From NCBI GenBank assembly GCA_020849035.1, contig JADLHC010000281.1, positions 1 through 47,607 on the forward strand: DNA of 47,607 nucleotides, given 5' to 3'. The notes below the pieces were generated by a model. The model saw only the letters and a list, made by a program, of their open reading frames with translations, had not been told where the DNA came from and ran no database searches. The position numbers and the translations under genes are program-made. Numbering within the stretch: the first letter of the stretch is position 1; every line of letters begins with the position of its first letter. The stretch comes from Planctomycetia bacterium. Lineage in GTDB: Bacteria > Planctomycetota > MHYJ01 > WSZJ01. This document shows, in pieces, positions 1 to 47,607 of the stretch.

Positions 1-1346
1 AGACCACAGCTTCGGGTACGCCTGCTCCCACGCCGCCGGTTCACCCCCACTCGCGTGGGGAAGACGCCGCGCAGGGGCATGGGGAGTGGACGGGCTTCGG
101 TTCACCCCCACTCGCGTGGGGAAGACTACACGGCCAGAGAACTCGCAGGCAACGAGGACGGTTCACCCCCACTCGCGTGGGGAAGACAGGGGGCGGATTC
201 ATCGGGGAACGCTTCTTCGCGGTTCACCCCCACTCGCGTGGGGAAGACGTCGCCACGGGTGCGAAGATCCCGCGCGATGTCGGTTCACCCCCACTCGCGT
301 GGGGAAGACATCGTCACCGGGGGCCTCAAGATCGGCCTCAGCGGTTCACCCCCACTCGCGTGGGGAAGACGCGGGCGAAGCGATCCCGGGGGGCTCCCTT
401 GGCGGTTCACCCCCACTCGCGTGGGGAAGACTAGGGGACGGTCGATCCGACCTCGACGATGAACGGTTCACCCCCACTCGCGTGGGGAAGACGGTGACGC
501 GGGCGATGCCGTGAGCAGGATCGACGGTTCACCCCCACTCGCGTGGGGAAGACGAGGACGTAGGGGAGATGGACTCGGCGTTGTTCGGTTCACCCCCACT
601 CGCGTGGGGAAGACCTCGCCGGCGACGTGCGCCGCGCACTCGGCGTCGGTTCACCCCCACTCGCGTGGGGAAGACTTCCATGGGTTACGCCTCATCGCCC
701 CAAAGGACGGTTCACCCCCACTCGCGTGGGGAAGACTGGAGCCGGGAGTCGCGGGCCATCTCGAATTTCGGTTCACCCCCACTCGCGTGGGGAAGACGAG
801 CGGGGCGTGGGGCTGGTCGAGCTCCTCGCCGGTTCACCCCCACTCGCGTGGGGAAGACTCCGGAGGACGTGGCGGCCGGCGCGCTTGAGTCGGTTCACCC
901 CCACTCGCGTGGGGAAGACGGCGCGGCCGCGGCGGGAGCGGGGGAGGTTCACGGTTCACCCCCACTCGCGTGGGGAAGACAGGGCAGCCTCGACCGCCGC
1001 CGGGTCCAGCGCCGGTTCACCCCCACTCGCGTGGGGAAGACCCGGTCAGCTGTTCGCGAAGTTCGCGCGCCTTCGGTTCACCCCCACTCGCGTGGGGAAG
1101 ACGTGGCGAATCGCCTCCTCGTCGCGCAGAACTACGGTTCACCCCCACTCGCGTGGGGAAGACCGCGCCAGCTCCTGCGCCCATCTGTTCTTTTTCGGTT
1201 CACCCCCACTCGCGTGGGGAAGACAAAGCCTCGTGAATTCCATGAACCCCTCCCTACGGTTCACCCCCACTCGCGTGGGGAAGACTTCGACGGCCTCTGG
1301 ACCGGGGACCCGCTCGACGGTTCACCCCCACTCGCGTGGGGAAGAC
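1..1346 (-). CRISPR. Type I-E CRISPR array, 22 complete repeats, left end outside window
   Basis: Twenty-two apparently identical 29-bp repeats start at 37 and recur every 61 bp up to 1318-1346; bases 1-4 are the end of one more repeat. The 32-nt spacers are all the same length. The base just before each GGTTCACC is always C, so the repeat is 29 bp, not 28. Read on the minus strand, the repeat begins GTCTTCCCC and ends GTGAACCG. It has a CCCCAC/GTGGGG stem with a 4-nt loop, the standard I-E form cut by Cas6e to leave an 8-nt GUGAACCG handle. The leader and cas genes lie at higher coordinates, so the newest spacer is the one next to 1318. The absence of repeat decay and the uniform spacing suggest an active or recently active array. 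ORFs read through the array are artefacts of the repeat. Confidence 0.98.
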
Positions 1347-1429
1347 TCTAGCCATTGATTATTTCCAGGAATCCAGCGCAACCCGTTGGGTCGCGATGCC
1401 CATACTACCGAACATGGACCTGACGTGCC
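1347..1429 (-). promoter_or_regulatory. CRISPR leader
   Basis: This 83-bp stretch lies between the cas2 stop codon and the first repeat and is the only place for the leader. It is noticeably richer in A and T near the array, ending GGAAATAATCAATGGCTAGA directly before the repeat on the minus strand. By family knowledge it should hold the array promoter or integration signals for Cas1-Cas2. I could not identify a convincing -35/-10 pair, and the array may also be read through from the cas operon. Confidence 0.7.
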
Positions 1430-1771
1430 TCATGGCGCTTCGGGCTCTCCCCCCTCGGCCTCAGCCTCCTGGGGATCCTCGCTCCCCCCAGCCTTCTTCA
1501 CGACGCGTACCAGCGTGAGCCCGTCCAGATCCACGAAGCTCCGCTGCGCGCAGTTATGAGCCCGGATCCGATACCCCTGGGGGCTCGGGTAGCTCCAGAT
1601 CTGGACCACGCTCGCCTTCGGTCCCGCCTTGCTCTTCGCCATCTGCCACAGGGCGTCCCGGATCCGGGCGGTCGGGTTGCCGAGGAACACTCCCGCCTCC
1701 GGTTCCAGAAGCCAGCGAGACAGCGCGCCCTTCGCGCTCGCCCGGGCGTTCTTCAAGATCATCACGAGCAT
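1430..1771 (-). CDS. cas2: CRISPR-associated endonuclease/adaptor Cas2e
   Basis: This 113-residue protein is the dimeric partner of Cas1 in spacer acquisition. The N-terminus MLVMILKNA, followed by RWLLEPEAGVFLGN, matches the Cas2e family pattern (ferredoxin-like fold, GVFxGN segment). A later QIWSYPSPQGYRIRAH stretch matches the family's WS...QGF.IRTH strand. I chose the ATG at 1771 because the family begins M-[LM]-V and GAGGTG lies just upstream; ATG 1762 is an alternative. The C-terminal tail from about residue 90 is Lys/Glu/Ala/Gly-rich and not conserved. The gene starts inside the cas1 reading frame and is the last cas gene before the leader. Confidence 0.93.
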   Translation of the reverse strand: MLVMILKNARASAKGALSRWLLEPEAGVFLGNPTARIRDALWQMAKSKAGPKASVVQIWSYPSPQGYRIRAHNCAQRSFVDLDGLTLVRVVKKAGGSEDPQEAEAEGGEPEAP

Positions 1772-2582
1772 CCAGCACCTCGGCGATGTCGGGAAGGATG
1801 CGTTCGATGAGCTTCGTCTGGTGGAAGACGTCGCGGCAGGAGAGGCGGACGCGGCGCTCGACGTCCTCGCCCGAGGCAGCCACGGTCTCGAACGCGACGG
1901 GGATTGTGGTGTCTGTCTTGTAGAGATCGGCAATGTCGTAGACAAAACTGAGCATCTTGCCGACGTGCACGAACCCGATCGCCGCCGAGTAGCCGGCAGA
2001 CAGGATCGCCGAGTGGCACAAGCCGTAAAGGCAGGCGTTCGCCGACGACAGCGCTCGATTCAGCGGGTCCGCGGAGTTCCAATTGTCCTGGTCGTAGTCG
2101 CGCCCCTGCCACACGACGCCGTGCCGTTCGGCCAGTTGCTTGTACGCGGCACGAACGCGCGCGCCCTCCATGCCGCGGATCGCCTCGATCGGCGTCGTGA
2201 CCGGGAGGATCGCGGGGAAACGCTTCTGGTACATGCGACGCACCACCGCGCGACGCGCCGCGGGGTTGGCGTAAAGTTCGGCTTGTCGCAGCAGCCGGTG
2301 CGAACTGAAGGTCCCTCCCGTTGAGTGCGCGTACAGCCGCACCCCCTGCTCTCCCGTCCAGCACACGAGACAGTTGTTGTCCGCGAGCGCCTTCATCGCG
2401 CCGTGCGTGATCTTCGTGCCCGGTCCCATCATCAGCAGCGCGAGCTGGTCGATGGGGATCTTGGTCTGCCCCTCCTTGTCCCAGAACGCGAGGCTCGTCG
2501 CCTCAACTTCGAGCGAGCCGTGTTCAAGGTACACGTGGCTCCACCGATCGTCGAAGCGGGGGAGCGTCTGCAAGTCGCGCAT
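1554..2582 (-). CDS. cas1: CRISPR integrase Cas1 (type I-E)
   Basis: Cas1 is the metal-dependent integrase that inserts new spacers at the leader end together with Cas2. From the ATG at 2582 the frame encodes 342 residues. Catalytic residues align well with the I-E family: E139 (GMEGARVR), H206 (IGFVHVGK), D216 and D219 (VYDIADLYK). The start is set by CGGAGG 7 nt upstream and by the N-terminus MRDLQTLPRF; the frame stays open further upstream but that part is not Cas1-like. From about residue 271 the frame continues 218 nt into cas2 with a Gly/Pro/Glu/Asp-rich tail of about 70 residues that does not look like Cas1. The tail may be real and disordered, or may reflect an indel. Confidence 0.95.
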   Translation of the reverse strand: MRDLQTLPRFDDRWSHVYLEHGSLEVEATSLAFWDKEGQTKIPIDQLALLMMGPGTKITHGAMKALADNNCLVCWTGEQGVRLYAHSTGGTFSSHRLLRQAELYANPAARRAVVRRMYQKRFPAILPVTTPIEAIRGMEGARVRAAYKQLAERHGVVWQGRDYDQDNWNSADPLNRALSSANACLYGLCHSAILSAGYSAAIGFVHVGKMLSFVYDIADLYKTDTTIPVAFETVAASGEDVERRVRLSCRDVFHQTKLIERILPDIAEVLDARDDLEERPGEREGRAVSLASGTGGGSVPRQPDRPDPGRPVADGEEQGGTEGERGPDLELPEPPGVSDPGS

Positions 2583-2836
2583 GAACTGCCTCCGGGAGGT
2601 TCGGACGCGCGCGCTCCGGTGGCGGACGGAGTCGGTCCGGGGCTCTGGCGAGGTTTGGGTGAGAACCAAAGGCCCCCTCCGCGGGCGGAAATCGTCTTTC
2701 GCCTCGCGGAGGGGCTGTCGGGTGGGGCGGACGACAATGCAGGGAGAGCGGAGCAGGTCCATCTGTGGAGGGAAATCCGATTTCCGCCAGGATGAACATG
2801 CGCTTCCCATTGTCCCGCAACGACTTACGGCGCTGG
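2583..2836 (-). promoter_or_regulatory. cas1 upstream region with stem-loop and palindrome
   Basis: This 254-bp gap in an otherwise tightly packed operon separates the unknown small gene from cas1. It contains a perfect 10-bp inverted repeat (2674-2683 CCCCTCCGCG and 2705-2714 CGCGGAGGGG, 21-nt loop) and a 15-bp palindrome GGAAATCCGATTTCC at 2771-2785. The stem-loop is followed on the minus strand only by a weak TTTGG, so it is not a clear intrinsic terminator. Together they suggest that cas1-cas2 and the array may be transcribed or regulated separately from the Cascade genes; this is inference. Confidence 0.4.
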
Positions 2837-3202
2837 CTACGCTCCGACTGTCGCCGGCACCTTCTTCGCCGCCTGCGTCATCTCCCCGCGCAACTTCCGG
2901 ATCCGCTGGCCCAACGGACTCTCCTTGCCCACCGCGCTGACCATCCCGTCCGCCGCGTTGCTCGCCGCCCGGTACACCTTGTCGAGCGCAGCGACCGCAG
3001 CCTCGGTCGCCTTCACCAACTCGGCCTTCTTCCCCTCCTGGAACGCGTCCGCCGTCACATAGGTCGCGTGCGCGTCGGAGATCGCCTTCGTCTTCGCCGT
3101 CACGTCGAACCCGCCCGCCTTCAGCTCGGCAGCGTGACTCTTCAGAAGCTCCGCCACTGTCGTGCAGAAACTCGCCCTCTGTGCGTAGGTCAGTGCGGCC
3201 AT
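2837..3202 (-). CDS. Unknown 121-residue helical protein encoded inside the cas operon
   Basis: I cannot assign this protein to a named family. It starts at an ATG (3202) with AGGGAGG at good distance, so it is a well-supported gene. The product is Ala/Lys/Glu-rich with no Cys pair, no obvious catalytic motif and no signal peptide. It reads as almost entirely alpha-helical: an N-terminal helix after MAALTYAQRASF, an AGGFDVTAK turn near residue 35, a long central helix, and a basic C-terminal helix (RIRKLRGEMTQAAKK). From memory, small helical proteins of this general pattern recur in environmental genomes without a function. It lies 71 bp after cas6e and 254 bp before cas1 on the same strand. 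It may be an accessory of the HNH-Cascade, an adaptation helper, or a passenger. Confidence 0.8.
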   Translation of the reverse strand: MAALTYAQRASFCTTVAELLKSHAAELKAGGFDVTAKTKAISDAHATYVTADAFQEGKKAELVKATEAAVAALDKVYRAASNAADGMVSAVGKESPLGQRIRKLRGEMTQAAKKVPATVGA

Positions 3203-3273
3203 GACTTCCCTCCCTTCAACAGAACCTAGATTGGTCGGACCCCCATTGGGTCCGCGAAATTGCGGTCGCCCCC

Positions 3274-3999
3274 TCACTCGCGAGCCAGGGACAGCAGGCC
3301 GAAGCCCAGACCTTTCCCGGCCCCGATGCCTCTCGACACGGCATCCCACAGCTTGGCCGCGTCCGTGACTTCCAGTCGGCCCTCGAACAGCGCGGAGCGG
3401 AAAACAAGTTCCTGCGCGCCCTTCCAGGCGCGCTTCATCCCTTCGTCGGCAACCTCGAATTGCAGGAGCCTGAAGCCAGACTCCCCGGCCTTTCGCTCCA
3501 TCCAGCTGCGGAGGTCGTCCGTTGAAATTCCCACGCGGAGCTTTCGCCCGTCGGGCATGGTCTTCTTGCACGTCGGATTGGCGCGGAGACGAAAGCGGAA
3601 CGAGCTGCCTGCTTCGCAGGTCGCCGCCAGAGGCTGTACCTGGGGCAAGGCCGCGAGCAGCACGAGGTTGTTCTGGAAGGCGTACTCCCAGTCCGGTCTG
3701 CGGCCGGACTGCACGACGATGACGGGACTGCCTCCGAGTCGAACGTCAATCCGGAAGAGGAAGCCCTGGCCGGAGTCGCGCTCGACGTGAACGTCCTGTT
3801 CGCGCCCGCCATCGCCGGCGCCGAACCCCTCCGGGGAGTACGGTGCGACGAATTGAGGGTCATCCGCCTTTCTGACCGGCGTCGGAAATGCCATGCAAAG
3901 TCGCTGGTGAACGTGGTAAGGATTTCGGAGCCAATGCCGTCCCGGCCGGGGCCGATCCGGGTTCCCGCCGACGTTCACGAGCAGGGTGGAGAGGAACAT
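3274..3999 (-). CDS. cas6e: crRNA-processing endoribonuclease Cas6e
   Basis: Cas6e cleaves pre-crRNA 3' of the repeat hairpin and stays bound to the crRNA in Cascade. The 241-residue protein has the I-E Cas6 signatures. NPYHVHQRLCMAFP near residues 26-39 contains the likely catalytic His31 (the VHQ position equivalent to E. coli His20). FRFRLRANPT lies in the middle, and the C-terminal glycine-rich loop GIGAGKGLGFG sits near residues 225-235. Two bases separate the cas5 stop from its ATG, so the genes are probably translationally coupled. The repeat hairpin in the array fits its expected substrate. Confidence 0.95.
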   Translation of the reverse strand: MFLSTLLVNVGGNPDRPRPGRHWLRNPYHVHQRLCMAFPTPVRKADDPQFVAPYSPEGFGAGDGGREQDVHVERDSGQGFLFRIDVRLGGSPVIVVQSGRRPDWEYAFQNNLVLLAALPQVQPLAATCEAGSSFRFRLRANPTCKKTMPDGRKLRVGISTDDLRSWMERKAGESGFRLLQFEVADEGMKRAWKGAQELVFRSALFEGRLEVTDAAKLWDAVSRGIGAGKGLGFGLLSLARE

Positions 4000-4001
4000 G
4001 C

Positions 4002-5084
4002 CTACTCCACCTCCCCGGGCGCAAGCCTGCGCCGGCGCGACTCGAGGGATCGGAAGGACACAATCTCGTCGCGCTTCTGCATGATCGACTCGCGCCAGCG
4101 CGGTTCGACGGGATCGATGCGGTCGAGACCCATTCCGAGGCCGTATTCGAGCATGGTCACCGCGTCGTGGCAGAGGCGGCAGAGAGCCCGAAGATCTTCA
4201 AGACCCTCCGAGCCCCCGGCGTTCCGATACGTGACATGCTGCACCGTCGTCGCCGGCGACTTGCAGAACGTGCACAGCCCGTGGTCGTGCTGCAGTCGCG
4301 CGGCGCGGGCCTTCCTGTATGCCGCATCTCGGTAATCCGCGCGGGGTCTTGAGGCCGCTGGCATCCTCTCCAGTCGAGACGGTCCTTCGGCGATCGGAGC
4401 CTCCGACCGCAGGACGAACCTTGGATGGTGCACCGGCGGATCGAACGAGATCGGAGCGTCGAACCAGACTTCCGCGTCCCCGGGCGCAGCGTGGCCGGCG
4501 GCGCCGCGCCACTCGGTGAGCACGGTGACGCTCCGTGGCGGCTTCTCTGCAACCCCTGGTCGCCCGGCCCACGGGTGGCTCGCCAATGCGGCGTCAGGAG
4601 CATCGAAAGTCCCCTCGCCGGCAAGCACCGGCACTGCGGGCAGGCAACTTTTTCTCCCAAGGTAAACCGCCCAGCGCGGCCGCTGCAGCGCCGCCGTCAC
4701 GCGGGAGACGAGGCCTTCCTCTCCGAGAAGAACAGCCAGGAAACTCGCATCGCTCAGGTACTCTCGCCTGGTCACCAGCGTGCCGGCCGCGCCGGTCTTG
4801 CGATCCCCGTTGGCGCACAGCAGACCCTTGCCGGCTCCAACCGTCTGGTAGTCCCACCATCTGCGTCCTGGCCGGTCAGCGCGAACAGCAAGTCGCAAAG
4901 TGTTCAGTTCGCCCAGGACTTCACGAGCCGCGGCGCGCGACAGGCCCATCGCACTGCACACGATGCCCAGAAGCCCGGACTTCGTCGGCGCCTCCATCGT
5001 CCTCCTCATGTTGAACCGGGAGGGGTCGCCCCAGGACTGAAGAGGTCCCTCCAGCCGGAGGAAGACACAGTTGGGAGTTGGCAT
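4002..5084 (-). CDS. cas5: Cas5e fused to a C-terminal HNH nuclease (Cas5-HNH)
   Basis: Cas5e binds the crRNA 5' handle in Cascade; here it is extended by a nuclease domain. With the ATG at 5084 (GGAAGTAGG upstream, 5 bp after the cas7 stop) the protein has 360 residues, against about 225-250 for ordinary Cas5e. Residues 1 to about 235 show Cas5e features: VFLRLEGPLQSWG, TKSGLLGIVCSAMG, and WDYQTVGAGKG. Residues about 265-312 form an HNH module: CTFC at 271-274, QHVTYR with His283 as likely general base, EDLRALCRLCH with Cys302, Cys305 and His306. The metal-ligand position before His283, usually Asp or His, is Gln282. A basic C-terminal tail follows. With cas3 absent, this domain is the likely interference nuclease; such Cas5-HNH I-E systems are known from metagenomic mining. 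Confidence 0.93.
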   Translation of the reverse strand: MPTPNCVFLRLEGPLQSWGDPSRFNMRRTMEAPTKSGLLGIVCSAMGLSRAAAREVLGELNTLRLAVRADRPGRRWWDYQTVGAGKGLLCANGDRKTGAAGTLVTRREYLSDASFLAVLLGEEGLVSRVTAALQRPRWAVYLGRKSCLPAVPVLAGEGTFDAPDAALASHPWAGRPGVAEKPPRSVTVLTEWRGAAGHAAPGDAEVWFDAPISFDPPVHHPRFVLRSEAPIAEGPSRLERMPAASRPRADYRDAAYRKARAARLQHDHGLCTFCKSPATTVQHVTYRNAGGSEGLEDLRALCRLCHDAVTMLEYGLGMGLDRIDPVEPRWRESIMQKRDEIVSFRSLESRRRRLAPGEVE

Positions 5085-5089
5085 GAGAC

Positions 5090-6268
5090 CTACTTCCGCC
5101 CCGATGCGGAGGCGTGATCCGCCAGCGTCGCGGTGATTTTCTTTACGAACTCGGCGAAGGCGCCGAATTCGCACTCCTTTTCCACCACCGCCACTTCTCG
5201 CGCGGACTTCTCGTTGCGGGGCGTGCGCATGAGGGGGAACCTGCCTTCGGGCGAGAACCAGAACCGGCTCGATCGGATGCCGTATCCGTTTCCGATGTCA
5301 TACGCGTACTGGCCCAAGCGTGCGATGCTCTCGCCGACGATCCCGCGCGGCGCGTTCAATGCAACCGGCTCCGCGAACGCGTTCGCGTAGCTGATCGGCA
5401 TCGCCGCCTCCAGCTTGATTTCGCCGAGGATTCCGTCAGGGGGATTGAAGGCGGCAAAGCTCTTCTGTTTGCCCGAGGGCATCGTCAGCGCTGCTGCTCG
5501 CAGGAACTTCTCCACCGTCAGCCTGGCGAGCGCAACGTCGCCATTCAGGTTTGAGACGAGTTGCTCCCAATCGATGGAGTAGTGCTTGTAGAAGCAGGCG
5601 GACGCGAACATTCCTTCGTTCACGTGCCCGGCTCCCGTGCCCTTGGCTTTGTCGTCGACGGCGGTGAAGTAATCAACTTCGTTCACGACCTCGTGCGTCG
5701 AGAACGCGTGAGCGGCGGAGAGTGCGGCCTCGACATGGAAGTTGATCCCCTTGAACAGACCGTCCTTGTCCAGTTCGGTCATTCGTCCGCAGAGCGCCAC
5801 GTCCGGAACTGCAGGCTTGACCGCTAACCGCTTCGCCAACGTTTCGGCAAGGGCTCTGGCGGACGTCTTGGCCTTGAATCCCTCGCGAACGTCGGCCGCC
5901 ATGGCGCTGATGGTCGATCGAGGCACAAAGAGCAGGATGTTCGTGGCATTTGCGTCTTCGGCGACGGCGTCGATGCTCACGCCCCCTGCAACGAACGCTT
6001 TCGCAAGCCAGTCGAGCTGTTCGGCTGTCGGCGCGCCGGCGAACGCCTCGTCTGCCAGCAGCGTCACCATCCTGCGTGTCCGAACACCGCCGTCCTTCTC
6101 GAGCGCGGGCAGGAACTCCGGACTTGTACGGATGGAACGCTTGAGGCACTGGCTCGACACTCGTGCCCGCATGACGCCGCCGAACAGGCAGGACTTCGGT
6201 GCCCCCAGATCGTCCCGGTTCAAGTTTGCGGGGCTGTGATTCTGGATCAGATGGAACTCGATCAACAT
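5090..6268 (-). CDS. cas7: Cascade backbone subunit Cas7e (Cse4/CasC)
   Basis: Cas7e polymerises along the crRNA spacer, about six copies in ordinary I-E Cascade. The 392-residue product starts MLIEFHLIQNHSPANLNRDD, followed by GAPKSCLFGGVMRARVSSQC, the hallmark N-terminal region of the family. FHVEAALSAAHAFSTHEV and GTGAGHVNEGMFASACFY match other conserved Cas7e stretches. I use the ATG at 6268 (AAGGGAGA upstream), which overlaps the cse2 stop by 7 bp; the frame remains open 51 bp further upstream, but that part is not family-like. Confidence 0.96.
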   Translation of the reverse strand: MLIEFHLIQNHSPANLNRDDLGAPKSCLFGGVMRARVSSQCLKRSIRTSPEFLPALEKDGGVRTRRMVTLLADEAFAGAPTAEQLDWLAKAFVAGGVSIDAVAEDANATNILLFVPRSTISAMAADVREGFKAKTSARALAETLAKRLAVKPAVPDVALCGRMTELDKDGLFKGINFHVEAALSAAHAFSTHEVVNEVDYFTAVDDKAKGTGAGHVNEGMFASACFYKHYSIDWEQLVSNLNGDVALARLTVEKFLRAAALTMPSGKQKSFAAFNPPDGILGEIKLEAAMPISYANAFAEPVALNAPRGIVGESIARLGQYAYDIGNGYGIRSSRFWFSPEGRFPLMRTPRNEKSAREVAVVEKECEFGAFAEFVKKITATLADHASASGRK

Positions 6269-6813
6269 GGAAGTCTCCCTTTGCTCTTGGTGACAGCGTT
6301 CAAGTACTGCTCGGCCCACACCTCCCTCACATCCTTGCGCTTGCGATGCTCTACACCCCGATCCCAGATGGACAGGTCATCGAGCAACCCGACCCAGTCC
6401 AGGCCCGGACGATTCCGCGCCTTGGCCGCCCGTGCCGCGGAGTTGATCGCCCAGCGGAGCGTGTCCTCCAGTTTCGCGAGAGGCAGCGTCAGCAGCATTT
6501 CGAAGCGCGCGCGGAATCGCTGCCAGTCACCGTCTCCTCTCGGCTCGGCAACTCCCACCATCGCTGCAAGCTGGGCCTCCTCGCCCTCCACCTGCGGTAG
6601 CGGAAAAGAACCGAACAACTTCGCGACGAGCCAGCTCGGCTCACGACGAGGTGTCGCGGGGGACTTCTCGCGCAGCGGCCACCAGATGCCCGTGAAGAGG
6701 TCAAAACCTCCCTGCGACGCATCCAGACCAGCGCCCGCAAGGCGGCGGAGGCGCGATCGCTCGCCGGCAGCGAGTGACTGCAACGCGACAACAAATCCTC
6801 GGGTTGTGCTCAC
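6262..6813 (-). CDS. cse2: Cascade small subunit Cse2/Cas11e
   Basis: Cse2 forms a dimer along the Cascade belly and stabilises the displaced strand of the R-loop. The 183-residue, mostly helical protein has the family's GxxRxxLRR-like segment (AAGERSRLRRLAGAG), the central RFRARFEMLLTLPLAKLEDTL segment, and the C-terminal DWVGLLDDLSIWD segment. It starts with GTG in a GTGA overlap with the cas8e stop, which implies translational coupling. Length is normal for the family. Confidence 0.92.
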   Translation of the reverse strand: MSTTRGFVVALQSLAAGERSRLRRLAGAGLDASQGGFDLFTGIWWPLREKSPATPRREPSWLVAKLFGSFPLPQVEGEEAQLAAMVGVAEPRGDGDWQRFRARFEMLLTLPLAKLEDTLRWAINSAARAAKARNRPGLDWVGLLDDLSIWDRGVEHRKRKDVREVWAEQYLNAVTKSKGRLPC

Positions 6814-8399
6814 TTGGAGTCGCCCCCCCGCCTCTCTCGACTCTTCAAATGGGATCCGGCAGAAGGAGATGGAACCGAGCCGAACCCCTTCTGCAGGGAT
6901 GAGGCGAACTCCCGTCGAGTCCGAATTCGACTCACCTGATGATTCAGCGCTGAACCACGGGTCGAGGCCGCGATGACCGTGTCCAGGATGTCCCGTAGCG
7001 GTCCAGCGAGGCGCTCCGCCAACACTTGCTCCACGACAGGGCCAGACGGGCTGCCCTCACCAGCTCGGCTGAGTTCGTTCTTCAGTTCGGCCTCTGCCCC
7101 TGGAAGCAGCACCTCTGCTGCAGCCAGACGATCCTGGTGCGACCGACCAGCGATCTTCGAACGCCTCCGGCCTGGAAGATCCTCTGCCGCGCGACGAAGC
7201 ACGTTCGCGAAGGAATGAATCATGAACTCCGCGATCGGAAGGCTCGCCGGTTCACCCAAGACGCCCGCGAGCAGGGCCTTTGATATCTCGATGCAGGCGG
7301 AATCCAAGTAGAGTTGACCATTCTTGGTCGTCGCAGGACCGGCAAATAGGATGCGAGCAACCTGCGGATTCCGAGCTTTTGGTGAGCGCGCCAGCACCTC
7401 GAGAACCCTCCTCCACACACGGACATGCGAGCGCGTCGGCTCCTGAGGATTGTTGAACCCCAGAGTCGATAGTTGAGCCGCTTCCCGCAACCCCGCGGCT
7501 GTGCCCCTGTTGAGTTCGTCGCGTTCCGAGGTGTCGAGTTGGCTCGCCAGCTTCTTCTTCACGTTAACGACCAGAAGGTGTGGGTCGTCCTTCCAGAATG
7601 ACTTTGCACCTTCGACGGCTTCGTCGCGTTCCCATCCGCCCGTATTGGCGATCTGCCTGACCAGGCGGGTCTTGTTCCCGCAATACGCACAGATCTCGGG
7701 CTCGCCACAGTCACCTAGCCACACGCTGCGTGAGCGCCAAGCCAACACCGTAACGGCATCCAGCGTCTTGGGCCGAACATCGGTGAGCCAGGGAGCAATC
7801 CCGGACAGACTTCCCGGAAGCGGCCAATTCAGCTCCAGGGTGCGAAGCAAGCTGGTGCCCAGAGGCACCGCGTAGGCTGGTGCAGGTCCGTTGACGCCTG
7901 ATGTGTACCCGCTGCCCGCGTAGAAGGCGTAGGAGCAATGCCGGATAATTCCGAGCGCGCAGCAAGCAGGACACAATCCGTACTCGCGATCGCGCACGTG
8001 ACGAAAGTGTGCGACCTTAGTCGCGGTCGGGAATTCGTGGAGCAGGTCGCCCACAGGACGCTTGACGTTCGCCGCTTGCGCCGGATCCTGGTAGAACCTA
8101 GGCGCTTCGCCGAGCAGGTTGAATCGCCGTTCATGCTCCAGCACCGGCCGCAGCCAGGCTTCGGGAACGCCATCTGCGGAATCAAGCGAGGCCAGTTCCT
8201 CGACGGACAACACAGGTTTTGCCCACTGCAAGAGCGCGATGAGGAATCGAAGGACAGCGACCTGGTCGAGTGGGCTGGCGGTCGCTAGTTGCCGGATCGA
8301 TGCTGACTGAGTCAGCGTCGCAATCAATCCGAGGCGTTCAACTCTTCCATCCGCGAACAGCACGGGAATCCACGGTGCTCGGAGCAGGTTGAAGCTCAT
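6810..8399 (-). CDS. cas8e: Cascade large subunit Cas8e (Cse1/CasA)
   Basis: Cas8e recognises the PAM and, in ordinary I-E systems, recruits Cas3 after R-loop formation. The 529-residue protein begins MSFNLLRAPWIPVLFADGR, the classic Cse1 opening, and contains a long segment around CPACCALG...GSGYTSGVNGPAP typical of the family, plus a CxxC-bearing region (EICAYCGNKTRL) in the middle. It is the first gene of the operon; the next gene upstream is moaB, with no cas3 between. Whether its Cas3-docking surface is retained cannot be judged by eye and would be informative given the HNH domain on Cas5. Confidence 0.95.
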   Translation of the reverse strand: MSFNLLRAPWIPVLFADGRVERLGLIATLTQSASIRQLATASPLDQVAVLRFLIALLQWAKPVLSVEELASLDSADGVPEAWLRPVLEHERRFNLLGEAPRFYQDPAQAANVKRPVGDLLHEFPTATKVAHFRHVRDREYGLCPACCALGIIRHCSYAFYAGSGYTSGVNGPAPAYAVPLGTSLLRTLELNWPLPGSLSGIAPWLTDVRPKTLDAVTVLAWRSRSVWLGDCGEPEICAYCGNKTRLVRQIANTGGWERDEAVEGAKSFWKDDPHLLVVNVKKKLASQLDTSERDELNRGTAAGLREAAQLSTLGFNNPQEPTRSHVRVWRRVLEVLARSPKARNPQVARILFAGPATTKNGQLYLDSACIEISKALLAGVLGEPASLPIAEFMIHSFANVLRRAAEDLPGRRRSKIAGRSHQDRLAAAEVLLPGAEAELKNELSRAGEGSPSGPVVEQVLAERLAGPLRDILDTVIAASTRGSALNHQVSRIRTRREFASSLQKGFGSVPSPSAGSHLKSRERRGGDSK

Positions 8400-8599
8400 C
8401 GGCAGATCCGTCCAGTCGCGGTCACTTGCCCGAAAACACTTCGGTCGCCACCGAGCGCACCGCCACGTCTCAACGCTCCCCGCGCTCCCTCAGCACGGAA
8501 AGATGATGGTAGGAGGGCGAAGTGGTGCCGCAAGCAAATTCTCGGCGTGTGCCGCGCGACGACTCGGAGCAATTCGACATACCGATCAGAAGTCGATTT
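8400..8599 (-). promoter_or_regulatory. cas operon upstream region; no cas3
   Basis: These 200 bp separate the moaB stop from the cas8e start and should contain the cas operon promoter, or part of it if moaB is co-transcribed. I see no convincing -35/-10 pair and no coding sequence. In ordinary I-E loci cas3 would lie at or near this position, and it is absent here. Confidence 0.4.
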
Positions 8600-9130
8600 C
8601 TATCTTGCAAGGCGCCCAATGGCCGCCGCGCCGCCCCTCGCCTGGGCCAGCAGATGCGCCAGCTCCGGGATCAGCAGCTTCTCGAGCGCCAGCCGCACGG
8701 CCTTGGGCGATCCGGGCGTGACGCAGACCGCGCGGCCCTTGACCAGCCCCAGCGCCGCGCGCGACAGCATCGCGGCGCTGCCGACCTGGTCCCAGCTGAG
8801 CATGCGGAAGAGCTCGCCGAAGCCGGGGAGTTCGCGGTCGAACAGGGAGGTGGCGGCCTGGATGGAGACATCCTTCGGCCCGGCGCCGGTGCCGCCGGTG
8901 ACGAGGACGAGGTCGGCGGTCTTGAGGCGGCGGCGGATGGCGGCGCGGATCTTCGCGAGGTCGTTGGGGATGAGGTCGCGCGACGTCACGCGGTGGCCGG
9001 CGCGCTCGAGCAGCTCCGTGGCGACGCGGCCGGACTCGTCGGTGCGCTCGGTACGCGTATCGGACGTGGTGATGACCGCGCAGGTGGCGCGGAGATCGCC
9101 GGCTTTCTGTTTGTGGTCGCGGACGCCCAT
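8600..9130 (-). CDS. moaB: Molybdopterin adenylyltransferase-like protein MoaB/Mog
   Basis: MoaB/Mog-family proteins adenylylate molybdopterin before metal insertion in molybdenum cofactor synthesis. The roughly 176-residue protein shows the family motifs: AVITTSDTRTERTDESG near the N-terminus, the substrate-binding VLVTGGTGAGPKD motif, and a C-terminal VTPGSPKAV segment. I use the ATG at 9130; a TTG at 9145 would add five residues, and neither start has a clear ribosome-binding site. It is the last housekeeping gene before the cas operon, downstream of gyrB on the same strand, with no other Moco gene in the window. Confidence 0.9.
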   Translation of the reverse strand: MGVRDHKQKAGDLRATCAVITTSDTRTERTDESGRVATELLERAGHRVTSRDLIPNDLAKIRAAIRRRLKTADLVLVTGGTGAGPKDVSIQAATSLFDRELPGFGELFRMLSWDQVGSAAMLSRAALGLVKGRAVCVTPGSPKAVRLALEKLLIPELAHLLAQARGGAAAIGRLAR

Positions 9131-9165
9131 GGGGTAGGGGATCAAGGTCGGGGGAACGGCGTGGA

Positions 9166-9245
9166 CACGGAAAGGCGCTGAAACGGCACGCTGAAAGGCA
9201 CTGCAGGCCCTTGCCCGCCGTGCGTTTCAGCGAGCCGTTTCCGTG
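9166..9245. repeat. Imperfect long inverted repeat between gyrB and moaB
   Basis: Two arms, 9166-9189 and 9220-9245, share CACGGAAA, CGCTGAAACG and CAC in inverted order with small internal differences. A further CGCTGAAAGGCAC copy lies directly after the first arm as a direct repeat. The loop is about 30 nt. The element sits in the spacer between gyrB and moaB. It could be a transcription terminator or processing hairpin, or a small repetitive element; no U-run follows it. Confidence 0.55.
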
Positions 9246-9271
9246 CGTTTCTGCGTCGAGCTTCTTCCTTG

Positions 9272-13430
<4,159 letters not shown>

Positions 13431-13468
13431 GCGGGGAGCAAGACTATCACAGGAGCGGCGCCGGGGGG

Positions 13469-14707
13469 CTACGCGTCGATCGTCAGCGGCATCACCAGGT
13501 AGACGTAGTCACGCCCCGCGCGGATCACGCCCGCCGTCAGCTTGTCGCGCAGGTCCAGCGTGATCGGGCTCGGCGTCTCCGCGGGCTCGGCGGCCTTCGG
13601 CTTCTCCTCCTTCGCGACCTTCTTCCCCTTTCCTTTCTCGGGCTTCTCCGCGCTCGCCTCGACCTTCGTGTCCGCCTCGGAGTCCATCACGTCCGGGCGA
13701 CCGCCGGCGACGATCTTGAGGAAGTCGATGAAGAAGTCCGGGTTGAACGAAATGTCGAAGTCCGGCCCCGCGTACTTCACGGCGACCTCGTGGCTCGCCT
13801 CGCCCGCCTCCCCCGTGATCCTCCTCGCGAACAGCTTCAGGCGGTCCTTCGAGAGCTGGAACTTCACGGCGCGCTGCTTGTCGTCCGTCATGCTCGTCGC
13901 CAGCCTCAGGCGGTACTCGAGCTCGGCAGGGCTGACCTGCACCTTCTTGTCCGGGTCGCCCGGAATCACGTCCTCGTAGTTCGGGAACGACCCCTCAACC
14001 AGCCTCGCGAACAGCGTCCCCGCGCTCGTCTTCGCCTTGATCTGCGTCTCCTCGAACTCGAACGCGATCTCCTCGTCGCCCTCCGAGACGATCTTCTCGA
14101 CGAGGTGAAGCGCCTTCGGAGGCACGATCACCTTCACCTCGTCCTTCGGCCCGCCCGACAGGCGCTTCTTCACGTACGCCATCCGCTTCCCGTCCGTCCC
14201 CACCATCCGCGCCTCGTTCTGGCGCAGCACGAACAGGACGCCCGTCAGCGCGTAGCGGCTCGGCTCGCTCGAGACGGCGAACGCGGTCTTGCGCACCATG
14301 TCGCGGAAGTCGTCCACGGCGATCCGCACGGCCTTCTTCTCGTCGAACTCCGGGAACTGCGGGAAATCCTGGGGATCCGCGCCCGTGAGCTTGAACGACC
14401 CGCCCTCGATCTCGATCGCGCACAGCTTGCCGTCGACGTCGAATCTCACCTCGTCGTCCCGGATGTCCCGAACGATCTGGTTGAGCTTCTGCGCCGGCAG
14501 GACCGCCGACCCGCTCTTCTGGATCCCCACATCGCGCACGGCGAAACGCAGCCCCATCTCGAGGTCGGTCGCCGTCAGGAGCAGTTCGCCGTCCGCGGCG
14601 GAGACCTTGATGTTCTGGAGGATCGGCACGCTCGTCCGCGCGGGAACGGCGGAGGCGACGACGCCGACGGCCTGGGCGAGATCCTGTCTCTTGCAGCGGA
14701 AGCGCAT
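13469..14707 (-). CDS. dnaN: DNA polymerase III beta sliding clamp
   Basis: DnaN is the ring-shaped processivity clamp of the replicase. The 412-residue protein begins MRFRCKRQDLAQAVGVVASAVPARTS and contains ILQNIKVSA, SEPSRYALTGVLF and EGSFPNYEDVIP, all clamp hallmarks. The C-terminus YVYLVMPLTI is typical. It is about 40 residues longer than usual because of a Lys/Glu/Ala/Pro-rich insert around residues 335-380 in domain III, just before the last strands. The ATG at 14707 has GGAG 8 nt upstream. It follows dnaA on the same strand after a 277-bp spacer. Confidence 0.97.
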   Translation of the reverse strand: MRFRCKRQDLAQAVGVVASAVPARTSVPILQNIKVSAADGELLLTATDLEMGLRFAVRDVGIQKSGSAVLPAQKLNQIVRDIRDDEVRFDVDGKLCAIEIEGGSFKLTGADPQDFPQFPEFDEKKAVRIAVDDFRDMVRKTAFAVSSEPSRYALTGVLFVLRQNEARMVGTDGKRMAYVKKRLSGGPKDEVKVIVPPKALHLVEKIVSEGDEEIAFEFEETQIKAKTSAGTLFARLVEGSFPNYEDVIPGDPDKKVQVSPAELEYRLRLATSMTDDKQRAVKFQLSKDRLKLFARRITGEAGEASHEVAVKYAGPDFDISFNPDFFIDFLKIVAGGRPDVMDSEADTKVEASAEKPEKGKGKKVAKEEKPKAAEPAETPSPITLDLRDKLTAGVIRAGRDYVYLVMPLTIDA

Positions 14708-14984
14708 GTCCGGGCTCCGTTCTTCTGATGGTTCTTTCTTATGTAAAACCCTTCACCGTCGTCTTAGGGGCCCGGAATTTGTGGAAAACCTTTCCCGAAC
14801 CTCTCCCAAGTCCTGGCGCGGCAGGGACCTCCGTCCTCCCGTCCCCTACGGCTCCCTCCGGCAACCCCGGGGAAACTCCCGGGAACCAGGTCCGGCTTTC
14901 GTGGAACCCCGCGTTCCGCCCCGCAGTCTTCCACATTCTTTCAACGGCTCTCCGGCCCGATTCCCCGGCCGGCCGGGAAGTTCT
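14708..14984. other. dnaA-dnaN spacer, candidate oriC
   Basis: This 277-bp spacer contains a perfect DnaA box TTTTCCACA on the minus strand at 14780-14788 and a near match TCTTCCACA on the plus strand at 14927-14935. An AT-richer patch (about 14727-14755, TTCTTTCTTATGTAAAACCC) next to the perfect box is a plausible unwinding element in this otherwise GC-rich DNA. It also holds the dnaN promoter region. The number of clear boxes is small, so this is a candidate, not a demonstrated origin. Confidence 0.5.
14780..14788 (-). promoter_or_regulatory. DnaA box
   Basis: TTTTCCACA on the minus strand fits the TTWTNCACA consensus exactly and lies in the dnaA-dnaN spacer. Confidence 0.6.
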
Positions 14985-16355
14985 CTACAGCTTGCCTTTG
15001 CGGATTTCGTCGGCCAGCTGCTCCATGAACGCCCGGAAACCCGGGTCCGAATCTAGCAGGTCCTTCATGGTGTCGATCGCGTACGAAACCGTGGAGTGGT
15101 CGCGCCCGCCGAACGCGTTGCCGATGTCGGTCTGGGACGCGTTGGTCATCGTGCGCGCCAGGTAGATGCCGATCTGGCGCGCCTTCGAGAGCGACTTGGT
15201 GCGGCCCTTGGACTGCAGGTCCGCGGCCTTGACGCCGAGCTTGCGGCAGACGACGGCCTGGATCTCGGCGATCGAGACCGGGGCCGCGGCGACCTCGAGG
15301 GCGTCGCGCAGCGCCTCCCGGGCGACCTCGAGGTCGATCGGGCGGCTGAGCAGGGACGCATACGCCGCCACCTTCGTCACCGCGCCCTCGAGCTCGCGGA
15401 TGTTCGACTCGATGTTCTGCGCGATGAAGAAGTACACGTCCTCCGGGAACGGCGTCCCGCGCGCCTCGGCCTTCTTCTTGAGGATCGCGACGCGCGTCTC
15501 GAACGTCGGCGTGTCGATCCGCGCCACGAGCCCCATCGAGAACCGCGTCATCAGCCGGTCCTCGAGCGTCGGGATGTCCTTCGGCGGCGCGTCCGAGCAC
15601 AGGATGATCTGCTTCGAGGCGTTGTGCAGGGCGTTGAAGGTGTGGAAGAACTCCTCCTGGGAGCCTTCCTTGCCGGCGAGGAAGTGGATGTCGTCGATGA
15701 GGAGGACGTCGACACTGCGCATGCGCGCGCGGAACGCCTCGAGGTTCTTCATGTTCTGCACGGACGCGATGTAGTCGTTCACGAACCCCTCGCAGGACAG
15801 GTAGCAGATGTTGAGGTTCGGCTGGCGGGCGAGGATCGCGTGGCAGATGGCCTGGAGGAGGTGGGTCTTGCCGAGCCCGACGGACCCGTAGAGGAAGAGC
15901 GGGTTGTAGGCCTGGCCGGGGGCGGCAGCGACGGAGGTCGCGGCGGCGTGGGCGAGGCGGTTCGAGAGGCCGATGACGAAGTTCTCGAACGTGTACGACG
16001 GGTTCAGCACGAGGCCGTTCCCGGGCGGGACGGGCGGCAGGGCAAGCACCGGGACCGTGGAGGGCGGGGGCGTCGAGGCGGGCGCGAGCGGCGCCGCCTC
16101 CGCGTTCACCCGGATCGCCAGCTTGACCGGGCCCTCCGCCACCGTGGCCAGCACCTCCTCCAGCGCGCGGCGGTAGTTGCGCTCGTAATGGTCCGCCATG
16201 AACACGTTGCGGACCTGGAGTTCGCAGCTTGCCCCGTTGGGCAGCAGCGTGATCTTGGACGGGTCGAACCAGGCCCGGAACTCGTCCTCCGGCAGCCGCT
16301 GGGCGAGTTCCGCGAAGACGCGGTCCCGCAGGGCGGCACCATCAGAAGGAAGCAT
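14985..16355 (-). CDS. dnaA: Chromosomal replication initiator DnaA
   Basis: DnaA is the AAA+ initiator that binds DnaA boxes and opens oriC. With the ATG at 16355 (AAAGGA upstream) the protein has 456 residues. Domain I is at about 1-85 (LPEDEFRAWFDP), followed by a Pro/Ala linker. The AAA+ domain has Walker A GSVGLGKT at 157-164 and Walker B VDVLLIDDIHFLAG. The C-terminal DNA-binding helix-turn-helix carries the signature GGRDHSTVSYAI. The frame stays open 46 codons further upstream, but that stretch is not DnaA-like and contains promoter-like repeats. Confidence 0.98.
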   Translation of the reverse strand: MLPSDGAALRDRVFAELAQRLPEDEFRAWFDPSKITLLPNGASCELQVRNVFMADHYERNYRRALEEVLATVAEGPVKLAIRVNAEAAPLAPASTPPPSTVPVLALPPVPPGNGLVLNPSYTFENFVIGLSNRLAHAAATSVAAAPGQAYNPLFLYGSVGLGKTHLLQAICHAILARQPNLNICYLSCEGFVNDYIASVQNMKNLEAFRARMRSVDVLLIDDIHFLAGKEGSQEEFFHTFNALHNASKQIILCSDAPPKDIPTLEDRLMTRFSMGLVARIDTPTFETRVAILKKKAEARGTPFPEDVYFFIAQNIESNIRELEGAVTKVAAYASLLSRPIDLEVAREALRDALEVAAAPVSIAEIQAVVCRKLGVKAADLQSKGRTKSLSKARQIGIYLARTMTNASQTDIGNAFGGRDHSTVSYAIDTMKDLLDSDPGFRAFMEQLADEIRKGKL

Positions 16356-16550
16356 GGGGTCCTTTGAGGGGGATTGCGTGTGGGCGAGAGAAACTTCGAG
16401 ACCGTGCGCGACAGGTCGTGTTGTGTGCGTCGTGTTGTGCGCGGGGAGACTAGCAGCCGTGAGTTTGAGCGTCAATTTTGACGCAGCGCGCAAAGCGCGA
16501 CGGGCGAAAACGGTTACGGCGCGGCCGGGTTTTTCTTTTGTGCGGCCCGG
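16356..16550 (-). promoter_or_regulatory. dnaA upstream region with palindrome and tandem repeat
   Basis: This 195-bp spacer before dnaA holds an inverted repeat GCGTCAATTTTGACGC (16469-16484, 7-bp arms) that looks like an operator. It also holds two direct copies of GTCGTGTTGTG (16415-16425 and 16429-16439, 14-bp period). No consensus DnaA box was found here. The elements are well placed to control dnaA transcription, but no binding protein can be named. Confidence 0.45.
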
Positions 16551-17699
16551 TCACGCCGGCTTCGCGACGCGCTTCAGCACGTTCGCGAACGCCTCCGCGG
16601 CCTTCGCGGCGTCCGCGTCGGTGGTGAAGCGTGAGAGCGAGAGGCGGAGGGAGCTGCGGGCCGCGTCGTCGTCGAGGCCCATGGCCTTGAGGATTGCAGA
16701 AGGCTCCATTGCGCCCGAGTGGCAGGCGCTGCCGGTCGAGACGCAGATGCCGTCGGTGTCCAGGCCGAGCATGAGCATGTCGGCGCGGAGGCCGGGGAAG
16801 GAGAGGCTGGCGGTGTTCGGGAGCAGGTGTTCGCGCGTGCCGTTCCAGCGGGCGGACGGGAACGCCTTGAGCGCGGCCTCGGCGACGCGGTCGCGGCGCG
16901 CGCGGATCAGCGGGATGTCCTTCTCCAGCGTCCGGAGCGCGGCCTCGAGCGCCGCGGCGAGCGCCGCGATGCCCGCGACGTTCTCCGTGCCGGGGCGCAG
17001 CCCCTGCTCCTGCCCGCCGCCCTGCAGGATCGCTCCCAGCCGCGTCCCCGTTCGCACGTACAGCGCCCCGACGCCCTTCGGCCCGTGGAACTTGTGCGCC
17101 GCCAGCGACAGCATGTCCACGCCCAGGTCGTTCACGTTCACCGGGATCTTCCCCGCCGCCTGCACCGCGTCCGTGTGCACGTACGCGCCGCACGCGTGCG
17201 CGCGCGCCGCGATCTCCTTCACCGGGTTCAGCACGCCGGTTTCGTTCTGCGCGAGGATGACGGTCACCAGCAGCGTGTCCAGCGTCAGCGCCTCCCCGAC
17301 CGCCTCCGCGCTCACCCGGCCGTCGGTCCCCGGCGCCACCCACGCCACATCCGCGCCCCCTTCCTCCAGCTCCTTCACCGTCTTCGTCACCGCCGGGTGC
17401 TCGATCCCCGACACCACGATCCTCTTCTTCTTGCTGTTCCACTTCTGCGCCGTCTTCCACGTTCCCAGGATCGCCAGGTGGTCCGCCTCCGACCCGCTTC
17501 CCGTGAACACAATCTCCGAGGCGCGCGCGCCGAGCAGAGAGGCCGTCTTCTCTCGCGACTCCGCGAGCAGCTTCTTCGCCTTCCGCCCCGCCGCGTGCGC
17601 CGAGGACGGGTTGCCGAAGCAGTCCCGGAGCGCGGCCGTCGCCGCTTCCAGTGCCTCGGGGCAGATCGGGGTCGTCGCGTTGTTGTCGAGGTAGATCAC
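16551..17699 (-). CDS. iscS: Cysteine desulfurase (IscS/NifS family)
   Basis: This PLP enzyme removes sulfur from cysteine for Fe-S clusters and thiolated cofactors. The 382-residue protein starts MIYLDNNATTP. It has the PLP lysine Lys203 in AAHKFHGPKG, the conserved GGGQEQGLRPGTEN motif near 227-240, and the persulfide-forming Cys326 in STGSACHSG. The short active-site loop resembles the NifS/IscS group I type. It starts with GTG in a 4-bp overlap with the FHA gene. No iscU or mnmA lies nearby, so its specific sulfur acceptor is unknown. Confidence 0.95.
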   Translation of the reverse strand: MIYLDNNATTPICPEALEAATAALRDCFGNPSSAHAAGRKAKKLLAESREKTASLLGARASEIVFTGSGSEADHLAILGTWKTAQKWNSKKKRIVVSGIEHPAVTKTVKELEEGGADVAWVAPGTDGRVSAEAVGEALTLDTLLVTVILAQNETGVLNPVKEIAARAHACGAYVHTDAVQAAGKIPVNVNDLGVDMLSLAAHKFHGPKGVGALYVRTGTRLGAILQGGGQEQGLRPGTENVAGIAALAAALEAALRTLEKDIPLIRARRDRVAEAALKAFPSARWNGTREHLLPNTASLSFPGLRADMLMLGLDTDGICVSTGSACHSGAMEPSAILKAMGLDDDAARSSLRLSLSRFTTDADAAKAAEAFANVLKRVAKPA

Positions 17700-18364
17700 G
17701 GGGTTTTCTGTTCCTGCTTGCGCTCGAGGATCGCCTTCGCGATGGCCCGCTGGCCGAGCCAGCGTGCGGCGAACACGAGTCCGACGAGGATCGCGGTGCA
17801 GAGGACGATGGCGAAGAACCCGGGGCCGGACCTCTGGTCCTGGTAGCGGAGCTTCGGGCCGGTGTTTCGTTCCGTGACGGCGGGCTCCGCCGCCGGAGCG
17901 GCCATCGGGCGCGGCGTGGCGGCGGAAGGGGGGAGCGCCGCGGGAATCGCGGCGGGCCGCATGGTCGGCGGCGTGGGGCTCGACATCGCCGCGGGGGCTC
18001 CCATGGATCCCGGGGCGCGTGCGACCGGCAGCGCCGACTCCTGGTCCTTCATCGCGCTCGTCGTGGACTCGGGGCTCGGGTCGGCGTCCTCGAAGCGGAA
18101 GACGGTCTGGCCGATTGTCACGCGGTCCCCGGCCTTGAGGAACTCCCGCTCCACCTTGCGACCGTTGAGGAGAGTGCCGTTCGTGCTCTGCAGGTCCACG
18201 ATTGCCCAGCCGCCCGACGCCGGGTCGAAACGCGAGTGCTCCCGGGACGCCTTCACGTCCTTGATCGAGAGACCGACCTTGGCCTGCCTGCCGACGACGA
18301 GCGGCCCGCGCAGGTCGACCTTCCGGCCCTGCTCCGGCCCCGACTCGATGATCAGGAACGCCAC
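17696..18364 (-). CDS. FHA-domain membrane protein
   Basis: FHA domains bind phosphothreonine peptides, usually in Ser/Thr kinase signalling. The 222-residue protein has an N-terminal FHA domain at about 1-95 with the core motifs VGRQAK, SREHSRF and QSTNGTLLNG. A Pro/Ala-rich linker of about 70 residues follows, then one transmembrane helix (FFAIVLCTAILVGLVFAARWL) near the C-terminus with a short basic tail. I chose the GTG at 18364 because CGGGAG lies 8 nt upstream and the longer frame runs through a terminator. It overlaps the cysteine desulfurase start by 4 bp. A receptor-like kinase is encoded two genes upstream, a plausible signalling partner. Confidence 0.88.
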   Translation of the reverse strand: MAFLIIESGPEQGRKVDLRGPLVVGRQAKVGLSIKDVKASREHSRFDPASGGWAIVDLQSTNGTLLNGRKVEREFLKAGDRVTIGQTVFRFEDADPSPESTTSAMKDQESALPVARAPGSMGAPAAMSSPTPPTMRPAAIPAALPPSAATPRPMAAPAAEPAVTERNTGPKLRYQDQRSGPGFFAIVLCTAILVGLVFAARWLGQRAIAKAILERKQEQKTP

Positions 18365-18376
18365 GCGCTGCTCCCG

Positions 18377-18402
18377 AAAAAAAAACCGCGGCCTCGCCGC
18401 GG
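18377..18402 (-). terminator. Intrinsic terminator after the CxxC-repeat protein gene
   Basis: On the minus strand CCGCGGC-GAG-GCCGCGG forms a perfect 7-bp stem with a 3-nt loop, followed by nine T residues. It lies 24 bp after the stop codon of the upstream gene and immediately before the ribosome-binding site of the FHA gene. Confidence 0.9.
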
Positions 18403-18425
18403 TTCGCGAACGACCTTCCTGCATC

Positions 18426-19559
18426 TTACTTCTTTTCCTCCGGCTTCACCCACTTCCCGTCCGCGTAGACCAGCTTGCCGTCCTCCGTGAACGCCTCGTC
18501 GTACGTCGTCGACCCCAGCCGCGCGAGCTTCGGCCCCAGCTGCTCGTCCGCAGGTACCGCTCCCACGAGCCGCTCGTCGATCGCGGCACGGAAGGCCGTC
18601 AGCCCCCGCTTGTCCCACACCGCCAGCGGCTTCGGCGAAACGCCCTTGCAAGTCGGGCACTTCACGCGCCCCGGAGTGTCCTTGCACTTCTGGCAGCTCA
18701 CCTTGCCCCTCTTGTTGCACGTCCCGCAGTCCTTGCGATCCACGACCTGACCGTTCTTCTTCGTCTCCTTGAACCCCTTGCCGTCGCAGACCGTGCACTT
18801 GAACGACCCCTCCCCGTCGCAGGCGAAACACTTCAGCCACAGCTTGCCCGCGCAGGACTTGCACGGGACCCGGGAACGAACGTCGGCCAGGAACGCGGCG
18901 TAGTTCGCGTATCCGGGCGCATAGGTCGAGATCAGGCTCGCGCCGGGGGCGTTCGCGGACGCCTGGAGCCCGGGAAGGGCGTCCGCGAGCCTGTTGTCGA
19001 TGGTGAGCTGGAGGGACTCGGAGAGACGGCGAAGCTGGGCCTTCTTCTGGTCCACGAGGGTGTCGCGGTACTTGAGGTACTTGTCGCGAAGGGACGGGTT
19101 CTTCCAGTCGCAGGTGAACGCGGCCTGGTACGCCTCCGCGGCGCGCGCCCGGTTGCCCTTGGAGCTGTACCAGTCGCCGATGGCGGCCTGGGCGCGGCCG
19201 CAGGTGGCGGGGTCGAGCGAGATCGCGATGTTGGCCAGGCGCTCGACGGTGGGGCCGTCGCCCACGCCGCGCGCGGCGCAGAACTCCGCCGCCTCGACAT
19301 AACCCTGCGCGTTCGAGGGCGTCAGGGCCTCGAGCATCGTCTCCAGTTCCTCCGCAGGGCTCGTCCCCTGCTCGATCCGGTCGATGTCCGCTTTCTTGAT
19401 GGGGATCGTCCCCTTGGACATCTTCAGCTTGATGGCGTCCTCCGTCTCCTCCACGACCTTCCCTTCGAAGGAGCGCCCGTCTTTCAGGTAGACCTTGTCT
19501 GCCCGGGCGACGAGCGCAGCCGCCAGCAGGAGAACGACCCCGATAAACATTCGCTTCAT
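18426..19559 (-). CDS. Secreted protein with DnaJ-like CxxC zinc-finger repeats
   Basis: The function is unknown. The 377-residue protein has a clear signal peptide (MKRMFIGVVLLLAAALVARA). An SH3-like segment follows at about 22-65 (DKVYLKDGRSFEGKVVEE, typical of Planctomycetota envelope proteins). The middle is helical and TPR-like to about residue 230. A cysteine-rich block at about 240-305 then carries repeated CxxC units (CKSC, CFAC, CTVC, CGTC, CQKC, CPTC) spaced like DnaJ zinc fingers. It starts 11 bp after the kinase gene stop, so the two form an operon ending at the terminator at 18377. It probably acts outside the cytoplasm as a zinc-binding scaffold or chaperone-like factor. Confidence 0.88.
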   Translation of the reverse strand: MKRMFIGVVLLLAAALVARADKVYLKDGRSFEGKVVEETEDAIKLKMSKGTIPIKKADIDRIEQGTSPAEELETMLEALTPSNAQGYVEAAEFCAARGVGDGPTVERLANIAISLDPATCGRAQAAIGDWYSSKGNRARAAEAYQAAFTCDWKNPSLRDKYLKYRDTLVDQKKAQLRRLSESLQLTIDNRLADALPGLQASANAPGASLISTYAPGYANYAAFLADVRSRVPCKSCAGKLWLKCFACDGEGSFKCTVCDGKGFKETKKNGQVVDRKDCGTCNKRGKVSCQKCKDTPGRVKCPTCKGVSPKPLAVWDKRGLTAFRAAIDERLVGAVPADEQLGPKLARLGSTTYDEAFTEDGKLVYADGKWVKPEEKK

Positions 19560-19570
19560 CGCCGTATCTC

Positions 19571-22500
19571 CTACTTCTTCCGGTGCATGGAGAGGATTCG
19601 CGCAGTGCGGTACAGGCCGAGGGCCAGCTGGGAGAGGCCGCTGTCGCAGGCCTCGTCGTCGTTTTCGAACGTCTCCAGGAGCTTCGCGGCCTCGGGCATC
19701 CCGGCGGCCAGCATCTCGGCGAGCGCGTAGGCCGACGCGATCGCCCGCTGGGTCGGGTTCTCCGCAAGCGTCGTGCGGGCCTGGTGCTTCTCGAGGGCGG
19801 GAGCGGCGGCCGGGCCGCGCGCCACGGAGACCATCGACACGCAGAGATCGAGCGCGCCCGCGAGCCTCTCGAAGTCGTCACGGAAGGATTTCGGGTTCCA
19901 GCGGCTCTCGAGACCCTTGATCTCCTGAGCGGCGCCGGGATTGAGTTTTCCCGCGGCGGCCGCGAAGGCGCGGACGAGGCCGTCGCATGCGAGTCCGATT
20001 TCCGCGAATCGGGTCTTGATGCGGCCGGCGCGCATGACCGCGAGGTCCGTGGGATCCTGGCTTCTCACGTAGAGGCGCAGGTCCTGGCCCAGGTACATTG
20101 CGGCGTAGCTCGCGGGCAGGTGGGCGGCGGTGACGTCCTCGTAGCGTTCGCCCAGGGCCGAGGCGCAGACGACGCCGGCCATGACGCCGAAGTAGGCCCG
20201 GTCCACGGGCTCCTCCGTGGTCGCCGGCCTCCGATCGAGGATGTCGAGCGCGCTCTTGACCTCGTACTCCCAGCCCGCGGCCGGCGGCGGCGTCCAGCCC
20301 GTCGTCGAGCCCGGGTTCGGAGGCGTCGAGGAACCCTCCATCGAGGTGAGACCGAGCACCATCTGGCGCGCCGTCTCTGCCTTGTAGCCGATGGGAGCCT
20401 TCTCGAGGTAGGTCTTGAAGTACTTGAGGGCCGACGCGCGGTCCCCGAAACGCTGGCAGAAGTCCGCGCATTCGTACAGGGCGTCGGTGAGCCCCGTCTC
20501 CGCCGCAGCCGTCAGGTGCTCGCGCGCCTTGTCGTAGTTCTTGCCGCGCTCGTACACGAAGGCCAGCGCGAAATGGACCTCGCCGTTGCCGGGGTGCTTG
20601 TCCAGGCACTCGATCCCGTAGGTGAGGGCCCCGTCGAGGTTCGCCCTCATGGCCATCTCGCGGACGCGAAGCGCCTTCCGGTCCGGGTCGTCGGGCTTCT
20701 CCTCCAGAGCGCGGGCCACTGCGGGCGTGGCGTTCTCGAGGCTTCCGCCCAGGATGTAGGCCCGGGCGAGCCAGAGATTCAGGTCCTTGTAGTTCGCCTG
20801 CTTGCGGTACACCGCCTCGAACGCCGACGCGGCGGGAGCGGCGTTGCTTCCGAGGTAGAACAGGTAGCCCGCCTCGAACAGGTGATCGAGGTTCCCGCTT
20901 CCCGCGTCGTACGCCATCTTGTAGTTGTTGCCGGCGTCGTTCCAGTCTCCGGCCGCCTTCGCCAGGTCGCCCAGGGTCAGGAGCACCTCGACGTCCCCGG
21001 AATTGGCCGACTTGGCCATGGTCAGCTGCTCGCGCGCGGGCTGCGGCCTGCCCGCCTTCGCAAACGCCCGCCCCGCCAGCTTCCGCGCCTCGAACGACGC
21101 CGACAGGTTGCCCTGTGACACCTTCTCCGCGGACTCCATCGCGGCCTTCGCCGCTTCTTCGTACCTCCCGTTCTTGAAGGCGATCTTGGCCTTCACAAGG
21201 TGCGCGCCGGGATTCGAGGTGCCCTTCTGGATCGCCTTCTCGGCGGAGTTCACGGCACCCGCCTCGTCGCCCGCGTCCAGTTGCGCCAGGGCAAGGCGCG
21301 ACCAGGCGTTCCCGTCGTCCCCCTTCTCGCCCAGGTACTTCCTGAGCGGCGCGACCGCCTTCGCACCGTCCTTTTTCTTGTCCTGGAGGATGACGGCCAG
21401 GGTCAGCCAGGCGTCGACTGTGCCGGCCTCGGCGGCTTTCTGGAGAAGGGGTTCGGCGCGCGAGAAATCGCCTTCCTGGAAGAGGATGGAGCCCGCTCCC
21501 AGGAGGGCTTCCTTGCACGAGGGGTCGAGGCCGAGGGCGGCTTCGTACTCCTTGAGGGCCTCCGGTTTGCGGCCGAGCTGGGCGAGGCAGGACGCGAGTT
21601 CGATGCGTGCGGCGAGGAACCCGGAGTCCTGCTCGAGGGCGCGGCGGTAGAGGGACATCTGGGTCTCGAGTCTGCGGCGGGTTTCGCCGGACAATCCTGA
21701 GCCCGCGGAGACGTCCTTGTTCGTCTCGTCGATGCTGAAGATGGACAGGCGGCCCTTGCCTCCGGCCGTGTCCATGGTCTTGGCTTCGTCGTAGAGGTCC
21801 TGGGCGGACTTGTGGGCGGCCTTGTAGATGAAGAAGACGGCGGCGGCGAGGACGGCTGCTCCGCCGGCGAGGAAAACGAGCTTGCCCAGCCCGCCGCCGC
21901 CGCCCCCCGAGGACGAGCGGGCCTCCGGGGCGCCTGCGGACGCCGTGAGGGCCGCCATCGACATGGACTTCGGCGACTTCGGGCACTTCTCGTTCCCGCA
22001 CCCGCCGTAATTGGCCATGCATTCCGAGTGCTGCGTCGTGCCGCACTCCGGGCAGTTCTGCTGGACCTGGTCGGGGCGGACGGCCAGCCGGCACAGCGGG
22101 CAGGAGGGCGTCTTCCCGGCGCCGGGCGCGGTCGGCGAACCGACCTCGGTCACCTCCAGGTTCGCGGGCCCGCGATCTTCCGGCGCGTCCTCCTCGGAGG
22201 CGGCCCGGTGCCGGACGCCCTCGTCCTTGAGGGAGGCGGCCTGGGCCGGGGTGATCAGCTTCGCCGCGACGAGGATCTCGTCGAGCCTGCGCACGGCCTT
22301 GCCGGCCGCCTTCATCTTTGCCTGCATAGCGGCCGCGCTCTTGACCTGCTGTTCGGTGGCGAACCCGTGCCGGACCGCGAGACGGCCCAGGAGGGCGTCG
22401 TCCGCGTCGAGGCCCTCCGGCGCGGGCGCCGGCTTTGCGGCGTCGGCGCCCTCGGGGCGGGGAAGGGACGGAAGGACGCGTTCGAGGTCCGCGATGAGCG

Positions 22501-23299
22501 CGGCATGGGAGGGATACCGGTCGCTCTGCGCCTTCGCGAGCATGCGCGAGAGGATCGAGGAGAGGGCCGGCGGAACATCCGTCCGGACCGAGTTCAGCGG
22601 TGTCAGCGCCGCCGTGGCGTGCTTCGTCAGGACCGCGAGCGCCGAGTCGGCCTCGAACGGCGCACGCCCTGCAATCGCATGGTAGAAGGTCGCGCCGAGC
22701 GAGTACACGTCGCTGCGCCAGTCCACCGGGTCGCCGCGCCCCTGCTCGGGAGACATGTAGAGCGGCGTTCCCAGCGCCACGCCCGTCTGGGTCAGCGCCA
22801 CCTCGCGATCCACTTTCTTGGCGAGCCCGAAGTCCGCGATCTTGACGTGCCCGTCCCCGTCGATCAGCAGGTTCTGCGGCTTGATGTCGCGGTGCACGAT
22901 TCCCCGGCGCGAAGCCGCCTCCAGCCCGTGCGCCGCCTCGGTCATCCAGCGGACGGCCTCCCGCAGGGGGATCCGTTTCTCCCTCGCAAGGCGCTGCTGG
23001 AGGGACTCACCGTCCACGAACTCCATCGCGATGTAGGGAAGCCCGCGGATCTCGCCGCAGCCGAACACGTTGACGACGTTCGGGTGCACGAGCGAAGCCG
23101 CCGCGCGCGCCTCGGTGCGGAACCGCTCGACGTAGGTCTTGTCCTGCGCCAGGGCGCCGGACATGACCTTCAGGGCCACGACGCGCTCCAGCGCAGGCTC
23201 GTCGGCGCGATAGACCTCACCCATGCCGCCGTGGCCGATCGCGGCTACAACCTTGTAGGGCCCGACGGCCTCTCCCGGACTCAGCGTATCGACGCCCAT
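19571..23299 (-). CDS. Membrane Ser/Thr protein kinase with RING-like zinc finger and TPR array
   Basis: This 1242-residue protein begins with a complete Hanks-type kinase domain (about 14-275): glycine loop GHGGMGEVY at 22-30, Lys44, HRDIKPQN with Asp138, DFG at 156-158, and SPEQ at 183-186. A helical segment (about 298-360) follows. A RING-like finger with Cys400, Cys403, Cys416, Cys419, His424, Cys427, Cys434 and Cys439 comes next, then a Gly-rich hinge and one transmembrane helix (about 472-493). The rest is a long TPR solenoid of at least ten repeats and a C-terminal helical domain. The ATG at 23299 has GAGGGAGAA upstream. The kinase and finger are cytoplasmic and the TPRs probably periplasmic. 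Combining a kinase and a RING-like finger on one chain is unusual. Confidence 0.93.
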   Translation of the reverse strand: MGVDTLSPGEAVGPYKVVAAIGHGGMGEVYRADEPALERVVALKVMSGALAQDKTYVERFRTEARAAASLVHPNVVNVFGCGEIRGLPYIAMEFVDGESLQQRLAREKRIPLREAVRWMTEAAHGLEAASRRGIVHRDIKPQNLLIDGDGHVKIADFGLAKKVDREVALTQTGVALGTPLYMSPEQGRGDPVDWRSDVYSLGATFYHAIAGRAPFEADSALAVLTKHATAALTPLNSVRTDVPPALSSILSRMLAKAQSDRYPSHAALIADLERVLPSLPRPEGADAAKPAPAPEGLDADDALLGRLAVRHGFATEQQVKSAAAMQAKMKAAGKAVRRLDEILVAAKLITPAQAASLKDEGVRHRAASEEDAPEDRGPANLEVTEVGSPTAPGAGKTPSCPLCRLAVRPDQVQQNCPECGTTQHSECMANYGGCGNEKCPKSPKSMSMAALTASAGAPEARSSSGGGGGGLGKLVFLAGGAAVLAAAVFFIYKAAHKSAQDLYDEAKTMDTAGGKGRLSIFSIDETNKDVSAGSGLSGETRRRLETQMSLYRRALEQDSGFLAARIELASCLAQLGRKPEALKEYEAALGLDPSCKEALLGAGSILFQEGDFSRAEPLLQKAAEAGTVDAWLTLAVILQDKKKDGAKAVAPLRKYLGEKGDDGNAWSRLALAQLDAGDEAGAVNSAEKAIQKGTSNPGAHLVKAKIAFKNGRYEEAAKAAMESAEKVSQGNLSASFEARKLAGRAFAKAGRPQPAREQLTMAKSANSGDVEVLLTLGDLAKAAGDWNDAGNNYKMAYDAGSGNLDHLFEAGYLFYLGSNAAPAASAFEAVYRKQANYKDLNLWLARAYILGGSLENATPAVARALEEKPDDPDRKALRVREMAMRANLDGALTYGIECLDKHPGNGEVHFALAFVYERGKNYDKAREHLTAAAETGLTDALYECADFCQRFGDRASALKYFKTYLEKAPIGYKAETARQMVLGLTSMEGSSTPPNPGSTTGWTPPPAAGWEYEVKSALDILDRRPATTEEPVDRAYFGVMAGVVCASALGERYEDVTAAHLPASYAAMYLGQDLRLYVRSQDPTDLAVMRAGRIKTRFAEIGLACDGLVRAFAAAAGKLNPGAAQEIKGLESRWNPKSFRDDFERLAGALDLCVSMVSVARGPAAAPALEKHQARTTLAENPTQRAIASAYALAEMLAAGMPEAAKLLETFENDDEACDSGLSQLALGLYRTARILSMHRKK

Positions 23300-23419
23300 A
23301 GAGTTCTCCCTCACTGGCGGGGGCGCGATTCTAGCAGCGGGAAGATCGGGCGAACACCGAAACCCGGACGCGGACCCTTTCGCTTGCCTCGACCCACGGC
23401 ACTCTGCAAGACTCACGCC

Positions 23420-24631
23420 GTGATTCCATTTGATGAAATCCAGATCTTCAAGAAGTCCGGCGAGTCGGCATTCGACCCTTCGATGCGCAGCCGGACCGCC
23501 CTTCTCCTGCGTCGCCTGATCGGCGAAGCGATCGAGCTGAGGGCGACGGACATTCATTTCGAGCCGGAGGAGAAGGGCGTCCGCATCCGGGCGCGTGTGG
23601 ACGGGTTCCTGCGGGACCTGACTGAGCTGGACACCGAGCAGGGGCACAAGGCGATTTCGGCGATCAAGGTGATCTGCGACCTGGACATCACGCGGAAATC
23701 GCGGATGCAGGATGGGTCGTTCTCGGCGAAGGTGCGGGGGAAGACGGTGGAGTTCCGCGTGTCGAGCATCGAGGAGGTCCACGGGGACAAGGTGGTGGTG
23801 CGCGTGCTGGAGACGGAGCCGGAGATCATCGCGCTGACGCGTCTGGGAGTGCCGGCGGCGACGGAGCGGCAGCTCCGCGAGTTCCTTGTGAAGCCGCAGG
23901 GTCTGATGCTTGTGTCGGGGCCGACGGGGAGCGGGAAGTCCACGACGCTGTACTCGATGCTGCGGGAGGTGGACCGGCGGCAGAGGAACGTGGTGGCGAT
24001 CGAGGACCCGATCGAGTACCACCTCGAGTACGTGACGCAGATCTCGGTGGACGCGCGGCACGGGATCACGTTCGCTGCGGCACTGAGGAACGCACTTCGG
24101 CAGGACCCGAACATCCTGATGGTGGGCGAGATCCGCGACCCGGAGACGGCGGGGATCGCGATCCAGGCGGGCCTGACGGGGCACCTTGTGTTCTCCACGG
24201 TCCACGCGCGGGACGCGGTCGCGACGATCTACCGGCTGCTCGATCTCGGGGTCGAGCCGTTCCTGGTCGCCAACGTCCTCAACCTCTCGATCGCCCAGCG
24301 GCTGGTGCGGCTGCTTTGCTGGGACTGCCGCCGGCGGGTGGCGCCGGACCGGGCGAAGATGAAGCGCCTGTCGCCGGGGTTCGACGGGCCCGTGTACGGG
24401 CCGGTGGGGTGCCCTTCGTGCGAGAACACGGGGTACCGCGGGCGGACGGGGGTGTTCGAGGTTATTGCTGTGACCGAGCGGATCCGCGACCTGATCCTCG
24501 CGAAGGCGCCGGAGGACGCGATCCGGAAGGCGGCGAACGAGGAGGGGATGCTGCCGATAGCGCGCGCGGCGGCGGAGAAGGTCGCCGTCGGGATGACCTC
24601 GCTCGAGGAAATCGAGCGCGTCCTGGGGTAA
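23420..24631 (+). CDS. Type II secretion / type IV pilus assembly ATPase (GspE/PilB/PilT superfamily)
   Basis: This is the hexameric ATPase that drives pilus or pseudopilus assembly. The 403-residue protein has Walker A GPTGSGKS at 167-174, an Asp box around IEDPIEY at 194-200, Walker B ILMVGEIRD at 232-240, a His box ending in TVHARDA, and a Cys4 zinc motif (Cys300, Cys303, Cys331, Cys334) typical of GspE/PilB. It lacks the usual N1 domain, so it is about 100-170 residues shorter than standard PilB. I use the GTG at 23420; the frame is open far upstream over the kinase gene, which is a shadow. It is divergent from the kinase, and hutI follows within 3 bp. No other secretion gene is in the window. 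Confidence 0.9.
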   Translation: MIPFDEIQIFKKSGESAFDPSMRSRTALLLRRLIGEAIELRATDIHFEPEEKGVRIRARVDGFLRDLTELDTEQGHKAISAIKVICDLDITRKSRMQDGSFSAKVRGKTVEFRVSSIEEVHGDKVVVRVLETEPEIIALTRLGVPAATERQLREFLVKPQGLMLVSGPTGSGKSTTLYSMLREVDRRQRNVVAIEDPIEYHLEYVTQISVDARHGITFAAALRNALRQDPNILMVGEIRDPETAGIAIQAGLTGHLVFSTVHARDAVATIYRLLDLGVEPFLVANVLNLSIAQRLVRLLCWDCRRRVAPDRAKMKRLSPGFDGPVYGPVGCPSCENTGYRGRTGVFEVIAVTERIRDLILAKAPEDAIRKAANEEGMLPIARAAAEKVAVGMTSLEEIERVLG

Positions 24632-24633
24632 GC

Positions 24634-25872
24634 ATGACCCGCGCCCCCGCCGCCGACCTCGCGATCACCGGCGCCCTCGTCGCGACGATGGGCGAGGCGC
24701 CCGGCCCGCGGACCGGCGCGGCGATGCGCGAGCTGGGGCTGGTGAAGGGCGACGTGGTGGCGGCGGGCGGGCGGATCGTGGCGGTGGGGAAGGGGGCGGC
24801 AAAGGGATTCCGGTGCCGCCGGACGATCGACGCGGGCGGGCGGCTCGTGACGCCGGGATTCGTGGACCCGCACACCCACGCCGTCTTCGCCGGGACGCGC
24901 GAGGACGAGTTCGAGTTGCGCAACTCCGGCGTGACCTACGCGGAGATCGCGGCGAAGGGCGGCGGGATCCGGAAGAGCGTCGCGCAGGTCCGAGCCGCTT
25001 CCGTGAAGCAGATCAAGGACCGGACGCGGCCGGCGCTGAGGCGGATGCTGGCGCACGGGACGACGACGGTGGAGGTGAAGAGCGGCTACGGGCTGAGCCT
25101 GAAGGACGAGCTGAAGCTGCTGCAGGCGGCGCGCGACCTCGGCCGCGAGGGGATCGTGGACGTCGTGACGACGTTCCTCGGCGCCCATGAGGTCCCGCCC
25201 GAGTACCGCGACGATCGCGCGGCGTACGTGCGGCTGCTCTGCGACGAGATGATCCCCGCGGTCGCGAAGAAGAAGCTCGCGACGTGGTGCGACGTGTTCT
25301 GCGAGAAGGGAATCTTCGAGATCGAGGACTCGCGGCGGATCCTGGAGGCCGCGAAGGCGGCCGGCCTCGCCGTGCGCCTGCACGCCGAGGAGTTCGCGAC
25401 GATCGGCGGCGCGAAGCTCGCGACCGACATGGGCGCCGCCAGCGCCGACCACCTCATGGCGATCGACGAGGCGGGCATTGACGCGATGCGTCAATCCGGG
25501 ACCGTCGCCGTCCTGCTTCCGGGCACCACCTTCTTCCTCGGCCTCCCGAAATACGCCCCCGCCCGCCGCCTCATCGACGCCGGCGTCCCCGTCGCCCTCG
25601 CCACCGACTACAACCCCGGCTCCTGCTGCACCGAAAACCTCCAGATCATCGGCACCATCGCCGCCACCCAGCTCAAGATGACCGCCGCCGAGGTGCTGGC
25701 GGCGTGCACCGTGAACGCGGCGCATGCGCTGCGGCTCGCCGATCGCGGGCGGATCGCGGAAGGGCTGCTCGCCGACCTCGTGCTCTGGGACGCAGAGGAT
25801 CCGCGGATGCTCACGTATCACTTCGGGGTGAATCAGGCAGCGCTCGTACTAAAGCGCGGTTTGGCTCCGTAG
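24634..25872 (+). CDS. hutI: Imidazolonepropionase
   Basis: HutI hydrolyses imidazolone-5-propionate in histidine degradation. The 412-residue amidohydrolase shows the metal ligands in VDPHTHAVFAG, the family segment GTTTVEVKSGYGL, LHAEEF and SADHL, and the conserved Asp in ALATDYNPGS. Length is normal. The ATG at 24634 lies 2 bp after the ATPase stop (GGGGTAAGC before it), so it is probably co-transcribed. No other hut gene is visible in the window, which is unusual because hutI is normally next to hutU or hutH. Confidence 0.95.
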   Translation: MTRAPAADLAITGALVATMGEAPGPRTGAAMRELGLVKGDVVAAGGRIVAVGKGAAKGFRCRRTIDAGGRLVTPGFVDPHTHAVFAGTREDEFELRNSGVTYAEIAAKGGGIRKSVAQVRAASVKQIKDRTRPALRRMLAHGTTTVEVKSGYGLSLKDELKLLQAARDLGREGIVDVVTTFLGAHEVPPEYRDDRAAYVRLLCDEMIPAVAKKKLATWCDVFCEKGIFEIEDSRRILEAAKAAGLAVRLHAEEFATIGGAKLATDMGAASADHLMAIDEAGIDAMRQSGTVAVLLPGTTFFLGLPKYAPARRLIDAGVPVALATDYNPGSCCTENLQIIGTIAATQLKMTAAEVLAACTVNAAHALRLADRGRIAEGLLADLVLWDAEDPRMLTYHFGVNQAALVLKRGLAP

Positions 25873-26283
25873 GTCGCCGCGCCGGCGGCAGCCGCATGCA
25901 CCCGGCCTCCTCGATCAGGACTTCGTCCTTCGCCGGGGTCTGTACGGCACCATCTCCGCGACGGGTGTATTCCAGCTGGTGATGAGGACGCGGTGGCCCC
26001 GTTGGACGAGTCGGATGGCTCGCGCCACGAGGGTGCGCAACGTCGTGACACTCATGACGAATGTCTTCACGGCCAGCTCCCCTGCAGATTGTGGACCTCA
26101 TTGTAGCGAGCCTGTGTAGCGCGCTTCACGCCTCGATTCCTCTCGCGCGAGATCCGCCTTCTCGTTGCACGGCGGCTCGCCGCCGCACCCGCGTTCGCGG
26201 CAGTTGCACCGGGCCAGGTTGGTGCGAGCTCGGGGCAGCACGAGGCGGACTCAGGCGGGGAAGTTTCAGAAGCACCAGAGGGG
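25873..26283. other. Low-coding region between hutI and the zinc-ribbon membrane protein
   Basis: This 411-bp stretch has no long gene. On the minus strand it contains the small Phd-like ORF described separately. Upstream of that lies a 47-codon cysteine-rich ORF (26098-26241, GTG start, no ribosome-binding site) whose product includes RCNCRERGCGGEPPCNEK. The second ORF is weakly supported and may be the remnant of a mobile or toxin-antitoxin insertion. Confidence 0.4.
25915..26070 (-). CDS. Orphan Phd/YefM-like antitoxin, 51 residues
   Basis: This small product reads MKTFVMSVTTLRTLVARAIR and then VQRGHRVLITSWNTPVAEMV. It follows the Phd/YefM antitoxin pattern of a helix, a V-x-x-G-x-x-V-L-I-T segment, and a strand ending P-V-A-x-[ML]-V-P. 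The GTG start at 26070 has GGGGAG about 6 nt upstream; an internal ATG lies at 26055. It is shorter than typical Phd proteins (about 75-90 residues) and lacks the C-terminal toxin-binding tail. No toxin gene of the PIN, Doc or RelE type follows, because hutI ends 43 bp away in convergent orientation. It is probably a remnant or solitary regulator. Confidence 0.55.
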   Translation of the reverse strand: MKTFVMSVTTLRTLVARAIRLVQRGHRVLITSWNTPVAEMVPYRPRRRTKS

Positions 26284-26931
26284 CTATCCCGGCGGATGGA
26301 GCGGGAGATGCAGTAGAACGCCCGCGTCGTCGATTCGTGAGCACTGCCAGCGGCGGCGGCTTCGGGCCTCTACGAGGGCAAGAAGCAGGCCCCCCCACGC
26401 GACGAAGCCAACAAGCACCGCCACGATGAACACTTGGTCACCCCAGGAAGCCGGGAACCGAATGACGCTGCTCACGAGTGAGCCGAGGACCAGGACCAGG
26501 AACAGCACGACAGGGAGACAAAGGGCACCGAGGACATACAGCAGAACCGTTCTCGAGCGGAGCGAAGCCCGGCATGCGCTGCATTCCGGCAGAAGGACCG
26601 TGGCGGACCTGCTCAGAAAGGCCCCCGCCAGATTCGCGCCCGCGGGTCCGCTCGCAAGACCGATGAGCAAGGCCTTCTTCGGGATCCAGTCCAATGTGAC
26701 CGGTTTCACCTGCACGCCCTGCTTGCCGCCGCACAGCAGGCAGATGTCCAGCGGTGGCGTTGATCCGTGCGGGATCAGAATTCCCGCAGCCTCACGCACC
26801 GCGGTTCCCGGCGCGGTTGGCCTGTCGAGGATCGGAACGTTGCCACAGCGCCCGCACTTCGCCTTTCCACCCTCGAGAAACGGGGCGAGGTCAAACACAT
26901 CGCCACAGTAGGGGCACCGAAATCCAATCAT
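26284..26931 (-). CDS. Zinc-ribbon membrane protein of unknown function
   Basis: The function is unknown. The 215-residue protein opens with MIGFRCPYCGDVFDL and a second CGRCG about 20 residues later, forming a zinc ribbon. Two further CxxC pairs occur at about residues 59 (CLLCGG) and 107 (CSACR). Two hydrophobic segments at about 121-145 (LLYVLGALCLPVVLFLVLVLGSLV) and 156-178 (FIVAVLVGFVAWGGLLLALVEA) are transmembrane helices. The ATG at 26931 was chosen because the zinc ribbon begins there; the longer frame is not protein-like. It is convergent with hutI and lies upstream in the same direction as the Phd-like ORF. Confidence 0.75.
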   Translation of the reverse strand: MIGFRCPYCGDVFDLAPFLEGGKAKCGRCGNVPILDRPTAPGTAVREAAGILIPHGSTPPLDICLLCGGKQGVQVKPVTLDWIPKKALLIGLASGPAGANLAGAFLSRSATVLLPECSACRASLRSRTVLLYVLGALCLPVVLFLVLVLGSLVSSVIRFPASWGDQVFIVAVLVGFVAWGGLLLALVEARSRRRWQCSRIDDAGVLLHLPLHPPG

Positions 26932-27047
26932 GAACGCGATTCTACGACTGCTCCACGGCAGCAGGGAATCGACAGGGGGGTGCCTCGAGCCAATAGAGGC
27001 GACGCGCGACCTTCGACCGAACGGCCGCGAACTCCTCCCACCGCGAG

Positions 27048-28223
27048 TCACCGTTCCACCTTCCCTTCCCGCCGCCCGCCCAGCGACTCGAGGATGCGCA
27101 GGTAGCTGAACATCCTCCCCTCGGGGATCTCGCCGCGCCCGGCGGCGGCCTTGACGCCGCAGCCGGGCTCGTGGTCGTGGGTGCAGTCGTTGAAGCGACA
27201 TGAGCGGCCCGCGAACTCGGGGAAGTACGAAGCCAACTCGCGTGCGGAGATGTCCCAGAGGCCGAAGGAGCGGATGCCGGGGGTGTCAATGACGCGGAGG
27301 CCGCCGGGGAGTTCGAGGAGCGAAGAGCCGGTGGTCGTATGCTTGCCCTTGCCGCTGCGCTCCTGGACGTCGCCCACGCGAATCTCCTGCGAAGGGTCGA
27401 GGGCGTTGACGAGGGAGGACTTGCCGACGCCGGACTGGCCGACGAAGGCCGCGAGCTTGCCGGCGAGGAGCGCGCGCAGCTCCGGCAGCCCTTCCCCGGT
27501 GGCCGCCGAGACGACGGCGACGGGGGCGCCGGCGTCGCGGAAGACCTGGAGCTGGGCGTCGAGGACGACGCGGTCGGCGGGCGACAGGAGGTCGGCCTTG
27601 TTGACGCAGACGAGCCCCTGGGCGCCGCCGTAGGCCGCGGCGATCAGGAAACGATCCACGAGACGCGGCCGGAAGTACGGCTGCGCGGCCGCCGACACGA
27701 TCGCGACGACGTCGAGGTTCGCGGCGATGACGCGCTCGCGGTGTCCGAGGAACGGGTCCGGCCGCGAGAGGCGCGTCCGGCGCGGCGCGATCTCGACGAC
27801 TTCCCAGCCGCCGCCGCGGTCGGCGATGCGGACGTCGTCGCCCGGCGCGACCGCTTCCTCCACCGACACGCGCGCCTCCACCTCCTCGCCGCCGGCCACG
27901 GCGCGGCACGTCCCGGGCCCGACCGACACGACGAGCGCCGGCGTGCCCGGCACCGCTGCCTCGTCGCCGGCCTCCTCCGTCCGCGCCCCCTCCTGCTCCA
28001 GCAGCCGCGCGGCCCAGTCCCGGATCGAGTCCTTCCGTCGCCGCACGTTCCGCTCGCTCGACGGCGCGTCCTCCGACCCGTCCCACTCCTCGTCCTTCCG
28101 CGACGTCTTCCACGACGCCGCCGCGCGCCGCGCCTTCGCGGCCCGCTTGAACAGCATCCTCTTCTGGTTCCGGTCCAGCCCTTCCAGCGAATCCTGCTTC
28201 TTCCAGCGATGGTCGTTTCCCAT
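27048..28223 (-). CDS. rsgA: Ribosome small-subunit maturation GTPase RsgA
   Basis: RsgA is a circularly permuted GTPase that checks late 30S assembly. From the ATG at 28223 the protein has 391 residues, about 90 more than usual. The excess is a basic, probably disordered N-terminus (residues 1 to about 95). An OB-fold follows, then the permuted GTPase motifs: G4 VCVNKADL, G1 GQSGVGKSSL, G3 DTPGIRSFGL. The C-terminal zinc site CRFNDCTHDHEPGCGVKAA has the correct C-x(n)-C-x-H-x(n)-C form. Upstream lies a 17-codon ORF with an excellent ribosome-binding site. Confidence 0.95.
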   Translation of the reverse strand: MGNDHRWKKQDSLEGLDRNQKRMLFKRAAKARRAAASWKTSRKDEEWDGSEDAPSSERNVRRRKDSIRDWAARLLEQEGARTEEAGDEAAVPGTPALVVSVGPGTCRAVAGGEEVEARVSVEEAVAPGDDVRIADRGGGWEVVEIAPRRTRLSRPDPFLGHRERVIAANLDVVAIVSAAAQPYFRPRLVDRFLIAAAYGGAQGLVCVNKADLLSPADRVVLDAQLQVFRDAGAPVAVVSAATGEGLPELRALLAGKLAAFVGQSGVGKSSLVNALDPSQEIRVGDVQERSGKGKHTTTGSSLLELPGGLRVIDTPGIRSFGLWDISARELASYFPEFAGRSCRFNDCTHDHEPGCGVKAAAGRGEIPEGRMFSYLRILESLGGRREGKVER

Positions 28224-28334
28224 GGCGGGAGCGATCTCCGGTTTGTTGGGGTGTGAAGTGCGCACACCGGCTCCGTGTGAGGGAGTCCTCGGGGTGCGAG
28301 AGCGCCTCGAGCCCCGGCCGCCGGAGAGTTCCGG

Positions 28335-28388
28335 CTAGATCGCGGGGACGGAGGCGCCGACGAAGCGACGAAGAGCGTGCGTCAGCAT
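28335..28388 (-). CDS. 17-residue small ORF upstream of rsgA
   Basis: The reading frame MLTHALRRFVGASVPAI is preceded by AAAGGAGG at ideal distance from its ATG, a far better ribosome-binding site than most genes here have. It ends 111 bp before rsgA on the same strand. It may be a leader peptide controlling rsgA or an independent microprotein. There is no obvious regulatory amino-acid run. The 353-bp gap it sits in (28224-28576) has no other gene. Confidence 0.4.
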   Translation of the reverse strand: MLTHALRRFVGASVPAI

Positions 28389-28576
28389 GGGCGCCTCCTT
28401 TCGGGAAGTGGGAACGTCGACGGGGGGAGTGTACGGAATCCCCCGGTCCCGGTTCAACGCCTGTGGCGCGGAAAGGGTTCGCGGGGGAAATCGCGCTGGC
28501 GCGGCGGCCCTTCCGCATGCCACACTCCGCCCCTCGACGTCAACGGCGTGAGGACCACAAACCCCGAAAGGCGACC

Positions 28577-28942
28577 ATGGACAACAAGGCGGAGAACACG
28601 ACGGCGAAGGGCCCGAGCGCGATCAACGCGACGGTGGCGGAGCTGATGGCGGTTGCGGCGGCCGTCGCCGCGGGGTTCGAGGCGGGCGTGGAGTACCACG
28701 TGAACGCGGGCCGCAAGGCGGGGCTGACGGACGAGGACCTGGTCGCGGCCGCGAACGTCGGGCTCAAGCTGCGCCAGGCGTCCATGGAGAGCACGGTGCA
28801 CTCGGCGCGCGAGCTGCTCGCCCCCGGCGGTCACACGCACGAGCAGGGCGGCTGCGGCTGCGGCCAGAACGAGAGCCAGGAGGGCGGCTGCTGCAGCGAC
28901 GAGGAAAGCAATGAGGGAGGCGGCTGCTGCGGCGGCCACTGA
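28577..28942 (+). CDS. AhpD/carboxymuconolactone-decarboxylase-like protein with Cys/Gly/His-rich tail
   Basis: The 121-residue protein contains an AhpD-like helical core (about 15-75: ELMAVAAAVAAGFEAGVEYH, then VNAGRKAGLTDEDLVAAANV) of the CMD fold. In redox-active AhpD proteins this region has a CxxC followed by His. Here the Cys positions are replaced (FEAGVEYH), so peroxidase chemistry is unlikely. The C-terminal 30 residues are rich in Gly, Cys and His: CGCG, CC, and a final CCGGH, which looks like a metal-binding tail. AAAGG precedes the ATG. A small membrane protein follows 24 bp later and is probably co-transcribed. The role is unknown; metal handling is a possible reading. Confidence 0.8.
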   Translation: MDNKAENTTAKGPSAINATVAELMAVAAAVAAGFEAGVEYHVNAGRKAGLTDEDLVAAANVGLKLRQASMESTVHSARELLAPGGHTHEQGGCGCGQNESQEGGCCSDEESNEGGGCCGGH

Positions 28943-28966
28943 TCCGCCACTCTTGAGGGAGGGACC

Positions 28967-29146
28967 ATGCGCAAGCTCGGTCTGCTGCTGGTGCTGGGCG
29001 GTCTTGGTGCAGGCGCCGCGGCGTTCGGTCCGCCCGGCAAGGAGACGATCTCCGGCCATCCGGGGATGCACGTTCTCCTGGCGGCCGGCGGTGCCGGCTT
29101 CCTCCTCGGGCTCCTGCTGTTCAAGGCCGGCGGCAAGAAGAAGTAG
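28967..29146 (+). CDS. Small membrane protein, 59 residues
   Basis: The sequence starts MRKLGLLLVLGGLGAGAAAFG and ends LLGLLLFKAGGKKK, so it has two hydrophobic segments (about 3-20 and 36-53) around a short polar loop, and a basic tail. GAGGGAGG lies 4-11 nt before the ATG. It directly follows the Cys-tailed AhpD-like gene and ends 3 bp from the convergent pyrD stop. The function is unknown. Confidence 0.7.
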   Translation: MRKLGLLLVLGGLGAGAAAFGPPGKETISGHPGMHVLLAAGGAGFLLGLLLFKAGGKKK

Positions 29147-29149
29147 CCG

Positions 29150-30220
29150 TCAGTCCCCGGCTCCGACCAGGTCCTCGACGGACTTCAGTTTCTCCTTCAC
29201 GACGTGCTCGCAGATCCCGCGCACGATCTGGCCGGGCAGCCCGGGGCCTCCGTACACGAACGACGTGTAGAGCTGGACGAGGGAAGCGCCGGCCTTCATG
29301 CGGGCGATCGCGTCCTCGGCGGTCGCGATGCCGCCGACGCCGACGAGCGGGAGGCGCTTGCCGACGCGCGAGCGGACTTTCTTCAGCATCGCGAGCGCCT
29401 TGTCGCGAAGCGGCGCTCCGGAGAGGCCGCCCGGGCGTTCGGGGAAGGGGTTCTTCAGCGAGCTGCGGTCCAGCGTCGTGTTCGAAATGACGAGCCCCGC
29501 GGCGCCGCCCTCGAGCGCGCCGGCCAGCGCCTCGTCGAGCTGCGCGTCGTCGAGGTCCGGCGCCAGTTTCACGAGCACCGGGCGCGGTTTCGCGAGGCTG
29601 CGGTTCACGGCGTCCACGGCCGCGAGGATGTCCAGCAGCGCGCGGCGGCTCTGCAGGTTGCGCAGCCCGGGCGTGTTCGGCGAGGACACGTTCACGACGG
29701 CGTAGTGCATCTCGTCCTTCAGCGCGTCGAACACCGCCGCGTAGTCCTCCGGCGCCCTCTCCGCGTCCGTCGCCTTGTTCTTGCCGAGGTTCACGCCGAG
29801 GATCCCCTTGAAGCGCTTCCCCGCGAGCCGTTTCTTCACGGCGCCGGCGCCGGTTGAGGGGAACCCGAGGGCGTTGAGGAGCGCGCGGGCCTCGGGGAGG
29901 CGCCAGACGCGCGGGCGGTCGTTGCCGGGCTGGGGGCGCGGCGTGACGGTGCCGACCTCGACGCAGCCGAAGCCGAGGGCCATGAGGGCGGCGACGGCGT
30001 CGGCGTTCTTGTCGAGGCCGGCGGCGGCGCCGAGGGGGTTGGGGAACGTGAGGCCGAACGCGCGCACCTCGAGGCGGGGATCCACCGGCCCCGCGAACGC
30101 CCGCAGGATCGCCAGCCCGCCGGGCGTCGCCTGCGCCGCGCGCAGCGATTTCAGCGCCAGTCCGTGCGCCCGCTCGGGCTCGAGCGTCGACAGGATCGGG
30201 AAGACGAGGGAGCGGTACAT
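29150..30220 (-). CDS. pyrD: Dihydroorotate dehydrogenase (quinone), class 2
   Basis: PyrD oxidises dihydroorotate to orotate in pyrimidine synthesis and passes electrons to quinone at the membrane. The 356-residue protein has the class 2 N-terminal helices (MYRSLVFPILSTLEPERAHG), the FMN site AAAGLDKNADAV, the catalytic Ser region NVSSPNTPGLR, VKLAPDLDD, and GVGGIATAEDA with LYTSFVYGGP near the end. The start at 30220 fits the family; an ATG at 30232 would add four residues, and neither has a strong ribosome-binding site. It is divergent from the selenoprotein candidate. Confidence 0.96.
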   Translation of the reverse strand: MYRSLVFPILSTLEPERAHGLALKSLRAAQATPGGLAILRAFAGPVDPRLEVRAFGLTFPNPLGAAAGLDKNADAVAALMALGFGCVEVGTVTPRPQPGNDRPRVWRLPEARALLNALGFPSTGAGAVKKRLAGKRFKGILGVNLGKNKATDAERAPEDYAAVFDALKDEMHYAVVNVSSPNTPGLRNLQSRRALLDILAAVDAVNRSLAKPRPVLVKLAPDLDDAQLDEALAGALEGGAAGLVISNTTLDRSSLKNPFPERPGGLSGAPLRDKALAMLKKVRSRVGKRLPLVGVGGIATAEDAIARMKAGASLVQLYTSFVYGGPGLPGQIVRGICEHVVKEKLKSVEDLVGAGD

Positions 30221-30341
30221 GCGCGGGACCATTGAAACGCGGGAGGCGCGGAAGCGCCGCAGATTCCGTGGAGAACGGGGGGATGCACAATTTCCGCGGG
30301 CGTCGCGCCGTTGACCTGACAACCCGATTCCGGGAGCCCCC

Positions 30342-31472
30342 ATGCTCCGCACCGCCACGGCCGTCCTGGTCCTCAGCTTGTCCGCGTTCGCCCAGTCCCC
30401 CGAGGCCTCGTCCGCGCTCGAGCGCTTCGCGAAACTCCGCCCCGGGAACGACGACCTCGCGATGTACCGCCTCGACTGGGCGGAGAGCCTCGCCGCCGCG
30501 GAGAAGAAGGCCGCCGCGGAGAAGCGGCCGATCCTGCTCGTCGTCATCCACGCGAAGTACGGCGACATGATCACGGGGCACTGCTGAGCGACGGCGACGC
30601 AGGCGCGGGGGCTCGCCCTCGCGGACGCGGCGGTCGCCGCGCTCCTGAAGGAGTTCGTGGTGACGTCGTGGCACGGGCACCGGGACGACGCGGACATCCC
30701 GCCGGTCGTGCAGGAGGTGTGGGCCGCGAAGTTCAAGCCGGGCTCCGGGCAGTCCTCGAACGTGGACGCGTGCGTGCTCGATGCGGAGGGGAAGCTCGTG
30801 CGCCGCTGGGACGCGATGGCGCCGCGCGACGGGCGCGGGCGGGGCGAAGACCTGCGCGGCGACCCGCTTCCGAGGCACTGGAGGGAGAACCTGAAGGAGG
30901 CGCGGGCGGCTCTCGGGCTCGGGGAGCCGGGCAAACCGCGGGAGGTCTCGCTGCCCGAGCTCCCGGAAGGCCTGCGTTCGGGCATCCGCGTCTTCACGCG
31001 CCTCGACGACCGCGGCATGCCGGCGTACAAGGCGCCCGTCGTCGAGCTCGTCCCGATGGGCGACGAAGACTGGGCGCTTCTCGCCCGCCCCGCGAAAAGC
31101 GCCGCCCTCGACGCGTCCGCGCTTCTCCCGTGGCTCTCGAAGATGTACCCGGGGGGCGTGATGGAGCGCACGGACCCGGACACGAAGTTCGCGTACCGGG
31201 TGACGGGGGCGAAAGGCACGCTGTCGCTCGACCCGGCGGGCGAGAAGGACGGCTCGGCGTTCGCTCTCCTGCACGGCCGGGTGACGCTCACGGACTCGGG
31301 CGGCGGAGACTTCGCGTACTCGGGGGAGCTGCGTGTCGTCGTGGAGTACCGCGACAGGAAGGTCACGGGCCTCAAGGGTGTTTTCGAGGGGCCCTACCCG
31401 CGCCAGGGCCCGAAGGGGAGCGGCGGATTCGAATTTGACCTGACCGGAGTCTTCGAGAGCGTGATGCGGTAG
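30342..31472 (+). CDS. Candidate selenoprotein: secreted thioredoxin-like protein with in-frame UGA (Sec82)
   Basis: Two reading frames that lie exactly in phase (30342-30584 and 30588-31472) are separated only by TGA at 30585-30587. Read through, they give 376 residues. The first 17 residues are a signal peptide (ending SAFA). The context is thioredoxin-like: KRPILLVVIHAKYGDMITGHC-(UGA)-ATATQARGL, then a strand LLKEFVVTSW. The UGA therefore falls next to Cys81 at the expected redox position. An 8-bp GC-rich hairpin starts 16 nt after the UGA, in the window expected of a bacterial SECIS. The downstream part keeps full coding character and has no good independent start. Alternatives are a recent nonsense mutation or a sequencing error; no Sec-insertion genes are visible in the window to decide. 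Confidence 0.7.
30604..30623 (+). promoter_or_regulatory. Candidate bacterial SECIS hairpin
   Basis: CGCGGGGG and CCCUCGCG (with one G-U pair) form an 8-bp stem around a CUCG loop; opening the last pair gives a six-base loop that begins with G. The stem starts 16 nt after the in-frame UGA, and the loop is about 24 nt from it, within the spacing known for bacterial SECIS elements. The high GC content makes chance hairpins common here, so it supports the readthrough idea without proving it. Confidence 0.5.
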
Positions 31473-31542
31473 CGCAGACGCGCTTGCCCCGGGCCCCGCG
31501 CGCCCCATACCATGCCCGCCGCTCCATGGGAGGGAGGCGGCC

Positions 31543-32442
31543 GTGACGAGCCCGACCTCGAAGACCGTCGTCGGCGTCGAGTCGTTCCAGCGGATCCTCC
31601 GGATCCTGCAGGTCGCCACGGCGTCGCTCGAGCCCAAGGTGCTCTTCCGAAACGTCGTGGACTCCGTCCTCAAGGAGTTTCCGCGCTTCTACCACGTCTC
31701 CGTCTTCCTCGTGTTCAAGCACGCGGGCGTTTTCGCGCCGATGGCGATCGCCGGGGAAACGCCGGAAGTCTTCGTGGACAAGTACCCGGACGGGTATACG
31801 CAGAAGCTCAGCGTGGGCCTCCTGGGCCGGGCGTTCACGACGGCGCGCACCGTGCTCGTCAACGACGTGACGAAGGACCCCGGCTACCACAGCGCGGTGG
31901 CGCCGACGACGATGAGCGAGCTCTGCGTGCCGCTCAAGGTCGAGGACGAGGTCATCGGCGTGCTCAACATGGAGAGCCTGAAGCCGAACGCCCTCGGCCC
32001 CGCCGACGTGGACTTCTTCGAGATCCTCGCCGATCACCTCGCGAACGCCGTGAAGAACAGCCTCGTCCAGGACCAGCTCGCCTCCAGCGCCGGCGCGCCC
32101 GCCGAGCTCGCCGACCCGCTGCGCGCCGCGGAGAGGACGTGGCGCGACGTCGTCAACCGTCTCCAGGAGCCGATCCTCAAGGTCGCCGCCGACGGCAAGA
32201 TCCTGTTCGCGAACGGCGAGGCGCTGAAGCGCCACGGGGGCGCGAAGGATGCGCTCACCGGGCGGCGCTTCGAGGACCTCCTGGACGCCGCGGCGCGCGA
32301 CGCCTGCCGCAAGGCGCTGGAACAACCCGACGGGAAGCCCTTCGAAGTCGCGGTCACGCTCGGCGCCCCGGCCCGGTGGCTGGCGTTCCCGATGAAGGAG
32401 GGGAAGCCGCCGCATGCGTGCCTGTACAAGCTGAAGGACTGA
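31543..32442 (+). CDS. GAF-PAS sensor protein without output domain
   Basis: The 299-residue cytoplasmic protein has a GAF domain at about 15-170 (typical FRNVVDSVLKEF start, VLVNDVTKDPGYH, SELCVPLKVEDEVIGVLNMES) and a PAS-like domain at about 200-295 (RLQEPILKVAADGKILFANGEALK). No kinase, cyclase or DNA-binding domain follows, so it probably signals by protein interaction. The GTG at 31543 has GGGAGGGAGG upstream. It lies 70 bp after the selenoprotein candidate on the same strand. Confidence 0.88.
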   Translation: MTSPTSKTVVGVESFQRILRILQVATASLEPKVLFRNVVDSVLKEFPRFYHVSVFLVFKHAGVFAPMAIAGETPEVFVDKYPDGYTQKLSVGLLGRAFTTARTVLVNDVTKDPGYHSAVAPTTMSELCVPLKVEDEVIGVLNMESLKPNALGPADVDFFEILADHLANAVKNSLVQDQLASSAGAPAELADPLRAAERTWRDVVNRLQEPILKVAADGKILFANGEALKRHGGAKDALTGRRFEDLLDAAARDACRKALEQPDGKPFEVAVTLGAPARWLAFPMKEGKPPHACLYKLKD

Positions 32443-32481
32443 AGGCCGGGAGCCGTCCGGCCGACGCGCCCGGCGCGGGCT

Positions 32482-33024
32482 TCAGGGCGCGAAGAAGTCC
32501 GAAACCTTCAGCGAGAGCCCGGGAAGCAGCGCGCTCTGGAGAGTTTCGACGGCCTGGAACACGCGGCGCTCTGCCTGCTCCGTAAGCCGGTACACCGCGA
32601 CCGTCCTGTGCCCCGGGTCCACGAACCAGTACTCAGGAACGCCGGCACGCGCGTAGATTTCCTTCTTGAGAGTCAGGTCCGTGGAAGCAGTGCCGGGAGA
32701 TCCGACTTCGATCACCAGGTCGGGGGTGCCGTGAATGCCATCCGCCTGAATCCGGCTTGCGTGCGCCTGAAGGACGACGAGGAGGTCCGGCTGCAGGACA
32801 TCACTCTCGGAGAGGTAGACGTCGAACGGCGCGACGAAAACACGCCCGAGCGGATTCGCCTGCAGGAAGACCTTCAACAAGGTACAGATGTTGACGACCG
32901 CCGTCTGGTGGCGTTCAGAAGGGCTCGGTGCCACGACGTATTCTCCATCAAGAAGTTCCATGCGCGGCGCCTCCGGCGGAAGCGCGCGGTAGTGGTCGGC
33001 GGTGAATCGAATCGATCGGATCAT
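32482..33024 (-). CDS. Uma2-family (DUF820) putative endonuclease
   Basis: Uma2 proteins have a PD-(D/E)XK restriction-endonuclease fold; their role is unknown, and they are abundant in Planctomycetota, cyanobacteria and Chloroflexota. The 180-residue protein has the family pattern: MELLDGEYVVAPSPSERHQ, the acidic residues in QPDLLVV and PDLVIEVGSP, and the Lys in LKKEIYARAGVPEYW followed by VDP. All likely catalytic residues are present, so it may be active. It is convergent with the GAF-PAS gene. Confidence 0.9.
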   Translation of the reverse strand: MIRSIRFTADHYRALPPEAPRMELLDGEYVVAPSPSERHQTAVVNICTLLKVFLQANPLGRVFVAPFDVYLSESDVLQPDLLVVLQAHASRIQADGIHGTPDLVIEVGSPGTASTDLTLKKEIYARAGVPEYWFVDPGHRTVAVYRLTEQAERRVFQAVETLQSALLPGLSLKVSDFFAP

Positions 33025-33061
33025 GGTTCCTGGGAGCAGTTTATCAGCCGGAAGACTCGGG

Positions 33062-33355
33062 CTACATGCCGAGTTCCGGGCGCAGCAGGGTCCTCCACGT
33101 CCGCGAGTAGTGAAGGCTCAGATTGACGCCGCACCAGGGGCAGAACGTCAGGCCCGTTTGTGTCATGAGGCTCAGGGGAAATGGCGTCGAGAAGTTGGGG
33201 ACATTCCCGGGGTCAAGGGATCGGAACTGGATGCGGAAGGAAGGCCGGCCAGCGTGATCTTCCAATGCGAAGACGCCGATGCCACGCTTTCCCGCGGCGT
33301 CGAACATCCCTTCGAATCCCGCGCAGCAGAACGGCGCGCGTCCGGGCAGGCTCAT
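33062..33355 (-). CDS. Small CxxC protein coupled to an ABC transporter
   Basis: The function is unknown. The 97-residue protein contains FCCAGF near residue 9 and FCPWCG near residue 74, a likely split zinc ribbon or metal site, and no signal peptide or membrane helix. Its ATG overlaps the permease stop by 4 bp (ATGA), so it is translationally coupled to the importer genes and may be a regulatory or substrate-related partner. Confidence 0.7.
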   Translation of the reverse strand: MSLPGRAPFCCAGFEGMFDAAGKRGIGVFALEDHAGRPSFRIQFRSLDPGNVPNFSTPFPLSLMTQTGLTFCPWCGVNLSLHYSRTWRTLLRPELGM

Positions 33356-34317
33356 GGCGTTCTCCGGGCTCTCAGCAGCCACAGGAAGAACGGCCCGCCG
33401 ATCATGGCGGTGACGACGCCGACGGGGAGTTCCTCGGGGCGGGAGAAGGCGCGTGCGGCGCCGTCGCAGAGGGCGAGGAATCCGGCGCCGGCGAGGGCGG
33501 AGGCGGGGAGGACGAGGCGGGCGTCGGGGCCGGCCATGAGGCGGACGCAGTGGGGGACGATGAGGCCGACGAAGCCGATGGGGCCGCAGACGGAGACGGC
33601 GGCGGCGGTGCCGAGGGAGGCGCCGAGGAGGGTGAGGAGCTGGGCGCGGGGGACGTGGACGCCGCGGGTGGCGGCGAGGTCCTCGCCGGCGGCGAGCTGG
33701 TGGAGGTCGCGGGAAGCGGCGGCGAGGATGAGCATGGAGGCGGCGCACCAGGGGGCGCATTGACGCAGTGCGTCATAGCCCGCGGTGTCGAGCCCGCCGG
33801 TGAGCCAGCGGACGACGTGGACGGCGCGGGTCGAGGCGACGCGGTTGAGGGCGACGAGGGTGAGGGCGGAGAAGAGGAGCGAGACGGTGATGCCGGTGAG
33901 GACGGTGTCGCCGGGCGCGAGGCCGTGCCGGCGGCGCGCGAGGGCCCAGACGAGCCCGATCGCGCCGAGGCCGCCGGCCATGCCGGCCAGCGGCACGCCG
34001 CCCGGGATCCGCGCGAGCGCCGTCTCGCCGGCCAGCAGCGCCACGAACGCCGCGCCGCTCGAGATCCCCAGCGTGTACTCGGACGCGAGCGGGTTGCGCA
34101 GCCACGCCTGCATCGAGGCTCCGCTCATCGCCAGCGTCGCGCCGACGACGAGGCCGAGAAGGGCGCGCGGCAGCCGCAGTTGCCGGAAGATCTCGCCCGG
34201 CGTGCCGTCCGCGCCCCACGGGATGAACGTCGCCCCGAGCATCGGCGCCACGAGCGCGGCGACGGCGGCGAAGGCGAGGCCGGCGAGGAGCACGGAAGCG
34301 AAGCGTCCGCGGGTCAT
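33352..34317 (-). CDS. FecCD/BtuC-type ABC importer permease
   Basis: This is the membrane subunit of a type II ABC importer for cobalamin, haem or iron chelates. The 321-residue protein has about nine to ten hydrophobic helices and the family motifs RLPRALLGLVVGATLAMSGA, NPLASEYTLGISSGA, and GPIGFVGLIVPH with RLMAGPDAR. Its ATG overlaps the ATPase stop by 4 bp. The frame is open upstream across the ATPase gene, but that is a shadow. Confidence 0.93.
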   Translation of the reverse strand: MTRGRFASVLLAGLAFAAVAALVAPMLGATFIPWGADGTPGEIFRQLRLPRALLGLVVGATLAMSGASMQAWLRNPLASEYTLGISSGAAFVALLAGETALARIPGGVPLAGMAGGLGAIGLVWALARRRHGLAPGDTVLTGITVSLLFSALTLVALNRVASTRAVHVVRWLTGGLDTAGYDALRQCAPWCAASMLILAAASRDLHQLAAGEDLAATRGVHVPRAQLLTLLGASLGTAAAVSVCGPIGFVGLIVPHCVRLMAGPDARLVLPASALAGAGFLALCDGAARAFSRPEELPVGVVTAMIGGPFFLWLLRARRTP

Positions 34318-35099
34318 CGGCGCGCCTCGGGAGTCGGCAGCACGACGGGCGTCCCTCCCGCGGGGTGCGGCGTCACGACGACCGGCGTCCCGAACGCCTT
34401 CGTCAGCACCTCCGCGGTCAACGCTTCCGCCGGAGTCCCCGCCTTCAGGATGCGCCCGGCAACGAGCACGGCGACGCGGTCGCAGAACATGGCGGCGAGG
34501 GTGACGTCGTGGGTCACGGCGAGCGCGGCGATCCTCCGCGAGCGGCAGAGGTCGCGGACGAGGGCGTAGGTCTGGACCTGGGCGGCGAGGTCGAGGTTGG
34601 CGGTGGGCTCGTCGAGGAGAAGCGCGCGCGGCTCCTGGGCGAGCGCCGCGGCGATGGCGACGCGCTGCTGCTGGCCGCCGGAGAGGGTCGCCACGCGACG
34701 GGAAGCGAAGTCGGCAGCGCCGGCCGCGGCGAGGGCGTCCTGCGCGGCGCGGACGTCGGCGTCGCCGTCGAACCATCCCGAGGCGCGGCGCGGGTGGCGG
34801 CCGAGAAGGACGGCCTCGAGGGCGGTGAAATCCCAGAGGGGCGGGGCGTCCTGGGCGACGAGGGCCGCGGCGCGGGCGACCTCGAGGCGCGGCGCAGCGG
34901 AGAGGGGATGGCCGTCGAGCAGGACCTCGCCGGCGGACGGCGCGAGCAGCCCGAGCAAGGTCCGCAGCAGCGTCGTCTTGCCGGAGCCGTTCGGGCCGAT
35001 GACCGCGGTGAACGTCCCGGGCTCGAGCCCGAGCGAGACGCCGTCGAGGATCGGCGCGCCGCCGTACCCCGCCGTGACCCCGCGCGCCTCCAGGATCAT
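34314..35099 (-). CDS. ABC importer ATPase (BtuD/FhuC type)
   Basis: This 261-residue ATPase energises the BtuC-like permease. It has Walker A GPNGSGKTT near 35-43, Q-loop region LVAQDAPPL, signature LSGGQQQR, Walker B RALLLDEPTANLD, and the H-loop AVTHD. The C-terminal FGTPVVVTPHPAGG segment is typical of the BtuD/FhuC group. It is the middle gene of a binding protein - ATPase - permease - CxxC protein operon. Confidence 0.95.
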   Translation of the reverse strand: MILEARGVTAGYGGAPILDGVSLGLEPGTFTAVIGPNGSGKTTLLRTLLGLLAPSAGEVLLDGHPLSAAPRLEVARAAALVAQDAPPLWDFTALEAVLLGRHPRRASGWFDGDADVRAAQDALAAAGAADFASRRVATLSGGQQQRVAIAAALAQEPRALLLDEPTANLDLAAQVQTYALVRDLCRSRRIAALAVTHDVTLAAMFCDRVAVLVAGRILKAGTPAEALTAEVLTKAFGTPVVVTPHPAGGTPVVLPTPEARR

Positions 35100-35160
35100 T
35101 CCCGCCCCCCGGCCTCAAGCCGGCCCGCCCTCCCGCCCTCCCGCCTTCCCGCCCTCTCTC

Positions 35161-36024
35161 TCATCGCAGCGCTTCCCCGAGGACCTTCAGGGACTGGTGC
35201 ATGCGGGAACCCGGCGCCAGCAGGAAATCCTGCGACAGGACCCGGACCTTCCTCGAGGCCACGGCCGGGATCGACGGGAGCTTCGACCACGCCGCCAGCG
35301 CTTCCGCGTCCGTCGGCGGGGCGACGCTGTTGAGCTCGAGGATGACGTCGGGGGCGCGGGCGACGAAGTCCTCGGGGGAGACCTTGACGAAGTCTTTCTT
35401 CACGTCGCCGAACACGTTTTCGCCGCCGACCTTCGCGGCGAGCTCGGAGACGAAGCCGGTGCCGCCGGCGACGTAGATGTCCTGCGGGGCGTCGGCGAGG
35501 CGCTCGACGACGAGGGCGACGCGGACGCGCGGGGCGTCCTTCCAGCGGGCGGCCTCGGCGTCCATGGCGGCCTCGAGGCGGCGGCGCGCGGCGGCGGCCC
35601 GCTCCACGAGGCCCGTCGTGCGGCCGAGGACGTCGTACTGCTCGAGGGCCTCGGCGAGCGTGAGGGTCCCGACCTCGACGACGGGGAGGCCGGCCGCGCG
35701 CAGCCTCTCCAGCGCCTTCGGGTGGCTCGCGGCCTCGACGACCGCGTCGGGCTTCAACAGGGCGATCCGTTCGACGTTGGGGCTGGTGAAGTCGCCGACG
35801 ACCTCGACGGCGGCGGCGGCGGGGGGCCAGGAGCAGAACTTCGTGCGGCCGACGACGCGGTCGCCGGCGCCGATGTCGAAGAGGATGTCGGTGACGCTGG
35901 GGACGAGGGAGACGACGCGGCGGGCGTCCACGGGGGCGGCCGGTTTCGCGGCGCCGCGCGGCCAGGCGACGACGGCGGCCAGGGCGGCGGTGAACAGGAC
36001 GGCGACGAGGACTTTGAGGGACAT
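35161..36024 (-). CDS. BtuF-like periplasmic substrate-binding protein
   Basis: This captures the substrate for the BtuCD-type importer. The 287-residue protein has an N-terminal hydrophobic segment (MSLKVLVAVLFTAALAAVVA, signal peptide or anchor, no lipobox seen). The PBP III fold shows RVVSLVPSVTDILFDIGAG, then VVGDFTSPNVERIALLKPD. This is close to BtuF, but substrate cannot be read from sequence. No cobalamin riboswitch or Fur-like box was recognised upstream. The ATG at 36024 lacks a clear ribosome-binding site; an ATG at 36036 would add four residues. Confidence 0.88.
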   Translation of the reverse strand: MSLKVLVAVLFTAALAAVVAWPRGAAKPAAPVDARRVVSLVPSVTDILFDIGAGDRVVGRTKFCSWPPAAAAVEVVGDFTSPNVERIALLKPDAVVEAASHPKALERLRAAGLPVVEVGTLTLAEALEQYDVLGRTTGLVERAAAARRRLEAAMDAEAARWKDAPRVRVALVVERLADAPQDIYVAGGTGFVSELAAKVGGENVFGDVKKDFVKVSPEDFVARAPDVILELNSVAPPTDAEALAAWSKLPSIPAVASRKVRVLSQDFLLAPGSRMHQSLKVLGEALR

Positions 36025-36328
36025 GGGGGGGAGCATGCTAGATCGCGCCGGGAGGGGCTCCAAGGCGAAAGAAGGAGGACTTGGAGGAAGAGGGCCCGGG
36101 GGAAAAAGGACAGGGCGCACCGTTTGCGATTCACCGCCATCGGACGCTCCTGCCTGCCCGGCTGCGCAGGAGTTCCCAGCAGAACCCGTGTATCCGCGGA
36201 CATACACGCCGTATCCTGTTCGGCCCATGTTCGGAGATCGAAAAGTCGACCGAACCTTTCACCGCCGGCAGACGTCATATTCCCAGCCCCCGGGCCGGCC
36301 GGGGATCGTGTTTCCAGGAGGACCGTCC
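36025..36328. other. Divergent intergenic region
   Basis: This 304-bp region separates the binding-protein gene (minus strand) from the giant secreted protein gene (plus strand) and should hold both promoters. It is purine-rich near 36060-36115. I saw no convincing promoter, riboswitch or small gene. The giant gene's ribosome-binding site AGGAGG is at its right end. Confidence 0.5.
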
Positions 36329-39300
36329 ATGTCCAAGCGCCGCTTCGCCCTTCTCGCCCTCGTCCTCGCCGTCGTCTGCCTCGTCAACGCCGACCCGCCG
36401 CCGACCGACAATCGCGCGCTCGGCGAGGCCGCCCTCAAGGACCGCGACTGGGCGAAGGCCGAGCAGCTCCTGACCACGGCGCTCGGCGAAGCGAAGTCCG
36501 GGCAGGACGAGATCCTGCTCCTGATCGCGACCGCGCAGCAGAACGCGAAGAAGAACGACGAGGCGATCGCTTCTCTCGACCGGCTCGTGAAGGACTACCC
36601 CGCGAGCGGGCTGAAGATGAAGGCGCTCTACAAGAAGGGGGACGTGCTGGCGGCGAAGAAGGAATTCGCGCTTGCCGGGCAGATCTACGACGCGCAGGTG
36701 GCGGCGGTGACGGCGCCGGAGCGGCGGAATAAGGTCGCGATGGTGTACGTCGACGCCGGCCGGGAGTTCCTGAACCCGAAGGAGGCGAAGGACCCGACGT
36801 TCGTCGCGAACTACCAGGCGGCGCGGAACCTGTTCGTGAAGGCGATCGAGCTGGAGGCGCTGGGCGCGGACGAGGAGGGCGTGCGTGCGGACGTGATCGC
36901 GTGCGAACTGAAGGGCGGGATGGACCGCAACCAGCTGCTGAAGTCCTGCAGGGAGTTCTTCGAGAAGTTCCCGAAGGCGGCGAAGCTCGACGAGGCGCTG
37001 TTCGCGCAGGGGACGGCGCTGCGCGACACGGGGAGGCCGTTCGACGCGAAAGCGGCGTGGCTCCGGATCGCGGACGAGTTCCCGAAGTCGGCGCGCGCCC
37101 CCGAGGCGCTCTGGTTCTCCGCGCTCCTGCATGCGAACGAGGCCGGCCAGACCGCCTCGATCGAGGAGCTGCGCCGCGCGCTGCCTCTGCTGCGCCGCTG
37201 CTCGAAGGACTTCGCCGCGTCGGAGTGGGGCCCGAAGGCGGGCTACCTCGCCGGCGTCGCCCTCGCGCAGTACGAGGAGCTGCGCGACGACGCGCGCAAG
37301 GAGCTCGCCGCCTTTGCCGACGCGAACGCGAAGGACGAGCGCGCCCCCGAGGCGCTCCTCCGCGTGGCCTGGCTCTGGCGGGCCGACCTCGACGACGCGA
37401 AGACGATCGCCACCCTCGAGGACTTCCTCCGCCGCTTCCCCGACTCCCCCCGCTGGCCCGAGGTGCGCCAGGCGATCGCGGACGTGAGGTTCGCGGCCGC
37501 GGAGCGGGCGTTCCTGCGCAAGGACTGGGCGGCGGCGCGCAGGGCGGCCGACGAGTTCGGGACGCTGCATCCGACGGACGGAAGGGCCCCGGCGATGTCC
37601 TTCCGGGCGGGGCAGACGTTTGCGGAGGAGAAGAAGTGGAAGGAGGCGGTCGAGGCCTGGATGCGGACGGCGACGAAGTTCCCCGGGCACAACGAGGGGC
37701 ACCAGGCGCGGCTCTCCGCCGCGAAGACGCTCGCGAACGAGCTCGACGACTTCGAGACGGCGATGAAGGAGCTCCCGAAGGTCGGCGGCGCGTGGCAGGG
37801 GCAGGCGCAGCAGTTCCTGCAGACGCTGCAGAACAGGTCGCTGGCGCTCGCCAGCGAGAAGATCTTCACCAGCGCCGAGACGCCCGCTGTGAAGCTGACG
37901 GTGCGCAACGTCGAGACCGTGAAGTTCCGGTTCTGGACGCTGGACCTGAAGGACTACTTCGAGAAACGCGCGGCGACGACGGGGCTGGAGGCGCTGGAGG
38001 TGTCGGTGATCGCGCCGGACAAGGAGTGGGAGGTCCCGGTGAAGGACTACCGGCGCTTCAAGGAGATGAAGCTCGACGTTGAGCTTCCGAAGAAGGACCC
38101 CGGCGCGTACGTGGTGAGCGCGAGCATCGGGACGCAGGAGGCGAAGACGGTGGTGATCGTGTCGGACCTGGCGCTGATCGCGCGGGCGGGGAGGAGCGGG
38201 GCGACGGTGGCGGTGGAGAACCTGCGGACGGGCGAGAAGGTGGACAACGCGACCGTCCGGATGGCGGCGGACGGGAGGCACGTGAAGGCGTGGGGCGAGG
38301 AGCTGCGGCCGTCGAACCTCTCGATCCTGGCGGAGTCGAACGGCCACCTGGCGTTCCGCGACATGGCGCTGGGTGCACTGCCGGTGGCGCCGAAGCGCGA
38401 GCCGCGGGTCCAGATGCTGACGGACCGGTCGCGCTACGGGGACGGGGACGAGATCCGGGTGCGGCTCGTCGCGCGCGCGGTGGAGGGCGGGGCGTACGTG
38501 GTGCCGAAGGCCGGGACGTACCTGCTGCGGGCGGCGAGCTCGCAGAACGTGCTGTTCCACGAGGCGCCCGTGACGTTCTCGAAGGTCGGCACGGCCGCGA
38601 TGACGGTGCGGCTGCCGAAGGGCCTGGGCGGCGCGGTGACGCTGACGGTGGTGGAGAAGGCGCTGCCGCAGGAGAAGCTGCTCGAGCAGACCCAGATCGT
38701 GATCCTGGGGGCCGGCGACCGGTACGTGCATTTCGATTTCATCACCGACGACACGCCGAAGTTCGTCGGGGACGACGTGGACGTGACGGCGGTGCTGCGC
38801 GACGCGTGGAACCGCCCGCTGGGCGGCCGCTGGGTGCGCGTGCTGGCGCCGGGCGATCTGGAGTGGCGCGACGTGACGACGGGCGCGGACGGGACGTTCC
38901 CGATCCAGCTGCGCGGCACCGACCGGTTCTTCCGCGACGGCGTCGCGGTCGTGCAGGTCGCGGCCGAGGGCGCGAGCGACCAGCTGCGCGTCCCGATGCT
39001 GCCGCGGACGCCGCTTGTGAGCTTCGACGCCGAGTCGCGCGTGACCGAGCCCCTCGCCGCCGGCGAGGCCAAGTCCATCGCGTTCACGGCGAAGAAGGCC
39101 GACGACACCGGGTTCGCGGGCACGTTCCGCTGGACCGTCGTCCGCACCAACGAAGCCGGGGAGCGCTTCGCCGTCGCCCAGGGCGATGCGACGACGGACA
39201 AGGACGGAAAGGCGAAGTTCACGTGGACGGCGAACGACCCCGGGGTCCATACGATCTCGGTGACGACGCGGGACGCCGACGGGATCCCGACGCGCGCGCA

Positions 39301-42300
39301 GACGGCGGTGGCGGTGATGGACGAGAAGGAGGAGCGCAAGCTGCGGCTGCTGTCGGCCGCGGACGAGTTCGAGCCGGGGAAGGGGTTCGAGGTGACGGTG
39401 CTGTCGCGGCTGGAGAAGGGGCTGGCGTTCGTGGCGGTCGAGGGGGAGAAGGTCGAGCAGCTGGTGGCGGTGACGCTGGAGAAGGGGAAGACCACGGTGA
39501 AGCTGGGCGCGCCGCCCGCGACGACGCGCGATTTCGCGGTGACGGTGATGATGATGCAGGGCGGCAAGTTCCACGCGGACACGCGGGACTTCGCGCTGAA
39601 GTCGCCCGAGGTCAAGGTGGAGCCGGAGAAGAAGGAAGTGAAGCCGGGCGAGGAAGTGGTGGTGAAGGTGACGGCGAGGCCCGGGGCGGAGGTCTGGCTG
39701 CTGGCCTCGGCGGAGATCACGACGGGGTTCAACCTGGGGACGTTCAACCCTTCGCGGCCCGGGTCGTACTTCGCGGCCGACTCTTCCGTCGCGACGGCGT
39801 TCGCGTGGCAGACGCAGCAGATCGATCCCGAGCTGCTGGAGGCGCTGGCGCGGCTGGACCAGCTGGACAAGAGCGCGGACCGGCGGGTGATGCTGGAGAA
39901 GAACGTGGTGCGGTTCAAGGATGCCGAGGAGAGCGACCACAACGAGTCCGAGGACCCGGTCATCTGGTCCGGCGGGGCGGGCGGCGGGAAGTACGGAGGG
40001 CGGCTCGGCGGGCGCCGGAACCTGGTCGCCCGCGGGGAAGGTTCGGCCGGCGGGCGTCCCCCGGTCCCGCAGCAGGTCCCGTACGTCTGGGCGTCGGCGG
40101 AGGCGGGAGCCGACGGGACCGCGACGTTCCGGTTCCGCGCGCCGGTTTCGCGGCAGGACATCGAGCTGCAGGCCTGGGCGATCGACGGCGGCAACGCGAT
40201 CCCCACGGCGACGGCGGTCGTGAAGGTGCGCGCTTCGGTCATCGCCGAGGTGCGCTTCCCCGACACGGCGGTCGAAGGCGAGAAGACGTCGGCGGTCGTG
40301 CTGGCGACGAACTGGTCGGCCGCGGAGGCTGAGACGGTGGTGGTGATCGACGGCGTGGAGACGAAGGTGAAGGTGGCGGCGCGCTCGACGGCAGAGAAGG
40401 ACATCGAGTGGACGGCGGCCGCGGCGCCTGCGGTGTCGGTGGACGGGGCGAAGCTCGACGCGGCGGTCGGGATGAGGCCGAAAGCGCCCTCGACCGTTGC
40501 CGAGAAGGGCGGGGCGTTCACTGCGCGGGCGGAGCTGAAGGTGGACGGGCAGGGGAAGACGCGGATCTTCGTGGCGACGTCGCCCGCGGCGCTCATGGAG
40601 GCGCTCGCCGAAGGCGGCGACGACCTGACGGAGGCGTCGGACGTCTCGGCGCGGCTGCTCGCGCTGCTGGCGCGCCATCGGATCGAGAAGTCGGACGGGA
40701 CGGCGCGGGCGGTGATGGAGTTCGCGGCCCTGCGCGCCGAAGGCCTCATGGACGCGGCCGACGGCGACGCGGCCTGGCCGGTCCTCCTGTACCTCGCTGC
40801 GGCGGAGGCGAAGGCGGCGGAGTTCGACATCGAGCCCGACCCGGCGCTGCTCCGGCAGAGGTTCGCGCAGGCGACCTCCGACGACGTCAAGGCGCTCATC
40901 CTGTTCGCGCTGTCCCGGGGCAAGCACGCCGAGTACGGGTTCGTCTTCCGCCTCTGGCGCGGCGCCGACGCGCTTCCCCCGCGGGCCCTCGCGTGCCTCG
41001 CGCTGGCCCTGAAGGCCGCCGGGAAACCGGACGAGGCGAAGGCGGCGCTGGAGAAGCTGGCAAAGGCGTCGAAGGAGGACCACTGGGAGGCGGCGACGGC
41101 CGCGCAGGCGGACTCGGCGAACACGCCGTACGCCGCGACCGCGCTGGCGGCGCTCGCCCTCGCCGAGATCGACCCCGCGAACGCCCTTCTCCCGAAGGCC
41201 CGCGCCTGGCTGCTCGCGCGCCGGCCGGCGACCGCGTTCGAGCGCGCCACCCTGGCCCTCGCGATGCAGACGACTCCCGACAAGGGCGGCGTCACCGAGG
41301 TGAAGGTGGACGGGCAGGCGGTGAAGGGCTTCGGCACGGTGACGGCCACGAACGGGGTCCTGGAGCCGGCGGGGACGGGGACGTACTACGCGGTCGCGAT
41401 GCGGGAGACCGGCACGGCGCCGGAGCCCGCGGTCAAGGTGGCGGTGAAGCGGACGGCGCGGTGGCCGCTGCAGGTGGTGGAAGGGAAGACGGCGGCGCCG
41501 GTGGCGGCCGCGACGAAGGAGCCGGTGGAGAACCCCTCCATGGCGAAGGTCGCGGCGGGGAATTCCTTCATGGTGGCCTACGAGCTCACCGTGACGGGCC
41601 CGACGACGCAGTACGCCGTGGTCGAGCTGCCCGCCAACACCGGCCTGCGGTTCGGCCGGGGCGCCCTTCGCGTCCTGCTCCCCCCGCAGACGGAGGCGGA
41701 GCGCAAGGTCGAAGTGGCGTTCGCGGCGTATGCGGACGCTCCGGGCGCCTGTCCGGAAATCGAGGTGCTCGCGCCGGGAGCCGCGTACCGCGACGGCTGG
41801 TCGTGGACGCACGGCGAGCGGCTGGCGGCGGGCGGGATCCTGTTCGCGAAGAAGAAGTGGAAGGAGTGCCGCGACCTGCTGCTGCCGCTGTTCGAGAAGG
41901 GGACGCTTCACGACAAGGCCGCGGCCTCGGCGGCGCGGATGCTGGGGTACAGCGCGGTGGAGCTGGGCGAGAACGAGACGGTTGTGAAGTATTTCGAGGT
42001 CCTGAAGGAGAAGGCGCCGGGCGAGGTGGTGCCGTTCGACAAGATCCGGGCGGTGGCGAAGGCGTACGCGGCGGTGAACGAGCATGAGCGCTCGATGCAG
42101 GTGTCGAGCGGCGCGTGCGACGCGTACTTCCTGCAGGAGGCGAACCTCGCGGGCGCGCTGGAGGACCTGGGCCGGATGAAGGACTCGGTGGCGTGGATGA
42201 AGCTGCTGCTGGCGGACTACCCGGATTCGCCGCTGAACCGCGACATGCGGTTCGGCTTCGGGCAGCGGCTGTACACGAAGTCGAAGTCGGTCCGGCCGAC

Positions 42301-43534
42301 GGCGGAGAAGAACGACAAGGCGCTGACCCGCGACCAGCTGCTGGCCGAGAGCGCCGCGGCGTTCGAGGGCGTCCTTTCGGGCTTCCCCTCCAGCGAGGAG
42401 AACGACCGCGTGATGCTGTCGCTCTGCAGCGCGTACCTCGAGGCCGGGAAGTTCGACCTTGCGGACGCCTCCGCCCGGTCGGCCTCGGCGCGGTACCCGA
42501 AGTCGCGTTACCTCGACACGTTCGACTACACGCAGGCGTTCGCGCTGTTCGCGCAGAAGAAGTTCCCGGACGCGCTGACGCTGTGCGACAAGCTGGAGAC
42601 GTTCGACTACGGACCGAAGGCGAACCCGGGGCCGGGCGTGATCCGGACGCAGGCGGTGCTGATGAAGGCGCAGATCTTCCACGCCAAGGGGGAGATGGAC
42701 AAGGCGATCGAGAACTACAAGAAGGTGAAGGAGAAGTCGGCGGACGCGGCGCGCTCGATCGCGTTCCTGGAGCGCGAGGCGATCTCGGTGCCTGACGTGA
42801 CGACGGCGCCGCTCGCGAAGGCGGCGGAGCTGGAGCTGGAGTACGCGGGGGTCGCCGAGGCGCACGTGCGGGCCTACAAGGTGGACCTCACGATGCTCGC
42901 GCTCCGGCGCAAGAACCTCGTGGACGCCTCGGCCGTCGAGGTGGCGGGGATCAAGCCGGTGTTCGAGAAGACGTTCAAGCTCGACCACCCGAACGCCCGC
43001 CGGCGCGAGAAGCAGACGTTCACGCTCGAGCTCAAGGACCCCGGCGCGTACCTCGTCGGCGTCAAGGCCGGCGACTTCTTCGCCTCCGGCATGATCCTCC
43101 GGTCCAACCTCTCGATGGCCGTGCAGGAGGAGACGTCGGGCAACGTCCGCGTGAACATCTCGGACGTCGCGGGCGGCGGATTCGCCGAGGGCGTCAAGGT
43201 CACGATCTTCGGGACGGACGACCAGAAGATCGCCAGCGACAAGACCGACCTCCGCGGCATCTGGGAGACCGCCGGCGTGCGCGGCCTCGCCGTCGTCGTC
43301 GCCGAAAAGGAGGGCCACGTCGCCATGTACCGCGGGCAGGCGCTCATCGGCCTGATCGAGGACGCCAAGACCCGGCAGAACGCGGCGCCGCAGCCGGCCA
43401 AGAAACTGGCGGAGCAGCAGCAGGAGCTGCTCGACGAGCAGCTGAAGGAGGCGAACGACTCCGTCGAGGATTTCTACAACAGGAACCTGCGCAATCGGCA
43501 GCAGGGCGTCGAGGTGGAACGGATGAAGAAGTAA
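36329..43534 (+). CDS. Giant secreted alpha-2-macroglobulin-like protein with N- and C-terminal TPR regions
   Basis: Alpha-2-macroglobulins are large multidomain proteins thought to trap proteases in the bacterial envelope. This 2401-residue protein has a signal peptide (1-21). TPR-like helical repeats run from about 30 to 480. Beta-rich macroglobulin-like domains cover about 500-1370; TDRSRYGDGDEIRVRLVAR near 697 resembles an MG2 domain, and the segment near 1250-1275 (WASAEAGADGTATFRFRAP) a later MG domain. An alpha/alpha-toroid-like region (about 1415-1750) follows, then a second TPR block (about 1830-2145), and a final beta-rich part and coiled coil. I saw no CxEQ thioester motif, so it probably cannot couple covalently to targets. 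The ATG at 36329 has AGGAGG 7 nt upstream. A strong terminator follows. Confidence 0.88.
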   Translation: MSKRRFALLALVLAVVCLVNADPPPTDNRALGEAALKDRDWAKAEQLLTTALGEAKSGQDEILLLIATAQQNAKKNDEAIASLDRLVKDYPASGLKMKALYKKGDVLAAKKEFALAGQIYDAQVAAVTAPERRNKVAMVYVDAGREFLNPKEAKDPTFVANYQAARNLFVKAIELEALGADEEGVRADVIACELKGGMDRNQLLKSCREFFEKFPKAAKLDEALFAQGTALRDTGRPFDAKAAWLRIADEFPKSARAPEALWFSALLHANEAGQTASIEELRRALPLLRRCSKDFAASEWGPKAGYLAGVALAQYEELRDDARKELAAFADANAKDERAPEALLRVAWLWRADLDDAKTIATLEDFLRRFPDSPRWPEVRQAIADVRFAAAERAFLRKDWAAARRAADEFGTLHPTDGRAPAMSFRAGQTFAEEKKWKEAVEAWMRTATKFPGHNEGHQARLSAAKTLANELDDFETAMKELPKVGGAWQGQAQQFLQTLQNRSLALASEKIFTSAETPAVKLTVRNVETVKFRFWTLDLKDYFEKRAATTGLEALEVSVIAPDKEWEVPVKDYRRFKEMKLDVELPKKDPGAYVVSASIGTQEAKTVVIVSDLALIARAGRSGATVAVENLRTGEKVDNATVRMAADGRHVKAWGEELRPSNLSILAESNGHLAFRDMALGALPVAPKREPRVQMLTDRSRYGDGDEIRVRLVARAVEGGAYVVPKAGTYLLRAASSQNVLFHEAPVTFSKVGTAAMTVRLPKGLGGAVTLTVVEKALPQEKLLEQTQIVILGAGDRYVHFDFITDDTPKFVGDDVDVTAVLRDAWNRPLGGRWVRVLAPGDLEWRDVTTGADGTFPIQLRGTDRFFRDGVAVVQVAAEGASDQLRVPMLPRTPLVSFDAESRVTEPLAAGEAKSIAFTAKKADDTGFAGTFRWTVVRTNEAGERFAVAQGDATTDKDGKAKFTWTANDPGVHTISVTTRDADGIPTRAQTAVAVMDEKEERKLRLLSAADEFEPGKGFEVTVLSRLEKGLAFVAVEGEKVEQLVAVTLEKGKTTVKLGAPPATTRDFAVTVMMMQGGKFHADTRDFALKSPEVKVEPEKKEVKPGEEVVVKVTARPGAEVWLLASAEITTGFNLGTFNPSRPGSYFAADSSVATAFAWQTQQIDPELLEALARLDQLDKSADRRVMLEKNVVRFKDAEESDHNESEDPVIWSGGAGGGKYGGRLGGRRNLVARGEGSAGGRPPVPQQVPYVWASAEAGADGTATFRFRAPVSRQDIELQAWAIDGGNAIPTATAVVKVRASVIAEVRFPDTAVEGEKTSAVVLATNWSAAEAETVVVIDGVETKVKVAARSTAEKDIEWTAAAAPAVSVDGAKLDAAVGMRPKAPSTVAEKGGAFTARAELKVDGQGKTRIFVATSPAALMEALAEGGDDLTEASDVSARLLALLARHRIEKSDGTARAVMEFAALRAEGLMDAADGDAAWPVLLYLAAAEAKAAEFDIEPDPALLRQRFAQATSDDVKALILFALSRGKHAEYGFVFRLWRGADALPPRALACLALALKAAGKPDEAKAALEKLAKASKEDHWEAATAAQADSANTPYAATALAALALAEIDPANALLPKARAWLLARRPATAFERATLALAMQTTPDKGGVTEVKVDGQAVKGFGTVTATNGVLEPAGTGTYYAVAMRETGTAPEPAVKVAVKRTARWPLQVVEGKTAAPVAAATKEPVENPSMAKVAAGNSFMVAYELTVTGPTTQYAVVELPANTGLRFGRGALRVLLPPQTEAERKVEVAFAAYADAPGACPEIEVLAPGAAYRDGWSWTHGERLAAGGILFAKKKWKECRDLLLPLFEKGTLHDKAAASAARMLGYSAVELGENETVVKYFEVLKEKAPGEVVPFDKIRAVAKAYAAVNEHERSMQVSSGACDAYFLQEANLAGALEDLGRMKDSVAWMKLLLADYPDSPLNRDMRFGFGQRLYTKSKSVRPTAEKNDKALTRDQLLAESAAAFEGVLSGFPSSEENDRVMLSLCSAYLEAGKFDLADASARSASARYPKSRYLDTFDYTQAFALFAQKKFPDALTLCDKLETFDYGPKANPGPGVIRTQAVLMKAQIFHAKGEMDKAIENYKKVKEKSADAARSIAFLEREAISVPDVTTAPLAKAAELELEYAGVAEAHVRAYKVDLTMLALRRKNLVDASAVEVAGIKPVFEKTFKLDHPNARRREKQTFTLELKDPGAYLVGVKAGDFFASGMILRSNLSMAVQEETSGNVRVNISDVAGGGFAEGVKVTIFGTDDQKIASDKTDLRGIWETAGVRGLAVVVAEKEGHVAMYRGQALIGLIEDAKTRQNAAPQPAKKLAEQQQELLDEQLKEANDSVEDFYNRNLRNRQQGVEVERMKK

Positions 43535-43556
43535 CCGGGAAGCCGGACCGAACCGC

Positions 43557-43599
43557 GAAGGCAGGCCGCGCCCCCCGGCGCGCGCCTGCCTTCTCTTTT
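43557..43599 (+). terminator. Intrinsic terminator after the giant secreted protein gene
   Basis: GAAGGCAGG (43557-43565) pairs with CCTGCCTTC (43585-43593), with a further CCGCGCC/GGCGCG inner stem and a C-rich loop. The hairpin is followed by TCTTTTC. It begins 22 bp after the stop codon. Confidence 0.85.
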
Positions 43600-43641
43600 C
43601 GCTTCGCCGCCGCCGCCGCGCCCCCGTAGCCTCTTCCCCCC

Positions 43642-44808
43642 GTGAAGCGCCTCTTCCAGGGCCTCCGTCCCAACGTCGTCTGGCTCGGCCTCGCGTCGTT
43701 CTTCACCGACTTCGCGTCGGAGATGGTCTTTCCGCTCATGCCCCAGTTCCTGAAGGTCGTCCTGGGGGCGGGGAAGGCGACGCTGGGGCTGATCGAGGGC
43801 GCGGCGGACAGCCTCGCGGCGCTGCTGCGCATCGTGTCGGGCTGGGCCTCGGACCGCGTGGGGAAACGGAAGCCGTTCATCTTCTGGGGTTACGTCCTGT
43901 CGTCGGCGATGCGGCCGGTGTACGCGGTCGTGACGGCGCCCTGGCAGGTGTTCGCGATCCGGATGGCGGACCGGCTGGGGAAGGGGACGCGGCTGGCGGC
44001 GCGGGACGCCCTGATCGCGGATTCGTGCGAGCCGGGCGCCCGCGGGCGCGCCTACGGGCTGCAGAACGCGATGGACCAGCTCGGCGCGGCGGTCGGGCCG
44101 CTGGTGGCGGGGCTGATGCTGGCGCAAGGGATGACGTTCCAGCAGGTGTTCCTCTGGACGTCGATCCCCGCGGCGGCCGTGATCGCCATCATCGCCGTGC
44201 TCGTCCGCGACCTCCCGGCAACGCCGCGCGAAACTCCGCTGCGCCTGACGCTCAAGCCCTTCTCCCGGAACTTCCGCTGGTTCCTCGCGACGATCGCCGT
44301 CTTCACGCTCGCGAACAGCTCCGACGCGTTCCTCGTCCAGCGCATGCCCGAGATCGGCATCCCCCTCGCCTGGACCACCGTCGCCTGGGCGGGATTCAAC
44401 GTCCTCAAGGCGCTCACCGCGCTCCCGGGCGGGTTCATCGCCGACCACCACGAGCGTCGCTCGGTCATGCTCGCCGGGTGGATCGTCTACGTGGCCGTCT
44501 ATGCGGGCTTCGCGTTCGCGGACACGCCCGCCCCCTTCCTCGCGTGCCTCGCCGCGTACACGCTCTTCAACGCGCTCGCCGTCTCCGTCCAGCGCGCCGT
44601 CGTCGCCGACCTCGTCCCCGCCGAGCTCAAGGGGACGGCCTTCGGGCTGTTCTACTTCGCCATCGGGCTTGCCGCGCTGCCCAGCTCGCTCCTGTTCGGC
44701 TTCCTCGCGGAGCGCTTCACTCCCCGGGTCGCCTTCCTCACGGACGCGGGGATCGCGCTGGTTGCCTGCGGGATGCTGCTGCGTGTCCGGCGTCCGGCGC
44801 GGGGCTGA
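43642..44808 (+). CDS. Major facilitator superfamily transporter
   Basis: The 388-residue membrane protein has about eleven or twelve hydrophobic helices, an N-terminal FFTDFASEMVFPLMPQFL segment, and the MFS loop 2-3 motif in the form GWASDRVGKRKP; a second copy of the half-motif (GGFIADHHERR) lies near residue 265. RMADRLGKGTRLAARDALIA is typical of a bacterial MFS group of unknown substrate. The GTG start at 43642 has no strong ribosome-binding site. It is convergent with the YndJ-like gene, 9 bp away. Confidence 0.88.
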   Translation: MKRLFQGLRPNVVWLGLASFFTDFASEMVFPLMPQFLKVVLGAGKATLGLIEGAADSLAALLRIVSGWASDRVGKRKPFIFWGYVLSSAMRPVYAVVTAPWQVFAIRMADRLGKGTRLAARDALIADSCEPGARGRAYGLQNAMDQLGAAVGPLVAGLMLAQGMTFQQVFLWTSIPAAAVIAIIAVLVRDLPATPRETPLRLTLKPFSRNFRWFLATIAVFTLANSSDAFLVQRMPEIGIPLAWTTVAWAGFNVLKALTALPGGFIADHHERRSVMLAGWIVYVAVYAGFAFADTPAPFLACLAAYTLFNALAVSVQRAVVADLVPAELKGTAFGLFYFAIGLAALPSSLLFGFLAERFTPRVAFLTDAGIALVACGMLLRVRRPARG

Positions 44809-44817
44809 GGCGGGGGA

Positions 44818-45822
44818 TCAGGCGGGCGGGCCGCCTCGGCGTTCCGCCCTCCGTGTGGCAAGCCAGCCCAGGAGGCCGAGGAGGGAGAATCCGACGGCGT
44901 TGAGGAGGCCGTGGATGTGCTCCATGCGGGGGCGGGTGTAGAGGGGCGGGGTGGAGCCGCGGGCGACGCCCATCGTGTAGTGGCCGGCGTGGTGCATGGA
45001 CCAGATGGCGCAGCCCAGGGCGACGGCGAGGAGGACGCGCGAGAGGCGGCCGGGGAGGCGGGGGAGGACGAGGAAGAGCGTGAAGAAGCAGTAGCCGCCG
45101 AGGGCGAAGGCGAGGAGGAGGGCGCCGCCGACCTCGACGGGTTTGGAGTGGAGGGCGAGGCCGGCGACGAGGATGGGGACGCCGAGGGAGACGCCGGCGG
45201 CGAGGGCGAAGTAGAGGGGGAAGCCCCAGGCGTTCCACGCGCGGAGCCGGCGGCCGGCCTGGCCGACGATGACCGGCGCGGTGAGGCCGGCGAAGTGGAG
45301 GTGGACGGCGAGGAGGAGGACGTAGGGTTCCTCGTAGCCGAGCACGTCCAGGCCCGCGCGCGAAGCGGCGAGGGCGAGGGTGCCGGGGAGGAGCAGCAGG
45401 AGGCCGGTGCTCGTCGCGAGTTCCTCGATCCGGCGGCCGTCCGTTTCGAGGAGCCGGCCGACGGCGGCGGCGGTGGCGCAGACGCCGACGGCGATCCAGG
45501 GAGCGATGAGGGCGGCGGAGAGCGCGCCGACCGGCAGGAAGATGGACGCGAACGCCGCGGCGGCGGCGGGCGGCTGGAGCCAGGCGGCGAGGCGCCACGC
45601 GCCGGAACCGCGGCCGGAAGGCTCGGCCAGTTTCAGCGCCAGCGGGACGTTCACGAGCGGGGCGAGGATGAAGACGCCGATGATGAAAAGCTGCTCGCCG
45701 TACTCGAGTCCCAGCGTCGTCCAGCGCTTGTGGACGGCGTGGCCCAGGATGCACCACACCGCGAACCCCGCGGCGGCGCTCCAGCCGAGCAGTAGGGAGG
45801 CCTTCTCGTTTCCGGTCGCCAT
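44818..45822 (-). CDS. YndJ-like multi-spanning membrane protein
   Basis: The 334-residue protein has about nine to ten hydrophobic segments and histidine-containing helices: AVHLHFAGLTAPVIVG near residue 190 and SMHHAGHYTMGV near 270. These resemble the YndJ family, whose function is unknown. I chose the ATG at 45822 (MATGNEKASLLLG) because the longer frame adds a non-hydrophobic, Arg/Pro-rich stretch. It is divergent from the HAD gene. Confidence 0.65.
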   Translation of the reverse strand: MATGNEKASLLLGWSAAAGFAVWCILGHAVHKRWTTLGLEYGEQLFIIGVFILAPLVNVPLALKLAEPSGRGSGAWRLAAWLQPPAAAAAFASIFLPVGALSAALIAPWIAVGVCATAAAVGRLLETDGRRIEELATSTGLLLLLPGTLALAASRAGLDVLGYEEPYVLLLAVHLHFAGLTAPVIVGQAGRRLRAWNAWGFPLYFALAAGVSLGVPILVAGLALHSKPVEVGGALLLAFALGGYCFFTLFLVLPRLPGRLSRVLLAVALGCAIWSMHHAGHYTMGVARGSTPPLYTRPRMEHIHGLLNAVGFSLLGLLGWLATRRAERRGGPPA

Positions 45823-45910
45823 CGGTGCGGGAGAATCGCAGGCCCTGCGAAACCCGGCAACCGGAATCCGGGACGTTGCCCGGCCGCGGGCGGGCGGCGA
45901 GAATCCGCGC

Positions 45911-46468
45911 ATGAGCGCTTCACGCCGCCGCACCGACGCCCCCGTGGCGGTCGTGGACCTCGACGGGACGCTGTGCGACTACGACGGGGCGGCGGCGCGG
46001 GACGTGGCGCGCGCGCTGGGCGGAGACCGGGTGAGCGCGGCGACGCGGTTGCGGATCGAGCGGCTGGTGACGTCGCAGCCGGGGTGGTGGGCGTCGCTCA
46101 AGCCGCTGCCGACGGGCTTCCGGATCCTGCGGCTGCTGCGCGGGATGGGGTTCCGGCTGGCGGTGCTGACGAAGGGTCCCGCGGGGTCGCACGGCGCGTG
46201 GTCGGAGAAGGTCGCGTGGTGCGCGAGGCACCTGCCGGACGCGGACGTGACGGTGACGCACGACAAGGCGCTGGTGCACGGCCGCGTGATGGTGGACGAC
46301 TGGCCGGAGGCGATCGAGGGGTGGCTGCGCTGGCGTCCGCAGGCGCTCGTGCTGATGCCGGCGCAGCCGTGGAATCGCGGCTTCCGCCACCCGAACGTCC
46401 GCCGCATCGCGACGGCGAAGGACCTGGCGCGGGCGAAGCCGGGACTGGCGGCGATCGCCCGGGGCTAA
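45911..46468 (+). CDS. HAD-superfamily 5'(3')-deoxyribonucleotidase-like phosphatase
   Basis: The 185-residue protein has the HAD motifs: nucleophile region VVDLDGTLCDYDGA (Asp17 and Asp19), VLTKGP in motif II, Lys in THDKALVHGRVM, and the acidic pair VMVDDWPEA in motif IV. The overall layout resembles NT5C-type nucleotidases that remove phosphate from (deoxy)nucleoside monophosphates; exact substrate is not certain. Its TAA stop shares a 4-bp CTAA overlap with the convergent gene's TAG stop. Confidence 0.8.
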   Translation: MSASRRRTDAPVAVVDLDGTLCDYDGAAARDVARALGGDRVSAATRLRIERLVTSQPGWWASLKPLPTGFRILRLLRGMGFRLAVLTKGPAGSHGAWSEKVAWCARHLPDADVTVTHDKALVHGRVMVDDWPEAIEGWLRWRPQALVLMPAQPWNRGFRHPNVRRIATAKDLARAKPGLAAIARG

Positions 46469-47607
46469 CCCGCCTGCCCGCGGTGCCACGCCGCCCGCGC
46501 CGCCGCCGCCGGGCCCGCGACCGCCGCGCGCTGCCCGTAAAACGCCGCCGCCGCCGTATGGAAGCCGCGCCTCTCCTCCGCCGTCAGCGCCGCCTCCGCC
46601 CGGTCCCGCATCCCCCGGTGCGGGAAAAGCAGTTCGCCGTCGCCGCGCATCAGGGATCCCCGGCGCTCGAGCAGCCAGCCGCCCCCGCGGGCCGCCGCCA
46701 GCTCCTCCGTGCTGTCGCGCAGCAGGATCCGCTCGAGGGTGAAGCGCCAGCAGGAGCGGCCGAGGACGGCGGCGGCGCCGAGGAGCTCGCGGAGTTCCGG
46801 CGGCGCCGGCGCGAACGGCCGCGGCGCCGGGGCCCGCTCGACCGCGCGGAATCCCGGCGGAAGCGGCGTTCCGGGCGCGGCGGTCGCGAAGACCGCGGCG
46901 CCGCACGCGGCGAGCGCTTCCCGTTCCTCCGGCTGCGCGTCCTCGAGGTCCTCCACGCACAGGAGCGTCGCGCGGCCCAGGGCCGCGATCCACGCGGCCC
47001 GCGCAACCTCGGGTCCCGGCGGCGGCGGGTCGCCGTCCGCGTTCAGCCGCAGGCCGAGCGAGAGCGCGATCGCGTCCGCCTCCGCCGCGCCTCCGCCCAG
47101 GCGTTTCACGGCCGCCACCACGCGCTCTCCGTCCCAGCGGTCGTGCCCGCTCGCCGCCGCCTCGGCGCGCAGGATGTCGCCCGGAGCGCCCCAGGGCGCG
47201 GGCGGCCGGCGCTCGCAGCGGCCGCAGGCGACCCAGGCGTCGGAGGAGGCGGCGCGGACGCGGTCGCGGACGGCGCGGAGGAGCGTCGAGCGCCCGCTTC
47301 CCGGCGGCCCCACGAACGCGATGCGCGCGCCCGGCCGGACCTCGGCGGCCCAGGTTTCCGCATCCGGCACGGGCACGGCCTCGCCGAACTCCCCCGGCGG
47401 CCCGATCTCCTCCACGACCTCATACGGCGGCAGGGCCTCGCCGCCGGCCTCGATCACCGGCATCTCGTGGAACCGGAACCTCCTCGGGATCTGCCGCTCG
47501 ACCGCCTTGGAGATCCAGACCGCGCCCGGGGGCGCCGCCTCGGCCAGCGCCCGCGCCCCGGCCCGCCCCGTATGCACCCCCGCCCGCCCCTCGAACCCCG
47601 CCTCGGC
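46465..47607 (-). CDS. Partial adenylate/guanylate cyclase-like and AAA ATPase signalling protein (5' end outside window)
   Basis: The frame is open to the right edge, so the N-terminus is missing. The first visible residues (AGVHTGRAGARALAEAAPPGAVWIS) match the end of a class III cyclase catalytic domain (IHTGE... A...A.PG.V..S). A P-loop ATPase follows with Walker A GPPGSGRST (about residue 105 of the visible part), a Walker B-like LLCVEDLEDA, and a winged-helix-like region ending near LFPHRGMRDRAEAAL. Such proteins usually continue into a long TPR domain, but this one stops shortly after. At least 380 residues are present. It is probably a cytoplasmic signal-dependent regulator. Confidence 0.7.
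   Translation of the reverse strand, partial: AEAGFEGRAGVHTGRAGARALAEAAPPGAVWISKAVERQIPRRFRFHEMPVIEAGGEALPPYEVVEEIGPPGEFGEAVPVPDAETWAAEVRPGARIAFVGPPGSGRSTLLRAVRDRVRAASSDAWVACGRCERRPPAPWGAPGDILRAEAAASGHDRWDGERVVAAVKRLGGGAAEADAIALSLGLRLNADGDPPPPGPEVARAAWIAALGRATLLCVEDLEDAQPEEREALAACGAAVFATAAPGTPLPPGFRAVERAPAPRPFAPAPPELRELLGAAAVLGRSCWRFTLERILLRDSTEELAAARGGGWLLERRGSLMRGDGELLFPHRGMRDRAEAALTAEERRGFHTAAAAFYGQRAAVAGPAAAARAAWHRGQAG

What the first reader, a model, noticed from the sequence alone, without database searches (positions are those of the whole stretch)
4002..8399. Type I-E Cascade whose Cas5 carries an HNH nuclease and which lacks cas3
Cas5e is extended by about 100 residues containing a CxxC...H...ED..CxxCH HNH module. 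No cas3 lies anywhere between the array and moaB, where it normally precedes cas8e. A complete Cascade set (cas8e, cse2, cas7, cas5, cas6), cas1, cas2 and a clean array are all present. The most economical reading is that the HNH domain replaces Cas3 and cuts DNA in the R-loop directly. Cas5-HNH I-E systems were reported from large-scale metagenomic mining in 2023 (recalled from memory), so the architecture is known but rare. This instance appears to lie in a different, very GC-rich chromosome beside the replication origin.
Basis: partly seen in the sequence, partly recalled or inferred. Interest (0 to 1): 0.93.

Follow-up and report, generated by a model that had tools for sequence, protein, structure and literature searches.

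The report
Cas5-HNH CRISPR system lacking Cas3
This is a bacterial immune system that recognises invading DNA with a small RNA and probably cuts it with a nuclease domain built into the recognition complex, instead of calling in the usual separate shredding enzyme; such systems were reported in 2023, and this is a further, well-preserved member in an unnamed bacterium.

Summary
Window 4002-5084(-) encodes a 360-aa Cas5e with a C-terminal HNH domain (Pfam HNH, over cut-off), in a cas8e-cse2-cas7-cas5-cas6-(orfX)-cas1-cas2 operon beside an array of at least 22 spacers. No cas3 lies in the window, and no Cas3 HD or C-terminal domain was found in the 5.42-Mb, 89.5%-complete assembly. It is a known kind: variant I-E2, reported in 2023, solved by cryo-EM in 2024, named in 2025. 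All five Cascade subunits have the HNH-bearing I-E Cascade (PDB 8yb6) as best PDB match; Cas5-HNH is about 53% identical, with HNH and zinc residues conserved. Eleven other HNH loci were compared (four phyla, one archaeal, plus the window's own phylum). Ten HNH loci with upstream sequence lack cas3; nine comparable canonical loci all have it. The Cas7s form one clade, the Cas1s do not (AU p = 0.0004): apparently one effector lineage that moves between hosts and changes adaptation partners. Lower GC3 and absence from four congeners suggest the window's copy was acquired horizontally. Cleavage itself is inferred. New member of a known kind.

The parts
4002..5084 (-). cas5e-HNH: 360-aa Cas5e fused to a C-terminal HNH nuclease
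   Evidence: Pfam Cas_Cas5d 6e-40 and HNH 2e-5; PADLOC Cas5e 7.5e-49; best PDB match 8yb6_A, E 1.8e-104
4158..4274 (-). HNH core, residues 271-309: C271, C274, H283, D297, C302, C305, H306
   Evidence: All invariant in A1, which includes the solved homologue; Pfam HNH stretch
5090..6268 (-). cas7e (Cse4/CasC), Cascade backbone, 392 aa
   Evidence: Pfam Cas_CT1975 4.7e-87; best PDB 8yb6_D 7.7e-91
6262..6813 (-). cse2 (cas11e), small subunit, 183 aa
   Evidence: Pfam CRISPR_Cse2 1.4e-10; only PDB match 8yb6_K, 1.3e-27
6810..8399 (-). cas8e (cse1), large subunit, 529 aa
   Evidence: Pfam CRISPR_Cse1 2.9e-35; best PDB 8yb6_J 1.3e-34
3274..3999 (-). cas6e, crRNA-processing endoribonuclease, 241 aa
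   Evidence: Pfam CRISPR_assoc 3.8e-36; best PDB 8yb6_B 1.6e-40
2837..3202 (-). orfX: 121-aa ORF of unknown function between cas6 and cas1
   Evidence: GGGAGGG upstream of ATG; no Pfam, PHROG or PADLOC family above noise (the PADLOC scan used the longer ORF holding it); found in none of the other 58 genomes searched
1554..2582 (-). cas1e integrase; its 3' end overlaps cas2 out of frame
   Evidence: PADLOC Cas1e 1.4e-115
1430..1771 (-). cas2e, 113 aa
   Evidence: Pfam Cas_Cas2CT1978 1.1e-21
1347..1429 (-). probable leader between cas2 and the array
   Evidence: position only
1..1346 (-). CRISPR array: 22 complete 29-nt repeats GTCTTCCCCACGCGAGTGGGGGTGAACCG, 22 spacers of 32 nt, cut off by the contig start

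Best explanation
It is an intact I-E2 (Cas5-HNH, HNH-Cascade) CRISPR-Cas system. Cas6e cuts the array transcript into crRNAs with 32-nt guides. Cas8e, Cse2, Cas7 and Cas5-HNH assemble on the crRNA. Cascade finds a target beside a PAM and opens an R-loop. The HNH domain at the end of Cas5, lying inside the complex between Cas6 and Cse2, gains access to the DNA on complete R-loop formation and cuts both strands near the PAM-distal end, giving a precise double-strand break in place of Cas3's processive shredding. Cas1-Cas2 adds new spacers. Shown here: gene content, homology of all five subunits to the solved complex, conservation of the HNH and zinc residues, absence of cas3 from the assembly, and a coherent array. 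Inferred from the characterised homologue: assembly, PAM recognition, cleavage and its geometry.
For: All five Cascade subunits have chains of 8yb6 as best PDB match, ahead of canonical I-E structures where these match at all. H283, D297, H306 and C271/C274/C302/C305 are invariant across 8 sequences, including the solved one. Ten of ten HNH loci with upstream sequence lack cas3, and nine of nine comparable canonical loci have it. The own genome has no Cas3_HD or Cas3_C match. Spacers of 32 nt match the 32-nt guides of the characterised system. PAM-dependent cutting, cut sites and loss of activity on HNH mutation were measured on the Cloacimonetes homologue (PMC10910872); the structural mechanism is as described in PMC11822464.
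Against: No biochemical test of this copy. The assembly is 89.5% complete in 349 contigs and the array breaks at the contig edge, so a distant cas3 cannot be fully excluded. No protospacers were found, so recent immunity and the PAM could not be shown. The AlphaFold model of the HNH part is of low confidence.
Confidence: 0.93

Rival explanations
1. Canonical I-E system whose cas3 lies elsewhere in the genome; the HNH is an accessory.
For: Assembly incomplete and broken at the array. One relative, the Synergistaceae genome of L008, carries a complete cas3-bearing I-E system about 10 kb from its HNH Cascade.
Against: No Cas3_HD or Cas3_C in the assembly. The cas3_core hits are sub-threshold; the three best, read here, look like YprA-type, Mfd and Ski2-like helicases. 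No HNH locus with upstream sequence carries an adjacent cas3. The homologue cuts without Cas3 (PMC10910872).
Confidence: 0.04
2. A binding-only or decaying Cascade: the HNH is inactive and the complex silences targets without cutting them.
For: No matching protospacers found; sporadic presence in the genus.
Against: HNH and zinc residues kept, all seven cas frames open, all 22 complete repeats identical; no sign of decay.
Confidence: 0.03

Closest known systems
I-E2 (Cas5-HNH, HNH-Cascade) of Candidatus Cloacimonetes (PMC10910872, PMC11822464, PMC12669027); PDB 8yb6, 8yha, 8zlu, 8zm3, 8zol, 8zp7, 8zp9, 9jxs
   Same: Same five-subunit Cascade, C-terminal HNH on Cas5, no cas3, 32-nt spacers, same HNH and zinc residues
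   Different: About 53% identical Cas5; a different host (unnamed bacterium, window 69% GC); an extra 121-aa orfX between cas6 and cas1
I-E2 loci in Phycisphaerae (L006, L009), Synergistaceae (L007, L008), Thermoplasmata (L010), Chthonomonas (L011) and five genomes of the window's phylum (L042-L046)
   Same: Operon order and HNH architecture; very similar repeat core where an array was read
   Different: cas1 of different ancestry; degenerate or truncated cas1 in L008 and L009; orfX not found in L006-L011 or L042-L046
Canonical type I-E (E. coli, T. fusca structures; L047-L052, L078, L080)
   Same: cas8e-cse2-cas7-cas5-cas6-cas1-cas2 and repeat type
   Different: cas3 present, no HNH on Cas5; Cas7s fall outside the HNH clade
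I-F4 (Cas8-HNH), Selenomonas
   Same: HNH replaces Cas3 in a Cascade
   Different: HNH on Cas8f in a I-F complex; independent acquisition (PMC10910872, PMC12669027)

Membership tests
Type I-E2 (Cas5-HNH) CRISPR-Cas | Complete I-E effector set: cas8e, cse2, cas7e, cas5e, cas6e | tested here: met
   Pfam matches over cut-offs and PADLOC matches; PDB matches
Type I-E2 (Cas5-HNH) CRISPR-Cas | HNH nuclease fused to Cas5 with intact HNH residues | tested here: met
   Pfam HNH over cut-off; H283, D297, H306 and 4 Cys invariant with the solved homologue
Type I-E2 (Cas5-HNH) CRISPR-Cas | Typically no cas3 | tested here: met
   None in window or in the 89.5%-complete assembly
Type I-E2 (Cas5-HNH) CRISPR-Cas | Effector groups phylogenetically with other Cas5-HNH systems | tested here: met
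   Cas7s of 11 HNH loci on one side of a branch, support 97/95, 100% of 200 bootstrap trees
Type I-E2 (Cas5-HNH) CRISPR-Cas | CRISPR array with I-E-like repeats and 32-nt spacers | tested here: met
   29-nt repeats, 32-nt spacers
Type I-E2 (Cas5-HNH) CRISPR-Cas | RNA-guided, PAM-dependent double-strand cleavage by HNH | not testable with these tools
   Needs biochemistry; shown for the homologue in PMC10910872
Canonical type I-E | cas3 helicase-nuclease | tested here: not met

The most novel reading that the evidence does not exclude
I-E2 effector modules are one lineage that travels between phyla, including into archaea, as a self-contained unit of recognition plus cutting, and re-pairs repeatedly with whatever I-E Cas1-Cas2 is at hand, because fusing the nuclease to Cascade frees it from Cas3 and from Cas3-dependent primed adaptation.
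Probability: 0.45. Interest if true: 0.5.

Novelty: new member of a known kind. Interest (0 to 1): 0.34.

Why it matters
It adds a well-preserved, GC-rich I-E2 system to a small set of characterised HNH-Cascades, which are of interest as precise multi-subunit DNA cutters. The comparison here gives a clean reciprocal pattern (HNH or cas3, never both in one operon) and suggests that the effector has a single origin while its adaptation genes do not. That makes it testable whether loss of Cas3 changes spacer acquisition, since primed adaptation in ordinary I-E needs Cas3.

Tried and rejected
PAM inference failed. The 22 spacers concatenated had no match in phages or plasmids and only chance-level matches (E 0.0005 or worse) in 59 relatives, apart from the array itself. 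Seven spacers searched as exact 22-mers in IMG/VR gave nothing. The Cas5-HNH protein has no relative found in viral contigs, and on plasmids no match covers 80% of it; the rows listed are plain Cas5e. An AlphaFold2 model from 7 sequences had mean pLDDT 60 and was poor over the HNH domain; it was not used for a fold search. No Rfam match and no tRNA in the window.

Full report
CHECK OF THE OBSERVATION. The minus strand from 8399 down to 1430 encodes cas8e, cse2, cas7, cas5, cas6, an unassigned 121-aa ORF (orfX), cas1 and cas2, followed by a CRISPR array from 1346 to the contig start. Cas5 starts at 5084 and is 360 aa long. Its first 195 or so residues match Cas5, and residues 271-309 match Pfam HNH (24.9 bits, cut-off 21.4). 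The array has 22 identical complete 29-nt repeats and 32-nt spacers. Bases 1-4 of the contig are the end of a further repeat, so the array continues beyond the assembly.

CAS3. Four cas3 proteins taken from canonical I-E loci find nothing significant in the window. In the window's own assembly (5.42 Mb, 349 contigs, 89.5% complete) Cas3_HD and Cas3_C have no match. The cas3_core model has five sub-threshold matches. The three best look like a YprA-type helicase, Mfd and a Ski2-like helicase by my reading of their sequences; the two weakest were not examined further.

WHAT IT IS. Against the PDB, the best match of all five Cascade subunits is one complex, 8yb6 and its sister entries. For Cse2 it is the only match. 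These are type I-E Cascade entries whose CasD (Cas5) chain is 388 aa and carries the HNH domain. That they are the Candidatus Cloacimonetes HNH-Cascade is my inference from that architecture and from the literature describing it (PMC11822464), since the PDB table does not name the organism. Alignment of Cas5-HNH shows H283, D297, H306 and cysteines 271, 274, 302 and 305 invariant in eight sequences. In three further loci (L043-L045) the position of D297, which is that of the N in HNH, reads E, while both histidines and all cysteines are kept. The 2025 classification names this variant I-E2 (PMC12669027).

RELATIVES. A scan of GTDB contigs found six Cas5-HNH loci, in Phycisphaerae (2), Synergistaceae (2), a Thermoplasmata archaeon and Chthonomonas, all in the same operon context as far as the contigs reach. 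Of 392 genomes drawn from the window's phylum, six have full-length Cas5-HNH, the window's own included, while others carry plain Cas5e. In loci with upstream sequence, cas3 was found in 0 of 10 HNH loci and 9 of 9 canonical loci; L011, L042 and L079 are cut off upstream and were not counted. In whole genomes, Cas3_HD has no match in eight of the eleven other HNH genomes. The Synergistaceae genome of L008 has a true cas3, in a separate complete I-E system about 10 kb away; the genomes of L007 and L042 have weaker matches over the cut-off, of which one, on the contig of L077, shows only partial similarity to cas3.

EVOLUTION. In a Cas7 tree the 11 HNH loci are one side of a branch (support 97/95, all 200 bootstrap trees). 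In the Cas1 tree of the same loci they are mixed with canonical ones, and a single HNH clade is rejected (AU p = 0.0004). Both trees have long-branched rows, the root is not inferred, and the canonical sample is small (9-10 loci), so details of placement are unsure. The reading is one origin of the HNH effector with exchange of adaptation genes. The window's cas genes have GC3 0.68-0.85 against 0.90-0.97 in the neighbouring moaB, gyrB, dciA, dnaN, dnaA and nifS-like genes, and four congeners lack Cas5-HNH. In three of these the dciA-gyrB-moaB block is conserved without cas genes beside it in the stretch read. Horizontal acquisition next to gyrB-moaB is the natural reading. The claim of a position by the replication origin is supported by dnaA, dnaN, dciA and gyrB at 9272-16493; an origin itself was not looked for.

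MECHANISM. Taken from the homologue: Cascade cleaves dsDNA precisely in a PAM-dependent way, target strand 3-4 bp and non-target strand 8 bp beyond the PAM-distal end, with collateral ssDNA cleavage, and activity is lost on mutation of the HNH (PMC10910872). HNH sits between Cas6 and Cas11, and full R-loop formation moves it and widens the substrate channel (PMC11822464). None of these steps was tested for this copy.

NOVELTY. A new member of a known kind.

Noticed in passing
window 2837-3202 (-): orfX, 121 aa, between cas6 and cas1, with a good ribosome-binding site and host-like GC3 (0.89); no family match, and found in none of the other 58 relatives searched. Possible accessory or unrelated insertion.
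   Followed up: partly
L046:3774-4967 (-) (genome G166): A divergent Cas5-HNH (35% identical) that keeps the two HNH histidines and the aspartate position but lacks three of the four zinc cysteines (T, S and A at window positions 274, 302 and 305): a possible zinc-free HNH variant, with no cas3 beside it.
   Followed up: partly
L075 and L076 (Synergistaceae, genome G394): An HNH Cascade operon with only remnants of cas1 lies about 10 kb from a complete canonical I-E system with cas3, cas1 and cas2; the two may share adaptation genes.
   Followed up: partly
window 9272-11920 (-): GyrB carries an N-terminal DciA-like extension of about 75 residues (Pfam DciA 1.7e-9), next to a separate dciA gene at 11917-12255; the extension is present in all five genomes of the genus searched and aligns in G007 (partly in G005), but not in most of the class.
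   Followed up: partly
window 1554-1771: cas1 and cas2 overlap by about 218 nt in different frames; a similar overlap is seen in L010.
   Followed up: no
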